A DNA stretch of 64,000 nucleotides from Pseudomonas silvicola (GTDB lineage: Bacteria > Pseudomonadota > Gammaproteobacteria > Pseudomonadales > Pseudomonadaceae). This document shows positions 1-64,000 of the stretch, piece by piece; the first letter of the stretch is position 1; each line of letters starts with the position of its first letter. The stretch spans positions 5,726,501 through 5,790,500 of the forward strand of contig NZ_CP093280.1 in the NCBI RefSeq assembly GCF_026651855.1. Reading direction: 5' to 3'. The translations under genes were made by a program, and so were the position numbers. The notes below the pieces were generated by a model. That model was not told the origin of the DNA. It searched no databases and saw only the letters and a list, made by a program, of their open reading frames with translations.

Positions 1-822
<822 letters not shown>

Positions 823-846
823 TCTCCCATTACCAAGGCCCCCCGC

Positions 847-1022
847 ATGTCTCTGGCAACCACCTACCTCGCCGGCCTGCGTTCGCGTTTGCCTGGCCAT
901 GACCTTGAACAACTGCAACTGGCGCACGGCGCTTCGGCAGCAGACGTACACCGGCTTCTGGAACGCTACCCGCTGTGCCCGCCTGGCCTGTTGCAGTTGC
1001 TCGAGCAGTTCGACGGCACCCA
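847..1022 (+). pseudogene. truncated SMI1/KNR4 (SUKH) family protein, N-terminal fragment
   Basis: From ATG 847 the frame encodes about 58 residues that look like the start of a Pseudomonas SMI1/KNR4 protein (the segment PPGLLQLLEQFDGT is typical). Around 1020 the similarity stops and the frame runs into unrelated DNA, ending at 1089. SMI1/KNR4 proteins are usually 150-200 residues, so most of the domain is missing. The lost part is replaced by the tail of an AraC-type regulator in another frame, which points to a deletion fusing two genes. SUKH proteins are known as immunity proteins of polymorphic toxins; that role is inferred for the ancestor only. Confidence 0.6.
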
Positions 1023-1025
1023 GTG

Positions 1026-1217
1026 CCGGGGGTCAGGCTCGAGCGCGCCAAGGCACTGCTGGAGACCAGCGCCCTGCCCATGCCATTGATCGCCGAACAA
1101 TGCGGCTTCGGCACCGCTGCCACGTTGCGGCACCACTTCCGCAAGCATCTGGACAGCAGCCCGAGCTGTTACCGCAAGCAATTCGGGCGCACGGCTGATC
1201 AGGGCCCCGAGCTGTAA
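1026..1217 (+). pseudogene. AraC/GlxA-type regulator, C-terminal remnant
   Basis: The translated segment PGVRLERAKALLETSALPMP followed by IAEQCGFGTAATLRHHFRKH is the second helix-turn-helix of an AraC-family (GlxA-like) activator. It ends at TAA 1215-1217. The sensor domain and the first helix-turn-helix are absent. The open frame upstream of 1026 comes from the adjoining SMI1/KNR4 fragment read in another frame. A remnant left by deletion is the simplest reading; no function is expected. Confidence 0.7.
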
Positions 1218-1792
1218 GGCACCGCATAGTGAAGGTCGCTACCGGGTGATGAGTAATCCATGCCATCGGACCTCAAGCACGGCCTCGTTCTCTTCAACCG
1301 CCCCACCGTGCAGTCAACCCATTCCAGATTGACCCCCTTTCGGGCAAGGGCTGCGGCCTTTGCTTCCATCTCCACGATCTGTGCGCGCCGAAATTCGATC
1401 TCTGCCCGGCTGGGCAACAAAGGCGCCACCCACAACCAGGCAGCCGCGCACAGGACCGCCAGCGACCCGATCATGACGGCAACCGTTTTCACCCCCAGCA
1501 GGCGCCCCGCCTGCTGGTAGCGCTTCGCGGCCTTGGCGGCGGCCACGTCAGCCGCCTCGAATTTCTCGGCCAGCAGTTTAGCGGCTCGCGTGGCCGTCGC
1601 ATCCGCCAGGACCGAGAGGTCTTTTCTCGCGATAGACAACTGCTTCTGCACTTCATGCTCAAGGTTGCCCAGGGCCCGGACGGCGGCGTCACACGCATCT
1701 TGAGTCTGCAGCCCAGCCGAGAGCAGCGAGGTAAGCACTTCTGCTTGGGTGCGGATTTTTTCGTCGTAGGTTTCGTACTCGGCAACCGTCAT
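1199..1792 (-). CDS. hypothetical coiled-coil protein with one membrane segment
   Basis: From the ATG ending at 1792 this gives about 197 residues. Residues 1-100 are Ala/Glu/Lys rich and heptad-like (a likely coiled coil). One hydrophobic segment follows (VAVMIGSLAVLCAAAWLWVA), then a basic tail with two cysteines (DCTVGRLKRTRPC). The open frame extends upstream to 1915, but that part overlaps the preceding gene, so the inner ATG nine bases after that gene's stop is preferred. The architecture recalls accessory mobilisation (MobB-like) proteins, but the resemblance is weak and function is unknown. Its 3' end overlaps the AraC remnant on the other strand by 19 bases. Confidence 0.55.
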   Translation of the reverse strand: MTVAEYETYDEKIRTQAEVLTSLLSAGLQTQDACDAAVRALGNLEHEVQKQLSIARKDLSVLADATATRAAKLLAEKFEAADVAAAKAAKRYQQAGRLLGVKTVAVMIGSLAVLCAAAWLWVAPLLPSRAEIEFRRAQIVEMEAKAAALARKGVNLEWVDCTVGRLKRTRPCLRSDGMDYSSPGSDLHYAVPYSSGP

Positions 1793-1800
1793 GGGCGTCG

Positions 1801-2520
1801 TCACCGGCCCATCCCCCGGCCCAAGGACCTCTGCATGGCGAGTTCCTTCTCCTGGGCTTTTTGCAGCATCAGTTGATGGCTTCGCTCGGTGTGTGCGATC
1901 CGTTCCTTTACCCATTGCTTGTGCATCATGTTGAGCTCCAACATATCCTCGATGGGGGCGAATTTCAGCAGGCCACCTGGCTCGGCCAATAGCAGCAGGC
2001 CGCCGGAGCCTGACGCTGCCTTGCCGCTCACCGTCTTGATGGCAAGCAGGTATTGATTGATCTGCGCACCAGTGAAGCGGGTTTTGCGGGTAGCAATGGC
2101 TTCGGCAGTCGACTGCACAAGGGTCTCGAGCCGCCCCGTTGCCTGCGGGCTGATCCTGGGAAATGCGTCCAGATAGGGGACTGTCAGCAGCCCTAGTGTG
2201 TCGGTGGTGGCCTTGGTCTCAACGTACCAGTGCACTTCACGCGACAGCTCGCACAGCCCTCTGTCTTCGATCACCTTCCTGAGCCCGGCATGTTTGCCGC
2301 GCTCCTTGCTCAGGTTGGCGCCGCCGGCCTTGAACTCGAGAAGACGAGCAACACCGCTGAAGTTCAGCAACACGTCGCCCAGCAATTGGTCGGCAGGTGT
2401 CTGCTGAAGCAGGTTGATGGAGCCTGCGGCCGCGGCTTCCGGGCCCCGTTGTTTGTCGCGAATCGAATAGCCAAGGGAAAACAGGAAATTGCCGATGGTG
2501 ATGTTTTCATAAAGCTTCAT
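1801..2520 (-). CDS. hypothetical protein, possible nuclease-like fold
   Basis: This 239-residue protein is not one I recognise. It has no signal peptide or membrane segment. A stretch near residues 48-64 reads D-x13-E-F-K, which could be the D...ExK core of a PD-(D/E)xK nuclease, but a single motif match is weak evidence. The C-terminal 50 residues are charged and helical (KERIAHTERSHQLMLQKAQE). An AAGGAG lies 13 bases before ATG 2520, a long spacing. It is upstream of, and probably co-transcribed with, the coiled-coil membrane protein; the two are likely functional partners. Confidence 0.5.
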   Translation of the reverse strand: MKLYENITIGNFLFSLGYSIRDKQRGPEAAAAGSINLLQQTPADQLLGDVLLNFSGVARLLEFKAGGANLSKERGKHAGLRKVIEDRGLCELSREVHWYVETKATTDTLGLLTVPYLDAFPRISPQATGRLETLVQSTAEAIATRKTRFTGAQINQYLLAIKTVSGKAASGSGGLLLLAEPGGLLKFAPIEDMLELNMMHKQWVKERIAHTERSHQLMLQKAQEKELAMQRSLGRGMGR

Positions 2521-2616
2521 GGGGGTGGGCTGACTCCTTTCACTCTGCGGGAGCTGTTCTGGCGCTGGCTAGCCAGCCCCCACAAGGGCAGTGGCGGCTA
2601 CGGGCGCCTGGACGGA

Positions 2617-3276
2617 CTAGGCAAGCAGATCTTCGTAGAAGGCACCATAAGGCAAGTCCGGGTGCGCGATCTGGATCTCCAGAATCCATAGCCCTTTGTT
2701 CGGGTAATGCTCGAAATCGCCCAGGTCCCCGCCGCGGTGAATAGCGTGGGGAAAGTCGCTGACGCGGTGGCCCTTGATGTCCAGGTTCAGCGTCCAGCCC
2801 ATGGCCTGCGCCTGTTCCTCGGCATAACGGTACAGCTCGGGCCCGGCCATGCGCTGGGTGCGCCATTGCGTTTCAACGCGCTGGAACAGCGTCTTTGCGG
2901 CCTGGGCGCAAGCGGCCATGGCCGGGTCGTCGCCGGTGACGAAGGTTTCCCCGGCGTCGCCTTCATGGCCCTGCCACACAGCGCCCATGTCGATGAAGAA
3001 GATATCGTGCTCACCCAGCACCGGGTCGCCGTCGGAGCGCTGCTTGAAGGTCTTGAGGGTGTTGGCACCAAAGCGCACCAGCAGCGGGTGCCAGATGCGC
3101 TGCATGGCCAGGTCCTGGAGCACCTGCTTGCCCAGCGCGCAGGCTTCGGACTCCAGCATGCCCGGCTTGATGCGCTGTGACAGCTGCTCGATGGCCCGCC
3201 AGGTCATGGCCTGGGCGTGGCGCATGGCGTCAATGCTGTAGTCAGGGCCCACGGCTTCCTTGGGTTGTACACTCAC
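2617..3276 (-). CDS. M24 family metallopeptidase (Xaa-Pro aminopeptidase-like)
   Basis: About 219 residues of the creatinase/aminopeptidase 'pita-bread' fold. The metal-binding segments are visible: FFIDMGAVWQGHEGDAGETF supplies the two Asp, DFPHAIHRGGD the His, and LWILEIQIAH a Glu. I choose GTG 3276 because AGGAGA sits about seven bases upstream; the frame runs on to 3342 without a better site. The protein is smaller than classical proline peptidases (about 400 residues) and lacks their N-terminal creatinase domain. It is cytoplasmic, and the substrate is unknown. It stands alone, divergent from the DUF1963 remnant. Confidence 0.8.
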   Translation of the reverse strand: MSVQPKEAVGPDYSIDAMRHAQAMTWRAIEQLSQRIKPGMLESEACALGKQVLQDLAMQRIWHPLLVRFGANTLKTFKQRSDGDPVLGEHDIFFIDMGAVWQGHEGDAGETFVTGDDPAMAACAQAAKTLFQRVETQWRTQRMAGPELYRYAEEQAQAMGWTLNLDIKGHRVSDFPHAIHRGGDLGDFEHYPNKGLWILEIQIAHPDLPYGAFYEDLLA

Positions 3277-3359
3277 GGTTTTATCTCCTGTATCCCTCAG
3301 AAAAATCGCTATACAAGCAACTATATAGCGATAGAGGCTCAAGCGGGGGAATTCTCCTG

Positions 3360-3560
3360 GTGACGCACACCTACGAACACAAGATCGGCGGCTACCCTTC
3401 GTTCTGCCAATCGGGGGTGGAGCCTGATGGGGACTACGAGTTCGTGTTCCAGATTTCCTCGGACGCCAAGATCAACCTCAACGTGGTGCACAGTGGCAGC
3501 CTGATGTTCTGGAAAAGCAGAACCTCGGGCGACTGGACGGTCTATTACGATTTCTACTGA
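3360..3560 (+). pseudogene. DUF1963 (YwqG-like) protein, C-terminal fragment
   Basis: About 66 residues (KIGGYPSFCQSG through FWKSRTSGDWTVYYDFY) match the C-terminus of DUF1963/YwqG proteins, normally 250-300 residues. The 5' part is missing; upstream the frame runs into the promoter side of the M24 peptidase gene. GTG 3360 could in principle start translation but has no good ribosome site. The kinase gene starts 11 bases after its stop, so the pair was probably once an operon whose first gene lost its 5' end. Confidence 0.65.
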
Positions 3561-3570
3561 AAGGACCTAC

Positions 3571-4092
3571 ATGCTTATCGTCTTCAGCGGCCTGCCCGGC
3601 ACCGGAAAAACGACCATCGCCAAGGCTCTCGTGGCGGCCATGGGGGCCGTGTACCTGCGCATCGACACAATCGAACAGGCGCTGCGAAACGCCGGCGTGC
3701 TGGCCCAGGGCGTGGGCCGCAGCGGCTACCAGGTCGCTTGCGAGCTGGCGCTGGCCAACCTTCGCCTGGGCAACAGGGTGGTCGTTGATTGTGTCAACCC
3801 CGTCCTCGAAAGCCGGAACGCCTGGCGCGAAATCGCCGTGCAGGCGGGTGCTCGGTTGCTCGACATCGAGGTGATCTGTTCCGATGCACAGGAACATCGG
3901 CGCCGGGTGGAAACCAGGACCACGGATGTCCCCGGGCTCACCCCGCCTACCTGGCGGTCCGTGCTGGAACATGAATATGAGCCATGGCATGAAGCTCCGT
4001 TTTGCCTGGACACTGCCTTGATCTCGCCTACGCACGCGGTCTCGCTGATTACCCATCGCCTGCAGATTGAAGCGTATCGTCCGCGAGACTGA
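3571..4092 (+). CDS. P-loop kinase/ATPase of the AAA_33 / zeta-like type
   Basis: This 173-residue protein begins with a Walker A loop at residues 7-15 (GLPGTGKTT), followed by a strand and Asp (YLRID) and later VVVDCVNP as a Walker B-like strand. Such small cytoplasmic kinases phosphorylate small molecules or act as zeta-type toxins or antibiotic kinases; the substrate cannot be read from the sequence. AAAGGA lies about eight bases before ATG 3571. It follows the DUF1963 fragment closely. I see no antitoxin-like partner, so a metabolic or resistance kinase is more likely than a toxin. Confidence 0.75.
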   Translation: MLIVFSGLPGTGKTTIAKALVAAMGAVYLRIDTIEQALRNAGVLAQGVGRSGYQVACELALANLRLGNRVVVDCVNPVLESRNAWREIAVQAGARLLDIEVICSDAQEHRRRVETRTTDVPGLTPPTWRSVLEHEYEPWHEAPFCLDTALISPTHAVSLITHRLQIEAYRPRD

Positions 4093-4419
4093 GCCGCGGC
4101 CGCCTTCAAGTTACGCTCCCAGCCCTGCTGCAGTCAGCCGCGCTACAACAATATCAACCCCTGCGCTGTCCCCAGAACAAGTGACAAGGTCGCCGCAGAT
4201 CCCCTCACCCGATCAATACCCATTCCCTGCAAACTCTGTATCATTCCCGGCGATTCGCTGAAGATCGCTGCATTTTTTCTGGCGTCAATTAACCAGCACC
4301 CCGGCAATCACCCAGCCCGTCTACGTCGAAATCCGTTCACGGCGCAGCAGAGGCTTCCCAAGAAACACCGAAGGTTTTGCGTTTTTAAAATCACCTTGAA
4401 TCAATGACTTACCCTTAAA

Positions 4420-4437
4420 ATGTCATTTATTTGACAT
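4420..4437. promoter_or_regulatory. FleQ-box-like inverted repeat upstream of bcsQ
   Basis: A perfect dyad with arms ATGTCA and TGACAT around TTTATT. Its core, GTCATTTATTTGAC at 4422-4435, has the spacing of the Pseudomonas FleQ box (GTCA-N6-TGAC, AT-rich centre). FleQ is a c-di-GMP-responsive regulator known to act on cellulose and other exopolysaccharide operons in Pseudomonas. It lies 20 bases upstream of the predicted -35. Binding is inferred, not shown. Confidence 0.55.
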
Positions 4438-4456
4438 GATCAAAAAACAAAAGCGT

Positions 4457-4486
4457 TTGACAACAAAACATTGACGCAGGCATATT
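4457..4486 (+). promoter_or_regulatory. predicted sigma70 promoter of the cellulose operon
   Basis: A perfect -35 TTGACA (4457-4462) is followed after 18 bases by CATATT (4481-4486), four of six matches to the -10 consensus. Transcription would start near 4494, giving a leader of about 130 bases before ATG 4624. The fit supports choosing the inner ATG for bcsQ. Confidence 0.45.
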
Positions 4487-4623
4487 GCCACCATTCAGGC
4501 AGCCTGTATTTCATTCCTCACCTTGTTGGTCAGACCCCGTTGGGACTGATCTCTTGTGCTGCTCAATGTTTGTACGATCTTGATGGTTCATTTGCACCCA
4601 ACCGCACGCAGGCACGCTCACCC

Positions 4624-5625
4624 ATGCACCATTCCGATGATATTGCGAACTTGTTCAACAGACTCGGCGCGCATGTGGGCGACTATCAGGAGATAGAGTC
4701 TGTTTTCGAATACCACGAAGAATCCCTGCCACCCACCCCGGCGCCAGCGCCTTCGACCACCGCCCGCCAGCCGCTGAGCCGCCTGCTGCAGGAAATCGAA
4801 CAGCAACGCCAGCGCCTGGAGGCCGCCAGTGGCGCACCGCAGGCTTTCGCCCCCCTGGGCAAGGCCAGGGTTGTCGCCGTGGTGTCGGCCCAGGGCGGGG
4901 TCGGCAAGAGTACTTTGGCCGGCGTGCTGGCCAATGCCCTCAAGCGGCCTGGCGGGCGCACCCTGGCACTGGACCTGTCACCGCAGAACGCCCTGTGCCT
5001 GCACGTGGGCGGTACCCTGCAGTGGCCGGGCATCGCCCAGAACGCAGGCGGCCATGGCCGTGAATTGCTGCGCGAGGGCTACGGTGGCAGCCACTGCCTG
5101 GCCTACGGCGTGGTCGACGACGTTCAGCGCGTAGCCTTTGAACAACGGCTGGCCAATGACCCGCTGTGGCTGGCCGGGTACCTGGCTGCCCTGGACCTCA
5201 ATGCGCACGACACCGTGATCATCGACACGCCCCCCGGCGCCTCGGTGTACCTGAGCCAGGCCCTGGAAGTGGCTGACGTGGTGGTGGTCGTGACCACCGC
5301 CGAAGCCGCGTCCTATGCCTCCCTTGACCAGATGGACCGCCTGCTCGCCCCCTACCTGCAACGCCCAGCCCCAGCGCACTGCACCTTTGTCATCAACCAG
5401 CTGGACACGTCCCGCCAGTTCAGCCTCGACATGTGCGCGGTACTGAAGAACAGAACCGGCATGCCGCTGCTGGGGGTGGTTCGCCAGGATCACTTCCTCA
5501 GCGAGTCATTGGCGTACGACCGCGATCCGTTGGCGCATACCCCAAACACCCGAGGCTGCCAAGATGCCCTCGACCTCATCGAATCATTGTGTGAATTGCT
5601 AGTGCAAACCACGCGAGAGCTCTGA
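4624..5625 (+). CDS. bcsQ: cellulose biosynthesis protein BcsQ (WssA), MinD-like ATPase with BcsR-like N-terminus
   Basis: About 333 residues. The N-terminus (MHHSDDIANLFNRLGAHVGDYQEIE) resembles the small protein BcsR. After a Pro-rich linker, a ParA/MinD ATPase domain starts near residue 82 with the deviant Walker A VVSAQGGVGKST and the later DTPPGAS. BcsQ proteins help localise and assemble the cellulose synthase at the inner membrane. It is the first gene of the operon, five bases before bcsA. ATG 4624 is chosen because the BcsR-like motif begins there and the upstream ATG 4471 overlaps the promoter. The BcsR and BcsQ parts, separate genes in E. coli, are fused here. Confidence 0.85.
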   Translation: MHHSDDIANLFNRLGAHVGDYQEIESVFEYHEESLPPTPAPAPSTTARQPLSRLLQEIEQQRQRLEAASGAPQAFAPLGKARVVAVVSAQGGVGKSTLAGVLANALKRPGGRTLALDLSPQNALCLHVGGTLQWPGIAQNAGGHGRELLREGYGGSHCLAYGVVDDVQRVAFEQRLANDPLWLAGYLAALDLNAHDTVIIDTPPGASVYLSQALEVADVVVVVTTAEAASYASLDQMDRLLAPYLQRPAPAHCTFVINQLDTSRQFSLDMCAVLKNRTGMPLLGVVRQDHFLSESLAYDRDPLAHTPNTRGCQDALDLIESLCELLVQTTREL

Positions 5626-5630
5626 ATGCC

Positions 5631-7868
5631 ATGACCGACGCCCCACACCCTAAGCCCGGCTTCAAGGGGCGCGCCGAACTGCGCCTGAACGGTTGGCTGA
5701 GCCGCTTCCGCCAATGGCGTGGCATGGCCCGCTGGACGCTGATCCTGGGCACCACGGCCATCGCCGCGCTGCTGCTGGTCAGCATCGTCAGCGCGCCCCT
5801 GGACCTGTATACCCAGTGCCTGTTCGCCGCCCTGTGCTTCCTCTCGGCGCTGCTGCTCAAACGCCTGCCGGGGCGCTTGCCGGTGCTAGCGCTGATCGTG
5901 CTGTCGCTGGTGGCCTCGCTGCGCTACGCCTACTGGCGCCTGGCCGACACCCTGGGGTTCGACGGCTGGCTGGACTCGGTGTTCGGCTATGGCCTGATGG
6001 CCGCCGAGCTGTACGCGCTGGTGGTGCTGCTGTTCGGATACGTGCAGACCGCCTGGCCCTTGCGGCGCCAGCCAGTACTGCTGGCCGGTGAGCCCAGCGA
6101 ATGGCCGACCGTGGACGTGTTCATCCCCACCTACAACGAAGCGCTGAACATCGTGAAGCTGAGCATCTTCGCCGCCCAGGCGATGGACTGGCCCAAGGAC
6201 AAGCTGCGCATCCACGTGCTGGACGATGGCCGCCGCGATGAATTCAAGCGCCTGTGCCACAGCATCGGCGTGAACTACATCACCCGTGACAACAACGACC
6301 ACGCCAAGGCCGGCAACCTCAACGAGGCACTCAAGGCTACCGACGGCGAATACATCGCCATGTTCGACGCCGACCATGTGCCCACCCGCTCCTTCCTGCA
6401 GATCGGCATGGGCTGGTTCCTCAAGGACCCGAAACTGGCGATGCTGCAAACCCCGCACTTCTTCTTTTCGCCCGACCCGTTCGAGAAGAATCTCAACACC
6501 TTCCGTGCCGTGCCCAACGAAGGCGAGTTGTTCTACGGCCTGGTGCAGGACGGCAATGACCTATGGAACGCCACCTTCTTCTGTGGTTCGTGCGCCATAT
6601 TGCGCCGCAAGCCGCTGGAAGAAATAGGCGGTGTTGCCGTGGAAACGGTCACCGAGGACGCCCACACCGCGCTCAAGCTCAACCGCGCCGGCTACAACAC
6701 CGCGTACCTGGCCATTCCACAGGCCGCGGGCCTGGCCACCGAGAGCCTGTCACGGCACATCAGCCAGCGCATCCGCTGGGCCCGCGGCATGGCGCAGATC
6801 TTCCGGGTGGACAACCCACTGCTCGGCAAGGGTCTGAAGCTGGGCCAGCGCGTGTGCTATGCCAACGCCATGCTGCACTTTTTCTATGGCCTGCCGCGCC
6901 TGGTGTTCCTGACAGCCCCCCTGGCGTACCTGATCTTCGGGGCGCAGATCTTCCACGCCTCGGCCTTGATGATCACTGCCTACGCCCTGCCGCATCTGTT
7001 TCACTCCAACCTGACCAACTCGCGTATTCAGGGGCGCTTTCGCCATTCGTTCTGGAACGAGGTGTACGAGACGGTACTGGCCTGGTACATCATGCCGCCG
7101 GTACTGATGGCCCTGGTCAAACCCACCTTCGGGGGCTTCAACGTCACCGACAAGGGCGGCATCATCGCCCGGGAATACTTCGACTGGAAACTCGCACGCC
7201 CGTACATCGTGCTGCTGGTGCTGAACCTGATCGGCCTGGGCTTCGGCATTCACCAGTTGATCTGGGGCGCGCCGAATACCGCCATCACCGTGCTGATCAA
7301 CGGCACCTGGACCCTCTACAACCTGATCATCATCAGCGCCGCGGTAGCGGTGGCCAGTGAAAGCCGCCAGGTACGCTCCGAACCGCGGGTGCGCGCCGAG
7401 CTGCCGGTGAAGGTGCGATGGGCCAACGGTCACGAAGTGATCTGCACCACCCAGGACTTCTCGCAGCACGGCCTGGGCTTCAAATTGCCTGCCGGCACGA
7501 CCGCCCAGGCCGGTGAGCGGGTGCGCGTGACGCTGTCGCGCAACGCCGCCGCACGCATATCCCACGCCGAGTTCGACACCACCGTGGTGTTCAGCAAAGG
7601 CCAATACGTGGGCGTGCGCTTCGACCCGCTGACCCTGCGCCAGCAAAGTGAACTGGTGCGCATGACTTTCTCGCGGGCCGACACCTGGGCCGCCAGCTGG
7701 GGCAGTGGCAAGGTCGACACCCCGCTGTCGGCCCTGCGTGAAGTCAGCGCCATCGGGCTGCTGGGCATGGTCGCACTGCTCAAGGCCCTCATCAGCCGCC
7801 CCTCTGACACATCGACGGCGCGCGTCGCGTCTTCGCTCGCGCTCGATTCCAATCTGGACAAGTCATGA
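5631..7868 (+). CDS. bcsA: cellulose synthase catalytic subunit BcsA (WssB)
   Basis: This 745-residue inner-membrane glycosyltransferase polymerises UDP-glucose into beta-1,4-glucan. Several hydrophobic helices precede the GT2 domain, which shows DDG (near residue 198), DADH (near 246), TED (near 342) and QRIRW (near 380), the full D,D,D,QxxRW set. After further membrane helices a PilZ domain follows with RSEPR (RxxxR) and DFSQHG (D-x-S-x-x-G) near residues 580-620, so c-di-GMP activation is expected. Length is slightly below E. coli BcsA (872) but typical for Pseudomonas WssB. bcsB starts within its stop codon region. Confidence 0.95.
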   Translation: MTDAPHPKPGFKGRAELRLNGWLSRFRQWRGMARWTLILGTTAIAALLLVSIVSAPLDLYTQCLFAALCFLSALLLKRLPGRLPVLALIVLSLVASLRYAYWRLADTLGFDGWLDSVFGYGLMAAELYALVVLLFGYVQTAWPLRRQPVLLAGEPSEWPTVDVFIPTYNEALNIVKLSIFAAQAMDWPKDKLRIHVLDDGRRDEFKRLCHSIGVNYITRDNNDHAKAGNLNEALKATDGEYIAMFDADHVPTRSFLQIGMGWFLKDPKLAMLQTPHFFFSPDPFEKNLNTFRAVPNEGELFYGLVQDGNDLWNATFFCGSCAILRRKPLEEIGGVAVETVTEDAHTALKLNRAGYNTAYLAIPQAAGLATESLSRHISQRIRWARGMAQIFRVDNPLLGKGLKLGQRVCYANAMLHFFYGLPRLVFLTAPLAYLIFGAQIFHASALMITAYALPHLFHSNLTNSRIQGRFRHSFWNEVYETVLAWYIMPPVLMALVKPTFGGFNVTDKGGIIAREYFDWKLARPYIVLLVLNLIGLGFGIHQLIWGAPNTAITVLINGTWTLYNLIIISAAVAVASESRQVRSEPRVRAELPVKVRWANGHEVICTTQDFSQHGLGFKLPAGTTAQAGERVRVTLSRNAAARISHAEFDTTVVFSKGQYVGVRFDPLTLRQQSELVRMTFSRADTWAASWGSGKVDTPLSALREVSAIGLLGMVALLKALISRPSDTSTARVASSLALDSNLDKS

Positions 7869-10129
7869 TCATGAAATCCCACCCTTCGCGCCGCCCTTTC
7901 ATGCGCCTGGCTTGCTCCGTCCTGTGCCTGGCCACGGTGGTGCACAACGCTTGCGCAGCAACGCCCGCCGATGCCACGCCTGTGGCCGGCAGCTACAGCC
8001 GTGATATCACGCTCAAGCAACTGGGCCATCTGGAAACCATGAACCTGCAGGGCGTGGAATCCTCCGACAGTGTCGACTTCAGCGTTCGCGCCGACGAGGT
8101 GGTCAACGGCGCCTCGCTGGTGCTGGACTACAGCTACTCGCCCGCCCTGCTGGCCGACCTGTCGCAGATCAACGTGCTGGTCAACGACCAGGTGGCTGCC
8201 AGCCTGGCGCTGCCCAAGGACGGCGCGGGCAAGCCACAGCAGCAAGTGGTCACTATCGCCCCGCAGTTGATCACCGAGTACAACCACCTGCGCCTGCAGT
8301 TCATCGGCCATTACACGATGGAGTGCGAAGACCCGCAACACAGCAGTCTGTGGGCCAAGATCAACAGCAGTTCGCAACTGCGCCTCAGCGTGTCGCCGGT
8401 GCCGCTCAAGGACGACCTGTCGATTCTGCCGATGCCGTTCTTCGACCGCCGCGACGCCAGCCAGGTGAACCTGCCGTTCGTGTTCGCCAAGGCGCCGGGC
8501 AATGGCACCCTGGAGGCCGCGGGCGCCTTGTCGTCGTGGGTCGGCGCGCTGGCAGGCTACCGGGGAGCCCGCTTTACCAGCAGCGTAGGCGAGATCCCGC
8601 AAAAAGGCAGCGCCATCGTGCTGGTGGAGGGCCAGGAAGCCGCGCATTCGCTGGCCAGCCTTGGGCTGAGCGAGTTGAAGGGCCCCACCGTCACCCTGAT
8701 GGCCAACCCCAACGACCCCCACGGCAAGGTGCTGATCGTGGCCGGCCGCACCCCCGCAGAGCTCAAGCTCGCGGCCGACGCCGTAGCCCTGGGCAGCAAG
8801 GCGCTGGTGGGCAACAGTGTGGTCATCGACCACCTGGACGCGCTCAGCCCGCGCAAGCCGTACGATGCGCCAAACTGGCTGCCGTCCGACCGCCCGGTAC
8901 GTCTGGGCGAACTGATCGACACCCGGAAACTCAGCGTGTCGGGCTACAACCCGGGTTACATCACCGTGCCCCTGCACCTGCCGCCGGACCTGTTCAACTG
9001 GCGCGAAAACGGTGTGCCGCTGGACCTGAAATACCGCTACACCCCGCAGCAGGAGTCGACCAACTCGTCGCTGCTGGTGAGCCTCAATGACCGTTTCATG
9101 AAGTCCATGCCGCTGCCGTCACTGAAAAGCCTGGACGGCGGCGATAACCTGCTGGCCATGCTGAAGAAAGACGAGAGCCTGCCCCGCGAAGCCATCGTGC
9201 GCCTGCCGCTGGACCTGGCGCCGGCGCGCTCCCAGTTGCAGTTGCGCTACATGTTCGACTACGTGAAGCAGGGCCAATGCCGTGACATCATCATCGACAA
9301 CATGCGCGGCCTGATCGACCCGGATTCAAGCCTGGACCTGAGCGGCTACAACCACTACATCGCCCTGCCGAACCTGGGCGTGTTCAACGACAGCGGCTTT
9401 CCGTTCACGCGCCTGGCCGACCTGTCCCAGAGCGCCGTGGTGATGCCGGACAACAGCGGTCCGGCCGAATGGAGCGCCTACCTGACCGTGCTGGGGCGCC
9501 TGGGCCTGTCCTCCGGCTACCCCGCCACCGCCGTCACCGTGGTGCAGGCCGACGCCGTGCAATCGGTGCGCGACAAAGACCTGCTGGTACTGGCCTCCGG
9601 CGGCAACCAGCCGCTGCTGAGCCAATGGGCCGACCACCTGCCCGTCAACGGCGAAGGCGGCAACCACCGCTTCAACATCTCCGACCTGGCCCTGCGCGTG
9701 CGTGACTGGATCAGCCCCGACCCACAGGCCAACCAGCGCAAGCCGCGCGTTACCGTGACCTACAGCGGCCCGGACAGCAACACCTACCTGGCGGGCTTCG
9801 AGTCCCCGCTCACGGCCAAGCGCAGCGTGGTAGTGATCGCCAGCGGCCGCCCGGAAGGCCTGAGCGATGCCACCGATGCCCTGATCGGCGGCGAGCAGTA
9901 CAAAGACACCCTGCAAGGCAGCCTGGCCGTGGTTCACGGCAACCAGATCAACTCCCTGGTGGCCGACGAGCAGTACTACGTGGGTGACCTCAGCCTGTTC
10001 AAGCGCGTGCAGTGGACCCTGTCGCAGAACCTGCAGTGGATGCTGCTGGTGACCGTGTTCGGCATCTTGCTGGTGAGCGTGTTGCTGTACCTGTTCCTGC
10101 GCTCGCGCGCCCAGAAGCGCCTGTCATGA
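7865..10129 (+). CDS. bcsB: cellulose synthase regulatory/periplasmic subunit BcsB (WssC)
   Basis: A 754-residue periplasmic protein that accompanies BcsA and guides the glucan across the periplasm. It has an N-terminal signal peptide (residues 1-34, ending near HNACAA), BcsB-type jelly-roll and flavodoxin-like modules, and a C-terminal membrane anchor (WMLLVTVFGILLVSVLLYLFL) followed by a short basic tail. The start region reads ATGATCATG; either 7865 or 7871 may be used, and both overlap or abut the bcsA stop, implying translational coupling. Confidence 0.93.
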   Translation: MIMKSHPSRRPFMRLACSVLCLATVVHNACAATPADATPVAGSYSRDITLKQLGHLETMNLQGVESSDSVDFSVRADEVVNGASLVLDYSYSPALLADLSQINVLVNDQVAASLALPKDGAGKPQQQVVTIAPQLITEYNHLRLQFIGHYTMECEDPQHSSLWAKINSSSQLRLSVSPVPLKDDLSILPMPFFDRRDASQVNLPFVFAKAPGNGTLEAAGALSSWVGALAGYRGARFTSSVGEIPQKGSAIVLVEGQEAAHSLASLGLSELKGPTVTLMANPNDPHGKVLIVAGRTPAELKLAADAVALGSKALVGNSVVIDHLDALSPRKPYDAPNWLPSDRPVRLGELIDTRKLSVSGYNPGYITVPLHLPPDLFNWRENGVPLDLKYRYTPQQESTNSSLLVSLNDRFMKSMPLPSLKSLDGGDNLLAMLKKDESLPREAIVRLPLDLAPARSQLQLRYMFDYVKQGQCRDIIIDNMRGLIDPDSSLDLSGYNHYIALPNLGVFNDSGFPFTRLADLSQSAVVMPDNSGPAEWSAYLTVLGRLGLSSGYPATAVTVVQADAVQSVRDKDLLVLASGGNQPLLSQWADHLPVNGEGGNHRFNISDLALRVRDWISPDPQANQRKPRVTVTYSGPDSNTYLAGFESPLTAKRSVVVIASGRPEGLSDATDALIGGEQYKDTLQGSLAVVHGNQINSLVADEQYYVGDLSLFKRVQWTLSQNLQWMLLVTVFGILLVSVLLYLFLRSRAQKRLS

Positions 10130-11310
10130 AAAGCGCTGCCCTGACCGCGCTGGCGCTGGCCACGCTGCTGCCCGGACTTGCCCAGGCACAGGCGTGCAGC
10201 GCGCAGAACTGGCCGCTGTGGAACGACTACGTGCAGCGCTTCGTGCAAAAGGACGGGCGCATGCTCGGCTCCAGCATGGACCCCAACCAGAGCAGCTCCG
10301 AAGGCCAGTCCTACGGGATGTTCTTCGCCCTGGTGGCCAACGACCCGGTCACCTTCGACGCCCTGTGGCGCTGGACCCGCGACAACATGGCCGGGGCCAA
10401 CCTGGGCCAGAACCTGCCGGGCTGGCTATGGGGCCTGGGGCCGGCGGGCACCTGGAGCGTGCTGGACAAACACTCGGCCACTGACGCCGACCTGTGGTTC
10501 GCCTACGCCCTGCTGGAAGCTGACCGCCTGTGGCACAAGCCGCATTACCGCGCCGATGCCCGGCTGATCCTGGCCAACGTCGAACACACCCTGATCCGTG
10601 ACATCCCCGGCTTGGGCAAGATGGTGCTACCCGGCCCCGTGGGCTTCGAGCACCCCGACTCGCTGTGGCGCTTCAACGCCAGCTACACGCCTATCCCGCT
10701 GATGCGCCGCTTCACCCGGGAGTCGCCCGCGAGCCCCTGGAAAGCAGTGGCCGACAGTACCGCGAAGATGGTCGCCGACCAGGGCATCAACCGCGCAGGC
10801 TTCGTGCCGGACTGGGTGGCGTACCGCGCAACCGGTCTCAACAAGGGCCTGTTCGTGGTCGACCCGTTCTCCAATGCCCTGGGCAGCTATGACGCTATCC
10901 GCACCTACCTGTGGGCCGGGCTGACCGCACCTGCCGACCCGCTGTACAAACCCATGCTCGAACACCTGGACGGCATGGCCCGGGCCACGGCTTCGGCCGG
11001 GGTGCCGCCGGAGAAAGCCAATATCCTCACTGGCGCCACCGAAGGCGTGGGCCCGTATGGCTATTCCGCTTCCCTGGTGCCCTACCTGCGCGCCAAGGGC
11101 CTGGGGCAACTGGCTGACCAGCAGCAGCGCGTCGTCGACCAGGCCATCGCCCATTACAGTGACCCGGCCGACCCGGCCTACCGGCAACCGCAGTACTACC
11201 ACGTGATGTTGAGCCTGTTCTCCCTCGGATGGACCGAGCATCGTTACCAGTTCAACCAAGACGGCACGCTCACCGTGTCGTGGGAGGCCGCATGCGCCAG
11301 CAAACCCTAG
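10126..11310 (+). CDS. bcsZ: endo-1,4-beta-glucanase BcsZ (WssD), GH8
   Basis: About 394 residues. A signal peptide (LALATLLPGLAQA) directs this glycoside hydrolase family 8 cellulase to the periplasm, where it trims nascent glucan and is needed for normal cellulose export. The general acid lies in SSEGQSYGMFFAL (Glu near residue 60), and FVPDW carries the second acidic residue. ATG 10126 overlaps the bcsB stop as ATGA. The open frame begins earlier at 10012, but that part is the bcsB 3' end in another frame. Confidence 0.93.
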   Translation: MKSAALTALALATLLPGLAQAQACSAQNWPLWNDYVQRFVQKDGRMLGSSMDPNQSSSEGQSYGMFFALVANDPVTFDALWRWTRDNMAGANLGQNLPGWLWGLGPAGTWSVLDKHSATDADLWFAYALLEADRLWHKPHYRADARLILANVEHTLIRDIPGLGKMVLPGPVGFEHPDSLWRFNASYTPIPLMRRFTRESPASPWKAVADSTAKMVADQGINRAGFVPDWVAYRATGLNKGLFVVDPFSNALGSYDAIRTYLWAGLTAPADPLYKPMLEHLDGMARATASAGVPPEKANILTGATEGVGPYGYSASLVPYLRAKGLGQLADQQQRVVDQAIAHYSDPADPAYRQPQYYHVMLSLFSLGWTEHRYQFNQDGTLTVSWEAACASKP

Positions 11311-14300
11311 CCCTGGCCATCTGCGCCGCCCTGGCCTCCACCGCCGCCCTGGCCTCCACCGCCGCCCTGGCAGCCCCACCGCCGGCCAATAGCCCGCAGG
11401 CGTTGCTGATCGAGCAAGGCTACTACTGGCAAGGCAAGAACCAGCCTGACCGCGCCCAGGAAGCCTGGACCAAGGTGCTGACCCTGGCGCCCGAACAACC
11501 CGATGCCCTGTACGGCCTGGGCCTGATCGAATTGCAGCGCAAGCGCTTGCCCGCCGCCCAGGGTTACCTCGCACGCCTGCAGGCGCTGAGCCCCTTGCCG
11601 CGCCAGGCCTTGCAACTGGAGCAGGACATCGCCCTGAGCCCGGATGACCAGCAGCAACGGCTGGAACAAGCCCGTGAAGCCAGTGACGCCGACGAGCGCG
11701 ACAAGGCCGTGGCCCTGTACCGCCAGTTGTTCAACGGTCGCCAGCCCCAGGGCTTGATTGCCCGCGAGTACTACAACACGCTGGGCTTTGCCACCGGTGG
11801 CTGGCCAGAAGCGCGGGTCGGCCTTGAGCGGCTGCGTCGCGAACGCCCGGACGACGAGATCCTGGACCTGTGGCTGGCCCTGCACCTGGCCCGCAACCCC
11901 GCCAGCCGCCCGGAAGGCATCCGGGCGCTGGCGCGTCTGTCCCATAACCCGGACATTGGCGGCAATGCCGACGAAACCTGGCGCTTTGCCCTGGTGTGGC
12001 TGGGGCCGCCCAACCGCGACCAGGTCTCGCTGTTCCAGCAATACATGCAAGCCCACCCCCAGGATGAGGAGATCCGCGCGCTGATGGCCAAGGGCATTGC
12101 CCAGGGCCGCGGCGGCATCGGTTGGCAGCGCGACCCGCACGTAGCCCGCGGCCTCAAGGCCCTGGACGCCGAGGACATGAACACGGCAGAGCAGGAATTC
12201 CAGGCACGCCTGAAAGACGCGCCCAGCGACTTCGATGCCCTGGGCGGCATGGGCATCGTGCGTCAGCACCAGAAGCGCCTGAGTGAAGCCGAGAGCTACC
12301 TGGCGCAGGCCAGCAAGGCGTCTGGCGGCGGTCAGTGGAAAGCGGCCCTTGACGATGTTCGCTACTGGCTGTTGCTGGACCAGGCTGCGGCCGCCCAGCG
12401 CAGCGGCCAACTGGCCCAGGCCAGCGAGCTGATCGAACAGGCCATCGCCCGCAAACCTGCAGACCCGGCAGGCTTGACCGCCCGTGCCGGTTTGCTGGTG
12501 CAGGCCGGTCAACTGCCGGCCGCCGAAAGCGTGTACCGTCAGGTCCTGGCCAGCGCACCGGATTACCCCGACGCCCTCAATGGCCTGATAGGCGCGCTGG
12601 CTCGCGATGGCAAGCCCGACGAAGCCCTGCGCCTGATCGACAAGCTGACGCCGTCGCAACAGGCACGCCTGTCGCCGACCATCCACATCCGTGCCTTGCG
12701 CAACGCCCAGCTCGCAGGCCTGGCCCAGCGCCGTGGTGACTGGGCCGGGGCGCAAAAGGCCTACCAGGCAGCCCTGGCCGACGACCCCGGCAACCCGTGG
12801 ACACGCTTTGCCCTGGCGCGGGTGTACCTGCACAACGGCCAGGTGCAGATGGCCCGCGACCTGATCGATGAACTGCTCAAGCGCCAGCCCAACCAGCCTG
12901 ACGCCCTGTACACCAGCACCCTGCTCTCCGCCGAACTGGGTGAGTGGAACAAGGCCCAGGCCACCCTCGCGCGCATTCCCGCCGCCGACCGCAGCGCTGA
13001 CATGAACGAGATGGACGTGGACGTGCGCCTGCATGTACAGACTGAAATGGCCGTCGAGATCGCCCGCCGCGGCCAGCGCCAGGATGCCTGGGCCTTGCTT
13101 GCGCGCTGCGAACCCCTGGCCCGCGGTAAGCCCGAGCGCCTGGCGGTGCTGGCCAGTGCGTATGCCGAAGCCGGCAACCCCGACCAGGCCGTGCGCCTGA
13201 TGGCCGGGCTGATGGAGCACACCCCGGCCACCCCGGACCTGCAACTGCTGTACGCCGGGGTGCTGCTCAAGGCCGACCATGACAGCGAAGCCAGCGACAT
13301 CCTGCGCCAGTTGCAGGGCACGCCCATGAGCGACAGCACCACCCGCCGCTATGAAGACCTGGTGTACCTGTACCGCGTGAAGCAGGCCGATGAGCTGCGC
13401 GAGAAAAACGACCTGGTGGCGGCCTATGACATGCTCTCCCCGGCGCTCAAGCAGCGCCCCCACGACAGCCTGGCGGTGTCGTCCCTGGCGCGCATGTATG
13501 CCGCCAGTGGCAACGTCGAAAAAGCCCGCCAGCTGTATGAGCCGCTGATCCAGGGTGACCCGCACAACGCCCGGCTGCAACTGGGCCTGGCAGATGTCGC
13601 CTTGCAAGGCCGGGACTTCAGCCTGGCCGAAACCTCAGCGCAGAAGGCCCTGGCCCTGGAGCCGGGCGTGCCCCAGACCCTGACAGCGGCAGCCCGCGTC
13701 TATCGCGGCATTGGCCAGAGCGGCGAAGCGGCGCGGTTGCTGCGCAAGGCGGTGGCTATCGAGACCAGCCAGCGCGCCACTGCCCCCTACGTCGCCAATA
13801 CCCCGGCGGCGGAAAAAACCGTCGCCTCGGATAACCCCTTCGTCGGCCTGGCCGGGCAGCGTCGCCAGGCCACGGTGCTGGCCACCAACAGCCTGATCCC
13901 GCCCCCGGTGGACGGCGCCGACGGCGCCGCGACTGACACCGTTGCGGCGGTGGCCAGCCGCAAGACGACACCGGCCGCCACCGTGGCCGCCAACCCGTTC
14001 CAGAACGTCTATGCGCGTGACGACGACACCGCGCCGCGCACCGACCTGAGCCCAGCCCAGGTGGCGCTGAACGATATTCTGCAAGACCGTACCCCGTCGG
14101 TCACCCAGGGCGTCTCGGTACGCAGCAACAACGGCGAAAAAGGCCTGAGCAAACTGACCGATGTCGAGGCCCCGCTGGAGGCCACCCTGCCCGTGGGCGA
14201 TGGCACCGACAGCGTTGCCCTGCGTGTTACCCCGGTGTCCCTGAGCGCAGGCACTCCGGGCAGCAATGCCGTGGCGCGCTTCGGCGCCAGCGGCACCGAC

Positions 14301-15206
14301 ACGGTCGGCTCGCAGAAAGCCAATGGCGTGGGCGTGTCCGTGGCCTATCGCAACAAGGACGAAGGCATCAAGGCCGATGCCGGGGTCAGCCCCCTGGGTT
14401 TCATCTACAGCACCCCCGTGGGCGGCATCAGTGTCAACCGGCCGTTTGCCGGCGACGGCAACTACCGCTACGGCGTCAGCGTCTCGCGGCGCGTGGTCAC
14501 CGACAGCGTCACCTCGTTCGCTGGCTCGCGCGACTCGCGCACCGGTGACAAATGGGGCGGCGTGACGGCCAACGGCGTACGCGGTGAGCTGAGCCACGAC
14601 GACCAGCAGGTGGGCGTGTACGGCTACGGCTCGGCGCACAAGCTGGTGGGCAACAACGTGGAGTCCAACAACCGCTTCGAATTGGGCAGCGGCGTGTACT
14701 GGTATTTGCGCAACGCGGCGGACAGCACTCTTACCGTGGGCCTGAGCGGCTCGGCGCTGACCTACTCGAAAAACCAGAATTTCTACACCTACGGCAACGG
14801 CGGCTATTTCAGCCCGCAACAGTTCCTGGCACTGGGCGTGCCGGTCACCTGGGCACAACGCGGCGAGCGTTTTACCTATCGCCTCAAGGGTTCGGTGGGC
14901 GTGCAGCACATCGGCCAGGACAGCGCCGATGTGTTCCCAGGCCACAGCAGCCTGCAGTCGCGGGCCACGGCAGCGGGCCTGTCGGGCTACGACAGCCAGA
15001 GCAGTACCGGCATCGGCTACAACGTCAGCGCGGCGGGCGAGTACCGCCTGACCTCGAACTTCGTGCTGGGCGCCGCGCTGGCGGCGGACAACGCCAGCGA
15101 CTACCGCCAGGTCACGGCCGGCCTGTACCTGCGCTACACCGTCGAAGACATGACCGGGGCCATGGACCTGCCGGTCAGCCCTTTCGCCTCCCCTTATTCG
15201 AATTGA
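11292..15206 (+). CDS. bcsC: cellulose export protein BcsC (WssE): TPR scaffold plus outer-membrane barrel
   Basis: About 1304 residues. After a signal peptide the first 820 residues consist of tetratricopeptide-like repeats (many A..Y..G..P motifs), a Pro/Ala/Thr-rich linker follows (about 830-960), and the last 320 residues are the BcsC beta-barrel ending near FASPYSN. The protein connects the periplasmic synthase complex to an outer-membrane pore for the polymer. ATG 11292 overlaps the bcsZ stop by 19 bases. The signal peptide contains an 18-bp tandem repeat (separate entry). Confidence 0.93.
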   Translation: MRQQTLALAICAALASTAALASTAALAAPPPANSPQALLIEQGYYWQGKNQPDRAQEAWTKVLTLAPEQPDALYGLGLIELQRKRLPAAQGYLARLQALSPLPRQALQLEQDIALSPDDQQQRLEQAREASDADERDKAVALYRQLFNGRQPQGLIAREYYNTLGFATGGWPEARVGLERLRRERPDDEILDLWLALHLARNPASRPEGIRALARLSHNPDIGGNADETWRFALVWLGPPNRDQVSLFQQYMQAHPQDEEIRALMAKGIAQGRGGIGWQRDPHVARGLKALDAEDMNTAEQEFQARLKDAPSDFDALGGMGIVRQHQKRLSEAESYLAQASKASGGGQWKAALDDVRYWLLLDQAAAAQRSGQLAQASELIEQAIARKPADPAGLTARAGLLVQAGQLPAAESVYRQVLASAPDYPDALNGLIGALARDGKPDEALRLIDKLTPSQQARLSPTIHIRALRNAQLAGLAQRRGDWAGAQKAYQAALADDPGNPWTRFALARVYLHNGQVQMARDLIDELLKRQPNQPDALYTSTLLSAELGEWNKAQATLARIPAADRSADMNEMDVDVRLHVQTEMAVEIARRGQRQDAWALLARCEPLARGKPERLAVLASAYAEAGNPDQAVRLMAGLMEHTPATPDLQLLYAGVLLKADHDSEASDILRQLQGTPMSDSTTRRYEDLVYLYRVKQADELREKNDLVAAYDMLSPALKQRPHDSLAVSSLARMYAASGNVEKARQLYEPLIQGDPHNARLQLGLADVALQGRDFSLAETSAQKALALEPGVPQTLTAAARVYRGIGQSGEAARLLRKAVAIETSQRATAPYVANTPAAEKTVASDNPFVGLAGQRRQATVLATNSLIPPPVDGADGAATDTVAAVASRKTTPAATVAANPFQNVYARDDDTAPRTDLSPAQVALNDILQDRTPSVTQGVSVRSNNGEKGLSKLTDVEAPLEATLPVGDGTDSVALRVTPVSLSAGTPGSNAVARFGASGTDTVGSQKANGVGVSVAYRNKDEGIKADAGVSPLGFIYSTPVGGISVNRPFAGDGNYRYGVSVSRRVVTDSVTSFAGSRDSRTGDKWGGVTANGVRGELSHDDQQVGVYGYGSAHKLVGNNVESNNRFELGSGVYWYLRNAADSTLTVGLSGSALTYSKNQNFYTYGNGGYFSPQQFLALGVPVTWAQRGERFTYRLKGSVGVQHIGQDSADVFPGHSSLQSRATAAGLSGYDSQSSTGIGYNVSAAGEYRLTSNFVLGAALAADNASDYRQVTAGLYLRYTVEDMTGAMDLPVSPFASPYSN
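11328..11371 (+). repeat. bcsC: 18-bp tandem repeat in the BcsC signal peptide
   Basis: Two full copies (11328-11345 and 11346-11363) and a partial third of an 18-bp unit encode the repeated hexapeptide ALASTA. The repeat is in frame and lengthens the hydrophobic core of the signal peptide. Such a repeat can change copy number by replication slippage in steps of six residues. Confidence 0.85.
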
Positions 15207-15224
15207 TTCAACGAGGACTTTTTC

Positions 15225-15908
15225 ATGGCTGCTTCCGTACTGGCTGGTTTGACCTTACTCGTGATCGGCGAAAGCCACATGAGCTTTCCCGACTCGCTGA
15301 TGAACCCGCTCTACGACAACCTCACCCAGCAAGGTGCCACGGTGCACGCCATCGGCGCGTGCGGTGCCAACCCGGCCGACTGGGTAACCCCCAAGCTCAA
15401 GCTGGACTGCGGCGCTACCCGCGAGCCGGGCGAAAAGATCAAGGTGATGAGCCGCGGCACCATGGACACCCAGCCCATCAAGGACGTGATCGCCAAGGAC
15501 AAGCCCGACGTGGTAGTGCTGATCATGGGTGACACCATGGCCTCCTACAAGACCACGCCGTTCCCCAAGGTATGGGCGTACCAGAGCGTCACCGCCCTGA
15601 CCCGGCAGATCGCCGACACGGGCGCCAAGTGCGTGTGGGTAGGGCCAGCCTGGGGCAAGGCCAACGGCAGCAACATCTACGAGAACACCTACGGCAAGAA
15701 CCAGGTGCGCACCCAACTGGTGGCCGGCACGCTGGCCAACATGGTCGCGCCGTGCACCTACATCGACTCCACCCATTTCTCCAAACCGGGCGAGTGGATC
15801 ACCTCCGACGGCCAGCACTTCACCATCGCCGGCTACAAGTCGTGGGCGGCCGCCATCGGCAAGTCCATCAGTGAACTGCCGGCCAGCGCCGTGGGGGCCA
15901 AACCGTGA
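15225..15908 (+). CDS. wssF: WssF, SGNH-type protein of the cellulose acetylation module
   Basis: A 227-residue SGNH/GDSL-like protein: GESH at residues 15-18 supplies the nucleophile block and DGQHFTIAGY near residue 197 supplies the Asp-x-x-His. Pseudomonas wssF is required with wssGHI for cellulose acetylation, though its exact step is not defined. The hydrophobic N-terminus (VLAGLTLLVIG) runs straight into the GESH motif, so it looks like the first core strand rather than a signal peptide. GAGGA lies eight bases before ATG 15225. Confidence 0.85.
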   Translation: MAASVLAGLTLLVIGESHMSFPDSLMNPLYDNLTQQGATVHAIGACGANPADWVTPKLKLDCGATREPGEKIKVMSRGTMDTQPIKDVIAKDKPDVVVLIMGDTMASYKTTPFPKVWAYQSVTALTRQIADTGAKCVWVGPAWGKANGSNIYENTYGKNQVRTQLVAGTLANMVAPCTYIDSTHFSKPGEWITSDGQHFTIAGYKSWAAAIGKSISELPASAVGAKP

Positions 15909-16573
15909 TGCGCCTGGCTTTCATCATCGCCGGCCTGGCCCTGAGCACGGGCGCCGTGAGCGCCGAAATCCCCCTGTACCCCACCGGGCCTGCCCAGGAC
16001 TCGGCGTACCTGCGCCTGGTCAACGTCAGTGCCAGCCCGCTGCTGCTGACGCCGGACGGCGCCAAGGCGACCCTGAGCCTGGCCGGCGACAAAGTTGCCT
16101 CCGACTTCATCGCCGTGCCCGGCGGCAAGACTGCCAAAGGCACCCTGAGCCGCGATGGCCGTCAGGTACCGCTGGCCGTGACCGTGGCACCGGGGGACTT
16201 CGCCACGGTGTTCGCCCTGCCGGCCGCCGGCGGTGGCATTGAGCAACAGGTGGTCACCGAACCGTTCGACCTGCCGAACCAGCTCAAGGCCTCGCTGGCC
16301 TTCTTCAATGCCGATGCCCAGTGCTCCGACGCCAAGGTGAACGTGGCCGGCAAGGACCTCGACCTGTTCCAGAAAGCCCCCGCCGGCAACCCGCGCCGCC
16401 AGGAACTGAACCCGCGCGCGCAACTGGCCGTGCAACTGGTGTGCGCCGGGGCCAACGTCGGCGCGGCGCTGGAAATCGGCCCGCTGCAGGCCAACAAGCG
16501 CTACAGCCTGCTGCTGCTACCCTCGCCTGGCGGCCCGCGCCTGGTCGCTGTCACCGACAGCGTCGCCAACTGA
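15908..16573 (+). CDS. wssG: WssG, AlgF-like periplasmic acetylation protein
   Basis: About 221 residues with a signal peptide (RLAFIIAGLALSTGAVSA) and an AlgF-like periplasmic domain beginning EIPLYPTGPAQDSAYLRLVN. AlgF/WssG proteins take part in transfer of acetyl groups to the exported polymer. ATG 15908 overlaps the wssF stop (TGATG); a GTG at 15905 is the alternative. It sits between wssF and wssH in the order known from P. fluorescens. Confidence 0.87.
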   Translation: MRLAFIIAGLALSTGAVSAEIPLYPTGPAQDSAYLRLVNVSASPLLLTPDGAKATLSLAGDKVASDFIAVPGGKTAKGTLSRDGRQVPLAVTVAPGDFATVFALPAAGGGIEQQVVTEPFDLPNQLKASLAFFNADAQCSDAKVNVAGKDLDLFQKAPAGNPRRQELNPRAQLAVQLVCAGANVGAALEIGPLQANKRYSLLLLPSPGGPRLVAVTDSVAN

Positions 16574-16591
16574 AGGGAAACCCGCGCCACC

Positions 16592-18007
16592 ATGGTTTTT
16601 GCCTCGCTCGAGTTTCTGACACTGTTCCTGCCGGCCTTCCTGCTGGTGTACACCCTGGCGCGGCCGGCGTGGCGCAACGTCATCCTGCTGGTGGGTAGTT
16701 GGTTGTTCTATGGTTGGCTGAGCCCGCTGTTCCTGTTCCTGCACATGGCCCTTACCGTGCTGGCGTGGGTCGGCGGCCTGCTGGTGGACCGCGCCCAGGA
16801 GGGGGGGCGCGAACGTGTGCGGCGGTTGGTCGGCCTCATCGTGATCAACACCGCCGTGTTGTGCTGGTACAAATACGCCAACATCCTGGCCGCCACCTGG
16901 AATGACCTGCTCACCCACCACGGCGCCCTGCCCATGGCCTGGCAACGGGTGGCGCTGCCCGCGGGTTTGTCGTTCATCGTGTTGCAGGCCATTTCCTATC
17001 TGGTGGACGTACACCGCCGCGTGGTGCCGGTGGAGCGCAGTTTCATCAACTTCGCCACGTACATTTCCATGTTTGGGCACTCCATCGCCGGGCCCATCAT
17101 TCGCTATGATTGGGTGCGCCGGGAGCTGAACCAGCGCTACTTCAACTGGCAGAACTTTTCCCTCGGCGCACGGCGTTTCATGATCGGCCTGAGCATGAAA
17201 GTGCTGGTGGCCGATACCTTGTCGCCGCTGGTGGACGTGGCTTTTCACCTGCATCAGCCATCGTTGGTGGATGCCTGGGCCGGCTGCCTGGCGTACTCGC
17301 TGCAACTGTTCTTCGATTTTGCCGGTTACAGCGCCATGGCTATCGGCCTGGGCCTGATGCTGGGCTTCCATTTCCCGGAGAATTTCAACCGGCCCTACCT
17401 GGCCAGCAGCATCCAGGATTTCTGGCGCCGCTGGCACTTGTCACTGTCCAGCTGGCTGCGCGACTACCTCTACATCGCCTTGGGCGGCAACCGCAAAGGC
17501 GCGTGGAAAACCTACCGCAATCTGTTCCTGACCATGGCTATCGCCGGGCTCTGGCATGGGGGTGACAGCTGGAACTACCTGCTATGGGGTTCGGCCCACG
17601 GTGTGGCGCTGTGCCTGGACCGCGCCTGGTCGCGCTCGCGGCTGCCGGCGGTTCCGGCGTGGGCCGCGCACACCGGTACGCTGCTATTCGTGTGCCTGGC
17701 CTGGACGCTGTTCCGCGCGCCCGACTTCGCCACCGCCGTGGACCTGTACGCCGGCCAGTTCGGCCAGCACGGCGTGGCGCTCGGTGAAGCCATGGCCGTG
17801 ACCCTGCGCCCGGTGCACGGCCTGGCGGCGCTGCTGGGCGTGGTGTGCATCCTGGCCCCTTTGCTGCAAGCGCGTTGTGAGCGTCGACTGGCAGGCAACG
17901 CATTGTTTGCGCTGGCTGCCGCCCTTTGGCCCGTGCTCGGGTTCGTGCTGTCGTTCTGTTTGATCGCCAGCCGGGAAGCCGTGCCGTTCTTGTACTTCCA
18001 ATTCTGA
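16592..18007 (+). CDS. wssH: WssH, MBOAT-family O-acetyltransferase (AlgI-like)
   Basis: This 471-residue polytopic inner-membrane protein belongs to the MBOAT family and resembles AlgI. The catalytic His lies in GLWHGGDSWNYLLWG near residue 320. By analogy with alginate it moves acetyl groups from the cytoplasm to the periplasmic acetylation proteins. About ten or more hydrophobic segments span the length. GAAGGGAAA precedes ATG 16592. Its stop overlaps the wssI start. Confidence 0.92.
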   Translation: MVFASLEFLTLFLPAFLLVYTLARPAWRNVILLVGSWLFYGWLSPLFLFLHMALTVLAWVGGLLVDRAQEGGRERVRRLVGLIVINTAVLCWYKYANILAATWNDLLTHHGALPMAWQRVALPAGLSFIVLQAISYLVDVHRRVVPVERSFINFATYISMFGHSIAGPIIRYDWVRRELNQRYFNWQNFSLGARRFMIGLSMKVLVADTLSPLVDVAFHLHQPSLVDAWAGCLAYSLQLFFDFAGYSAMAIGLGLMLGFHFPENFNRPYLASSIQDFWRRWHLSLSSWLRDYLYIALGGNRKGAWKTYRNLFLTMAIAGLWHGGDSWNYLLWGSAHGVALCLDRAWSRSRLPAVPAWAAHTGTLLFVCLAWTLFRAPDFATAVDLYAGQFGQHGVALGEAMAVTLRPVHGLAALLGVVCILAPLLQARCERRLAGNALFALAAALWPVLGFVLSFCLIASREAVPFLYFQF

Positions 18008-19149
18008 TGACCCAGCCCACGCACTCCCCGTCCACCGCCCCCACGCCCCCCACCGCCCTGGCACAGCGGGCCGCGCCCCTGGCCGGCGTGGTCATGGTCC
18101 TGTTCTTTGTCGTGGCCGCGGCGTCGTGCGCCTGGTTGCTGATCAAGGGCTCGACGCCGTTTCTGCCTGACGTGGCGACGCGCGATCAAGTGCTGCAGGG
18201 CGATATCACCCACCGGTTCGCCAAGACCTTGTCCAATGCCCCGGTGCCCAGCCAAGCGGCGACCCTGGAGCGCGACGCCAGCTGGCTGCTGTTCGGCGAC
18301 CTGGGCCCTCGGGTGCGCCAGGGCTGCCCTGGCTGGCTGTTCCTGACCGATGAGCTGCGCCTGAACCCGGCCGCCATGGCCAACGCCCGGGCCAAGGCAC
18401 AGGCAGTGGTCAGCTTGCAGCAGGCGCTGGCCAAGCGCGGCATCCGTTTACTGGTGGCCGTGGTTCCGGACAAGAGCCGCATTGCCGCCCGCCAGTTGTG
18501 TACGTTGGCCCGTCCGGCCTCGCTGGCACCGCGCATCGTCGAGTGGCTGGCGGTGCTGCAAGCCGCTGGCATCGCCGCCGTGGACCTGACCCCGGCCCTG
18601 CACCCGTTGGGCGACGCCGCTTACCTGCGCACCGACACCCACTGGAGCGAGGCCGGTGCCCGCGCCGCTGCCGAGCGCGTGGCCCAGGCAGTCCAGGGCA
18701 TCGGCTTCAAGCCCACGCCGCAACAGGCGTTCGACCTCATGCCCCAGGCCAACGCCCGACGCCCCGGCGATCTGGTGCACCTGGCAGGCATCGACGGGCT
18801 GCCTGTGTCGCTGCAACCGCGGCCCGAATACGTCGCCGCCACACAGGCCAGCGCCAGCGCCCAGGCCAGCGGCGACAACCTCGACGACCTGTTCGGCGAC
18901 GACCACCTGCCGAACACGGCGCTGATCGGCACCTCGTTTTCCCATAACTCGAACTTTCTCGGTTTTCTGCAGCATGCGCTGAACGCGCCAGTCGGCAGTT
19001 TCGCCAAGGACGGCGGCGAGTTTTCCGGGGCGGCCAAGGCCTATTTCGGCAGCCCTGCCTTCACCCGGACACCCCCTGCCCTGATCATCTGGGAGCTGCC
19101 TGAGCGCGACCTGCAAACGCCGTACGACCAGGGCGTCCAACTGCCCTGA
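18007..19149 (+). CDS. wssI: WssI, AlgX/AlgJ-like SGNH acetyltransferase
   Basis: About 380 residues. A Pro/Thr-rich N-terminus is followed by a signal anchor (VVMVLFFVVAAASCAWLLI) and an AlgX/AlgJ-type SGNH domain with DTHWSEAGA near residue 209 (Asp-His pair) and GTSFSHN near residue 308 (Ser). This is the expected periplasmic enzyme that acetylates cellulose. ATG 18007 overlaps the wssH stop as TGATGA. It is the last structural gene of the operon; no wssJ (a second MinD-like gene) follows. Confidence 0.88.
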   Translation: MTQPTHSPSTAPTPPTALAQRAAPLAGVVMVLFFVVAAASCAWLLIKGSTPFLPDVATRDQVLQGDITHRFAKTLSNAPVPSQAATLERDASWLLFGDLGPRVRQGCPGWLFLTDELRLNPAAMANARAKAQAVVSLQQALAKRGIRLLVAVVPDKSRIAARQLCTLARPASLAPRIVEWLAVLQAAGIAAVDLTPALHPLGDAAYLRTDTHWSEAGARAAAERVAQAVQGIGFKPTPQQAFDLMPQANARRPGDLVHLAGIDGLPVSLQPRPEYVAATQASASAQASGDNLDDLFGDDHLPNTALIGTSFSHNSNFLGFLQHALNAPVGSFAKDGGEFSGAAKAYFGSPAFTRTPPALIIWELPERDLQTPYDQGVQLP

Positions 19150-19240
19150 AGCGGTGCGACCAACGGCCATGGAGCGGCCTGGGCAGGTATGGCAATCTCC
19201 AGCTCCTTTTTGCCTGACATGCCTCACGGCCTGGTACCCC

Positions 19241-19897
19241 ATGCGAGCCGCTCCAGCCCGCCCGCCCATTCGCATCGCGATGGTCGAAGGCGATGCCCTG
19301 CTTCAAGACGCTTTGCTTACCCGCCTGGCCGCCCTGCCCGACATGCGCATGGTGGCGGTAGCGGGCAGCCGTGCCGCCGGGCTGGCAATGCTCGAAGGGC
19401 CCGCCGCGCACGTTCTGCTGGTGGAGCTGACGCTGCCCGATGGCCCCGGCATGGACGTGATCCAGGCAGCGCAGCAACAGTGGCCGGCGTGCGAGATCAT
19501 GGTCACCACGGCCCTCGGCGATGAAGCGCACGTGATGCGCGCCCTGCAGGCGGGGGCATCGGGTTACCGGCTCAAGGGCGACACCCGGGCCTGCATCGTC
19601 GCCGACATTCGTAGCCTGCGCGCCGGTGGCAGCCCGCTCAGCCCGCAGATCGCACGCCAGCTCGTGCAACGCATGCGCCCCCGTGCCGACGCGCCGCGCC
19701 CGTTGGTTTCACCGCGCGAACAGGAAGTACTGGAGTACCTCACCAAAGGCTTCACCGCCGAAGAAATCGCCGGTCTGATGGCCATATCGCGCCATACCGT
19801 GCTGACCTTCGTGCGCCGTGTGTACAAGAAACTGGGCGTGCGCTCCAAGGCCGAGGCCATTTACGAGGCGCGCAGTTGGGGGTTGATAGAGCGCTAG
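19241..19897 (+). CDS. LuxR/NarL-type response regulator with Glu at the phosphoacceptor position
   Basis: About 218 residues: a receiver-like domain (10-120) and a LuxR-type helix-turn-helix (LVSPREQEVLEYLTKGFTAE onward). In the receiver, Glu62 (LLVELTLPDGPG) replaces the usual phosphorylated Asp and Gly17 replaces one acidic pocket residue, while the conserved Lys (GYRLKGD) and Thr (VTTA) remain. The regulator may therefore act without phosphorylation. ATG 19241 is chosen because the receiver begins shortly after; GTG 19154 would add 29 untypical residues. It follows wssI by 91 bases on the same strand, and no kinase gene is adjacent. A role in cellulose control is inferred from position only. 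Confidence 0.8.
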   Translation: MRAAPARPPIRIAMVEGDALLQDALLTRLAALPDMRMVAVAGSRAAGLAMLEGPAAHVLLVELTLPDGPGMDVIQAAQQQWPACEIMVTTALGDEAHVMRALQAGASGYRLKGDTRACIVADIRSLRAGGSPLSPQIARQLVQRMRPRADAPRPLVSPREQEVLEYLTKGFTAEEIAGLMAISRHTVLTFVRRVYKKLGVRSKAEAIYEARSWGLIER

Positions 19898-20036
19898 CAT
19901 TGTTTTGCCGCACAACTGCCCCCTGAGCAACCGCTGTCACTCAGAGCCAGCCGCCCATGCGCAGCGTCGACGCCTTGCAGCCTGCGGCAGCCCTGGCCGC
20001 GTCACGCACATGACGTGCACGGCCGGGACGGGGCCG

Positions 20037-22322
20037 CTATTTCAGTACCAGCAGGTGGTACACCCCGTCTACATTCTCGATGCCATGGGTGTCGTGGGTG
20101 AAGCCTGGAAACGAGCGGTCGAAGGCTTCCAGGGCCCGCAGATACGCCAACAATGGCCCCTCGATCGCCCCGGCCTTTTCACCCGGCATCAGCAAGGGAA
20201 TGCCCGGCGGGTACGGCACGATCCCGGTGGCCGCGATGCGCCCCGCGGCCTGTTCCAGGGTGATCAGCTCCACTTCGTTTTTCACCAGTTTTTCGTAGGC
20301 CTGCACCGGGCTGAACACTGCCTCGGGCAGGGTACCGAAAGCCTGCGCCATGGCTGCCGTGGTCTTGTGCTGTTTCATGGCGGCGAAGATCTCGTCCGCC
20401 AGGTCCTTCAGGCCCATGCCGGCATAGCGCTGCTGGTTCGCGGCGAGCAGGTCAGGCAGGCACAGTTCCAACTCCAGGTTGCTGTCGTAGTCGCGTTTGA
20501 AGTCCAGCAAGGCGTTGACCAGGGTGCCCCACTTGCCCTTGGTGATGCCGATGGAAAACAGGAACAGGATGGTGAAGTCGGTGGTCTTCTCCACCACGAT
20601 GCCCTGGCGCCCCAGGTACGCGGACAGCACGCACGCCGGTATGCCACGGTCGAGCAGGTTGCCGTCATCGCCCATGCCGGGGCTCAGCACCGAGACCTTG
20701 ATCGGGTCGAGCATGCAGTAGCCGTCTTCAATGTCGCCGAAACCGTGCCATACGGCATTGGGGTGCAGTACCCAGCAGCTTGGCTCGGTCTTGAGCAGGC
20801 CGGGGTCCACCTCGTGGAACGGCACGTCCAGGGCGCCGACCTTGACCGACGGGGGCTGCCAGCACGAGAAGAACCAATCGTCACTGGCAAGCATCTCGCT
20901 GTGCATGCGCGAAATGACCTGGCGGAAAGCGATGGCCTCCTCGATGGACTCCGTGGTGAGGATCTGCCCGGTGGGCTGCTCCATCATCGCCGAACTGACG
21001 TCGCACGAGGCCATGATGGCGTAGTTGGGCGAGGTCGAGGCGTGCATCATGAACGACTCGTTGAAGCGCCCATGGGGAATGGGGTTGCGGCCATCACGCA
21101 CATGGATCATCGAGGCCTGGGACAGCGCCGCCAGCAGCTTGTGCGTGGATTGGGTGGCGAACACCGTCGGCCGCGCGGCGTCATGGTCGGCCGGGCTGCC
21201 GTGCATGGCGAAGCGGTCACGGTACAACGGGTTGAACCGCGCATAACCGTACCAGGCTTCGTCGAAGTGCAGGCGGTCGACGCTCTGGCCCAGCAGGTCT
21301 TCGACGCGGGTCACGTTGTAGGTCAGGCCATCGTAGGTGGAGTTGGTGACGATGGCGTGCACGGGCGTGGGGTCGATACCGCTGTGCACCAGCGGATTCT
21401 CGGCGATGGCGCGCTTGACCCCCTCGGCACTGAGGGTCTGGGGCAGGATCGGGCCGATGATGCCGTAGCGGTTGCGCGTGGGCACCAGGTAGGTCGGAAT
21501 GGCACCCGACAAGGTCATGGCGTGTTCGGCGGACTTGTGGCAGTTGCGGTCGCACAGAGCGATCTGGTCACGGGTGACGCTGGCCATCAGGATGACCCGG
21601 TTGGACATCGATGAACCGTTGGTGACGTAGTAGGTACGATGGGCGCCGAACACCTTCGCGGCATACCGCTCGCCCTGCCCTATGGGGCCACTGTGGTCGA
21701 GCAGCGAACCCAGCTCGCCCACCGAGATGGACAGGTCCGAGCGCAGCAGGTTTTCCCCGAAGAATTCGTAGAACGCCCGGCCCGCGGTGCTTTTCAGAAA
21801 GGCCGTGCCACCGGCATGCCCCGGGGTATGCCACGAGTACTCGTAGCTGCGGGCGAATTTCAGCAAGGCGCCGAACATCGGTGGCAGCACCGCCTGGCGA
21901 TAGCGCTCGATGGCCGCCAGGATGCGCCCGCTGAGAAAGCGGCTGGTGTCCTCGGGCAGCCAGATGAAGTCGTCGGCATGCTGCATCACGATCAGCGGTA
22001 CGTTGGACGCCGTGCTGCGGTCGCTGATCAGGAACACCGGCACCCGGGTGTTGCGCTCGCGAAGCGCGGTCAACAGGTTGATGCAGGCCTGGTGGCCTTC
22101 GCTGGTGTCCATCTCCCAGCTCAGCAGCACGCACTGGATGGCCGGGTCGGTACTGAGAATGGACGTGGCGTCGCTGAGGGTCTCGGACACCAGCACACTG
22201 ATGGAACGCTCCTCGACGTCGCTGATCAACTGGTTGAGGGCACGGCCAAAGACGCTGCGTTTGTCCGGCGGCGGGCTGACCAGCAGGGCCAGCATGCCCA
22301 GCAGGTGTCTGTATTCGGTCAT
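20037..22322 (-). CDS. Orn/Lys/Arg decarboxylase, PLP-dependent
   Basis: A 761-residue bacterial basic amino-acid decarboxylase. The N-terminal 130 residues form a receiver-like wing domain. The PLP domain follows, with SWHTPGHAGG and HFDEAW and with Lys395 in STHK as the Schiff-base lysine; the large C-terminal domain ends near HDTHGIENVDG. The STHKLLAA motif is closer to the lysine/arginine enzymes than to E. coli SpeF (SVHK), but the adjoining antiporter is PotE-like. The substrate (Lys, Arg or Orn) is thus open. Its start overlaps the antiporter stop (ATGA), and the pair probably provides decarboxylation-antiport acid resistance or polyamine formation. Confidence 0.88.
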   Translation of the reverse strand: MTEYRHLLGMLALLVSPPPDKRSVFGRALNQLISDVEERSISVLVSETLSDATSILSTDPAIQCVLLSWEMDTSEGHQACINLLTALRERNTRVPVFLISDRSTASNVPLIVMQHADDFIWLPEDTSRFLSGRILAAIERYRQAVLPPMFGALLKFARSYEYSWHTPGHAGGTAFLKSTAGRAFYEFFGENLLRSDLSISVGELGSLLDHSGPIGQGERYAAKVFGAHRTYYVTNGSSMSNRVILMASVTRDQIALCDRNCHKSAEHAMTLSGAIPTYLVPTRNRYGIIGPILPQTLSAEGVKRAIAENPLVHSGIDPTPVHAIVTNSTYDGLTYNVTRVEDLLGQSVDRLHFDEAWYGYARFNPLYRDRFAMHGSPADHDAARPTVFATQSTHKLLAALSQASMIHVRDGRNPIPHGRFNESFMMHASTSPNYAIMASCDVSSAMMEQPTGQILTTESIEEAIAFRQVISRMHSEMLASDDWFFSCWQPPSVKVGALDVPFHEVDPGLLKTEPSCWVLHPNAVWHGFGDIEDGYCMLDPIKVSVLSPGMGDDGNLLDRGIPACVLSAYLGRQGIVVEKTTDFTILFLFSIGITKGKWGTLVNALLDFKRDYDSNLELELCLPDLLAANQQRYAGMGLKDLADEIFAAMKQHKTTAAMAQAFGTLPEAVFSPVQAYEKLVKNEVELITLEQAAGRIAATGIVPYPPGIPLLMPGEKAGAIEGPLLAYLRALEAFDRSFPGFTHDTHGIENVDGVYHLLVLK

Positions 22323-23743
22323 GGGGTCACCTCCAGTGTGCGGTTGTGCGGGGCGCCAGCGTTCAGGTCATTGACCGGTATGGGCTGGCCGACGATGTGC
22401 TGGGCCGCCACGGTCTGGGTGGGCACGCTGTTGTTCAGCGCTTCAAGGCGGATCAGCCGAGTGTTGACGAAGCCGAACAGGGTATAGCCGACAATGGTCG
22501 CCACCCCGCCGAGCATCAGCGCCTGGGCCCCGGAACTGTAGAGCGCCAGGTAGCTGTAGGCCGCGGCGATGCCAGCGACGATATTGGTGATCATGGCCTT
22601 GCGTGGCGGCACGTTGGAGATGCTCTGCAGCGTCATCAGCGTGGCCATGGAGAGGATGTACGGCACCAGGTTGGTAACCACCGCCAGGTTCACCAATGTG
22701 TCGAACTGTTTGGACAGGTCCGGGCTGATGGTCAGCAGACCCAGGGCCGTCTGGATCGCCAGTAGAATCAGCATGCTGATGATCGGCACGCCATGCTTGT
22801 TGGCCTTGGCAAAGATCGGCAGGAAATAGCCCGTGTCCGCCGAACTCTTGAACACCTGGGCCACCGTGAACTGCCAGCCCAGCAGCGAGCCAATGCAGGC
22901 CAGCACCATCAGGCCCATCACCAGGTTGCCGATGGCCGGGTTGAACATCTTGGCGAAGACCAGGCCGAACGGCGCGGTGGACGACACCAGCGCAGCGTTG
23001 TCGACGATACCGGCGATGACGTTGGTGGACACGATGTAGATCACCGCCGCCCCCAGGGTGCCGCCCAGTACCGCGATGGGCACGTTCTTCTCGGGGTTTT
23101 CCACCGCGTCGCCGTTGGCGCACGCCGACTCCAGGCCCAGGAACGCCCACAGGGTAATGGCCACCGAGGCGCCGGCAGCGTCGAACCAGCCACGGTCGTG
23201 AGGGTTCCAGCCGGCAGCATAGGTGCTGCTGTCGAACCAGAACCAGCCGATGGTGGACACCAGCACCACGGGGGCGATCACGCCCCAGACCGTGATCGCC
23301 CCTATTTTGCCGGTAATGTTTGCGCCCCCGAAGTTGGCGAACGTGGTAATCCACAGCAACGCGATAGTTGCCAGGCCTACTTGCAGGGAGTCCAACTTGA
23401 TATCGAACAGTGTCTGTATATAACCCACCGCTGTAATACTGATCGCCACATTGGCAATAAGTAGCGAAAGGCCATACGTGTAGTTGGTGATGTAGTTGCC
23501 GGCCTTGCCGAACGTATATTCGGCATAACCGCCCATGCCCCCGGTCTTTCGGCTGAGCATGCCGCAGCGGGCGAAGGCGTAGGCCAGGGCCAGCGACCCC
23601 GTGGCCGTCACCAACCAGGACAAAATCGATATACCACCGACCTCGGCTAACTTGGTGGGTAATAAAACGATGCCTGAACCGAGCATGTTCACGGCGGTCA
23701 GCATGGTCAGCTGCACGACGCTCATTTTCTTGATGGCTGGCAT
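22319..23743 (-). CDS. potE: PotE-like amino acid/polyamine antiporter (APC family)
   Basis: About 474 residues with some twelve membrane segments. Recalled E. coli PotE matches closely along the whole length, e.g. VVQLTMLTAVNMLGSGIVLL, GGMGGYAEYTFGKAGN and LWAFLGLESACANGDAVENP. PotE exchanges ornithine for putrescine. ATG 23743 is chosen because GAGG lies eight bases upstream and the family begins a few residues before VVQL; the frame is open to 23773. It heads a two-gene unit with the decarboxylase. A lysine/cadaverine or arginine/agmatine specificity is possible. Confidence 0.85.
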   Translation of the reverse strand: MPAIKKMSVVQLTMLTAVNMLGSGIVLLPTKLAEVGGISILSWLVTATGSLALAYAFARCGMLSRKTGGMGGYAEYTFGKAGNYITNYTYGLSLLIANVAISITAVGYIQTLFDIKLDSLQVGLATIALLWITTFANFGGANITGKIGAITVWGVIAPVVLVSTIGWFWFDSSTYAAGWNPHDRGWFDAAGASVAITLWAFLGLESACANGDAVENPEKNVPIAVLGGTLGAAVIYIVSTNVIAGIVDNAALVSSTAPFGLVFAKMFNPAIGNLVMGLMVLACIGSLLGWQFTVAQVFKSSADTGYFLPIFAKANKHGVPIISMLILLAIQTALGLLTISPDLSKQFDTLVNLAVVTNLVPYILSMATLMTLQSISNVPPRKAMITNIVAGIAAAYSYLALYSSGAQALMLGGVATIVGYTLFGFVNTRLIRLEALNNSVPTQTVAAQHIVGQPIPVNDLNAGAPHNRTLEVTP

Positions 23744-23842
23744 TCCGTTGACCTCATGGAAACATCGACTCAAAGAGTCTTAGCAGAGGGCCGCAATACA
23801 GCAAGAAAAAATGAGAATTATCAGCCCCCTCATTGGCCTTTA

Positions 23843-24736
23843 TTATGGGCGCCCTGCGTGGGCCCGCACTTGACCCCAATCAACGTTCATCCCCCACGCC
23901 GCCAGCAGAATCGACACCGTCCCCGCCAGTTGCGGCAGGCTCAAGGGGTGGGAAAATGCAACCCAGTCCACCAGAATGGCCACCACCGGGTAGATGAATG
24001 ACAGCGCCCCAACCACGGGTGTCGGCAGCTTCTGAATGGCGCTGTACAGCAGGGTGGACATCACACCGGTGTGCACCACGCCAATGATCACCAGGAAACG
24101 CCATTGCCCGCCGGGCTGCACGATGGTGGAGAAATCCGTGAAGGGGGCCAGCACCACCACGCCCACGATCATCTGCACCAGTACGATCAGGTGAGCAGGC
24201 ACCGCCTTCAGCCGCTTGGCGATCAGCGCCGCCAGGGCGTAGAAAAATGCTGAACCGAGGGCCAGCGCGACACCGAGCAGGTAGTCCGGGGCGATGGCCG
24301 AGCCGCTCATCTGCCCTGACACGATCAGCACCAGCCCCACGAACGCGAGCGCCAGCCAGAGGCTTCTGGCGACAGAAAAACGCTCCCCCAGAAACATCAC
24401 ACCCAGTGCCACCAGCATGAACGGTTGGGTGTGGTAGACCACGGTGGCGATCGCAATCGTGGCATGCCGGTAGGCACTGAACAGCAGTACCCAGTTGAGC
24501 ACCAGCGCGACGCCACCCACACTCATCCAGGCCAACTGGGCGCCACTGACGCAGCCGCGCTTGAACACACCCAGCAGGCCACACGCGACCAGCAGGGCGA
24601 GCGCACCGAACACACAGCGCCAGAACACCACGGCCGTGGCTGACTGCCCCGACAACAACACGAACCAGCCCACTGTGCCGGAGATCACCATGGCGGCGAC
24701 CATTTCCAGGGCACCCCGGTATTGAGCGTTGACCAC
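23843..24736 (-). CDS. EamA/DMT family transporter
   Basis: About 297 residues with ten hydrophobic segments arranged as two EamA repeats, typical of drug/metabolite exporters in the inner membrane. GTG 24736 is chosen: GGAAGG lies just upstream and the frame extension to 24844 reaches into the divergent regulator's promoter. Substrate unknown. It is transcribed away from the XRE-cupin regulator at 24845, a common regulator-target pair, and lies upstream of the antiporter gene on the same strand. Confidence 0.85.
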   Translation of the reverse strand: MVNAQYRGALEMVAAMVISGTVGWFVLLSGQSATAVVFWRCVFGALALLVACGLLGVFKRGCVSGAQLAWMSVGGVALVLNWVLLFSAYRHATIAIATVVYHTQPFMLVALGVMFLGERFSVARSLWLALAFVGLVLIVSGQMSGSAIAPDYLLGVALALGSAFFYALAALIAKRLKAVPAHLIVLVQMIVGVVVLAPFTDFSTIVQPGGQWRFLVIIGVVHTGVMSTLLYSAIQKLPTPVVGALSFIYPVVAILVDWVAFSHPLSLPQLAGTVSILLAAWGMNVDWGQVRAHAGRP

Positions 24737-24844
24737 GCACACCTTCCTTATTGCTGCATAAGACCGATAAAATGAACATTCGGACGATATGCTGATTCTG
24801 TTAACAGGGCAGGTCAACCTTTTTAAGGATTTTTTGGCGAACAA

Positions 24845-25426
24845 ATGAATGATTTAACGAACGATCCACACGCAGAACGGCCCCGGCCCATTGACCTGCT
24901 CGCCTTGGCCATCAAGCGCGAGCGGCAACTGGCCAACCTGTCCGTCACGGAATTGGCCAAACGCGCGAGCATTGCCAAGTCCACCTTGTCGCAACTGGAA
25001 GCCGGGCTGGGGAACCCAAGCATCGAGACTTTGTGGGCGCTGGCCGTCGCCATGGGGTTGCCGGTGACGCGTTTCTTCGAGCAGCCGCCGCAGCAGGTGC
25101 GGGTGATCCGGGCGACCGAAGGGCAAACGGCGTATGCCGAGCACGGCCATTACGCCGCCACGTTGCTGGCCGACTGCCCGCCAGGCGTGCGCCGCGACCT
25201 CTACCGGCTGAAGGTGCAGCCTGGCCAGGCAAAACTGTCGCAGCCGCACCCGGCAGGCACCCTGGAGCATGTGCTGCTGTGCAGCGGCCGGGCCAGGGTC
25301 GGCCCGGCGCAGGCACCGGTGGTGCTGAATGCGGGGGATTACATGAGCTACTCAGCCCAGGAGGCGCACGTGTTCGAGGCACTGGAGCCCGACACCATGG
25401 CGGTGATGATGATCGAGCAACCTTGA
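24845..25426 (+). CDS. XRE-family transcriptional regulator with cupin domain
   Basis: This 193-residue protein has an N-terminal Cro/CI-type helix-turn-helix (residues 18-72, with NLSVTELAKRASIAKSTLSQ) and a C-terminal cupin (residues 110-190, HPAGTLEHVLLCSGRARVG). Such HTH-cupin proteins sense small ligands and often repress a neighbouring transporter. AAGGA lies about 15 bases before ATG 24845. The 108-base gap to the divergent EamA gene should hold the operator; I could not pick one out with confidence. Confidence 0.88.
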   Translation: MNDLTNDPHAERPRPIDLLALAIKRERQLANLSVTELAKRASIAKSTLSQLEAGLGNPSIETLWALAVAMGLPVTRFFEQPPQQVRVIRATEGQTAYAEHGHYAATLLADCPPGVRRDLYRLKVQPGQAKLSQPHPAGTLEHVLLCSGRARVGPAQAPVVLNAGDYMSYSAQEAHVFEALEPDTMAVMMIEQP

Positions 25427-25447
25427 TGTACGCCGGTTGCAGCTTGA

Positions 25448-26638
25448 CTACACGAGCAACTCACCACCCCCCACCGCGGTCTTGACCAACCCGGCAATCA
25501 CCCGCTCGCCGGTTTCCTCGGCCAGTTCCTGATACCAGTTTTCGGTCTGGCGCGGGTCATGCCCATGGGTGACCCCTGCTCGGGCGCGGGCACGCTGCAT
25601 GATCTGCGCCGTACGTTCGACCCGTGCCGCGTCGTAACGTGCCAGGGCGGCAGCCAGGTCGGGGGCGTCGCGCTCCAGGCAGCGCGCCAGTGCCCAGGCA
25701 TCTTCCAGGGCCTGGCACCCACCCTGCCCCAGGTCCGGCGCCATGGGGTGCGCGGCGTCGCCCAGCAACACCACGCGGCCGTTGACGAAGCTGGAAATGG
25801 GGGCCATGTCGTGGATTTCCACGCGGCTGACGATCCGGGTGTCGAGCCGCTCGATCAACCGCTGCACGGCCGGCGCCCACCCGCGGAAATGGGCCCGCAG
25901 TTCATCACGGTAGCTATCCCGCACGTTCGCTGTGCCGGCCGGCAGCGGCACGTCGAAGAAGAAATACAACTGCCCGTTGCCCATGGGCATCAACGACACG
26001 CGCTTGTGCTCGCCCACGAACTGCGTCCACTCCTCGACCGCCGCCAGGTCTTCGGCAGCGTCGATTCGGCCATTCCAATTGACATACCCGCAGTACTCCC
26101 GCGCCACCGGCGCACCCGCCACCTGGTTGCGCAACTGCGAATGGGTGCCGTCAGCCGCCACCACCAGGTCGGCCTTGATACGCTGGCCATCCGAGAACAG
26201 CAACTGCACCCCATCGGCCAAGGCTTCGACGGCTTCGCAGGTTACGCCCAAGGTGACATTTTCAGGGCCACAAGCCTGCAGCAGAATCGCCTGCAGGGCG
26301 GTGCGGGCAATGGGGCAGGCACGCTGGTCGACCGCGTCGTACAACGGCTGCAGACTGAAACGGGTCAAGAGTTCGCCCGCGGCGGTGCTGTAGCTCATGG
26401 ACGTCATCTGGCCGCTGGCGGCCTTGATCGCCGCCCCCAGGCCGAGTTTCTCAAGAACGTTGACGCCGTTGGGCCAGATCGAAATGGCAGCACCTGCGGG
26501 GGTCAATTCCGCTACCCGATCGAACAAGCGTACGCGATGACCGCCTTGCTGCAAGGCGATGCCGGCGGACAAACCACCAATGCCGGCACCGATGATGACA
26601 ATATCCAGGGAACGGGAAAACGAAGTAGGCAATGACAT
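25448..26638 (-). CDS. hpxO: FAD-dependent monooxygenase, HpxO-like urate hydroxylase
   Basis: A 396-residue class A flavin monooxygenase. FAD-binding motifs: GAGIGGLSAG near residue 17, ADGTHSQLR near 166 and GDAAHPMAPDLGQGGCQALE near 292. Long segments match recalled Klebsiella HpxO (GYVNWNG, GEHKRVSLMP, FFFDVPLPAG, WYQELAEETGERVI), which converts urate to 5-hydroxyisourate. No other purine genes lie beside it, so activity on urate is inferred from similarity alone. ATG 26638 begins two dozen residues before the FAD motif as expected. Confidence 0.75.
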   Translation of the reverse strand: MSLPTSFSRSLDIVIIGAGIGGLSAGIALQQGGHRVRLFDRVAELTPAGAAISIWPNGVNVLEKLGLGAAIKAASGQMTSMSYSTAAGELLTRFSLQPLYDAVDQRACPIARTALQAILLQACGPENVTLGVTCEAVEALADGVQLLFSDGQRIKADLVVAADGTHSQLRNQVAGAPVAREYCGYVNWNGRIDAAEDLAAVEEWTQFVGEHKRVSLMPMGNGQLYFFFDVPLPAGTANVRDSYRDELRAHFRGWAPAVQRLIERLDTRIVSRVEIHDMAPISSFVNGRVVLLGDAAHPMAPDLGQGGCQALEDAWALARCLERDAPDLAAALARYDAARVERTAQIMQRARARAGVTHGHDPRQTENWYQELAEETGERVIAGLVKTAVGGGELLV

Positions 26639-26656
26639 GGCGAGGCACTCTAAAAA

Positions 26657-26672
26657 CTGATCAACTGGTCAG
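26657..26672. promoter_or_regulatory. imperfect dyad upstream of the HpxO-like gene
   Basis: The 16 bases CTGATCAACTGGTCAG form an imperfect inverted repeat 18 bases upstream of the start codon. It resembles GntR or TetR operators in size and position. No dedicated regulator gene is adjacent, so its role is only suggested. Confidence 0.3.
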
Positions 26673-26839
26673 CTATTGCAGAATGCTTGCCAGCCCTGCC
26701 CTTTGCTTCATGAAACCCGTGCCAGGGCCCTGCAGGTGCGGTTTGCCGGGAGCCGGGCAAGGAGAAAAACTGACCATTGCGCAGCGCAAGAGTGCAACAT
26801 TGCGGCGCAGCGACACCCCATGCGCCCCAATGCGGGTCG

Positions 26840-28180
26840 TCACGCCTTGGCCGGGGCGAGCCTGTCGAGGAACTGGTGGGCCAGCGCGTGGTACAACGAC
26901 ACAGGCGCGATCCAGCCGGAAATCGCCGCCGCCATCAAACTGGTCGCGAGCATGGGGATGGCAAGGTCCGGGCTGTGTGACAGTTCCAGCACGATCACCG
27001 AAGCGGTCAGGGGCGAACGGGTGACGCCCGCCAGATAGGCACCCATCCCCAACAGCGCACAGGTCTGCAGGTTGAAGCCCGGCAACCAGGCGAGCAGCGG
27101 TGCGAACGCAGCCCCGATGCTCAGCGAAGGCGAAAACAGCCCCCCGGGAATACCCGCCAGGTAAGACACCACATTGGCCAGAAACTTCCACAACAGGAAG
27201 CTGCCGTCGGTTACCGGTTGGCCCTCCAGCAACGCATGAGTCTCCTGGTAACCGGTACCGAACACATGGTTGCCGGACGCCAGCCCCAGCAGCGCCAGCG
27301 CCAGCCCGCAGGCACCGGCGAAGCGCACGGGAGTGCGGTCACGCAGGGCGCACAGGCGACCGATCCAGCCACGCCGTGAAGGCAGTACCAGTTTGACGTA
27401 CACGCCCCCCAGCACACCGCCCAGCAGCGCACACGCCGGTACCTCACCCCACCCCCACCCCACCGGCAAGTGCCCACCGACCTCACCGAAGTAGGAATAG
27501 TGGCCCATCAGCCCCAGGGTCACCGCACCGCCAATCAGCACGGCCGTGAGTACCAGGCCACTGAAGCGCTGCTCGAACGTGCGGCTCAATTCCTCGATGG
27601 CGAACACCACGCCGGCCAGCGGCGTGTTGAACGCCGCGGCGATGCCCGCCGCGCCCCCTGCCAGAATCAGCCCCGCCACGGTGCGACGGCCATGCAGGCC
27701 AAGGCGGGTACCGAAGGCATGCAACACGGCCGCCCCCACGTGCACCGTGGGCCCTTCACGCCCTACCGAGCCGCCCACCAGCAAGGCGCCCAAGGTGAGA
27801 CACATGCGCGCCGCCGCCAGTGGCAGCGCCAGCACCTGCGCGCGCAACCCCCTTGAGGGCGTTTCCAGCGCCGCGATCACCTGGGGAATACCGCTGCCCT
27901 TGGCGCCCGCGAACCAGCGCTGTGTCGCCCAGGCCAGCGTGGCGAACCCCAGGGGCGTTATCAGCAGCGGCAGCCAGGCGGCGCTGCCGAGCAGCCGTTG
28001 AAACAGCGCGAACGACTGGTCAGCCAGCCAGGCGAAGGCCAGCGCCACCAGCCCGACCAACAGCGCTCCGACCCAGAACGCCAACTGCTGGCGCCCGCCT
28101 CGCCAGCGCGAACGCAACAGCCTGCGGCCGCGGCGCATGGGTGACAACGAAGACGAGACGGGTTCGGGCAAGCTGGACAT
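26840..28180 (-). CDS. CLC-family chloride channel/antiporter
   Basis: A 446-residue inner-membrane protein of the CLC family. The selectivity motifs are present: GSGIPQ (95-100), GREGP (140-144) with the gating Glu142, and GGLFSPSLSIG near residue 349. Glu196-Glu197 (AIEELS) corresponds to the internal proton glutamate of E. coli ClcA, so chloride/proton exchange is more likely than a pure channel. Bacterial CLC antiporters support acid resistance, which would fit the decarboxylase-antiporter pair nearby, though the two are not linked. No CBS domains follow. Confidence 0.88.
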   Translation of the reverse strand: MSSLPEPVSSSLSPMRRGRRLLRSRWRGGRQQLAFWVGALLVGLVALAFAWLADQSFALFQRLLGSAAWLPLLITPLGFATLAWATQRWFAGAKGSGIPQVIAALETPSRGLRAQVLALPLAAARMCLTLGALLVGGSVGREGPTVHVGAAVLHAFGTRLGLHGRRTVAGLILAGGAAGIAAAFNTPLAGVVFAIEELSRTFEQRFSGLVLTAVLIGGAVTLGLMGHYSYFGEVGGHLPVGWGWGEVPACALLGGVLGGVYVKLVLPSRRGWIGRLCALRDRTPVRFAGACGLALALLGLASGNHVFGTGYQETHALLEGQPVTDGSFLLWKFLANVVSYLAGIPGGLFSPSLSIGAAFAPLLAWLPGFNLQTCALLGMGAYLAGVTRSPLTASVIVLELSHSPDLAIPMLATSLMAAAISGWIAPVSLYHALAHQFLDRLAPAKA

Positions 28181-28630
28181 CGATGCGCCTGGCTGAAAGG
28201 AAAGCGCCTAGTATGGCTGATACAGCACCGTTGCCTACCCGCAACATCAAGGTTGCCTGCACAGCCCATGCTAAAGGGCACACGCCGAGCCATGGCCGAC
28301 GTGGCGCGCTACCACCCTCGTCACATCGACCCCGTCGTCTGCTTCCCGAGCTTGCGCCCGGTCCCACAACAGCACGTGCGCCACCGTTAGCCACCGCCCC
28401 ATTCACCCGCCTCTCCACAACCCTGTGGGACCGGGCGGAGCTCGGGAAGAGGCCCGCCCGGTCGACCGCGTCGTCTGCTTCCCGAGCTTGCGCCCTGGCT
28501 TGCAAGGATACCGTTGAGAGCCTCGGCCATGTTGGCCTGGCCGCGGCGGTAGCGGCAGTGGCGTTGCGCTGGGCTGCAAGGTCGCCGATAACCCAGCAAA
28601 CGGTGCACGCAAACGGTAACCGTCAAGGCC
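28181..28630. other. intergenic region with REP-like repeats
   Basis: This 450-base gap between aroE and the CLC gene holds no supported gene. A 27-bp segment occurs twice as a perfect direct repeat (28333-28359 and 28469-28495). Between the copies, 28424-28449 is close to its reverse complement extended to 28369. The GGGACCGGGC...CTCGGGAAGAGGCC pattern recalls degenerate Pseudomonas REP elements arranged as a BIME. Confidence 0.55.
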
Positions 28631-29449
28631 TCATTGCAGTGGTACGGTCAGGCGGTCGATGACCGGGCGGGTTTCGGGGCGCACGCCCCGCCACCATTCG
28701 AACGCCTCGGCGGCTTGCTCCACCAACATGCCAACACCATCGGCAAGGCGCGCCACCGCAGCCTCCCGGGCCAGCGCCAGGAACGGCGTCAGCCCTTTTC
28801 CATACGCCAGCTCATAAGCCAGTTGGGCGGTGGCGAACACGTCGACAGGCACCGGCGGCAGCTCGCCGGTGAGGCTCGCCGAGGTGGCGTTGACGACCAG
28901 GTCGAAGCGCTGCCCCGCCAGCGCCTCATAGCTGACAACCTGCACGCGCTCATCCTTCACCTCAGCCGCCAGCGCCTGCGCTTTGGCCTGGTCGCGATTG
29001 GCGATCACCAGCCGCGCGGGCCCTGCCGCCAGGAACGGCAGCAACGCACCGCGCACCGCCCCGCCAGCGCCCAGCACCAGCACGTTGCGGCCAGCCAAGG
29101 GCACCTGAAGGTTATGCTCGATGTCGCGCAGCAGGCCGATGCCGTCGAAGTTCTCGGCGTAGACCTTGCCGTGCTCGAATTTCAAGGCATTGGACGCCTT
29201 GGCCAAGGTGGCGCGCTCACTGCGCGCATCGGCCAGTTCGAAGGCCCGCAGCTTGAAGGGCGCGGTGATGTTCATGCCCTTCCCGCCTCCCTCGCGGAAG
29301 CCCAGCACCTGGGCCTCGAACCCGTCGAGGTCGCCTTCGATGGCACCGTACTCGAGCGCCTGGCGAGTAACCTCGGCAAACAGGCCGTGGATCAGGGGCG
29401 ATTTGGTGTGGTTGATCGGGCGCCCGATCACGCTGTAACGGTCTGTCAT
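28631..29449 (-). CDS. aroE: shikimate dehydrogenase-like protein (AroE family)
   Basis: 272 residues, the usual AroE length. The family motifs are present: SPLIHGLF for substrate binding, NITAPFKL with the catalytic Lys, KASNAL, ENFDGIG with the Asp, and the NADP loop GAGGAVRGALLP. AroE reduces 3-dehydroshikimate. Here the gene is the last of an apparent five-gene unit with a CoA-transferase and a MaoC hydratase, so it is probably an accessory paralogue acting on quinate, shikimate or another hydroxy acid rather than the biosynthetic copy. It overlaps the upstream CoA-transferase gene as ATGA. Confidence 0.8.
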   Translation of the reverse strand: MTDRYSVIGRPINHTKSPLIHGLFAEVTRQALEYGAIEGDLDGFEAQVLGFREGGGKGMNITAPFKLRAFELADARSERATLAKASNALKFEHGKVYAENFDGIGLLRDIEHNLQVPLAGRNVLVLGAGGAVRGALLPFLAAGPARLVIANRDQAKAQALAAEVKDERVQVVSYEALAGQRFDLVVNATSASLTGELPPVPVDVFATAQLAYELAYGKGLTPFLALAREAAVARLADGVGMLVEQAAEAFEWWRGVRPETRPVIDRLTVPLQ

Positions 29450-30678
29450 TGTGCACCTCCATGGGAAAACAGCACGCCGTCGGCCTGCATCGCGGCAATC
29501 TCGGCCGCGCTGAAGCCCAGCTCGGCCGCCACCTGGGCATTATGCTCGCCCAGGTCCGGGGCCACCTGATGGACCGTGGTATCACACTCGGAAAAACGGA
29601 ACGGCAAGTTGGGCATGCGCAACGTACCGTAGCGCGGGTGCTGTTGCTCGACCACCATGTTGCGTGCCTTGATCTGCGGGTCGGCGATCACTTCATCGAT
29701 GCGCTGCACCTTGGCGCTGGGCACATCGATTTCATCGAGCAACGAGAGGATACGCGCCACCGGGTTCGCCGCGACCCATGCCTTGACCACCGCGAGGATC
29801 TCCACGCGGTGGGTATTGCGGCCATTGAGGCTGTGAAAGCGGCTGTCGGAACCGAAGCCGGCCGGCCCGCCGTTGGCTTCCAGCATCACCGCGAACCGTT
29901 TCCAGGCGTCGTCCACCTGGGCGGCGATCACCAGGTCGCCGTCGGCGGCTCGGAACACGCCGTACAGGGTCGAGGTGGGCATGTCGTGGCCGGTCTGTTG
30001 CGGCACTATCTCGCCATTGGACAGGGTGTAGCACTGCACGGCGTATTCGTGCATGGACACCAGTGTGTCGTACAGGGCCATGTCGATGTGCTGGCCGCGG
30101 CCGCTGTTGACCCGCCCCAGCAACGCCGCATTGATAGCCGCCACCGCGTGAATGCCGGTGTACATGTCGCCCAGGGAAATGCGCAGCAGCGGCGGGGCCT
30201 CGCCAGGGTTGCCGACCATCTGCATGATGCCGCTCTTGGCCTCGGCGATCAGGCCGAAGCCAGCGCGGTGGGCGTCGGGGCCGGTATGGCCATAGGCCGA
30301 GATCGAGCAGTAGACCAGCCTGGGATTGCGCGCCGACAGTTCCGCGTAGCTCAACCCCAGCTTGTCCAGGGCACCGGGCCGGTAGTTCTCGATGAACACG
30401 TCCGCCGAGTCGCAGAGCTTGTGCATGAAGGCCTTGCCGCGTGGGTCCTTCATGTTGACGCTGACACCCTGCTTGCCCATGTTCAGTTGCAGGAAGTAGC
30501 CGCTCTGGTGCTCGTCCAGGGTAAAGGCGTGCTGGCGGCCGGCATCGCCGCTGCCGGGGCGCTCCACCTTGATCACTTCGGCGCCCAGGGCAGCCAGGCA
30601 GCGGCCCACGTAGGGGCCTGCCAGGAAGTGGCTGTAGTCGATGACGCGAATGCCTTTGAGTGGCAGTGGCTGAGTCAT
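29446..30678 (-). CDS. CaiB/BaiF family (class III) CoA-transferase
   Basis: About 410 residues of the family III CoA-transferase fold: GIRVIDYSHFLAGPYVGRCL at the N-terminus, the catalytic Asp in SLGDMYTG near residue 169, and FIENYRPGALDKLGL. These enzymes move CoA between carboxylic acids. ATG 30678 is preferred because it overlaps the MaoC stop (ATGA) and the family starts a few residues later; the frame is open to 30966. Together with MaoC it suggests CoA-dependent breakdown of an organic acid, which I cannot name. Confidence 0.88.
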   Translation of the reverse strand: MTQPLPLKGIRVIDYSHFLAGPYVGRCLAALGAEVIKVERPGSGDAGRQHAFTLDEHQSGYFLQLNMGKQGVSVNMKDPRGKAFMHKLCDSADVFIENYRPGALDKLGLSYAELSARNPRLVYCSISAYGHTGPDAHRAGFGLIAEAKSGIMQMVGNPGEAPPLLRISLGDMYTGIHAVAAINAALLGRVNSGRGQHIDMALYDTLVSMHEYAVQCYTLSNGEIVPQQTGHDMPTSTLYGVFRAADGDLVIAAQVDDAWKRFAVMLEANGGPAGFGSDSRFHSLNGRNTHRVEILAVVKAWVAANPVARILSLLDEIDVPSAKVQRIDEVIADPQIKARNMVVEQQHPRYGTLRMPNLPFRFSECDTTVHQVAPDLGEHNAQVAAELGFSAAEIAAMQADGVLFSHGGAQ

Positions 30679-31130
30679 GCCTGTGGCCTCCGTGGAACCA
30701 TCAGGCGGTGCTCGCCGCGCTGCACGACTTCGCCGTTCTGGTTGATCAGTTCCGAGGGCAGCACGACGATGCCCCAGCCCGGTTTGCTGTTGCTGGGGCG
30801 CATGCTGCCCACGCGAAACTTCACATGCAGCTCGTCGTTGACCTTGATCGGCAGGACGAAGTCCCAGGTCCAGCCCAGGCTCATGCCCGGCAGGAAACGG
30901 TAGTCGCTCTGGGTCTTGAGGCCGTCGGCGATGCTCTGGCCGAACAGCCCGTGGGCCACCAGGCAACCGAAGTGGCTGGCGTTGGCATAGGCCTCGTCGA
31001 CGTGCACCGGGGTGTGGTCACCGGTCAGGTCGGCATACGCCAGGATGCGCTCCCGGGTGACGGTGTAGGTGGGGCTGGTGCACTCGTCGCCCTCACGGGC
31101 ATCGTCCCAGTACTTTTCTTGAAGGGTCAT
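30675..31130 (-). CDS. MaoC-like hot-dog dehydratase/hydratase
   Basis: About 151 residues, a single hot-dog domain. The hydratase motif TGDHTPVHVDEAYA followed by FGCLVAHGLFGQS supplies the Asp/His pair used by (R)-specific enoyl-CoA hydratases. It is likely to hydrate or dehydrate the CoA thioester made by the neighbouring CoA-transferase. ATG 31130 lies nine bases after the VOC stop; the longer open frame to 31307 overlaps the VOC gene. Confidence 0.83.
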   Translation of the reverse strand: MTLQEKYWDDAREGDECTSPTYTVTRERILAYADLTGDHTPVHVDEAYANASHFGCLVAHGLFGQSIADGLKTQSDYRFLPGMSLGWTWDFVLPIKVNDELHVKFRVGSMRPSNSKPGWGIVVLPSELINQNGEVVQRGEHRLMVPRRPQA

Positions 31131-31138
31131 AAGGCAGC

Positions 31139-31525
31139 TCACGAACGAGGGTTGATGGCCAGCGCCTGCGCCACACTGGCGGCAGGCGAGGCCTGGATGA
31201 ATTCCAGCGCCAGGCCGTCGGGCAGGCGCAGCCAGTTGTGGCCTTGGGGCATGGGGGTCACATGGAACCTGCGCGCGGCGGCCAGGGCGTATTCCACGTC
31301 CTCGCACATCACGCCCAGATGACCGAGGCGGCCTTCAGGGCCGTCGAAATCGGGCTTGCTCATGAACTGCATGCCGCCCAGGGTCCAGTACTGAATCGGT
31401 TCCTCGACACTGCCCTGCACCTCGCGCAGGGTCATGCCGAATACCTCGTGGAAAAAGCGTATGTGCCAGTGGATATCCTTTACCCACACGGCGACGTGCT
31501 CGACATAGGCTTTGGGGATGCTCAT
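31139..31525 (-). CDS. VOC (glyoxalase/bleomycin-resistance) family protein
   Basis: About 128 residues, one vicinal-oxygen-chelate domain: HVAVWVKDIHWHIRFFHEVF at the start, LGHLGVMCEDVE in the middle and LALEFIQ at the end provide His and Glu positions typical of metal-binding VOC enzymes (epimerases, lyases, dioxygenases). Substrate unknown. ATG 31525 overlaps the stop of the upstream reductase gene as ATGA, so it belongs to the same unit. Confidence 0.78.
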   Translation of the reverse strand: MSIPKAYVEHVAVWVKDIHWHIRFFHEVFGMTLREVQGSVEEPIQYWTLGGMQFMSKPDFDGPEGRLGHLGVMCEDVEYALAAARRFHVTPMPQGHNWLRLPDGLALEFIQASPAASVAQALAINPRS

Positions 31526-32472
31526 GAATTGGCTTCCTCTTGTTGATGATCCGCCATGGCCCGCTCGATGCCCTTGATGCAGGCCACCAGCGTGGCGTTG
31601 ACGGGCGTGGCCACACCGTGGCGCTGGCCCCAGCGCACGACCGAGCCGTTGATGAAATCGATTTCGGTGACCGAGCCCTTCTCCAGGCTCTGCAGCATGG
31701 AGGTCTTGAACGTGGCAGGCAGGCCTTCGGCGGCCAGGTTCCAGGCCGCGCCAGGGCTGGTCAGGCTCAATTGCACACCAGCGGCGGTGGCCACGGCGAT
31801 GGCTTCGGCCACTGCCGACAGTGCCGCGGCCTTGAGCAGCGGTTCGCTGTACAGTTGGCCGTAGGTGAGCCGGGAGATACCCGTGAGCGCACCGGTGGCG
31901 ACGTTGATCAGCAGCTTGTCCCACATGGTGCCGACGATATTTTCGCTGACCGTGGTGGCCAGGCCGGCACGGTTGAAGGCATCGGCGATGGCCTGCACGC
32001 GATCGCTGAGGCTACCGTCCAGTTCGCCGATGTAGGTCTGTTTGCCCACTACCCCGGCGCGGATGACCCCAGGCGCCAGCAGCACGCCACCGACATAGGT
32101 CTTGCCAGCCAGTACCCTGGACCGGCCGACCGCCTCGGCGAGAATGTCTTCATGGCCCAGGCCGTTCTGCAACGACAGCACCAGGGTATGCGGGCCCACC
32201 AGGGCCATGGCCCCGGTGATGGCCTGGGCGGTATGAAAGGACTTGACCAGCACGACCACCAGGTCCACCGGGCCAACGACGCTGGCCTCGGTGCTGGCGT
32301 TGACCTTGACCTGGCGCTGGCCACGCTCGTCGTGCACGGTCAGGCCGTCACGGTTCATGGTGTCGACGTGGGCAGCGCTGCGGTTGAGCAGCCAGGTGTC
32401 GTGGCCAGCTTCACTCAGCGTGGCACCGATGGCACAGCCCAGGGCACCGGCGCCCAGAATGCATATTTTCAA
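31522..32472 (-). CDS. ketopantoate reductase-like (PanE/ApbA family) dehydrogenase
   Basis: About 316 residues: an N-terminal Rossmann domain with GAGALGCAIG, then LVVVLVKSFHT, SLQNGLGHED, and a helical C-terminal domain with NIVGTMWDKLLINVATGALT carrying the conserved Lys. The family reduces ketopantoate or related 2-keto acids with NADPH. A TTG start at 32472 is chosen: AAGGAG lies eight bases before it and the Rossmann strand KICILGAG follows immediately; there is no ATG nearby in frame. First gene of the five-gene unit, divergent from the LysR regulator. Confidence 0.82.
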   Translation of the reverse strand: MKICILGAGALGCAIGATLSEAGHDTWLLNRSAAHVDTMNRDGLTVHDERGQRQVKVNASTEASVVGPVDLVVVLVKSFHTAQAITGAMALVGPHTLVLSLQNGLGHEDILAEAVGRSRVLAGKTYVGGVLLAPGVIRAGVVGKQTYIGELDGSLSDRVQAIADAFNRAGLATTVSENIVGTMWDKLLINVATGALTGISRLTYGQLYSEPLLKAAALSAVAEAIAVATAAGVQLSLTSPGAAWNLAAEGLPATFKTSMLQSLEKGSVTEIDFINGSVVRWGQRHGVATPVNATLVACIKGIERAMADHQQEEANS

Positions 32473-32515
32473 GCGGTGGACTCCTTTTTGGTGCCCCCAC
32501 CTTATGCCCGCGGGT

Positions 32516-32553
32516 ATTGTTGAGCTATACAATGGCCTCAATAACCCTATTGA
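32516..32553. promoter_or_regulatory. two dyads between the divergent LysR and reductase genes
   Basis: The 92-base gap contains ATTGT-N8-ACAAT at 32516-32533 and a perfect TCAATA-N4-TATTGA at 32538-32553. LysR regulators bind such AT-flanked dyads between their own gene and the target. Both lie directly upstream of the LysR start, so they are good candidates for the binding and activation sites. Confidence 0.5.
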
Positions 32554-32564
32554 AAAACACAATA

Positions 32565-33482
32565 ATGATCGACACCAGCGCCCTGCCCGAACCCAAGCTG
32601 CTGCACCTTTTCAACGTGCTCTATGACACCCGCAGCGTGACTCGCGCGGCCGAACAGTTGGGGCAGAGTCAGCCCACCATCAGCATCTGGCTGGGCCGCC
32701 TGCGCGAACAACTGCATGACCCGCTGTTTGTCCGCACCCCTGGGGGTATGGCGCCCACGCCGCGGGCCGACGCGCTGATCGGCCCCTGCCGGGAGGTGCT
32801 GGAGTCCCTGCGCCGGCTAACCACTCACCAACCCGACTTCGACCCGGCCACCGCCCAGCGCCGCTTTCGGCTATGCGTCAGCGATGCCAGCCACATCACC
32901 CTGTTGCCCCAGGTGCTGGAACACCTGCGCAAGGCGGCACCTGGCATTCGCCTGGAAGCGGCGCGCATCGACGGCAACACCGAGCGTGCCCTGGAGGCCG
33001 GCGAAGCCGACCTGGCCGTGGGTTTCGTGCCCTGGCTGGGGGGCGGCATGTACCAGCAAGTGCTGTTCCCCCAGGACTGGGTATGCCTGAGCAGCCCCGG
33101 CCACCCGCGTATCCGCCACCGCCTGGACCTGGCCCTGTACCGCGGCGAAGGCCACGTGCAGATCACTGCCGGTACCGGCCAGAGGCTGCTGGAGGCCGCC
33201 CTCGGCCGCCACGCCATCGAGCGCCAGATCGTCCTGGAACTTCCCGGTTTTCTTGGCCTGGGCGCCATCATCGGGACCACGGACCTGATCGCCACCCTGC
33301 CCCGCCATATCGGTGAAACGCTGGCGAAAATGCACGACCTTACGGTGCATGATTGCCCGGTCGCCATCGAAGGGTTTTCGGTGAAGCAGCATTGGCATGC
33401 GCGTTACCACCTGGACAGTGGCAACCGCTGGTTGCGAGGGGTGATGGTGGCGCTGTTCAAGCGCGAGGGGAACAGCTCGTAG
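32565..33482 (+). CDS. LysR-family transcriptional regulator
   Basis: About 305 residues. The winged helix-turn-helix covers residues 7-66 (LFNVLYDTRSVTRAAEQLGQ, SQPTISIWLGRLREQLHDPL), and a substrate-binding-protein-like effector domain fills the rest. ATG 32565 is chosen because the family begins with a short lead before LLHLFNVLYDT; the frame is open to 32517. Divergent orientation suggests it controls the CoA-transferase/MaoC unit in response to a pathway metabolite. Confidence 0.88.
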   Translation: MIDTSALPEPKLLHLFNVLYDTRSVTRAAEQLGQSQPTISIWLGRLREQLHDPLFVRTPGGMAPTPRADALIGPCREVLESLRRLTTHQPDFDPATAQRRFRLCVSDASHITLLPQVLEHLRKAAPGIRLEAARIDGNTERALEAGEADLAVGFVPWLGGGMYQQVLFPQDWVCLSSPGHPRIRHRLDLALYRGEGHVQITAGTGQRLLEAALGRHAIERQIVLELPGFLGLGAIIGTTDLIATLPRHIGETLAKMHDLTVHDCPVAIEGFSVKQHWHARYHLDSGNRWLRGVMVALFKREGNSS

Positions 33483-33512
33483 CAGCGACTGCCTTTGTGG
33501 AACTGACCGCGT

Positions 33513-33529
33513 CGCCTGCATCGCAGGCG
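33513..33529. terminator. small hairpin after the LysR gene
   Basis: CGCCTGC and GCAGGCG form a perfect seven-base stem with a three-base loop in the 81-base gap between the convergent LysR and HbpS-like genes. There is no T-run, so it may be a terminator stem or a degenerate repetitive element. Confidence 0.3.
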
Positions 33530-33563
33530 ATCACCTGTACCGCATGATCGCCTGCGTGGGCTG

Positions 33564-34046
33564 CTAGATGAACGTCGCAGACAGGTCCTCGGCCAGCTTC
33601 TGCTCCGTCAGGTCGGTATCGCCGCTGATGCCCACACTGCCCACCACCGCACCGCCCTGTTTGAGTACCACCCCTCCCACCGCTGGCAATATGCCTGGAA
33701 TGGTCCCTATGGCGAGGTTCTCTTTGCGGGCCAGGTCGTAGAACGTGATGGTGTTGATGGCGAAACGTGCGGCCGAGGTGGCCTTGGCGATAGAGGCATC
33801 GACACAGCCGGCATAGGCCCCCTGCATGCGGGTAAAGGCCAGCAGGTGGCCGTCGGTGTCGGTGATGGCGATACAGATCTTCATGTGGCGCTCAGCCGCC
33901 AACTGGGTGGCGCGCTCGGCCAGTTGCAGCGCGGCGGCCGTGGACACATTGGGTTGAGCAACCACTTGTTCCACCGGTTGCGCTTGGGCAAGGACCGGCA
34001 CCAGCAGGGAAAGAGTGAAGGCAGCGAAAGGCATTGTTGTTTTCAT
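33564..34046 (-). CDS. GlcG/HbpS-like secreted protein
   Basis: 160 residues: a signal peptide ending AQA near residue 23, then a GlcG/HbpS domain (MKICIAITDTDGHLLAFTRM, and the Gly-rich GGVVLKQGGAVVGSVGISG). Members bind heme or act as small sensor or chaperone proteins. Here it follows the royal-jelly-like protein by 50 bases on the same strand and lies beside flavin-cytochrome dehydrogenase genes, so a periplasmic accessory role is plausible. Confidence 0.8.
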   Translation of the reverse strand: MKTTMPFAAFTLSLLVPVLAQAQPVEQVVAQPNVSTAAALQLAERATQLAAERHMKICIAITDTDGHLLAFTRMQGAYAGCVDASIAKATSAARFAINTITFYDLARKENLAIGTIPGILPAVGGVVLKQGGAVVGSVGISGDTDLTEQKLAEDLSATFI

Positions 34047-34096
34047 TGTTGAGCTTCTCTTGGTTTTTATTGAAGGGCCTGAAACTGTGGCAGCGG

Positions 34097-35275
34097 CTAC
34101 AACGACAGGGCCGCCCCCGTTAAAGCCGGGACTTTCTCGCGGCTGCCCAACGTGGCTGGCAACCTTACCTTGTAGATCTTGAACGGCAGTTGCAGCGCGC
34201 TCTTGCCACCCGGCCCGCGGTTGGCGGCCATCCGCGCGCTCTGCGGTACCGGGATGTACAGCTCGCGCTGGTCGGAAATGATCATGGCATCGGGGTTCGA
34301 CAGCAGCGGGTCTTCCACCACCACCCGCAGGCTGCCGTCGGGGGACAATACCGTCACCCGCGGTTTGTCGTACTCGCCCAGGTACAGGTTGCCAGCGCTG
34401 TCGATCGCGGTGCCGGTCAGCGGGCCGGTGTCGTAGACAAACTCGACTCGCTCGCCCAGGGCCTTTTCACTGAGGCCGGCATCGCGCAGTGCCGCGGTGG
34501 GCACGCGCCACAACGGACCGCTCAGGGCCTGGTAGTACAGCCACTGACCGTCAGGGCTAATCTCGATGGGGTCGGAGTGCACTTGATGGTCACTGCCATC
34601 GGGCATCAGCAGCACCTGGGCGTCCTCGCCGACTGGCCGGCGCTGGGGAATCATTTTGGTGGAAGGATGCTCGGCCAGCCGACGGATCGCGACCCCGGTG
34701 CGCAGGTTGATGACGATGATCGCGCCCAGGCCCGAGTCGGTGACGTACGCATGTTCGCTGTCCAGGCGCAGGTCATTGAGGTTGGCCCCCGCTGGCAGCA
34801 CTTTCGGCGGCAAGCTGATGCTGCGCAGCAGCGACCCGTCGCGGGTATCGAACTGCAGGATCTTTTGTGCCGGGTTGATGCCCTTGGGCCCGGCGTCTTC
34901 GCCCTGGTCGATGGCCCACAGGGTGTCGTCGTCGAAAATATGGATGGTGTTGATCTTGACCAGTGCCTTGCCCCCGGGCTTGCCAGGCGCCCACTGGTTC
35001 CAGGCACCACCGGGAAATGGCTTGAGGCTGCCGTCCGGCAGCACCTCGGCGATGGAGGGGGTATTTTCAAAACCCGGCCAACGCGGCAGCCCCACGAACA
35101 GGCGGCCGGTGGACGTCAACGCCAGAGCATTGCACAACCAGTCCAGGCGGGCGACTTCGGTCAACGGCTGGCCGGCCTTGAACAGCCCGACGGCCTGGGC
35201 CAACGGGCCTTGCGCCAGCGCGAAGGTACCGCCGGCAATGACGCTAGCGCGGCAGAAGTGTCGTCGATTCAGCAT
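34097..35275 (-). CDS. Tat-exported SMP-30 / major royal jelly-like beta-propeller protein
   Basis: About 392 residues. ATG 35275 follows AAGGAAAA and starts a twin-arginine signal (NRRHFCRASVIAGGTFALA). The mature part is a six-bladed propeller of the royal-jelly / L-dopachrome tautomerase-related group (LDWLCNALALTSTGRLFVGL, GTAIDSAGNLYLGEYD, NPDAMIISDQRELYIPV), a family related to lactonases. A sugar-lactone hydrolysing role next to sugar-type dehydrogenases is likely but unproven. Divergent from the first dehydrogenase operon, with a LacI-type palindrome between. Confidence 0.75.
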   Translation of the reverse strand: MLNRRHFCRASVIAGGTFALAQGPLAQAVGLFKAGQPLTEVARLDWLCNALALTSTGRLFVGLPRWPGFENTPSIAEVLPDGSLKPFPGGAWNQWAPGKPGGKALVKINTIHIFDDDTLWAIDQGEDAGPKGINPAQKILQFDTRDGSLLRSISLPPKVLPAGANLNDLRLDSEHAYVTDSGLGAIIVINLRTGVAIRRLAEHPSTKMIPQRRPVGEDAQVLLMPDGSDHQVHSDPIEISPDGQWLYYQALSGPLWRVPTAALRDAGLSEKALGERVEFVYDTGPLTGTAIDSAGNLYLGEYDKPRVTVLSPDGSLRVVVEDPLLSNPDAMIISDQRELYIPVPQSARMAANRGPGGKSALQLPFKIYKVRLPATLGSREKVPALTGAALSL

Positions 35276-35378
35276 GTTCTTATTTTCCTTGTGAGATGAA
35301 ACTCGAACCGGTGTTGCGTGCATGAACGCTGGGCCTCGCGTTCGAAAACGGCATTGTTCCAGGCCCAGGCGGACCACA

Positions 35379-35394
35379 ATGGTATCGTTACCAT
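35379..35394. promoter_or_regulatory. LacI-type palindromic operator candidate
   Basis: ATGGTATCGTTACCAT is a 16-bp palindrome with six-base perfect arms and a CG at its centre, the form typical of LacI-family operators. It lies between the divergent propeller-protein gene and the first dehydrogenase operon. The LacI regulator encoded at 39578 is the obvious candidate ligand. Confidence 0.5.
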
Positions 35395-35461
35395 ATGTCC
35401 TGAAAACGCTAACGCAGCCCTTGGGTCAGTACAAGTGCCTTTGCTGGATTTGAAGGGAAAC

Positions 35462-35516
35462 CGTCAATTAGTTAGTGGCGTGGTGATATGCCGCACCCCT
35501 AGACTCGCCCGCCGTG
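35462..35516 (+). promoter_or_regulatory. 55-bp conserved promoter element, copy 1
   Basis: This segment is identical at 54 of 55 positions to 40659-40713, upstream of the paralogous operon; the only difference is at base 9 (A here, T there). It ends 85 bases before ATG 35602 and contains CCCCTAGACT, a possible -10 region. Similarity stops sharply on both sides. It is probably the shared promoter and regulator site of the two dehydrogenase operons. Confidence 0.65.
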
Positions 35517-35601
35517 GCTGTGCCAACCCGTCTGGAACGGGCCTTGCGCGCAGCCCGACCTGCAGCGGCGTACTGCACCGTGAGACCTGAGGAGTGTGAC
35601 C

Positions 35602-36321
35602 ATGAAACGACGAGAGGCTTTGATTTCGCTCGTGCAACTGACGGCGCTCGGCGTGGCCAGCAGCGCTGGCGCCAGCGTCATTGGCTCGCGTACCCCCATG
35701 CCGGTGGGCACCCAGCCCGATGCATTGCCCAAGCCCCCGCGCAAAGGTGGCCTGGTTTACCTGAGCGCTGACGAAGCTCGGGAGGTGGCGGCTATTTTCG
35801 ACCGGCTGATCCCCGAGGATGAACTGGGCATCGGCGCCAGCCAGGCCGGCTGCGTGGAATTCATCGACCGTGAGCTGGCGGGAGCGTTCGGCCAGGCGAC
35901 CAGTGTCTATCGCCTGGGGCCCATTGTACCTGGCACCCCAGAGCAGGGCCCGCAGTTCAAGCAGACGCCTGCCGAGCGCTACCGTACCGGGCTCAAAGAC
36001 CTGGCCGCCTATTGCCAGGCCCGCCACGCCAAGGCCTTCAGCGCCCTGGACGGCGATACCCAGGACGCCCTGCTGCGCGACATGGAAAGCGGCACCCTGA
36101 AACTGCCCAATACCGGCACCGCCGACTTCTTCGCCCTGCTGCTGCAAAACGTGCGCGAAGGTTACCTGGCCGACCCGATGTACGGCGGCAACCGCGGCAT
36201 GGTGGGCTGGAAACTGATCGGCTTTCCTGGCGCCCGTTACGACTACCGCCCCTACCTGCAGAAAAAAGGCGTGGCGTTGAACATCGAGCCGGTAAGCCTG
36301 CTCGACCGCAACCCGGCTTGA
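35602..36321 (+). CDS. gluconate 2-dehydrogenase subunit 3 family protein (operon 1)
   Basis: About 239 residues. The N-terminus (KRREALISLVQLTALGVASS) is a twin-arginine-type signal; the rest is the subunit 3 domain (AIFDRLIPEDELGIGASQAG, GFPGARYDYRPYL). This small subunit escorts and stabilises the flavoprotein of membrane-bound periplasmic dehydrogenases. ATG 35602 is preferred, with GGAG seven bases upstream. It is the first of a three-gene operon with a GMC oxidoreductase and a triheme cytochrome. Confidence 0.87.
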   Translation: MKRREALISLVQLTALGVASSAGASVIGSRTPMPVGTQPDALPKPPRKGGLVYLSADEAREVAAIFDRLIPEDELGIGASQAGCVEFIDRELAGAFGQATSVYRLGPIVPGTPEQGPQFKQTPAERYRTGLKDLAAYCQARHAKAFSALDGDTQDALLRDMESGTLKLPNTGTADFFALLLQNVREGYLADPMYGGNRGMVGWKLIGFPGARYDYRPYLQKKGVALNIEPVSLLDRNPA

Positions 36322-36423
36322 CGCCGCGTTAGCCTTTCTGGGGGCTGGCGTGCCAGTTCCCGCTCCCCCTCGCACTTGCACGTTGGGCACGGCGCCCGGC
36401 TGCGCGCAATAAAGGATTGCCCC

Positions 36424-38199
36424 ATGGCAAACGCAAGACCCAAAGCGGACGTAGTAGTCATCGGCCTGGGCTGGTCCGGCTCGGTGATCGCCGAAGAACT
36501 GGCCAGGGCCGGGCTCAAGGTCGTCGCCATCGAGCGCGGCGCCTGGCGCGACACCGCCACCGATTTCCCCCCCTCGGTGGACACCGATGAACTGCGCTGG
36601 GCCACGCGCAAGGAAATCCTGCAGCCACCGAAGCTGGAAACCTACACCTTCCGCAACAACGCCACGCAACAGGCATTGCCGGTACGCGAGTGGAGCAACC
36701 TGACGCTGGGCTACAACGTCGGCGGCGCCGGTACCCACTGGGCCGCCGCTTCGTGGCGCTTCAACCCGTTCGACTTCCAGCCCTACAGCAAGACCGTCGA
36801 GCGCTACGGCAAGCAGCAACTGGTGCCTGGCCTGCAAGTACAGGACTGGGGCATCACCTACGACGAGCTCGAGCCCTTCTACGATCGTTTCGAACGCATC
36901 GCCGGCACCAGCGGCCAGGCCGGGGTCATCAATGGCAAGATCATTCCCGGCGGCAACCCGTTCGAAGGCTCGCGCAGCCGCGACTTCCCCACCCCGCCCC
37001 TGGTGCCCAGCCGCTGGAACGACATCTTCACCCAGAAAACCACGGAGTTGGGTTACCACCCCTTCCCGGTTCCGGCCGGTACCATCTCGCGCGCCTACGT
37101 CAATGCCCTGGGCGTGCACATGGGCCCCTGCACCTACTGCGGCTACTGCCAACTGTTCGGGTGCGGCAACTGGTCCAAAAGCAGCCCCAACGCCTGTGTG
37201 GTACCCGCGCTGATGCGCCAGCCTACCTTCGAGGTGATGACGGAGACGGAGGTGCTGCACATCAACAAGGCACCCGACGGCAAGACAGCCACCGGGGTGA
37301 GCTTCGTCGGCAAGGATGGCGTGGTCGGCGAGCAGCCCGCCGATATTGTCATCGTCGCCGCCTACCAGCTCGACAACGTACGCCTGATGCTGCTGTCGGG
37401 AATCGGCGAGCCTTACGACCCCCGCACCAAGCGTGGGGTGATCGGCCGCAACTACAGTTTCCAGACCCTGTCCTACGCCTACCTGTGGTTCGAAAACGAG
37501 TACCTCAACCCATTCATCAATACCGGTTGCCTGGCCATCCAGATCGACGACTTCAATGCCGACAACTTTGACCACAGCGGCCTGGGTTTCATCGGTGGCG
37601 CGGGTATTCAGTCGCTGTCCAACAACGGCCTGCCCATCGGCATGGCCGGGGTGCTGCCCAAGGGTGCGCCCGCGTGGGGCAAAGGCTGGAAACAGTCGTT
37701 CCAGCACAGCTACCAGAACTGGGCCATGGTGCAGGGCCAGGGCACCAGCTACTCCCATGAAGACGCCTATTTCGACCTCGACCCCGTGTACAAAGACAAC
37801 TTCGGCCGCCCGCTGATGCGCATGACCTTCGACTACAACCTCAATGACAAGCGCTCCGGCGAGTTCGTGCGCCAGAAATGCGAAGCCATCGCCAAGGCCG
37901 TAGGCGGCACGCAGGTCGAGTCCTACAACTTCGCGGCCGACCATTACACACCCTTCCGCGCCAACGACTCCTCGCACACCATCGGTGGCGTGGTGATGGG
38001 CACCGACCCGAAAACCAGTGCCCTGAACCGCTACCAGCAGAGCTGGGACGTGCACAACGTGTTTGTCCTGGGTGCCTCCTCGTTCCCCAACAATGGCGGT
38101 TTCAACCCCACCGTCACCATTGGTGCGCTGGCCTTGTGGACCGCCAAGGCAATCAAGGAACAGTACGTGAAGAACCCCGGCCCGCTGGTTCAGGCATAA
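36424..38199 (+). CDS. GMC-family FAD dehydrogenase subunit (operon 1)
   Basis: About 591 residues. The FAD motif GLGWSGSVIAEELARAGLKV lies at residues 14-33; GGAGTHWAAASWRF and the C-terminal SFPNNGGFNPTVTIGALALW are typical of the gluconate/2-ketogluconate/sorbitol dehydrogenase flavoproteins. It lacks its own signal and would be exported with subunit 3. It oxidises a sugar or sugar acid in the periplasm and passes electrons to the cytochrome; the exact substrate cannot be told. A cysteine cluster (CTYCGYCQLFGCG) near residue 238 may hold an iron-sulfur centre, as known in some members. Confidence 0.88.
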   Translation: MANARPKADVVVIGLGWSGSVIAEELARAGLKVVAIERGAWRDTATDFPPSVDTDELRWATRKEILQPPKLETYTFRNNATQQALPVREWSNLTLGYNVGGAGTHWAAASWRFNPFDFQPYSKTVERYGKQQLVPGLQVQDWGITYDELEPFYDRFERIAGTSGQAGVINGKIIPGGNPFEGSRSRDFPTPPLVPSRWNDIFTQKTTELGYHPFPVPAGTISRAYVNALGVHMGPCTYCGYCQLFGCGNWSKSSPNACVVPALMRQPTFEVMTETEVLHINKAPDGKTATGVSFVGKDGVVGEQPADIVIVAAYQLDNVRLMLLSGIGEPYDPRTKRGVIGRNYSFQTLSYAYLWFENEYLNPFINTGCLAIQIDDFNADNFDHSGLGFIGGAGIQSLSNNGLPIGMAGVLPKGAPAWGKGWKQSFQHSYQNWAMVQGQGTSYSHEDAYFDLDPVYKDNFGRPLMRMTFDYNLNDKRSGEFVRQKCEAIAKAVGGTQVESYNFAADHYTPFRANDSSHTIGGVVMGTDPKTSALNRYQQSWDVHNVFVLGASSFPNNGGFNPTVTIGALALWTAKAIKEQYVKNPGPLVQA

Positions 38200-38211
38200 G
38201 GACACTAACCA

Positions 38212-39513
38212 ATGAAAAGAACAATCATGGCGGGGCTGGCGATCGTGGTCGTAGCCGGCATCGGGGCGGCGCTGTACATCAACGGCAGCACCCGCGCCGA
38301 TGACATCGCCGATAACCAATTGCAGGCCGCGGACAGCACGCCCCCCGATCCGGCCCAGGTGCGCCAGGGTGCGTATATCGCCGTGCAGGGTGACTGCGCC
38401 GCCTGCCACACGGCCCCGGGCGGCAAGGCTTTCGCCGGTGGCTATGGCCTGCAGACGCCGTTTGGCGTGATCAACTCCACCAACATCACCCCTGATCGCC
38501 AGACCGGCATCGGCAATTGGACCGAGCGGGATTTCTTCCGTGCCGTGCGCCACGGCAAGCGCAAGGACGGCCAATTGCTGTACCCGGCCATGCCCTATAA
38601 CGCCTACGTGCAGATGAGCGACAGCGACCTGCATGACCTGTGGGCCTACATGCGCTCGCTGGCCCCGGTCAGCCAGGCACCGGCGGCCAATACCCTGGGC
38701 TTTCCCTATGATATTCGCCTGGCGATGCTGGGGTGGAACCTGCTGTTCTTCAAGAACGCCGCCTACGTGCCGGTACCTGAGCAATCGGCGCAATGGAACC
38801 GAGGCCGCTACCTGGTGGACGGCGCCGGCCACTGTGCCGCCTGCCATACGCCGAAGAACGCCTTGGGCGGCGACACCGGCGCCTACCTGCAAGGCGCCGC
38901 GCTGCTGGGCGGGCATGCTCCCGAGATCACCAACGATGCCCACCTGGGGCTGGGTAACTGGAGCGCGGAGCAGGTCCGGCAATACCTGAAAACCGGTAGC
39001 AACGACACCGCCGTGGCGGCCGGCGCCATGGGTGAAGCGGTGGAGCATTCCACACAGTACCTCAATGACACGGACCTGACCGACATTGCCCTGTACCTCA
39101 AGTCGTTGCCAGGCTCAGGCACCCAGGCGCCCGCCGGGCTGGCCGCCAACGCCCCGGTGATGCAACGCGGCGCGCGGGTGTACGAGACCAACTGCATGGC
39201 CTGCCACAATGTGCGTGGCGAGGGCATTGGCGGTATGGTGCCGGCCTTCGCCGACAACTCGGGCATGCGTACCCCTGGCGGCGCGAACCTGATCAGCGCG
39301 GTGCTCAAGGGCGGACGCGCGGCGGCCACCGACAGCAATATCACCGCAGCGGGCATGCCGTCCTTCGCCTGGAAACTGAACGACACCGACATTGCCGCCG
39401 TGCTGACCTACGTGCGCAACAGCTGGGGCAACGCCGCGCCCGCCGTGGCCCCCGCGCAGGTGGCCAAGGCGCGCACCGCGCTGAAAGCCGACACACCGAT
39501 CAGCGGCCTGTGA
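38212..39513 (+). CDS. triheme cytochrome c subunit (operon 1)
   Basis: 433 residues with an N-terminal membrane anchor (IMAGLAIVVVAGIGAALYI) and three CxxCH heme sites: CAACH near residue 63, CAACH near 207 and CMACH near 330. This is the standard cytochrome of gluconate-dehydrogenase-type complexes, moving electrons from FAD to ubiquinone or the oxidase. It starts 12 bases after the GMC gene. Its single-copy organisation is the reference for the triplicated paralogue at 43367. Confidence 0.92.
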   Translation: MKRTIMAGLAIVVVAGIGAALYINGSTRADDIADNQLQAADSTPPDPAQVRQGAYIAVQGDCAACHTAPGGKAFAGGYGLQTPFGVINSTNITPDRQTGIGNWTERDFFRAVRHGKRKDGQLLYPAMPYNAYVQMSDSDLHDLWAYMRSLAPVSQAPAANTLGFPYDIRLAMLGWNLLFFKNAAYVPVPEQSAQWNRGRYLVDGAGHCAACHTPKNALGGDTGAYLQGAALLGGHAPEITNDAHLGLGNWSAEQVRQYLKTGSNDTAVAAGAMGEAVEHSTQYLNDTDLTDIALYLKSLPGSGTQAPAGLAANAPVMQRGARVYETNCMACHNVRGEGIGGMVPAFADNSGMRTPGGANLISAVLKGGRAAATDSNITAAGMPSFAWKLNDTDIAAVLTYVRNSWGNAAPAVAPAQVAKARTALKADTPISGL

Positions 39514-39521
39514 GGGTGACG

Positions 39522-39547
39522 GCCCCCGCTGCCGCGCCAGTGGGGGC
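39522..39547 (+). terminator. hairpin after dehydrogenase operon 1
   Basis: GCCCCCGCTG and CAGTGGGGGC form a ten-base stem with one mismatch and a six-base loop, nine bases after the cytochrome stop. No T-run follows. It may end or attenuate transcription before the LacI gene. Confidence 0.45.
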
Positions 39548-39577
39548 AGGTCATCGACCACGCAAGAAAGTTGCTGC

Positions 39578-40639
39578 ATGGTAAATTGCCCTTGGCCTCC
39601 CCCTTACGGAAATGTTTCGTTGGACAGCATCAATCGAAAGAAACGCCTGGTTCATGTGGCCGAGCTGGCCGGGGTCAGTCTCAGCACGGTCGACCGTGTA
39701 CTCAATGAGCGCGGCAGTGTCTCCGACGCCAAGCGCCGCAAGGTGTTGAACGCCGCACGTGCTTTGGACCTGCGGCGCGTGCTGCCCTCACCGGTGCACG
39801 GCCTGTTGCGCTTCGACCTGCTGATGGTCGACAGCACCACAGACCATTACCGGCGCGTGGCAAAGGGGTTTGCACAACAGGCCAACCTGTATCGCTCGCG
39901 GATGGTGCTGCAACGCCACATCTGGCGAGAGGGCAACCCGGGCGAGCTGGTCGACCTGATCAACAACCCGACCACGGCCCGGCAAGGGTTGATCGTGGTC
40001 GCACAGGACCAGCCCGCCGTTCGCGCCGCGCTCAAAGCACAGATCGACCAGGGTGTGCCGGTGGTGCTGCTGACCAGCAGCCTGTCCGAACTCAGCGGCG
40101 CCACCTACATCGGCATCGACAACCGCATGGCTGGCCGCAGTGCCGGGCGGCTGCTCAGCCAGTGGGCCATTCCCACCCGGGGGCGGGTGCTGCTGATCAC
40201 CAACTCGCTGCTCTACCACGCCCACCAGGAGCGGGTGGAAGGCTTCCTGCAAGTGTTGCGTGAACGCGCCCCCGGGCTGCAAGTGATCGGGCCTGTGGGC
40301 TGTCACGACGATGACCACAAGACCGCCCAGGCCGTGCACGATGCCGTGGCCGACGGGCACCCCCTGGCGGCGGTCTATAACACCGGCAGCGGCTCCGCCG
40401 GTATCCGCCAGGCACTGCTGGCGCAAAACCTGCGCCCCGTCTGGCTGACTCATGAGGCCAGCGAGCAGCACGCGCAATTCTTGCGCGAAGGCTTGCTGTC
40501 ACTGGTCATCGACCAGGACCCCGAGGGCCAGGCCGAGGCCGCCATCCAGCACCTGCTCGTCGCCAACGGCGACCTGGAAGCGCCTGCCAGGGCAACCCCT
40601 CAATTGCGCATAGTGATCGAGGAGACCCTCCCCAACTGA
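39578..40639 (+). CDS. LacI-family transcriptional regulator
   Basis: About 340-353 residues. The LacI helix-turn-helix is clear (RLVHVAELAGVSLSTVDRVL, NERGSV), followed by a periplasmic-binding-protein-like sensor (LIVVAQDQPAV, GIDNRMAGRSAGRLL). The annotated ATG is 39578; TTG 39620, seven residues before the helix-turn-helix, is an equally plausible start. It lies between the two dehydrogenase operons on the same strand and probably senses the sugar or acid that they oxidise. A LacI-type palindrome is present at 35379. Confidence 0.87.
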   Translation: MVNCPWPPPYGNVSLDSINRKKRLVHVAELAGVSLSTVDRVLNERGSVSDAKRRKVLNAARALDLRRVLPSPVHGLLRFDLLMVDSTTDHYRRVAKGFAQQANLYRSRMVLQRHIWREGNPGELVDLINNPTTARQGLIVVAQDQPAVRAALKAQIDQGVPVVLLTSSLSELSGATYIGIDNRMAGRSAGRLLSQWAIPTRGRVLLITNSLLYHAHQERVEGFLQVLRERAPGLQVIGPVGCHDDDHKTAQAVHDAVADGHPLAAVYNTGSGSAGIRQALLAQNLRPVWLTHEASEQHAQFLREGLLSLVIDQDPEGQAEAAIQHLLVANGDLEAPARATPQLRIVIEETLPN

Positions 40640-40658
40640 ATGGGTTCTGACGTGAAAA

Positions 40659-40713
40659 CGTCAATTTGTTAGTGGCGTGGTGATATGCCGCACCCCTAGA
40701 CTCGCCCGCCGTG
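40659..40713 (+). promoter_or_regulatory. 55-bp conserved promoter element, copy 2
   Basis: Nearly identical (54 of 55) to 35462-35516. It starts 19 bases after the LacI stop and ends 70 bases before the start of operon 2. A perfect dyad TGACGT-GAAA-ACGTCA (40648-40663) overlaps its left edge; copy 1 keeps only the right half of that dyad. Confidence 0.65.
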
Positions 40714-40783
40714 ACCGCCTGGTCGCGCGCTCAGGCGCGTTGTAGCGCGGTTCGACCTTCCTCATCGCCCACAGGACACCTTC

Positions 40784-41509
40784 ATGCAGCGCAGAGATTT
40801 CCTTTCATCGGCACTGGCCCTGGCGGCAGCGTCCACGTTGCCTGCTGCGCGCGCCGAGGTCATCAGCGGCGGCCAGCCATGGGAACCCGGCAAAGCCAAC
40901 GTGCCTTCGTTGCCCGCACCCCGTCAGGGCGGCCTGGCGTTTTTCACCCAGGCTGAATTCGACGCGGCCGGCGCACTGGCTGACCGCCTGATCCCGGCCG
41001 ACGCGCTGAGCATCGGTGGCAAGGAAGCCGGTTGCGCCGTGTTCATCGACCGCCAACTGGCCGGCGACTACGGCAAGGGCGCCACCCTGTACCGACTGGG
41101 CCGTTTCGTCAAAGGCACACCGGAACAGGGCACCCAGTCGCCGCTGACCCCGGCAGACCGTTGGCGCCAGGGCCTCGCGGCGTTGGACAACCATTGCCAC
41201 AAGACCTTCAGCACCGCCTATGCGCAATTGGATGGCGCCCGGCAGGATGACCTGCTGCGGCAAATGGAGAGCGGCAAGCTGGCCCTGGAGCTGGGGCCGG
41301 ACCTGGAGGTCAAGGAGCTGTTCGAACAGATCCTGGCCAATGTCCGCGAAGGGTTCTTCGCCGACCCCCTCTACGGCGGCAACAAGGGCATGGCCAGCTG
41401 GAAAATGATCGGCTTCCCGGGTGCGCGCTATGACTTTCGCGACGTGATCGCCAAGAAGGGCCAGAAGCTGTCGATCATCCCCACGAGTTTGATCGACAAC
41501 ACCCTCTGA
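40784..41509 (+). CDS. gluconate 2-dehydrogenase subunit 3 family protein (operon 2)
   Basis: 241 residues, paralogous to the protein at 35602 (shared DRLIPAD, ANVREGFFADPLYGGNKGMA and KMIGFPGARYDFR). The N-terminus MQRRDFLSSALALAAASTLP with cleavage near ARA is a twin-arginine signal. Role as for operon 1: export and stability of the GMC subunit. First gene of the second three-gene operon. Confidence 0.87.
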   Translation: MQRRDFLSSALALAAASTLPAARAEVISGGQPWEPGKANVPSLPAPRQGGLAFFTQAEFDAAGALADRLIPADALSIGGKEAGCAVFIDRQLAGDYGKGATLYRLGRFVKGTPEQGTQSPLTPADRWRQGLAALDNHCHKTFSTAYAQLDGARQDDLLRQMESGKLALELGPDLEVKELFEQILANVREGFFADPLYGGNKGMASWKMIGFPGARYDFRDVIAKKGQKLSIIPTSLIDNTL

Positions 41510-41591
41510 CACCCCATTCCGTGAGCGGTGCGGCTCTGCCGACACTCGCCTGTAACCCCGTGATCATGCTGTATTGAAGAGGTACTGATTG

Positions 41592-43370
41592 ATGGCGAAT
41601 GTACGCCCAAAAGCCGATGCGGTGATCGTCGGCCTCGGCTGGTGCGGTTCGTTGATGGCCGAAGAATTGACCCGCGCCGGGCTCAACGTCGTGGCGATCG
41701 AACGTGGCCCCTGGTTCGAAACCTCCACTGACTTTCCACCGTCGGTAGACACCGACGAACTGCGCTGGGACACCCGTCGCAGCATGCTGCTGCCACCGGC
41801 CATCGAAACCACCACCTTTCGCAACAACCGCTCGCAGACCGCGCTGCCCACCCGTGACTGGAGCCTGAACGAGCTGGGTTACAACGTCGGTGGTTCAGGT
41901 ACCCACTGGGCCGGCATGGCCTGGCGCTTCCTGCCGTTTGACTTCGAACCCTACAGTTTTACCCTCAAGCGCTACGGCAAGCAGCAGATCACCGAGGGCC
42001 TGATCGTTCAGGACTGGGGGGTGAGCTACGACGACCTGGAACCCTTCTACGAACGCTTCGAGAAGATCGCCGGCGTTTCCGGCAAGGCGGGTGTGCTCAA
42101 CGGCCAGAAGATCGACGGTGCGAATATCTTCGAAGGCAACCGCAAAAGCGAGTTTCCGCTACCGCCGCTGGCCACCACGCGCCTGACGGACCTGTTCACC
42201 GACGGTAGCAAAAAGCTCGGCCTGCACCCGTTCATGGTACCGGCTGGCCAGGCGTCCCAGGCTTACACCAACCCGCTGGGCGTGCGCATGGGCCCTTGCA
42301 CGTATTGCGGCTACTGCCTGTACTACGGCTGCGGCAACTTCTCCAAGTCCAGCCCCAACGCCTGCGTGATACCGGCCCTGATGCAACGCAGCAACTTCAC
42401 CGTGCTGACCGAGTCGGCGGTGCTGCGCGCCACCTTGGCTGAGGACGGCAAGACCGCCACGGGCGTGACGTACCTGGACCGCAACAAGAAGGAATGGGAG
42501 CAACCGGCGGACATCGTCATCTTCTCGGCCTTCCAGATGCAGAATGTGCGGTTGTTGCTGCTGTCGAAAATCGGCAAGCCGTACAACCCCGAAACCCGTG
42601 AGGGGGTGGTGGGCCGGGCCTACAGCTTCCAGACCGTGTCTGGCGCCAACCTGTTCTTCGAAGACGAGCAGTTGAACCAGTACATCGGCGCCGGGGCCCT
42701 CTCCGCCCAGGTGGACGACTACAACGGCGATAACTTCGACCATACCGGCAAAGGCTTCATCGGCGGCGCCGGCATTCTGGTGGTGGCCCGCGGCGCGCGC
42801 CCGATCGGCAACGCCGACGCCGTGCCACCAGGCACCCCACGCTGGGGCAGCGAGTGGAAGAAGGCCTATACCCATGCGTTTCAGAACGGGACCTTCATCT
42901 TCAACCAGGGCACCAGCTTCTCCCATGACGAGTGCTACCTGGACCTGGACCCGGAGTACAAGGACGCCAACGGCGACCCGCTGATTCGCGTCACCTTCGA
43001 CTACAACGAAAACGACCGGCGCATGGCCCGTTTCACCGAAGACCGCGCCGTCGAGATCGGCAAGGCCATGGGCGCCAAGATCGTCAACGGCTTTGACTCG
43101 GCCGCCGTCAACTACGGCCCTTACCTGCCTGCCAGTGACCACACCATCGGTGGCGCGGTGATGGGCCTGGACCCCAAGACCAGCGTGCTCAACCGCTACC
43201 AGCAAAGCTGGGACGTGCACAACGTGTTCGTGCTGGGCGCCTCATCGTTTCCCAACAACGCCGGCTACAACCCGACCTCCACCATCGGCGCCCTGAGCCT
43301 GTGGACGGCCAAGGCCATCATCGATCAATACCTGGGCAAACGTGGCCCTCTGGTGGAGGTACCGGCATGA
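41592..43370 (+). CDS. GMC-family FAD dehydrogenase subunit (operon 2)
   Basis: About 592 residues, paralogous to 36424 along its whole length: GLGWCGSLMAEELTRAGLNV, GGSGTHWAGMAWRF, CTYCGYCLYYGCG, SFPNNAGYNPTSTIGALSLW. The protein sequences have diverged clearly while the promoter element is almost unchanged, so the operons may oxidise different substrates under one control. ATG 41592 is used; TTG 41589 directly precedes it. Its stop overlaps the cytochrome start. Confidence 0.88.
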   Translation: MANVRPKADAVIVGLGWCGSLMAEELTRAGLNVVAIERGPWFETSTDFPPSVDTDELRWDTRRSMLLPPAIETTTFRNNRSQTALPTRDWSLNELGYNVGGSGTHWAGMAWRFLPFDFEPYSFTLKRYGKQQITEGLIVQDWGVSYDDLEPFYERFEKIAGVSGKAGVLNGQKIDGANIFEGNRKSEFPLPPLATTRLTDLFTDGSKKLGLHPFMVPAGQASQAYTNPLGVRMGPCTYCGYCLYYGCGNFSKSSPNACVIPALMQRSNFTVLTESAVLRATLAEDGKTATGVTYLDRNKKEWEQPADIVIFSAFQMQNVRLLLLSKIGKPYNPETREGVVGRAYSFQTVSGANLFFEDEQLNQYIGAGALSAQVDDYNGDNFDHTGKGFIGGAGILVVARGARPIGNADAVPPGTPRWGSEWKKAYTHAFQNGTFIFNQGTSFSHDECYLDLDPEYKDANGDPLIRVTFDYNENDRRMARFTEDRAVEIGKAMGAKIVNGFDSAAVNYGPYLPASDHTIGGAVMGLDPKTSVLNRYQQSWDVHNVFVLGASSFPNNAGYNPTSTIGALSLWTAKAIIDQYLGKRGPLVEVPA

Positions 43371-46294
43371 AGCGCCGACATTCCCTGGCCAGCATCGCCC
43401 TGGGCGGCCTGGCCCTGTGCGGTGTGGTCGGCCTGGTGCTGGCCGCCGAGACCCTGACGCAACCCGGCCAGCAGACCGACAGTGCCCAGGGCGTCAAGGC
43501 CCCGGCCACCACCGAAGACCCCGCCGTTGCCCGCGGCCGCTACGTGGCCATCGCCGGCGACTGCGCCGCGTGCCACACCGACCCGCACCAGGGCAAGCCT
43601 TTCGCCGGTGGCTACGCCTTGCAGACGCCTTTCGGCACCCTGCTGGCCAGCAACATCACGTCGGACAAGAACACCGGTATCGGTGCCTGGACCGAGGCCG
43701 AGTTCACCCGCGCGGTGCGCGAGGGCAAAGGCCGTCACGGCGAGAACCTGTACCCGGCCATGCCGTACAACGCCTACGTGAAAGTCAGCGACCAGGACAT
43801 GCATGACCTGTGGGCCTACATGCAGACGGTGCCGGCGGTGGACAACAAGGTGGTCTCCAACCAGTTGCCCTTCCCGTTCAACATCCGTCTGATGATGATG
43901 GGCTGGAACCTGCTGTTCTTCGACAAGACCCCGTTCGTGCCCGTGGCCAGCGCCAGCGCGCAGATCAACCGTGGCGCCTACCTGGTACAAGGCCTGGGCC
44001 ACTGCGCGGCCTGCCACACGGCCAAGAACTTCATGGGCGGCGACAAGGGTGGCGCGTTCCTGCAAGGCGGCGAGCTGGAAGGCTGGCATGCGCCGGAGAT
44101 CACCGGTAACCCTGCCGTGGGCATTGGTGGCTGGACACCCGCGCAGGTAGTGCAGTACCTCAAGACAGGCAGCAACGACGTAGCCGTCGCCTCGGGCCCC
44201 ATGGCCGAAGCGGTGACCAACTCCACGCAGCACATGACCGACGATGACCTGCAGGCCATTGCCGCGTACCTGCAAAGCCTGCCCGGCTCCGATACCGCCA
44301 AGGCACAGCCGCTGGCGGCCAGTGACCCGGTCATGCAACGGGGTGCCAATGTGTACTCGGCCAACTGCGCCGCGTGCCACACCGACCCGCACCAGGGCAA
44401 GCCTTTCGCCGGTGGCTACGCCTTGCAGACGCCTTTCGGCACCCTGCTGGCCAGCAACATCACGTCGGACAAGAACACCGGTATCGGTGCCTGGACCGAG
44501 GCCGAGTTCACCCGCGCGGTGCGCGAGGGCAAAGGCCGTCACGGCGAGAACCTGTACCCGGCCATGCCGTACAACGCCTACGTGAAAGTCAGCGACCAGG
44601 ACATGCATGACCTGTGGGCCTACATGCAGACGGTGCCGGCGGTGGACAACAAGGTGGTCTCCAACCAGTTGCCCTTCCCGTTCAACATCCGTCTGATGAT
44701 GATGGGCTGGAACCTGCTGTTCTTCGACAAGACCCCGTTCGTGCCCGTGGCCAGCGCCAGCGCGCAGATCAACCGTGGCGCCTACCTGGTACAAGGCCTG
44801 GGCCACTGCGCGGCCTGCCACACGGCCAAGAACTTCATGGGCGGCGACAAGGGTGGCGCGTTCCTGCAAGGCGGCGAGCTGGAAGGCTGGCATGCGCCGG
44901 AGATCACCGGTAACCCTGCCGTGGGCATTGGTGGCTGGACACCCGCGCAGGTAGTGCAGTACCTCAAGACAGGCAGCAACGACGTAGCCGTCGCCTCGGG
45001 CCCCATGGCCGAAGCGGTGACCAACTCCACGCAGCACATGACCGACGATGACCTGCAGGCCATTGCCGCGTACCTGCAAAGCCTGCCCGGCTCCGATACC
45101 GCCAAGGCACAGCCGCTGGCGGCCAGTGACCCGGTCATGCAACGGGGTGCCAATGTGTACTCGGCCAACTGCGCCGCGTGCCACACCGACCCGCACCAGG
45201 GCAAGCCTTTCGCCGGTGGCTACGCCTTGCAGACGCCTTTCGGCACCCTGCTGGCCAGCAACATCACGTCGGACAAGAACACCGGTATCGGTGCCTGGAC
45301 CGAGGCCGAGTTCACCCGCGCGGTGCGCGAGGGCAAAGGCCGTCACGGCGAGAACCTGTACCCGGCCATGCCGTACAACGCCTACGTGAAAGTCAGCGAC
45401 CAGGACATGCATGACCTGTGGGCCTACATGCAGACGGTGCCGGCGGTGGACAACAAGGTGGTCTCCAACCAGTTGCCCTTCCCGTTCAACATCCGTCTGA
45501 TGATGATGGGCTGGAACCTGCTGTTCTTCGACAAGACCCCGTTCGTGCCCGTGGCCAGCGCCAGCGCGCAGATCAACCGTGGCGCCTACCTGGTACAAGG
45601 CCTGGGCCACTGCGCGGCCTGCCACACGGCCAAGAACTTCATGGGCGGCGACAAGGGTGGCGCGTTCCTGCAAGGCGGCGAGCTGGAAGGCTGGCATGCG
45701 CCGGAGATCACCGGTAACCCTGCCGTGGGCATTGGTGGCTGGACACCCGCGCAGGTAGTGCAGTACCTCAAGACAGGCAGCAACGACGTAGCCGTCGCCT
45801 CGGGCCCCATGGCCGAAGCGGTGACCAACTCCACGCAGCACATGACCGACGATGACCTGCAGGCCATTGCCGCGTACCTGCAAAGCCTGCCCGGCTCCGA
45901 TACCGCCAAGGCACAGCCGCTGGCGGCCAGTGACCCGGTCATGCAACGGGGTGCCAATGTGTACTCGGCCAACTGCGCCGCGTGCCACAACAGCGATGGC
46001 AAGGGAATCAACCAACTGGCCGCGGGCATTGGCAATAACCCCGGCGTGCAGGCTGTCAACGCTCAGAGCCTGATGACCACCGTGCTGCAGGGAGGCCGCG
46101 GTGCCGTGACCCTGGACAACCCTACCAGCGGCGCGATGCCCAGCTTTGCCTGGAAACTGTCCGATGAGCAGGTCGCGGCCACCCTGACGTATATCCGCAA
46201 CAGTTGGGGCAACGCTGCACCGGCGGTCACGGCCAAGCAGGTCGCCGACACCCGCAAGGACCTCAAAATGCCGGCTCAACTGAGCATTCACTGA
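43367..46294 (+). CDS. cytochrome c subunit with internal triplication, seven heme motifs (operon 2)
   Basis: 975 residues, where 430-440 is normal. A signal/anchor (SIALGGLALCGVVGLVLA) is followed by three copies of a 268-residue unit and then the ordinary third-heme domain. Each unit holds CAACHTDPH and CAACHTAKN, and the tail holds CAACHNSDG, giving seven CxxCH sites against three in the operon 1 paralogue. The frame is open throughout. ATG 43367 overlaps the GMC stop (ATGA). Role: electron acceptor of the GMC subunit in the periplasm. Whether the long form is made and functional is unknown; without two of the three units the protein would have 439 residues. Confidence 0.88.
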   Translation: MKRRHSLASIALGGLALCGVVGLVLAAETLTQPGQQTDSAQGVKAPATTEDPAVARGRYVAIAGDCAACHTDPHQGKPFAGGYALQTPFGTLLASNITSDKNTGIGAWTEAEFTRAVREGKGRHGENLYPAMPYNAYVKVSDQDMHDLWAYMQTVPAVDNKVVSNQLPFPFNIRLMMMGWNLLFFDKTPFVPVASASAQINRGAYLVQGLGHCAACHTAKNFMGGDKGGAFLQGGELEGWHAPEITGNPAVGIGGWTPAQVVQYLKTGSNDVAVASGPMAEAVTNSTQHMTDDDLQAIAAYLQSLPGSDTAKAQPLAASDPVMQRGANVYSANCAACHTDPHQGKPFAGGYALQTPFGTLLASNITSDKNTGIGAWTEAEFTRAVREGKGRHGENLYPAMPYNAYVKVSDQDMHDLWAYMQTVPAVDNKVVSNQLPFPFNIRLMMMGWNLLFFDKTPFVPVASASAQINRGAYLVQGLGHCAACHTAKNFMGGDKGGAFLQGGELEGWHAPEITGNPAVGIGGWTPAQVVQYLKTGSNDVAVASGPMAEAVTNSTQHMTDDDLQAIAAYLQSLPGSDTAKAQPLAASDPVMQRGANVYSANCAACHTDPHQGKPFAGGYALQTPFGTLLASNITSDKNTGIGAWTEAEFTRAVREGKGRHGENLYPAMPYNAYVKVSDQDMHDLWAYMQTVPAVDNKVVSNQLPFPFNIRLMMMGWNLLFFDKTPFVPVASASAQINRGAYLVQGLGHCAACHTAKNFMGGDKGGAFLQGGELEGWHAPEITGNPAVGIGGWTPAQVVQYLKTGSNDVAVASGPMAEAVTNSTQHMTDDDLQAIAAYLQSLPGSDTAKAQPLAASDPVMQRGANVYSANCAACHNSDGKGINQLAAGIGNNPGVQAVNAQSLMTTVLQGGRGAVTLDNPTSGAMPSFAWKLSDEQVAATLTYIRNSWGNAAPAVTAKQVADTRKDLKMPAQLSIH
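43560..45971 (+). repeat. three tandem 804-bp direct repeats inside the cytochrome gene
   Basis: Units run 43560-44363, 44364-45167 and 45168-45971. They look identical at the nucleotide level wherever I compared them, and shifted-frame translations of the units are also identical. The period is 804 bp (268 codons), so the frame is kept. Each junction lies at an 18-bp sequence coding for the CAACH heme motif that occurs at both heme 1 and heme 3 of the basic gene, which explains how unequal recombination could create the array. Confidence 0.93.
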
Positions 46295-46318
46295 ACATTT
46301 TTCCGCCGTAGCAGCCCT

Positions 46319-46353
46319 CCCTGCAGGCCCGTGCGAAGCTCGGTCCTGCAGGG
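46319..46353. repeat. hairpin between the cytochrome and OprB genes
   Basis: CCCTGCAGG and CCTGCAGGG form a nine-base perfect stem around a 17-base loop in the 108-base gap after the cytochrome stop. No T-run follows. It resembles a short repetitive extragenic palindrome and may also stabilise or end the upstream transcript. Confidence 0.4.
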
Positions 46354-46402
46354 CAGGCGTGCGCGTGCGGTGCCCCCTATCCAGTAAAAGGACTCACGCA
46401 CC

Positions 46403-47749
46403 ATGGGACCCCTACCCTCCTACCTGGCCCGCTACCCGCGCGCCACCTTGCTGATGCTGTCGGTCTGCACCGCCTCCGGTGCCCAGGCCGCCGACGCGTT
46501 CGCAGCCGACTCGCCCTGGATGACCGGCGACTGGGGCGGCCTGCGAAGCGAATGGCTGAACAAGGGCATCGACATCAAGATGGGCTACACCGGCGAGTCG
46601 GCGTCCAACCTGCGCGGCGGCTACCAGAAGCATGACCGGGTGACCCGCTACGCCGACCAGTTCAACCTGGGGGCCGACATCGACCTGCAAAAACTGCTGG
46701 GTTGGCAGGACGCGGCCTTCAGTCTATCGGTCACCAACCGCAACGGCAGCAACATCAACGACAAGATCAGCGACCCACGGGCCACCGGCCTGGGCTCGAC
46801 TCAGGAAATCCAGGGCCGTGGCAGCGTCAGCCGCCTCAGCGAACTGTGGGTGAGCAAGGGCTGGTTCGACGACACCCTGAACATCAAGGCCGGCCGCTTC
46901 GCCGTCAGCGATGACTTCGCCGTCGAGGACTGCCTGTTCCAGGGCCTGGCCTTCTGTGGCTCGCAACCCGGCAACTACGTGGACAGCATCTACAACGGCC
47001 CCATCAGCCAATGGGCCGCACGAGTGCGCTACCGCCTGAGCAGCGAGGTCTATGCACAGATCGGCGCCTTCAACATCAACCCCTCGGACCTGGACAACGA
47101 CAACGGCTTCAAGCTCAACGGCGCCGGCACCACGGGCACCCTGGTACCGGTGGAATTGGTATGGGCCCCCACGGTCAACCGGCTGCCGGGCGAATACCGC
47201 ATCGGCTACTACCACAGCACCGCCAACGGCACCGACGTCTACAAGGACAGCAACAACCAGCCAGCGGCCCTCACGGGCGAAGCCTACCGCAGCGATTCCA
47301 GCCGCCATGGTTTCTGGCTGGTGGGCAAGCAGCAACTGACCTCGGTCAACGGCGACGCTTCGCGCGGGCTGGTACTGACGGCCAGTGCCACCTTCCAGGA
47401 CCGCGCCACCACCCCGGTGGACAGCTACCAGAAGGTCAGCCTGGTGTACAAAGGCCCCTTCGACGCCCGCCCCACCGACACCCTTGGCCTGGGCATCGCC
47501 CGCGTGCATGCCAGTTCCCTGTTCCTGCGCAACGCCAAGACCGCAAACGCCGCCAGCGGCCTGAGCTACGACGACGCCGGCTACGTGCCCGAACAGCACT
47601 CCGAATACGCCACCGAGCTGAACTACGGCATCCAGGCGACCAAATGGCTGAACATCATGCCCAACCTGCAGTACATCAAGCACCCGGATGGTGTGCGTGA
47701 AGTCGACAATGCGCTGGTGCTGGGCTTGCAGGTGCAGTCACAGTTCTGA
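46403..47749 (+). CDS. oprB: OprB-family carbohydrate-selective porin
   Basis: 448 residues: a signal peptide ending near SGAQA, the OprB opening SPWMTGDWGGLRSEWLNKGI, and many beta-strands ending in a C-terminal Phe (GLQVQSQF), the outer-membrane insertion signal. OprB porins let glucose and other sugars into the periplasm. Its place directly after the second dehydrogenase operon suggests it feeds that oxidation system. AAAAGGA lies 12 bases before the start. Confidence 0.9.
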   Translation: MGPLPSYLARYPRATLLMLSVCTASGAQAADAFAADSPWMTGDWGGLRSEWLNKGIDIKMGYTGESASNLRGGYQKHDRVTRYADQFNLGADIDLQKLLGWQDAAFSLSVTNRNGSNINDKISDPRATGLGSTQEIQGRGSVSRLSELWVSKGWFDDTLNIKAGRFAVSDDFAVEDCLFQGLAFCGSQPGNYVDSIYNGPISQWAARVRYRLSSEVYAQIGAFNINPSDLDNDNGFKLNGAGTTGTLVPVELVWAPTVNRLPGEYRIGYYHSTANGTDVYKDSNNQPAALTGEAYRSDSSRHGFWLVGKQQLTSVNGDASRGLVLTASATFQDRATTPVDSYQKVSLVYKGPFDARPTDTLGLGIARVHASSLFLRNAKTANAASGLSYDDAGYVPEQHSEYATELNYGIQATKWLNIMPNLQYIKHPDGVREVDNALVLGLQVQSQF

Positions 47750-47758
47750 CCGGCCACG

Positions 47759-49123
47759 TCAACTGCGCCGCGCGGTATCAGGCCCAGCGCCTATACCGCC
47801 GACGCGGCCAGGGCCGCTACCCGGTGTTGTCAGCCCCAGGGTGTCGCGCAGGGTCGTGCCCGGGTAGGACTGGCGGAATACCCCGGCCTGCTGCAGCAAC
47901 GGCACCACCTGGCCGAGGAACAGGTCATCCCCCTCTTCCAGGTACGCCGGCAGCACCACGAAACCATCGCAGGCTTCGGCTTGGTACCAGTCGATCAACT
48001 GCTGGGCGACTTCCTGGGGGCTGCCCACGGGGGAGAAGAATGACAGGCTTTCGGCGTACCACTTGCCCACTTCGGCCACGGTCATGCCCCGGGCCACGGC
48101 TTCCTGAATGACGTACTGGAAACGGCCCTTGCTGCCGGTGATGCGCTCGGTGATATCCGGCAGCGGCGCGTTGAGCGGGTACTGGGACAGGTCGTGGTTC
48201 ATGCTCGCGGACATGAAACTCAGGCCAGCCTCGGGACGGATCAGCGACTTGAGCAACGCGTCCTTTTCACGTGCGTCCCGGGCATCCACGCCGACGATCG
48301 GCACAATGCCTGGCAGCACCTTGATCGAGGCCGGGTCACGGCCGAACGCCTTGGCGCGCTCTTTGATCAGGCGGTAGAAATCCCGCGCGCGGGGCAGCGT
48401 GGCCTGCACCACGAACACCACCTCGGCGTGTCGCGCCGCCAGGTCGATGAAGGTCTCCGACACCCCGGCCTGGATCAGCACTGGGTGGCCCTGGGGCGGG
48501 CGCGCGATATTCAACGGCCCGCGCACGTCGAAGTGGGCGCCCCGATGGTCGACATACTGCAACCGCGAAGGGTCGCCATGCACGCCACTGGCTACATCTC
48601 GCACCAGCGCATCATCACCGTGGCTATCCCATAGTTTGCGGACCACATCGATGAACTCTTCGGCGCGCTGGTAACGCTCGCCGTGGGCAAAATGGGTGGC
48701 CCGCCCGTGGTTGCGCGCCTCGCCGTCGCTCACCGAGGTGACCACGTTCCACGCCGCCCGGCCGCCGCTGAGGTGGTCGATGTTGGCCAGCATCCGCGCC
48801 GCCGTGAATGGCGCCGAATAGGAGGAAGACACCGTGCCGCCCAGGCCGATGCGGTCGGTAACCGCCGCCAGCGCGGCCAGCAGGGTCAACGGTTCGGGAC
48901 GCGCCACTGGACGGTACTTCACGGTGTCGGCAAAGTGGCCACCGTAGTTGTCGTCGATCGACAACTTGTCGGCCACGAACAGCATGTCCAGGCAGGCCGC
49001 TTCGGCGCGCTTGGCGATCTTCTTGTACAAGGGCCAGTCGACACCGCCGCTGGTGGCGGAGTCAGGGTGCCGCCAGCCTCCATGGTGGATGCCTGCTTCG
49101 AGGTAGAGCGCCAGGTGCATCAT
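47759..49123 (-). CDS. LLM-class flavin monooxygenase (NtaA/SnaA/DszA type)
   Basis: 454 residues of the bacterial luciferase-like fold: LALYLEAGIHHGGWRHPDSA at the N-terminus, FVADKLSIDD, GRAAWNVVTSVSDGEARNHG and HPVLIQAGVSETFIDLAA. Such enzymes use FMNH2 to oxidise sulfonates, chelators or aromatic compounds. ATG 49123 or 49120 may be used. The last 20 residues (RVGGIGAGPDTARRS) are coded by DNA resembling the intergenic repeats of this window, so the C-terminus may have been extended by a repeat insertion. The gene converges on oprB with only nine bases between stops. Confidence 0.87.
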   Translation of the reverse strand: MMHLALYLEAGIHHGGWRHPDSATSGGVDWPLYKKIAKRAEAACLDMLFVADKLSIDDNYGGHFADTVKYRPVARPEPLTLLAALAAVTDRIGLGGTVSSSYSAPFTAARMLANIDHLSGGRAAWNVVTSVSDGEARNHGRATHFAHGERYQRAEEFIDVVRKLWDSHGDDALVRDVASGVHGDPSRLQYVDHRGAHFDVRGPLNIARPPQGHPVLIQAGVSETFIDLAARHAEVVFVVQATLPRARDFYRLIKERAKAFGRDPASIKVLPGIVPIVGVDARDAREKDALLKSLIRPEAGLSFMSASMNHDLSQYPLNAPLPDITERITGSKGRFQYVIQEAVARGMTVAEVGKWYAESLSFFSPVGSPQEVAQQLIDWYQAEACDGFVVLPAYLEEGDDLFLGQVVPLLQQAGVFRQSYPGTTLRDTLGLTTPGSGPGRVGGIGAGPDTARRS

Positions 49124-49352
49124 GGGTACCTGCTTCCTTTGCCGGGTGACGGGCGTATTCCCGCACAGGCGCTAATTATCACGACACTGATATTAAACAG
49201 GAAGTAACATAAAATTATTTGATTATGCGTTTCATCCTTCGGGCGTGCGCAAATGAAAACCCCCTCAGCTTTCTAAAGCCTCGCCAGCGAGCTTCGTCAT
49301 GCTCTAGGCCAGCGCCCCCGTGGCGCCGCCCGTTCATTTCTGGAGATAGACC

Positions 49353-49802
49353 ATGCTTCGCACTGCCGCAGCCCTGGCTGCACTGACACTTTCCGGTTTC
49401 GCCTTCGCCGACACCCAGTGCTCGGTGACCATCCATGGCACCGATCAGATGACCTACGACCTCAAGACCATCGCCGTGCCCGCCAGCTGCAAGCAGTTCC
49501 AGGTCACCCTGGAACACCCGGGCACACTCCCCAAGAACGTCATGGGGCATAACTGGGTGCTGAGCAAGAAGGATGACCTCAAGGGCGTGACCGACGACGG
49601 CTCCAAGGCGGGCGAAAGCAACGACTATGTTCAACCGGGTGATACCCGCGTGCTGGCGCACACCAAGCTGATTGGCGGTGGCGAGAAAGCGACGGTGACC
49701 CTGGACACCAGGAAGCTGAAGAAGGGTGATGACTACGTATTCTTCTGTTCGTACCCCTTCCACGCCACCATGATGAAGGGCACGCTGACGTTCAGCGGCT
49801 GA
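49353..49802 (+). CDS. azu: azurin
   Basis: 149 residues with a signal peptide (ALAALTLSGFAFA) and the mature start DTQCSVTIHGTDQM. The blue-copper ligands are in place: MGHNW gives Gly and His, and CSYPFHATMM gives Cys, His (C-x4-H) and the axial Met (H-x3-M). The disulfide pair is CSV and ASCKQF. The FFCSYPFHATMM loop differs from the usual FCTFPGHSALM, so this is a divergent azurin. It is a periplasmic one-electron carrier. GGAGA precedes ATG 49353. Confidence 0.94.
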   Translation: MLRTAAALAALTLSGFAFADTQCSVTIHGTDQMTYDLKTIAVPASCKQFQVTLEHPGTLPKNVMGHNWVLSKKDDLKGVTDDGSKAGESNDYVQPGDTRVLAHTKLIGGGEKATVTLDTRKLKKGDDYVFFCSYPFHATMMKGTLTFSG

Positions 49803-49816
49803 ACCGCGCGGCGGGA

Positions 49817-49838
49817 CGGTTACCCTGCGGGGTAACCG
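49817..49838. terminator. bidirectional hairpin between azurin and pvdQ
   Basis: CGGTTACCC and GGGTAACCG form a perfect nine-base stem with a four-base loop in the 54-base gap between the convergent azurin and pvdQ genes. There is no clear T-run, but position and stability suit a shared terminator. Confidence 0.55.
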
Positions 49839-49856
49839 CCGGCCGAGCTGGCAGGC

Positions 49857-52139
49857 TCAACGCAACTGCAGCACCTCATGTTCACCGTCGGCGGCGATCT
49901 GCGCCGGGGTGAACGGCAACGGCTGCCACTGCTGGGCGGAGAACAGCAGGGTCTGGTCCTTGAAGTGCGGCGATGCCGGGTCGCTGGACTGGGAAAATGC
50001 CAGCAACCCACGCGCCACCGGACCATTGGCGTCGAAACCGACCAACTGGATATAGCTGCTGCCGCCATCCACATCCAACTGCAGGCCATGGCGCCGGGTC
50101 GTCATGGCGTCATAGACACCCAGCTTGCCGTCACCGCCCGGGATGGCGATACGCTGGGCCCCGCGCTGCACGCCCTGCAACTGCCCCCAGCGAGTATCGG
50201 CGGCCAGGCCTGCCTTGGCCACTTGGGCGCTGGCCGTGGCCAGCGCCTGCTTGAGGCGCACCGCCACGTCCGGGTTCTGCCAGGCGATGCCGGCAGGGGT
50301 ATGGACGGGGTCAGTGGGCGAGAATGGCACGCGCCAGTCCTGCCCGGTCTGCAACCCGGCCAAGGTCAATTGGAAATACAGCATGCCCAGGCCACTGTCG
50401 AGTTGCGCACGGCGATCCCAGGCCTTCAGGGCCGCGCAGGCGGATGCGGTCGTGGCGTCTTCATGGGCGCCGCAGAATGCCAGCACGTCGTCGAGCACAA
50501 GGTCAGCCAGGTACACGCGATTGCCCGTCACCAGGCTCTGCAAGAACGCTGGGGTCACTGCCTGGCTGCCCAACCGCTGCAACTGATCGAGGGCAAAGCG
50601 CGCACGCAGGCCCAGCGGCCGGTCGCTGCGGCTGATCAACGGCGAGAAGCCCACCAGCGGTGCCGCGGGCTGGGTCATCCAGGCACTGTCGTTGGAGTTC
50701 TGCAGCACATCGTTGCGCAGCAGTTGCGGCAGGTGCCGAGCGGCGACGATACCCGGCTGCTGGGCGCCCTCGTCGTTCTGCCAGTCACACGCGCCGCGGC
50801 TGCCATCCACCCCCGGCAGACCCGCCTTGACCAGCGCCGGATCGGCGCACTGGGCCAGTTGCGCCAGGGGAATGTTGGGCACCACCGAGGCGTTCATGTA
50901 CAGCGACTGGCCGGTGTCGTCCACCGCCAGGGTGTTGACCCAGGGAATGCCCTGGTGGTCAGCGACGACCTGTTGCAACTGCTTGACGCTGGTGGCGCGG
51001 TTCATGGCGTCCCACTGGGCCAGGATGCGGTCGTTGCCCAGGTTGGCGTCTTGCAGGGCATAGGCATGGCTGGCGTCCCAGGGCATCAGCCCCGGCAACG
51101 TCACCAGCGGGCCGAAGCGCGAACGGTAGACATCGTGGTTCACGGTTACCAGGCTTCCATCGGCTTCACGCACGCGCACGCTCAAGGTCTGCTTGCGCAA
51201 CGCTTGGGGTTGGCCGTCCACCAGGTAGGCCTTGCCAGCGTCGGTCAGCGTCAGCCGGTGCAGGGTGAAGTGGCTGGACTGGTCCACGGTATGGGTCCAG
51301 GCCAGGTGCTGGTTGAAGCCGATATTCACCAGCGGCAAGCCCGGCAGCGCCGCGCCCATCACGTCCAGTTGGCCGGGAATGGTCAGGTGCATCTGGTAAA
51401 AGCGCAGGCCACCGGTCCAGGGAAAGTGCGGGTTGCCCAGCAACAGGCCCTTGCCGTTGTCACTGCGCGCGCCCCCCACGGCGATGGCATTGCTGCCGCG
51501 GGTGTCGGCAAACGTCTGCAACTGCGCCAGCGCTTGAGCCGCGGCCTGGGGGTTGGCGGCCTGTGGCCCGGCGACACCCGGTGGCGCGGCGGCCACCAGG
51601 GCCTTGGCGAAACGCCCGACGCCGCCTTCCACCAGCATGCGCCGCACCAGGCGAATCACGTCGTCGTTGGCCAACGGCCGTAGCCAGCCTGCGTTGCGGC
51701 ACTGTTCAGGCTGCTGCGCGCTGGGCGTCTGGGCCAGGTAACGGTTGACCCCGGCCACATAGCCGGCGATGCGCTGCTGCATGGCCGGCGGCTGCGCACG
51801 CCAGAACGCCTGTACCGCCTCAGGGCCATTGAGCCATTGGAAGAAGATGTCCGAGGTGAGGTTGTCCAGGCCGCTGGAGGACGTGCCTGCCCGGCCCAGA
51901 TACCGGGCACGCTCGCCGCTGGCGGTCAGCACTTCGTCCTCCAGCAGGCAGAGATTGTCACGCGCATAGGCATAACCGATGCCCTCGCCCAGCCCGTGGT
52001 CGTCGCTGGCCTGTATATGCGGTACGCCCAGCGACGTCCAGCTCAGTTGCGCCACGGGCGCGGGGTCGGCCGCGTGGGCGGTGGCCGCCAGCAGACAGCA
52101 GGCGGCCCAGGCCGCGCTTTGTATCGGAAACGAATGCAC
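49857..52139 (-). CDS. pvdQ: PvdQ acylase (Ntn hydrolase) of pyoverdine maturation
   Basis: 760 residues: a signal peptide ending ATAHA, an alpha chain, and a beta chain that begins at Ser216 in TRGSNAIAVGG, the self-cleavage nucleophile of penicillin-amidase-type enzymes. Long segments agree with recalled P. aeruginosa PvdQ (GNPHFPW, FYQMHLTIPG, WTHTVDQSSHFTLHRL, LLAFSQSSDP). PvdQ removes the fatty-acyl chain from the acylated ferribactin precursor in the periplasm and can also cleave long-chain acyl-homoserine lactones. An iron-starvation box lies upstream. It stands apart from the pvdM-pvdO unit. Confidence 0.93.
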   Translation of the reverse strand: MHSFPIQSAAWAACCLLAATAHAADPAPVAQLSWTSLGVPHIQASDDHGLGEGIGYAYARDNLCLLEDEVLTASGERARYLGRAGTSSSGLDNLTSDIFFQWLNGPEAVQAFWRAQPPAMQQRIAGYVAGVNRYLAQTPSAQQPEQCRNAGWLRPLANDDVIRLVRRMLVEGGVGRFAKALVAAAPPGVAGPQAANPQAAAQALAQLQTFADTRGSNAIAVGGARSDNGKGLLLGNPHFPWTGGLRFYQMHLTIPGQLDVMGAALPGLPLVNIGFNQHLAWTHTVDQSSHFTLHRLTLTDAGKAYLVDGQPQALRKQTLSVRVREADGSLVTVNHDVYRSRFGPLVTLPGLMPWDASHAYALQDANLGNDRILAQWDAMNRATSVKQLQQVVADHQGIPWVNTLAVDDTGQSLYMNASVVPNIPLAQLAQCADPALVKAGLPGVDGSRGACDWQNDEGAQQPGIVAARHLPQLLRNDVLQNSNDSAWMTQPAAPLVGFSPLISRSDRPLGLRARFALDQLQRLGSQAVTPAFLQSLVTGNRVYLADLVLDDVLAFCGAHEDATTASACAALKAWDRRAQLDSGLGMLYFQLTLAGLQTGQDWRVPFSPTDPVHTPAGIAWQNPDVAVRLKQALATASAQVAKAGLAADTRWGQLQGVQRGAQRIAIPGGDGKLGVYDAMTTRRHGLQLDVDGGSSYIQLVGFDANGPVARGLLAFSQSSDPASPHFKDQTLLFSAQQWQPLPFTPAQIAADGEHEVLQLR

Positions 52140-52194
52140 AGGGGCTCCTTGAACAGACGGCCCACGTGCGGGCCGGAATGAGGCTGCTCAGGAG

Positions 52195-52218
52195 ACGATC
52201 ACGCGCAGGTGAAATTTA
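52195..52218 (-). promoter_or_regulatory. pvdQ: iron-starvation (PvdS) box for pvdQ
   Basis: On the minus strand TAAAT (52218-52214) is followed after exactly 16 bases by CGT (52197-52195). TAAAT-N16-CGT is the promoter motif of the ECF sigma factor PvdS. The CGT is 56 bases before the pvdQ start. Confidence 0.75.
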
Positions 52219-52329
52219 CCCGGCTCGCACAACGGCGCCTCCCCGGCCCGCCGCCCCGACATCGCGCCTGCGGGCAAGAAGCTGGCAAATGAGCACCATG
52301 GAAGTGCACGAAAAAGATTACAGATAGAA

Positions 52330-52369
52330 CAAATTCTCATTTGACAACGATAACCAACAACACTAATGT
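52330..52369 (+). promoter_or_regulatory. pvdS: Fur-box-like site over the pvdS promoter
   Basis: A sigma70 promoter is evident: TTGACA (52341-52346), 17 bases, TAATGT (52364-52369). Overlapping the -35, 52330-52350 reads on the minus strand as AAATGAGAATTTG within an AT-rich stretch, close to the GATAATGATAATC pattern of Fur boxes. Iron-loaded Fur would block polymerase, as known for pvdS. Because an ATG at 52366 lies inside the -10, it cannot be the start codon. Confidence 0.65.
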
Positions 52370-52425
52370 CCTCGCCGTTACGTATGGATACAACCTTCTG
52401 TCACTCAGACCTAGCAGGTAGCAGC

Positions 52426-52971
52426 ATGCAGGAATCAGGCACTCACGACCTTCCGCTCAATGGGTTCCCCTCTCTTCTCCAGACCCTGATTACCAACCGC
52501 AGTGGCCTGCTCAAGACGGCCGCGCGCATCACCGGGTGTCACAGCCGCGCCGAGGATGTGGTGCAGGACGCGTTCCTGCGGGTCTCCAGCATGAAGGCCG
52601 ACACCTTGCCCTTCAACGCACGCCTCAACTACATCTTCCGTATCGTGCGCAACCTGGCCATCGACCACTACCGCAAGCAGTCGATGGAGCAGCGTTACTT
52701 CGTCAACGACGAGCACAACCTCAATGCCGCCCCACAGTTCGCCAACCCGGAGTCGATCAATGTGGACCGCCAGACATTGGGCAAAGTCGACAGCGCCCTG
52801 GCGCAATTGCCTGAACGCACCCGCTACGCCTTCGTGATGTACCGGGTACACGGCAAGCCGCAAAAGGACATTGCCGCCGAGCTGGGGGTCTCGCCCACCC
52901 TGGTCAATTTCATGATCCGCGACGCCCTGACGCACTGCACCAACTACATCGAGGCCTGCCAGGGCCACTGA
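52426..52971 (+). CDS. pvdS: ECF sigma factor PvdS (PfrI/PbrA) for pyoverdine genes
   Basis: About 181 residues with sigma region 2 (AARITGCHSRAEDVVQDAFL, IVRNLAIDHYRKQ) and region 4 (PERTRYAFVMYRVHGKPQKD, LGVSPTLVNFMIRDALTHC). These agree almost residue for residue with recalled P. aeruginosa PvdS, so it is the master pyoverdine sigma factor rather than a FecI-type FpvI. ATG 52426 is chosen: AGG lies seven bases upstream, and the promoter excludes 52366; ATG 52384 is an alternative. It directs RNA polymerase to the TAAAT-N16-CGT boxes seen nearby and is held by the anti-sigma FpvR. Confidence 0.9.
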   Translation: MQESGTHDLPLNGFPSLLQTLITNRSGLLKTAARITGCHSRAEDVVQDAFLRVSSMKADTLPFNARLNYIFRIVRNLAIDHYRKQSMEQRYFVNDEHNLNAAPQFANPESINVDRQTLGKVDSALAQLPERTRYAFVMYRVHGKPQKDIAAELGVSPTLVNFMIRDALTHCTNYIEACQGH

Positions 52972-52981
52972 AGATTTTCAT

Positions 52982-53002
52982 GGCGCCCGTTCGGCGGGCG
53001 CC
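52982..53002. terminator. GC-rich hairpin after pvdS
   Basis: GGCGCCCG and CGGGCGCC form a perfect eight-base stem with a five-base loop, ten bases after the pvdS stop. No T-run follows, so it is a possible terminator only. Confidence 0.45.
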
Positions 53003-53190
53003 ACCCGCGTATCAGCCGACACCACCTTGTTGTCTACCCGCCTGGCGCGCTATGGTGCACCCGCGCGTCCCTCCGCCTCGTGGCACCAGGCCACTACGTG
53101 GAGTGATATTTCACTGTATAATTGTTCGCCATCTCAGTAGAACGGGGCGCTGCTTCGTACGAGATTCGATCAGCCAGCCGGTAGCCCGTC

Positions 53191-54177
53191 ATGCTTACCC
53201 CTCCCGCCTCCGACCCTTCCCATGGCAGCCTCAGCGATGAAGCGGCGCACTGGTGCATGCGTATCCACGAGGCGGACTTCAGCGACCAGGAGCGCGAGGC
53301 ATTCGAGGCATGGCTGGCCGCGGACCCGGCGCACAAGCGCCGCTTCGAGACGATGCTGGATGTGTGGGCGGTCAGCGAGCATTTGCCGGTCGAACCCCTG
53401 GCGCCTGCCGCGCCCGCCCGCCCCCGCCGGGCCAGGCGGCCACTGCTGGCTGCGGCACTGGGCTTGCTGGCCATCCCCCTGATCGGGTTGGCAGGGTGGC
53501 ACCTGAACGTGATACCCGACAGCTACCAGCGCTACAGCAGCGACAACGCGGTGCGTGACATCACCCTGGCCGATGGCTCCCACGTGCAGTTGAACCTGGG
53601 CAGCCAGCTATCCTTCGCCAACTACAAGGATCAGCGCAGCGTCACCTTGAGCAAGGGCGAGGCCTACTTCGAAGTGCAGCACGACGCCAGCCACCCGTTC
53701 GTGGTCAAGGCCGGCCAGGGCCAGGTGCGCGTCACTGGCACCCACTTCAATGTCTGGACCTACCAGGACCAGGTGGTGGTCACGCTGACCCAGGGCTCGG
53801 TGCAGGTCATGGGTGACCGGCGGCGCCCGAACGAACTCGTTTACCTGAGCCCCGGCATGCAAGCCCGGTATGATGCCGGGCAGAGCATTCCCCAGGTCGG
53901 GTCCGCACAGGCGGACGAGGCCCTGGCCTGGCGCGACGGCAAGCTGATACTTGACCGCTTGCGCCTCAGCGATGCCCTGCCGCGGATCAACCGCTACCTG
54001 GAAACCCCCGTGCACCTGGGTGACAACGCCACCGGGCAATTGCAGATCGGCGGCATCTACAACACCCGCAACATCGCCGCGCTGGTGCAGGACCTGCCCA
54101 AGGTGCTGCCCGTCTACCTCAGCCGCAATGAAGAAGGCGACACCGTCATTCGCGCCAAGCCGCGCTATGCGCCTTGA
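53191..54177 (+). CDS. fpvR: FecR-family anti-sigma factor (FpvR-like)
   Basis: 328 residues, close to the 331 of P. aeruginosa FpvR. The cytoplasmic sigma-binding part (DEAAHWCMRIHEADFSDQER, EAFEAWLAADPAHKRRFE) is followed by one membrane helix (LLAAALGLLAIPLIGLAGW) and a periplasmic FecR domain (ITLADGSHVQLNLGSQLSF). It would hold PvdS until ferripyoverdine binding to its receptor triggers degradation. The gene lies 219 bases after pvdS. No FpvI-type second sigma gene and no FpvA receptor lie in the window. A TATAAT at 53117-53122 may be its own -10; I see no iron-starvation box before it. Confidence 0.82.
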   Translation: MLTPPASDPSHGSLSDEAAHWCMRIHEADFSDQEREAFEAWLAADPAHKRRFETMLDVWAVSEHLPVEPLAPAAPARPRRARRPLLAAALGLLAIPLIGLAGWHLNVIPDSYQRYSSDNAVRDITLADGSHVQLNLGSQLSFANYKDQRSVTLSKGEAYFEVQHDASHPFVVKAGQGQVRVTGTHFNVWTYQDQVVVTLTQGSVQVMGDRRRPNELVYLSPGMQARYDAGQSIPQVGSAQADEALAWRDGKLILDRLRLSDALPRINRYLETPVHLGDNATGQLQIGGIYNTRNIAALVQDLPKVLPVYLSRNEEGDTVIRAKPRYAP

Positions 54178-54417
54178 TCCCCAGGGCATCCCCCATATCG
54201 AAGCAGCTCCCACAGCCTCAGGCTGCATGCACTGGGCCTGAGTTCGCGCAGCACCTGTGACGCGGCCTGGGTCCGCTGCAAGGTTCGCGGTGCGGGTTGG
54301 TCTGGTTACATTCAGTCACCGCCCGCCCCCTAAATTCCACCCCTCCACCCTCGTTTAACCGGCAGTTTGTCCGCCACGCTTTCGCGGCGGCATTTCCTCA
54401 TTGGGCCGGACCACTGC
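54178..54417. other. intergenic region before pvdR
   Basis: Holds a repeat-like segment at about 54258-54292 (GACGCGGCC.GGGTCCGCTGC type, also found at 59026 and 47800) and the iron-starvation box at 54331. An in-frame upstream extension of pvdR to 54367 is not supported as coding. Confidence 0.5.
54331..54354 (+). promoter_or_regulatory. pvdR: iron-starvation (PvdS) box for pvdR-pvdT-opmQ
   Basis: TAAAT at 54331-54335 and CGT at 54352-54354 are separated by exactly 16 bases. The box lies 63 bases before the pvdR start and should drive the export operon under iron limitation. Confidence 0.75.
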
Positions 54418-55608
54418 ATGACCTACCTTCGCCTCACCCGCCGTGCTGCAACCCTTGTACTGTGCCTGATTCCCGTTGCCGCCGTGGCGGCGTGGCAGTT
54501 GTTGCCCAATGAGGCCGAGCAGCGTCCGTTCGTGCGCGTGGCACGCGGCAACATCGAGTCCAGCGTCACGGCCCTGGGCACCTTGCAACCGCGCCAGTAT
54601 GTGGACGTCGGCGCCCAGGCCTCCGGGCAGATTCGCACCCTGCACGTGGAGGTCGGCGACACCGTCAAGCAAGGCCAGTTGCTGGTGGAAATCGACCCGT
54701 CCACCCAGCAAGCGCAGCTGGATGCCGAACGCTATGCCATCGAGACGCTCAAGGCCCAGGTCAAGGAGCAGCAAGCCGAACACCTGCTGGCCCGACAGCA
54801 ACTGCGCCGCCAGCAACGCATGGCCGCCGATGGCGCCACCCGTGACGAAGACGTGCAGACCGCCCAGGCCAAGGTGCTGACCACCCAGGCGCGCATCGAC
54901 ATGTACCAGGCGCAGATACTCCAGGCCCAGGCCACCCTGCGCAGTGCTCAGGCCGAGCTGGGCTATACGCGCATCTACGCGCCCATGAGCGGCACCGTGG
55001 TGGCCGTCGATGCACGCCAGGGCCAGACCCTCAACGCCCAGCAACGCACCCCGCTGATCCTGCGCATCGCGCGGTTGTCGCCCATGACGGTGTGGGCCGA
55101 GGTATCGGAGGCCGATATCGGCCAGGTCAAGCAAGGCATGCAGGCCTATTTCACCACCCTCAGCGGTGGTGGCCGGCGGTGGGCGAGTACCGTGCGGCAG
55201 ATCCTGCCCATCCCGCCCAAGCCCCTGGACCAGCTCAGCCAGGGCGGTGGCAGCCCGGCAGCCGCCAGCGCTGGCAGTACCAGCACCAGCAGCAGCGCCG
55301 GCCGCGTGGTGCTGTACACCGTGCTGCTGGACGTGGACAACGGCGACAACACCCTGATGGCCGACATGACCGCCCAGGTGTTTTTCGTCGCAGGCACTGC
55401 CCAGGACGTGCTGACCGCCCCCGTCGCCGCCTTGCAAGGCAAAAGCAATGAGCAGGGCATGCGCACCGCTCAGGTGCTGGCCGACAATGGCCAGGTACAG
55501 CAGCGTGCGGTGCGCACCGGGCTCAGCGACCGACTGCGGGTGCAGATTCTCGATGGCCTGAAGGAAGGTGACCGCTTGCTGGTCGGCCCAACCGGCAACG
55601 GGAGCTGA
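54418..55608 (+). CDS. pvdR: PvdR, periplasmic adaptor of the pyoverdine exporter
   Basis: About 396 residues of the HlyD/MacA family. A signal anchor ([19 protein letters not shown]) is followed by a lipoyl half ([20 protein letters not shown]), a long helical hairpin (residues 100-180, [15 protein letters not shown] region), the second lipoyl half ([20 protein letters not shown]) and beta-barrel domains. It links PvdT to OpmQ for pyoverdine secretion and recycling. ATG 54418 is preferred over 54367 because the membrane anchor begins there. It is the first gene of the operon, two bases before pvdT. Confidence 0.88.
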
Positions 55609-55610
55609 CC

Positions 55611-57578
55611 ATGAGCACACCGCTGATTCAGCTGTGCGGCATCCGCAAGTCCTACGGCGGCGGCGACAGCCCCACCGTCGAGGTGTTGCGTGGTATCGAC
55701 CTGGCTATCCATGCCGGCGAGTTCATCGCCATCGTCGGCACCTCGGGGTCCGGCAAGTCGACGCTGATGAATATTCTGGGTTGCCTGGATCGACCCACGG
55801 CCGGGCAATACCGCTTCGCGGGCGAAGACGTGGCTGCGCTCAACGACGACGAACTGGCCTAGCTGCGCCGCGAGGCCTTCGGTTTCGTGTTCCAGGGTTA
55901 CCACCTGATTCCCTCGGCCTCGGCCCGGGAAAACGTGGAGATGCCGGCCATCTACGCCGGCACACCCGCGGCCGCCCGGGCCGAGCGCGCTCACGCCCTG
56001 TTGCAGCGCCTGGGGCTGGGCGAGCGCACTGGCAACCGTCCGCGGCAACTGTCCGGCGGCCAGCAGCAGCGAGTGTCCATCGCCCGCGCGCTGATGAACG
56101 GCGGGCACATCATCCTCGCCGACGAACCCACTGGCGCCCTGGACACCCACAGCGGCGCCGAGGTCATGACCCTGCTTGACGAACTGGCGCAGCAGGGCCA
56201 CGTGGTCATCCTCATCACCCACGACCGAGACGTGGCCGCCCGTGCCCAGCGCGTCATCGAGATTCGTGATGGCGAGGTGGTCAGCGACAGCGCAGCTGGC
56301 CAACCGGCACCGCCACCACGCCCCGGTGCTTTGCAGGCCGCCGAGCTGCGCGAACGCCTGAGCCGGGCCAATCAGGAACGCAGCCCTTGGCTGGCGGAAA
56401 CCCGTGACGCCCTGGTGGCGGCCTGGCGGGTGATGTGGGCCAACCGCACCCGCACGGCCCTGACCCTGCTGGGCATCATCATCGGCGTGGCTTCCGTGGT
56501 GGTGATGCTCGCCGTGGGCGAAGGCAGCAAGCGCCAGGTCATGGCGCAGATGGGCGCCTTTGGCTCCAACATCATGTTCATGAACGGCGCCCCCGCTACG
56601 CCGCGAGCCCCACCGGGGCATATCCGCCTCAGCGACGTACAGGCATTGGCCGAGTTGCCCCAGGTCAATTCGATCATGGCCGCGACTACCCTGCAGGCCC
56701 AGGTACGTTTCGGCGGCCACGACATGACCTCCACCATCGGTGGCTATAGCCCGGTGTTCCCGTCCATTTTCAACTGGCCCCTGACCGAAGGCAGTTTCTT
56801 CACTGACGCCGATATGTCGGCCGCGGCTGCCGTGGCAGTGATCGGTTCGGAAGTCAGGAAGAAACTCTTTGTCGATGGCCAAGACCCGATCGGCCAGTAC
56901 ATCCTGGTGGAAAACGTGCCTTTCCAGGTCATCGGCGTACTCGCCAGCAAGGGCTCCAGCGGCGCCAACCAGCGCAACGACCTGCGTATCGCCATTCCCT
57001 ACTCGGCCGCGCGCATCCGCCTGTCCGGCGCTGAATACCCGGAATACGTGGTCATCGGCGCTGCGGACAGCACCCTGGTACACGAAGCCGAACAAGCGAT
57101 CCGCGGCCTGATGCTGAACCTGCATGACGGTGTCCAGGACTTCGAAATCGACAACAGCGCCGCCCTGATTCAGGCCGAGGCACACACCCGCAACGGCCTG
57201 TCGCTGATGCTCGGTTCCATTGCCGCCATCTCGCTGTTGGTGGGGGGCATCGGGGTGATGAACGTGATGCTGATGACCGTGCGCGAGCGAACCCGCGAAA
57301 TCGGTATTCGCGTGGCCACGGGGGCGCGGCAGCGCGACATTCTGCGCCAGTTCCTGACTGAGGCCGTGGTGCTGTCACTGGTGGGCGGCCTGATCGGCGT
57401 GGCCCTGGCGCTGCTGATCGGGGTTGCGCTGAACCTGGCCAAGGTTGCCGTGGCGTTCTCCTCCCTGGCCATGCTCGGCGCTTTCGCCTGCTCGGTCGCC
57501 ACCGGCGTGATCTTCGGTTTCATGCCAGCCCGCAAGGCCGCCGGGCTCGACCCGGTTGCCGCTCTGACCAGTGAATGA
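55611..57578 (+). pseudogene. pvdT: pvdT, MacB-type ABC exporter gene interrupted by an in-frame TAG
   Basis: Read through, the gene encodes a 655-residue MacB-like exporter: ATPase domain with Walker [10 protein letters not shown], signature LSGGQQQR and Walker [10 protein letters not shown], then four membrane segments with the large periplasmic domain. TAG at 55860-55862 interrupts it after 83 residues (DDELA[12 protein letters not shown]), between Walker A and the Q-loop. Both sides are in one frame, so this is a point nonsense change, probably CAG to TAG since recalled MacB has Gln there. A restart at GTG 55887 would lack Walker A. Everything downstream looks intact, so the lesion is recent, a sequence error, or suppressed. 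Confidence 0.85.
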
Positions 57579-58978
57579 TCATGACCAGACTCCCATTTGC
57601 CCTGATTCCCCTGGCGGCCGTGCTGACTGCCTGCAGCCAGACACCGCCACCGCATAGCGACATCACTCCGCCACCGCAGTGGGGCAGTCCGACCGCCAGG
57701 CAGCCTGCGTATTTCGGCCCCTGGTGGACCAGCTTCAACAGCCCGCAACTGAGCCAACTGGTTGAACAGGCCCGGCAAGGCAGCTACGACCTGAAGGCCG
57801 CCACCGCGCGGGTACGGCAGGCCGGCGCGGATGTGCGTATCACCGGTGGGGCCCTGCTGCCGCAGGTGAACGCCAGTGCCGATGCCTATCGCCAACGCCT
57901 GCTCAGAGGCCAGGGCTACAGCGAGCTGGACACCTCCAGCAATGCGCGCACCTACCACTACTTCGACACCGCCCTGACTGCGAGTTACGAGCTGGATTTC
58001 TGGGGCCGCAACGCCGCCGCCCGTGAGAGTGCCGGGCTCAGCCTGCAGGCCAGCGAACTGGACCGCGATACCCTGGAACTGAGCCTGTCCGGCCAGGTCG
58101 CCGACGCGTACCTGGATGCCCTGGCGGCCCGCGAGCAGACGCGCATCGCCGCGCTGAACCTTGCCAATGCGCAGAAGATCCTCGACGTGGTGTGTCACCG
58201 CTACCAGGCAGGTTCCGCCACGGCCCTGGAACTGGCCCAGCAGCAGAGCCTGGTGGCCAGCCAGCAGCGCCAGTTGCCGCGCTACCGGCAGCAGGCCCGC
58301 GACGCCCAGATCACCCTGGCGACGTTGTTGGGGGAGCCCGTGCAGAATCTTCAGCTGGCCGATGTGCCCTTCGAGCACCTGCAAGGCCCGACCATTGATG
58401 CCGGCATTCCCAGCCAACTGCTGACCCGCCGCCCCGACATCGCCGGCGCCGAAGCGCGCCTGGCCGCGGCCCAGGCGGATGTACGGGTCGCCCGCGCCGC
58501 GCTGTTCCCCAGCCTGAGCCTGACCGCCAGCCTGGCCACCGGTGACCGGCAGGCCGTGGACCTGCTGCGCAACCCGGTACTGAACCTGGGCGCGGGCCTG
58601 ACCGCGCCCATCTTCAACAACGGCCAACTGCGGGCGGAACGGGACAAGGCCGTGGCCCGTCAGGAAGAACTGCTGGAAAGCTACCGAGGCGTGCTGGTAA
58701 CCAGCTTCGGGGAAGTGGAGAAAGCCCTGAACAGCGTCGACGGCCTGGACCGCCAAGCCCAATGGCAACAGGAAGAACTGCAACAGGCGCAACGGGCTTT
58801 CGACCTGGCCGAAAGCCGCTACCGTGCTGGCGCCGAAGACCTGCTCAGCGTACTGCAGGCCCAGAGCACCTTGTTCAGTGCACAGGCCGAGCGCGTGCAA
58901 CTGCGCAAGGAGCGGTTGCAGGCCAGCGTGGCGCTTTACAAAGCCCTGGGTGGCGGTTGGGCGACGGCGCGCCTGTAG
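57575..58978 (+). CDS. opmQ: OpmQ, outer-membrane channel of the pyoverdine exporter
   Basis: 467 residues of the TolC/NodT lipoprotein family. The signal ends at a lipobox (LTAC) near residue 20, and the two outer-membrane-efflux repeats include [16 protein letters not shown] and [20 protein letters not shown]. It forms the outer-membrane exit for PvdRT. The start ATGATCATG (57575 or 57581) overlaps the pvdT stop. Transcription is from the box upstream of pvdR. Confidence 0.9.
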
Positions 58979-59025
58979 CGCCAACGCCCTGTAGGCGACC
59001 ACTCGGCCACACCGCATGCACCGCC

Positions 59026-59109
59026 GACGCGGCCGGGTCCGCTGCTACGCGGCGTCAGCGCACCCAAAAGCGTCACGAACACCGCGCAAGCAGCGGACCT
59101 GGCCGCGTC
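59026..59109. repeat. inverted repetitive element between opmQ and pvdP
   Basis: A 20-base arm at 59026-59045 pairs with 59090-59109 with one mismatch. The arm sequence GACGCGGCCGGGTCCGCTGC recurs in similar form near 54258, 47800 and 19990, so it is a repetitive intergenic family of this genome. It separates two convergent genes and could act as a terminator. Confidence 0.6.
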
Positions 59110-59151
59110 ACGTACGCCGCGCAGCAACAGGCACACCGCATAGCGGGCGGG

Positions 59152-60759
59152 TCACAGGCCGTCGTGCCGCGGGCCGGGGGCCAGGTAGCGGGCGAACCAG
59201 GGGCGCGTCTGAGGGACGCGTTTCATCAGGCGGTCGGCTTCCTGCTCAGGGCTGAAGATGACCTGCAACGCCAGTTTCATCGTCTCGATGTCCAGCTCGC
59301 TGCCGCCACCGTTGCTCTTGCCCCAGGCACCACAGCCTTCGCTGGACGGCCCCAGCCACGGGTCGGCCACGCATACCCAGCGCCCCGGCGCGAACCAGGG
59401 GATACCCTTGACCGTCAATTGCCGCACTTCACCCGGGTGAGCCTGTTCATGGGCCAGGAACCAGTCAGTGATGCGGTCATCGATCCAGCCGTGAAACGCC
59501 CAGAACACCGGGTTCACGTGGGAGGAAAACGGATCCCCCAGGAAGTCGTTCTCGGCGCCGAACCAGCGCTCGGCGAAGTCGTAGTTGCGCCGGGCGTAGG
59601 CCATCGGCCAGCCCGTGTCCGGGTCCCGCCCCATGGCCGCCCAGCGCATGTGCAGCCAGTCATGAATACCCAGTTCGATGCGCGAGCCCAGCTCGCCCAG
59701 GCACAGGGTGCTCAAATACTCAGGGTCATGCAGTTGCGACTCCCACAGCTGGAAGTTGGCGTACAACCCCTCACGGCTCTTGATGTGGCACAGCCACTGG
59801 TTGAAGTGCGGGTCGCCGTCGGCCTGCCAGCACGGGGGCACGCTGTAGCCGCTGGTGTTGTTCATGTAATCCGCGAAGGCCTGCACGTTCTCGCCCACAT
59901 AGGGCCGCGGCGACGGCATGCACGGCCACGAACGCAGGTCCTGGACCTGGCGCACGCCGTGCAACATGTGCCGGTGCATGAACAGAAAATCCTCGCCCGA
60001 GCCATTGCGATGGCGGTCATGGCCGCGAGCATTGCGCTCCTTGCCCAGCGGCCCGACCTGCCAGCCCAGGGCCCGCACCGCCTGGCGACGCGAATCGTCG
60101 ATACGGTGCCAGCGGTCGCGGCTGGCATGCCATAACTGGTGAAAGTAGCGCCAGCCCGGCGAGATCAACCGCTCGTGCAGGGCTGGCACATAGGCCAGCC
60201 GCTCGCGCGCCTGCACGAACGGCCGGCGGCTTGCAACGAAACGCGCCTGGGGCCCGGAATACCCCGCCTGGGTTCCTGCCGCGCGTATCAGGCCACTGAG
60301 GGTGGCCCCACCACCGCCCTGGCTCCACACGGTCCAGATCTCATCGAGGACCGCCTCGCAGTCGTACCCTTTGCCAGACGCCGCGATCAGCTTGAAGCGC
60401 AGGTGCGGCAAGCGTTCGGCCGCCAAGGGGCCGTACACCTGCAGGCCATCGCCATAGGGAGGCACGCCCAGGTAGCCCCGCACCGCCCGCGCGCCCTGAC
60501 CCACGTCCAGCAACAACTCCAGCGGCCGCGCCAGTTCGGGAAATGCTGCCTCGCCGTCGACCAGGTGCCAGTCCCAGATGCCCGCCAGCCGCTCGCCCAG
60601 CAATGTGTTGGGCAGGTCCGCGACCGGCACCGCCGGCTCGTCGGAGCTCAGCTCGGCCTCCTGGGCCGCGTCCCATTTCTGCCGGGCGTAATAACCCGCG
60701 GGCAGCACTACACCAGCGGCCACCAGGCCGGCCAGCATTCCTCGACGTGACACCTTCAT
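59152..60759 (-). CDS. pvdP: PvdP, tyrosinase of pyoverdine chromophore formation
   Basis: 535 residues with a twin-arginine signal (KVSRRGMLAGLVAAGVVLPA). The C-terminal tyrosinase half has His-rich copper sites (FMHRHMLHGV, IHDWLHMRW, NPVFWAFHGWIDDR). PvdP oxidises the D-Tyr-derived part of ferribactin in the periplasm to begin the fluorescent chromophore. It is transcribed divergently from pvdM and has its own iron-starvation box 35 bases before the start. Confidence 0.92.
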   Translation of the reverse strand: MKVSRRGMLAGLVAAGVVLPAGYYARQKWDAAQEAELSSDEPAVPVADLPNTLLGERLAGIWDWHLVDGEAAFPELARPLELLLDVGQGARAVRGYLGVPPYGDGLQVYGPLAAERLPHLRFKLIAASGKGYDCEAVLDEIWTVWSQGGGGATLSGLIRAAGTQAGYSGPQARFVASRRPFVQARERLAYVPALHERLISPGWRYFHQLWHASRDRWHRIDDSRRQAVRALGWQVGPLGKERNARGHDRHRNGSGEDFLFMHRHMLHGVRQVQDLRSWPCMPSPRPYVGENVQAFADYMNNTSGYSVPPCWQADGDPHFNQWLCHIKSREGLYANFQLWESQLHDPEYLSTLCLGELGSRIELGIHDWLHMRWAAMGRDPDTGWPMAYARRNYDFAERWFGAENDFLGDPFSSHVNPVFWAFHGWIDDRITDWFLAHEQAHPGEVRQLTVKGIPWFAPGRWVCVADPWLGPSSEGCGAWGKSNGGGSELDIETMKLALQVIFSPEQEADRLMKRVPQTRPWFARYLAPGPRHDGL

Positions 60760-60793
60760 CCACTGTACTCATGACGTGACTACTGCAGCGAAA

Positions 60794-60817
60794 ACGAACG
60801 GTCACCGAGGCGATTTA
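60794..60817 (-). promoter_or_regulatory. pvdP: iron-starvation (PvdS) box for pvdP
   Basis: On the minus strand TAAAT (60817-60813) is followed after 16 bases by CGT (60796-60794). It lies just beside the box for pvdM on the other strand, in a 141-base divergent promoter region. Confidence 0.75.
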
Positions 60818-60826
60818 GGCGCTTGG

Positions 60827-60850
60827 TAAATTCTCCGCACGTCAGCTCGT
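60827..60850 (+). promoter_or_regulatory. pvdM: iron-starvation (PvdS) box for pvdM-pvdO-ptaA
   Basis: TAAAT at 60827-60831 and CGT at 60848-60850 are separated by exactly 16 bases, 50 bases before the pvdM start. With the minus-strand box at 60794 it forms a back-to-back pair. Confidence 0.75.
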
Positions 60851-60900
60851 TTCACCCAACAGGTTCGAACGGCATGGGGCCGTCGTGCAGGCGGGTCGAA

Positions 60901-62283
60901 ATGGCAATGACGAAACACCCTCTTCTATCGCGCAAGTGGCCATGGCTGGTGGTCCTGCTTCTTCTGCTGGCTGGCGCAGGCGCCGGCGCCTGGTATTACT
61001 GGGTGTACCTGCCGGCCCATCCTTACAGCCGGGCCATCGAGATGCGGGCCAACGCCCTGCAGGAGCGTATCCTGGCGCTGGACGGCCACCTGGACGTACC
61101 CCTCAACTACGGCACCGAAGGCCGTGAAGCCAACCGCGACGGCCCAACCCAGTTCGACCTGGTCAAGGCCGGCAAGGCGCGCCTGCGCGGTGCCAGCATC
61201 GCCATCTGGTCGTGGCCGGAATTCTGGAGCGGGCCCAACTGGCCACACCGCCCTACCCCGGGGTTCCAGGCCGCCATGGCCAATGAGCTGGAGGTACGCT
61301 ACAAGATCATCACCGGCATCGCCCGGGACTTCCCCAACCAGGCCGGTATCGCCTACACCCCCGCGGACTTCCGCCGCCTGGCTGGCGAAGGCAAGTTCGC
61401 TATCGTCATCAGCATGCTCAACGCCGCGCCCCTGGGCGACGACATCGACAAGCTCGACCTGTGGGCCGCGCGCGGCGTGCGGGTATTCGGCCCAGGCTAC
61501 GTGGGTAACAACAGCTGGGTCGACTCGGCCCGCCCGCTGCCGTTCCTGGGCGACTCGGTCGACCCGCTGGGGGGCCTGTCGGACATCGGCCGCCGCGCCG
61601 TGGCCAAACTCAATGACCTGGGCATCGTCATCGACGTGTCGCAGATGTCCAGCCAGGCCCTGACCCAGGTCACCCACCAGAGCCGTGCCCCGGTGATCGC
61701 CTCGCACACCGGTGTGCAGGGCATGATGGACATCCGTCGCAACCTCAGCGATGCAGACCTGGCCAACATCAAGGCCACCGGTGGCCTGGTCAACATCGTC
61801 GCCTACTCCAAATACCTCAAGCCATTCTCCCGCGACACCATCAGCAAAATGAACGCCCTGCGCGCCCGCTATGGCCTGCCGGACGTGCAGAACCAGACGC
61901 AAATGGGCACCACCACCGACCCGGTGTTCTCCATCTGGTCGGAGAAGAAGTTCGGCGAGTTCCTGACCCCCTTCTACGACATCCTGCGCCAGGAGCCCGA
62001 GGCCACCCTGGCCGAGTACGTCGACTCCATCGACTACGCGGTGAAGAAGATCGGCATCGACCACGTCGGCATCAGCTCGGACTTCAACGACGGTGGCGGC
62101 GTGATCGGTTACCAGAACGTCGGCGAGAGCCGCAATGTCACCGCCGAGCTGATGCAGCGCGGCTACTCGGACGAAGACATCGCCAAACTGTGGGGCGGTA
62201 ACTTCCTGAGAGTGTGGGACGCCGCCCAGAAGGCCGCCAAGCCGGCCGCTATCCCTGTCGCTCAACTGCAAGGACACCCATGA
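60901..62283 (+). CDS. pvdM: PvdM, membrane-dipeptidase-like pyoverdine maturation protein
   Basis: About 460 residues. A basic N-terminus and membrane anchor (WPWLVVLLLLLAGAGAGAWY) precede a renal-dipeptidase-type barrel with the metal motif DGHLDVP, APVIASHTGVQ and, near the end, HVGISSDFNDGGG. The protein acts in the periplasm in ferribactin oxidation, although true peptidase activity is uncertain for PvdM. ATG 60901 (or 60907) is chosen; the frame extends to 60823 but overlaps the promoter box. Its stop overlaps the pvdO start. Confidence 0.9.
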   Translation: MAMTKHPLLSRKWPWLVVLLLLLAGAGAGAWYYWVYLPAHPYSRAIEMRANALQERILALDGHLDVPLNYGTEGREANRDGPTQFDLVKAGKARLRGASIAIWSWPEFWSGPNWPHRPTPGFQAAMANELEVRYKIITGIARDFPNQAGIAYTPADFRRLAGEGKFAIVISMLNAAPLGDDIDKLDLWAARGVRVFGPGYVGNNSWVDSARPLPFLGDSVDPLGGLSDIGRRAVAKLNDLGIVIDVSQMSSQALTQVTHQSRAPVIASHTGVQGMMDIRRNLSDADLANIKATGGLVNIVAYSKYLKPFSRDTISKMNALRARYGLPDVQNQTQMGTTTDPVFSIWSEKKFGEFLTPFYDILRQEPEATLAEYVDSIDYAVKKIGIDHVGISSDFNDGGGVIGYQNVGESRNVTAELMQRGYSDEDIAKLWGGNFLRVWDAAQKAAKPAAIPVAQLQGHP

Positions 62284-63158
62284 AACGCTTGAACCTGTTG
62301 TTTGCCTTAGGTTGCCTGTCGCTGTCGGCCCATGCCTCGGCTGCCGACCCCGTGGAGCCGGGCAAGGTCTTTACCGACTGCAAGAAGGACTGCCCGGAAA
62401 TGGTGGTGCTGCCCGCCGGCAGTTTCGTCATGGGCACCCCGGATGACGAAGTCGGCAAGCAGGACGACGAGAACCCGTTGCACACCGTCACCTTCGCCCA
62501 TCCCTTCGCGGTCAGCCGCTTCAACGTCACTGCCGAACAATGGCAAGCCTACGCCAAGGCCACCGGCACCGTGCTGCCCGACGGCGACCTGCGCCCCGGC
62601 CGCCTGTGCCAGAACGGCAAGCCGCACTACGCCCAGGGCCCACGCCAGCCTGCCGTGTGCATGACCTGGTTCGAAGCCCGCGACTACATCGCCTGGCTGG
62701 CCAAGACCACCGGCAAGCCCTACCGCATGCTGACCGAATCGGAACGTGAATACGCCGCCCGCGCCGGCTCCAAGGGCTCGTTCCCCTTCCCGTTCGACAA
62801 GGAAGGCGAGTATTCCATCAGCAAGCACGCCAACGTCTACGGCCCGGCCGACGGCTTCTCGTTCACCTCCCCGGTGGGCAGCTTCCCCCCCAACGCCTTT
62901 GGCATGTACGACATGCACGGCAACGTCTACGAGTGGGTAGAGGACTGCTGGCACACCGATTACGTCGGTGCCCCCAACGACGGCAGCGCCTGGACCACCG
63001 GTGGCACCTGCGAACACCGGCAGATCCGTGGCAACGATTACAGCGAACCGGCCATCTTCTCGCGCTCCGGCAACCGCAACGAACGCAAACCCGAAGTGCG
63101 CGGTGATTGGCTGGGCTTCCGCGTGGCCCGCAACCTCGACGGCAACGACAAGGACTGA
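62280..63158 (+). CDS. pvdO: PvdO, FGE/sulfatase-modifying-factor-like pyoverdine maturation enzyme
   Basis: About 292 residues: a signal peptide ending HASA and a formylglycine-generating-enzyme-type domain (MVVLPAGSFVMGTPDDEVGK, YRMLTESEREYAARAG, NAFGMYDMHGNVYEWVEDCW, GDWLGFRVARNL). PvdO completes ring oxidation of the chromophore in the periplasm. ATG 62280 overlaps the pvdM stop as ATGA, indicating coupled translation. Confidence 0.92.
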   Translation: MKRLNLLFALGCLSLSAHASAADPVEPGKVFTDCKKDCPEMVVLPAGSFVMGTPDDEVGKQDDENPLHTVTFAHPFAVSRFNVTAEQWQAYAKATGTVLPDGDLRPGRLCQNGKPHYAQGPRQPAVCMTWFEARDYIAWLAKTTGKPYRMLTESEREYAARAGSKGSFPFPFDKEGEYSISKHANVYGPADGFSFTSPVGSFPPNAFGMYDMHGNVYEWVEDCWHTDYVGAPNDGSAWTTGGTCEHRQIRGNDYSEPAIFSRSGNRNERKPEVRGDWLGFRVARNLDGNDKD

Positions 63159-63175
63159 CTTCAGGGAGCACCCAC

Positions 63176-64000
63176 ATGACTGCTTTGAGCCGACGTAGAT
63201 TCGTCACCACCGCTGCCCTGGCAGCCCTTGCCCCAGCCGTGCCTGCCTGGGGTGCGCAGGGCGCAGGCCCCGTCCACTCGCCTCGCGATGACCTTGTTCG
63301 ACTGGATTACAACGAAAGCCCTTATGGCCCGGACGCGTCGGCGATCCAGGCAATGGCGGCAGGCGCACGGCAAAGCGGTCGTTATGAGTATGAACAACAG
63401 ATACGTCTGGGCCGCCTGTTCGCCAGCCAGCACCAGCTGCCAGTTGATCATGTGGCGCTTTATTGCGGTTCGCGATCCGCCCTCCAGTGTGCCCTGGCCA
63501 GTTATGCCGGCGCGCGCAGCGTGGTCACCGCCAGCCCTACCTACGACTCGGTGGCAAGCGGCGCCCAGGCCCTGCGGGCAACGGTGCACGAGGTTCCCCT
63601 GACGGCGAATCATGCCCATGACGTGGGCGCCATGCTGGCGGCCGATGACCAGGCGGGGGTCATGTACGTCTGCAACCCGAACAACCCCACCGGCACCCTG
63701 ACCCCTGATGCCGACATCCGGCGGCTGGTCGCCGAGAAGCCGGCCGGTTGCCTGGCCATCATCGACGAAGCCTATATTCACTTTTCCGATGCGCCGACCT
63801 GCCTCCCGCTCGCCGTCGAGCAGCAGGATGTACTGGTGCTGCGCACCTTCTCGAAGATCTACGGCATGGCAGGTGCCAGGCTGGGCGTGGCGATTGGCAG
63901 CCCTGCGCTGTTGGCACGGCTGGAGGCGTTCAATGGGCACAACTTCGTCCCCCTGCCAACTGTGCTGGGTGCGATCGCGAGCCTGGAAAACCCTCGGTTG
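63176..64000 (+). CDS. ptaA: PtaA-like periplasmic transaminase, partial (runs off the window)
   Basis: The frame is open from ATG 63176 to the last base (275 codons, no stop). A twin-arginine signal (LSRRRFVTTAALAALAPAVP) is followed by a fold-type I aminotransferase like HisC: LDYNESPYGP, CNPNNPTGTLTP, IIDEAYIHF and the PLP lysine motif TFSKIYGMAGARLG. An exported HisC-like protein beside pvdMO fits PtaA, which converts the glutamate side chain of pyoverdine to alpha-ketoglutarate. PvdN, the alternative in this position, is a cysteine-desulfurase-like enzyme and does not match. The start lies 17 bases after pvdO, with GGGAG about eight bases upstream. Confidence 0.85.
   Translation, partial: MTALSRRRFVTTAALAALAPAVPAWGAQGAGPVHSPRDDLVRLDYNESPYGPDASAIQAMAAGARQSGRYEYEQQIRLGRLFASQHQLPVDHVALYCGSRSALQCALASYAGARSVVTASPTYDSVASGAQALRATVHEVPLTANHAHDVGAMLAADDQAGVMYVCNPNNPTGTLTPDADIRRLVAEKPAGCLAIIDEAYIHFSDAPTCLPLAVEQQDVLVLRTFSKIYGMAGARLGVAIGSPALLARLEAFNGHNFVPLPTVLGAIASLENPRL

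Follow-up and report, generated by a model that had tools for sequence, protein, structure and literature searches.

The stretch of Pseudomonas silvicola DNA analyzed here (64,000 nucleotides, hereafter the window) corresponds to positions 5726501 to 5790500 of C1, a 7,613,303-bp contig of a genome (G000) assembled into three contigs. A dehydrogenase gene cluster lies on the forward strand of the window and begins with a LacI-family regulator (39578 to 40639), recognized by its Pfam LacI and Peripla_BP_4 matches. This is followed by a dehydrogenase small subunit of the Gluconate_2-dh3 type (40784 to 41509; PF13618, 1.3e-29, with a TAT_signal match below the cut-off), the FAD-containing catalytic subunit, a GMC oxidoreductase (41589 to 43370; Pfam GMC_oxred_N and GMC_oxred_C), a cytochrome c subunit (43367 to 46294), and, as the last gene of the cluster, an OprB-type porin (46403 to 47749; Pfam OprB, 3.6e-109). 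Directly upstream of the operon, positions 36376 to 39513 hold another GMC oxidoreductase and triheme cytochrome pair, and the cytochrome has matches at 40 places in the genome when pieces and contig C2 are included.

The cytochrome gene starts with an ATG that overlaps the stop codon of the GMC gene (ATGA) and encodes a protein of 975 residues containing seven CAACH motifs, whose codons begin at 43562, 44003, 44366, 44807, 45170, 45611, and 45974. The Pfam Cytochrom_C profile scored above its cut-off on seven stretches of this protein, and all seven heme domains look complete at the sequence level. When the window was compared to itself at a lag of 804 bp, it was identical without a mismatch over 1,626 bases (43560 to 45185). 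The array therefore extends from 43560 to 45989 and consists of three 804-bp units (43560 to 44363, 44364 to 45167, and 45168 to 45971), which have no mismatches between them, plus an 18-bp remainder (45972 to 45989). This identity is far beyond chance. The first-pass annotation had described a cytochrome gene carrying a perfect in-frame triplication and encoding seven hemes, and its coordinates, unit length, heme count, and open frame were all confirmed when the sequence was re-examined. It had described neither the 18-bp seam of the array, nor a second complete operon with a one-unit cytochrome, nor nine further duplication loci on the scanned part of C1.

The second operon lies at approximately 3.525 to 3.532 Mb of C1 (L096, within 3520000 to 3535000) and contains a regulator, small subunit, GMC subunit, triheme cytochrome, and OprB porin. 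Its DNA is 83 to 90% identical to that of the window operon, with 66% for the regulator, and its GMC, cytochrome, and porin genes are 97 to 99% identical to those of the operon in a relative, G286. The operon closest to that of the window by gene order and regulator was found in Pseudomonas sp. M47T1 (L017), with identities of 81% for the regulator, 90% for the GMC gene, 86% for the unit, 86% for the porin, and 85 to 90% for the upstream pair. Both L017 and L096 share the gene order of the window operon, with 90% identical DNA for GMC and 86 to 88% for the unit, but each has a single unit and three hemes, and their exact identity between the heme-1 and heme-3 sites is 7 and 10 bp, compared to 18 bp in the window.

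In phmmer searches the triheme unit matched the cytochrome subunits of a quinone alcohol dehydrogenase (9x0q, E value of 2.8e-89), an FAD glucose dehydrogenase (8hdd, the beta subunit, 3.5e-84), and a fructose dehydrogenase (7w2j, 2.2e-80). The similarity covers the triheme unit and also the operon, which combines GMC, Gluconate_2-dh3, and cytochrome genes, and the columns of the CxxCH motifs and of the candidate axial methionines are conserved in 33 aligned sequences. These solved chains have 462 to 486 residues and belong to a triheme family, whereas the window protein as assembled has 975 residues and seven motifs; in its single-unit form it would have exactly three. Judged by its sequence match and its position beside the GMC and Gluconate_2-dh3 genes, the window gene is a member of the dehydrogenase cytochrome subunit family, and it departs from the family only in the number of units, the very point that is in doubt.

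The structure of the array points to where the duplicated section begins and ends. The same 18 bases, ACTGCGCCGCGTGCCACA, are present at the heme-1 and heme-3 sites, each with different flanks, and the 18-bp remainder at the end of the array is this microhomology, common to the heme-1 and heme-3 codons. At the internal seams, such as the one with which unit 2 begins, the left flank of heme 3 is joined to the right flank of heme 1. The duplicated section thus starts at one heme motif and stops at another, and in every new domain the N-terminal part of domain 3 is joined to the body of domain 1. When the gene is reduced to its single-unit form (the unique head, 43367 to 43559, plus one unit plus the unique tail, 45990 to 46294), the heme-1 and heme-3 sites are identical over 18 bp and the unit is bounded by this short direct repeat at 43560 and 45972 with differing flanks, as expected for a short-homology duplication in vivo. 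The corresponding identity in 78 other triheme genes, which include paralogues from this genome and second cytochromes of some loci, averaged 7.4 bp with a maximum of 17 bp. We also considered whether a long heme-1/heme-3 match is sufficient to cause duplication, and this was ruled out by locus L068, which has no tandem even though its hemes 1 and 2 share 20 bp of identity and each of its other two heme pairs shares 17 bp.

We then looked for tandem units in relatives. Sixty-nine GTDB loci matching the protein were collected and the heme motifs of each frame listed; 68 were readable (L042 gave no row), and none of the 68 carried tandem units. Among 398 genomes of the genus, 11 including G000 matched the unit at an E value of at most 1e-150, and none of the 10 others had a tandem; two candidate places were scored per genome in this search, with one match in each of the 10, and the two sets of loci overlap. 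The nearest named relatives are Pseudomonas. A 121-residue peptide spanning the heme-3 to heme-1 seam was matched in full (1 to 121) only in G000 when 398 genus and 398 phylum genomes were searched, both sets including G000 itself and with at most 11 candidates scored per genome. Partial matches (15 to 120 and 21 to 120, 44 to 45% identity) were obtained in G642 and G743. A match to residues 6 to 121 in G763 was examined as a possible second array and rejected, as it comes from a triheme gene with one unit, read together with the upstream GMC gene across the stop codon of the latter. In the plasmid collection, the best 15 of 607 records all matched the seam peptide in two separate pieces, and the window cytochrome gene itself gave one partial match, to Pantoea. 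Locus L082, from a Vibrio relative, encodes five CxxCH motifs in one 724-residue frame (5329 to 7503), and was rejected as a tandem array because the extra motifs are N-terminal and divergent rather than units. In this protein a hydrophobic N terminus with two divergent heme motifs precedes the triheme unit; this is another natural form of chain lengthening. Locus L076 has four CxxCH motifs, the extra one lying outside the unit pattern. Among the literature titles searched, none dealt with tandem expansion in a cytochrome of this family or with a genome of this kind.

These results bear on two readings in which the array is an established feature of the gene. The first is that it is ancient and has been held identical by gene conversion. 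Perfect identity, taken alone, is compatible with this, but two units were found in 0 of the 68 readable loci and 0 of the 10 other matching genus genomes, and conversion would have to erase synonymous changes over 2.4 kb in this strain only. We give this reading almost no credence, and active homogenization, which the first-pass annotation had offered as one option, is not needed to account for the identity of the units. The second is that the protein is an adapted seven-heme cytochrome, in which selection maintains the extra hemes, and these extend the route of electrons from the FAD subunit toward the membrane quinone. Its seven domains look complete by Pfam, and both the frame and the operon are intact. 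In addition, electrons in the Burkholderia cepacia FAD glucose dehydrogenase are proposed to pass from heme 3 to heme 2 to heme 1 (PMC5979317), an order that would place on the path any units inserted between heme 3 at the C terminus and heme 1 at the N terminus. Against this, no relative examined has the array, identical copies give no sign of age or tuning, and nine unrelated loci of the contig show the same type of event.

Nor does the kept frame indicate selection. We counted same-strand exact repeats lying 0.5 to 5 kb apart within long open frames over 1,444,000 bp of C1, and found that 874 of 1,035 repeats of at least 12 bp, 139 of 150 of at least 14 bp, and 37 of 38 of at least 16 bp were in phase. 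Since short exact repeats on this codon-biased chromosome are mostly in phase, an in-phase seam is the default outcome, and the open frame across the seams of the array and across the other seams inside genes is not evidence of selection. Nothing we have seen supports selection for a longer chain, and an adapted seven-heme cytochrome seems to us highly improbable. The part of the first-pass interpretation that described a triheme GMC dehydrogenase cytochrome with its heme-1 to heme-3 section present three times is upheld, as is its naming of a very recent event or an assembly artefact as possible origins, whereas its proposal of a natural heme-chain extension finds no support, given the absence of the array from all relatives examined, the lack of divergence between units, and the default nature of the frame.

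The cytochrome gene is not the only duplicated gene on C1. A total of 1,584,000 bp of this contig including the window (21%) was scanned for direct repeats with a minimum length of 300 bp and a lag of 300 to 15,000 bp. The stretches covered were those surrounding the window and the paralogue, plus others picked arbitrarily but not at random. The scan returned 13 rows, one of which is the 1,608-bp harmonic of the window array, leaving 12 duplicated segments at 10 loci, the window included, with two segments at 2.10 to 2.11 Mb counted as one locus. The segments are 751 to 4053 bp long and their copies differ by 0, 1, or 2 mismatches; the three mismatches between copies on C1 are all transitions. 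The other nine loci are at C1 positions 310773/318119, 371933, 517208, 2036866 to 2040625, 2099629 to 2112956, 3565360, 3619193, 4653148, and 5825683, within loci L125 to L154 and L172 to L210. The same scan found no such locus in 1,420,000 bp of control sequence, made up of 520,000 bp from four one- or two-contig Pseudomonas genomes (G174, G286, G005, and G010) and 900,000 bp of complete plasmids; at a lower cut-off, G286 yielded one 144-bp repeat. If the rates were equal, the probability of finding all 10 loci on C1 would be 0.0017, or approximately 0.003 when the window locus is left out. Another 973,825 bp, mostly of draft loci, gave none at 200 bp, but short-read drafts could hardly hold such copies. 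No exact inverted repeat longer than 164 bp within 20 kb was found in the C1 sequence. Units of approximately 160 bp, both direct and inverted and REP-like in appearance, occur at C1 positions 5555640 to 5557000, 5847868 to 5848600, 4626718 to 4627400, and 4639621 to 4640000. A comparison of C1 to G286 over 200 kb, in which deletions were sought, showed rearrangements and nothing decisive.

Six of the loci are simple tandems, and their seams share 18 bp (window), 16 bp (5825683), 14 bp (3619193), 16 bp (4653148), 8 bp plus a near match (371933), and 0 bp with a gapped near match (517208). Family searches identified the affected genes as those for a nonribosomal peptide synthetase (NRPS), MsbA, MutL, HflK, PurA, MiaA, NuoM, HutG, HutI, CysNC, CysD, and a thiamine-diphosphate enzyme, and NuoL was recognized at the NuoM locus by sequence comparison. 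The result is a set of in-frame chimeric genes (MutL::HflK, PurA::MiaA, NuoM::NuoL, HutG::HutI, and CysN::CysD) together with internally duplicated MsbA and NRPS genes. By our reading of the sequence, three of the loci, cysD/cysNC, nuoM::nuoL, and mutL/miaA, would each need two or three jumps. At cysD-cysNC one seam has 15 bp, at a P-loop, and the other has 16 bp; NuoM continues into NuoL, within which the sequence then jumps ahead; and a 4-kb copy of hflK-purA sits between a MutL that is cut at profile position 547 of 634 (3 to 547 matched) and a MiaA that starts at position 59 of 288 (59 to 285 matched). This insertion fuses MutL to HflK and PurA to MiaA, and MiaA has only one match in the assembly, which lacks the N terminus. 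The msbA gene, at a locus spanning C1 371333 to 373918, carries an in-frame internal duplication of 786 bp (262 residues). It is the sole copy found of this TIGR02203 equivalog, and the second-ranking match of the genome, with 48% identity, covers the C-terminal part only. MsbA is essential in species in which it has been tested, and for this reason it is difficult to believe that a living cell would have an allele of this form as its only msbA.

The 10 loci on C1 show the same fault at unrelated places, and this excess of duplications, the damage to genes, and the loci that need more than one jump all favor an artefact. We consider it rather probable, though by no means secure, that the triplication arose in the handling of the DNA or in its assembly. 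Its seams show that a backward jump from the heme-3 to the heme-1 codons was made twice in an ordinary triheme gene at the 18-bp identity. Because of the excess of jumps on the contig and the damaged genes that have no intact copy, we infer that this jump most likely took place during handling of the DNA or reads rather than in the living chromosome, either as an in vitro chimera or through the misjoining of overlapping consensus pieces. In that case the true gene would contain a single 804-bp unit and measure 1,320 bp, encoding 439 residues and three hemes as in the relatives.

Published rates agree with placing the jumps outside the cell. In E. coli lines followed for approximately 4,480 (wild-type) and 4,320 (mutS mutant) divisions, one study reports 0 tandem duplications in 67 wild-type lines and 1 in 37 mutS mutant lines, with long reads for 19 and 18 lines, respectively (PMC10292909), so that even the loss of mutS gave only one tandem. 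In a second report, a 2.6-kb duplication in P. aeruginosa was lost at a rate of approximately 9.8e-5 per generation (PMC12607827). From these figures, many coexisting near-perfect duplications would not be expected in one chromosome.

Several observations weigh in the opposite direction. Apart from the duplications C1 appears sound, with six full 16S genes on one contig and open frames that match those of two controls in length, and this counts against an artefact. As in false duplications of genome assemblies, the copies here are near identical and local, and they damage genes for which no backup was found; in contrast to these, most of the seams measured have 14 to 18 bp of microhomology, which matches no assembler fault known to us. 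We know of no assembler that joins sequences at 14 to 18 bp, and seams of this length are natural for template switching. Chimeras from whole-genome amplification are typically inverted, whereas the long repeats of C1 are direct, which also speaks against an artefact. The three transitions between copies could be real divergence and would then do the same.

The second contig, C2 (952,764 bp), was examined through stretches L161 to L164 and L237 to L254. It resembles Pantoea megaplasmids, being 97% identical over one 3.9-kb stretch with approximately 35 gaps relative to the nearest record, and elsewhere in the two stretches searched it is 75 to 81% identical to Pantoea plasmids among the better-covering matches. 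Four 20-kb pieces of it contain broken frames. Since C2 is Pantoea plasmid-like and has such gaps and broken frames, the sample appears to have been mixed and partly noisy, which favors an artefact; the contamination estimate for the genome is 8.04%, and C2 has the look of a noisy contaminant that was binned together with the Pseudomonas sequence. A scan that tolerates noise, and that picked up the C1 loci as its positive control, found no long direct duplication in 440 kb of C2, compared to approximately 2.8 expected (probability of zero, 0.06). The absence of duplications from these 440 kb would count against an artefact, although few were expected. Forty kilobases of the third contig, C3, contained no long direct duplication and one dispersed 184-bp repeat.

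The same observations can be read as the record of genuine, recent, and unstable duplications in an unusually duplication-prone strain. The 18-bp homology between hemes 1 and 3 would have primed a first tandem, and unequal exchange between the 804-bp copies would have made the third unit. The longer protein would be a by-product, probably neutral as long as the second intact operon, with its one-unit cytochrome, serves as a backup. Head-to-tail perfect copies with a short sequence shared at the seam are what short-homology tandem duplications in bacteria look like, and four of the six simple tandems bear this usual mark, with seams of 18, 16, 14, and 16 bp. The lack of long inverted copies, the otherwise clean C1, and the absence of duplications from the 440 kb of C2 are also in line with such an origin. 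Loss of RecA or MutS was considered as the cause of a duplication-prone state and set aside, as both have full-looking frames (360 and 865 residues, respectively), and with both intact, unequal exchange would be possible. MutL is truncated at one locus, which might, speculatively, relax recombination between short or imperfect matches. Such duplications are normally rare and isolated, however, and here there are 10 loci in 1.584 Mb, three of them multijump, with the sole MsbA interrupted, from which an effect on viability would be expected. The number of loci is far above what PMC10292909 and PMC12607827 would lead one to expect. On balance we regard genuine duplication as possible but doubtful.

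Supposing that the jumps are real, they may reflect a burst of replication template switching at short matches, none longer than 18 bp, as a bacterial equivalent of MMBIR or chromoanasynthesis. Such a burst would have left approximately 50 loci of fresh duplications and chimeric genes, if the 10 loci seen in 21% of the contig are scaled up to the whole. Among them would be a natural seven-heme cytochrome spliced exactly at a heme motif, and the truncation of MutL may have helped. We think this unlikely.

The pattern on the contig points to an artefact or to a duplication-prone state rather than to selection on the cytochrome. It is this pattern that matters, and the story of the cytochrome itself probably falls away. 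With an artefactual origin, which is the reading we prefer, this genome would be no basis for statements on gene duplication, fusion proteins, or copy number. Direct copies that are nearly identical, in many cases with 14- to 18-bp seams, and kept in phase by codon bias, would then be a useful warning sign, because they yield open, plausible-looking fusion genes. Should the duplications prove real, the genome would be a rare snapshot of a chromosome-wide duplication burst. The cytochrome would then have gained four heme domains, placed between its native C-terminal heme 3 and its native N-terminal heme 1, with the intact second operon able to cover a loss of function, and its heme-to-heme seam would show how multiheme chains can be lengthened in one step with whole domains kept.
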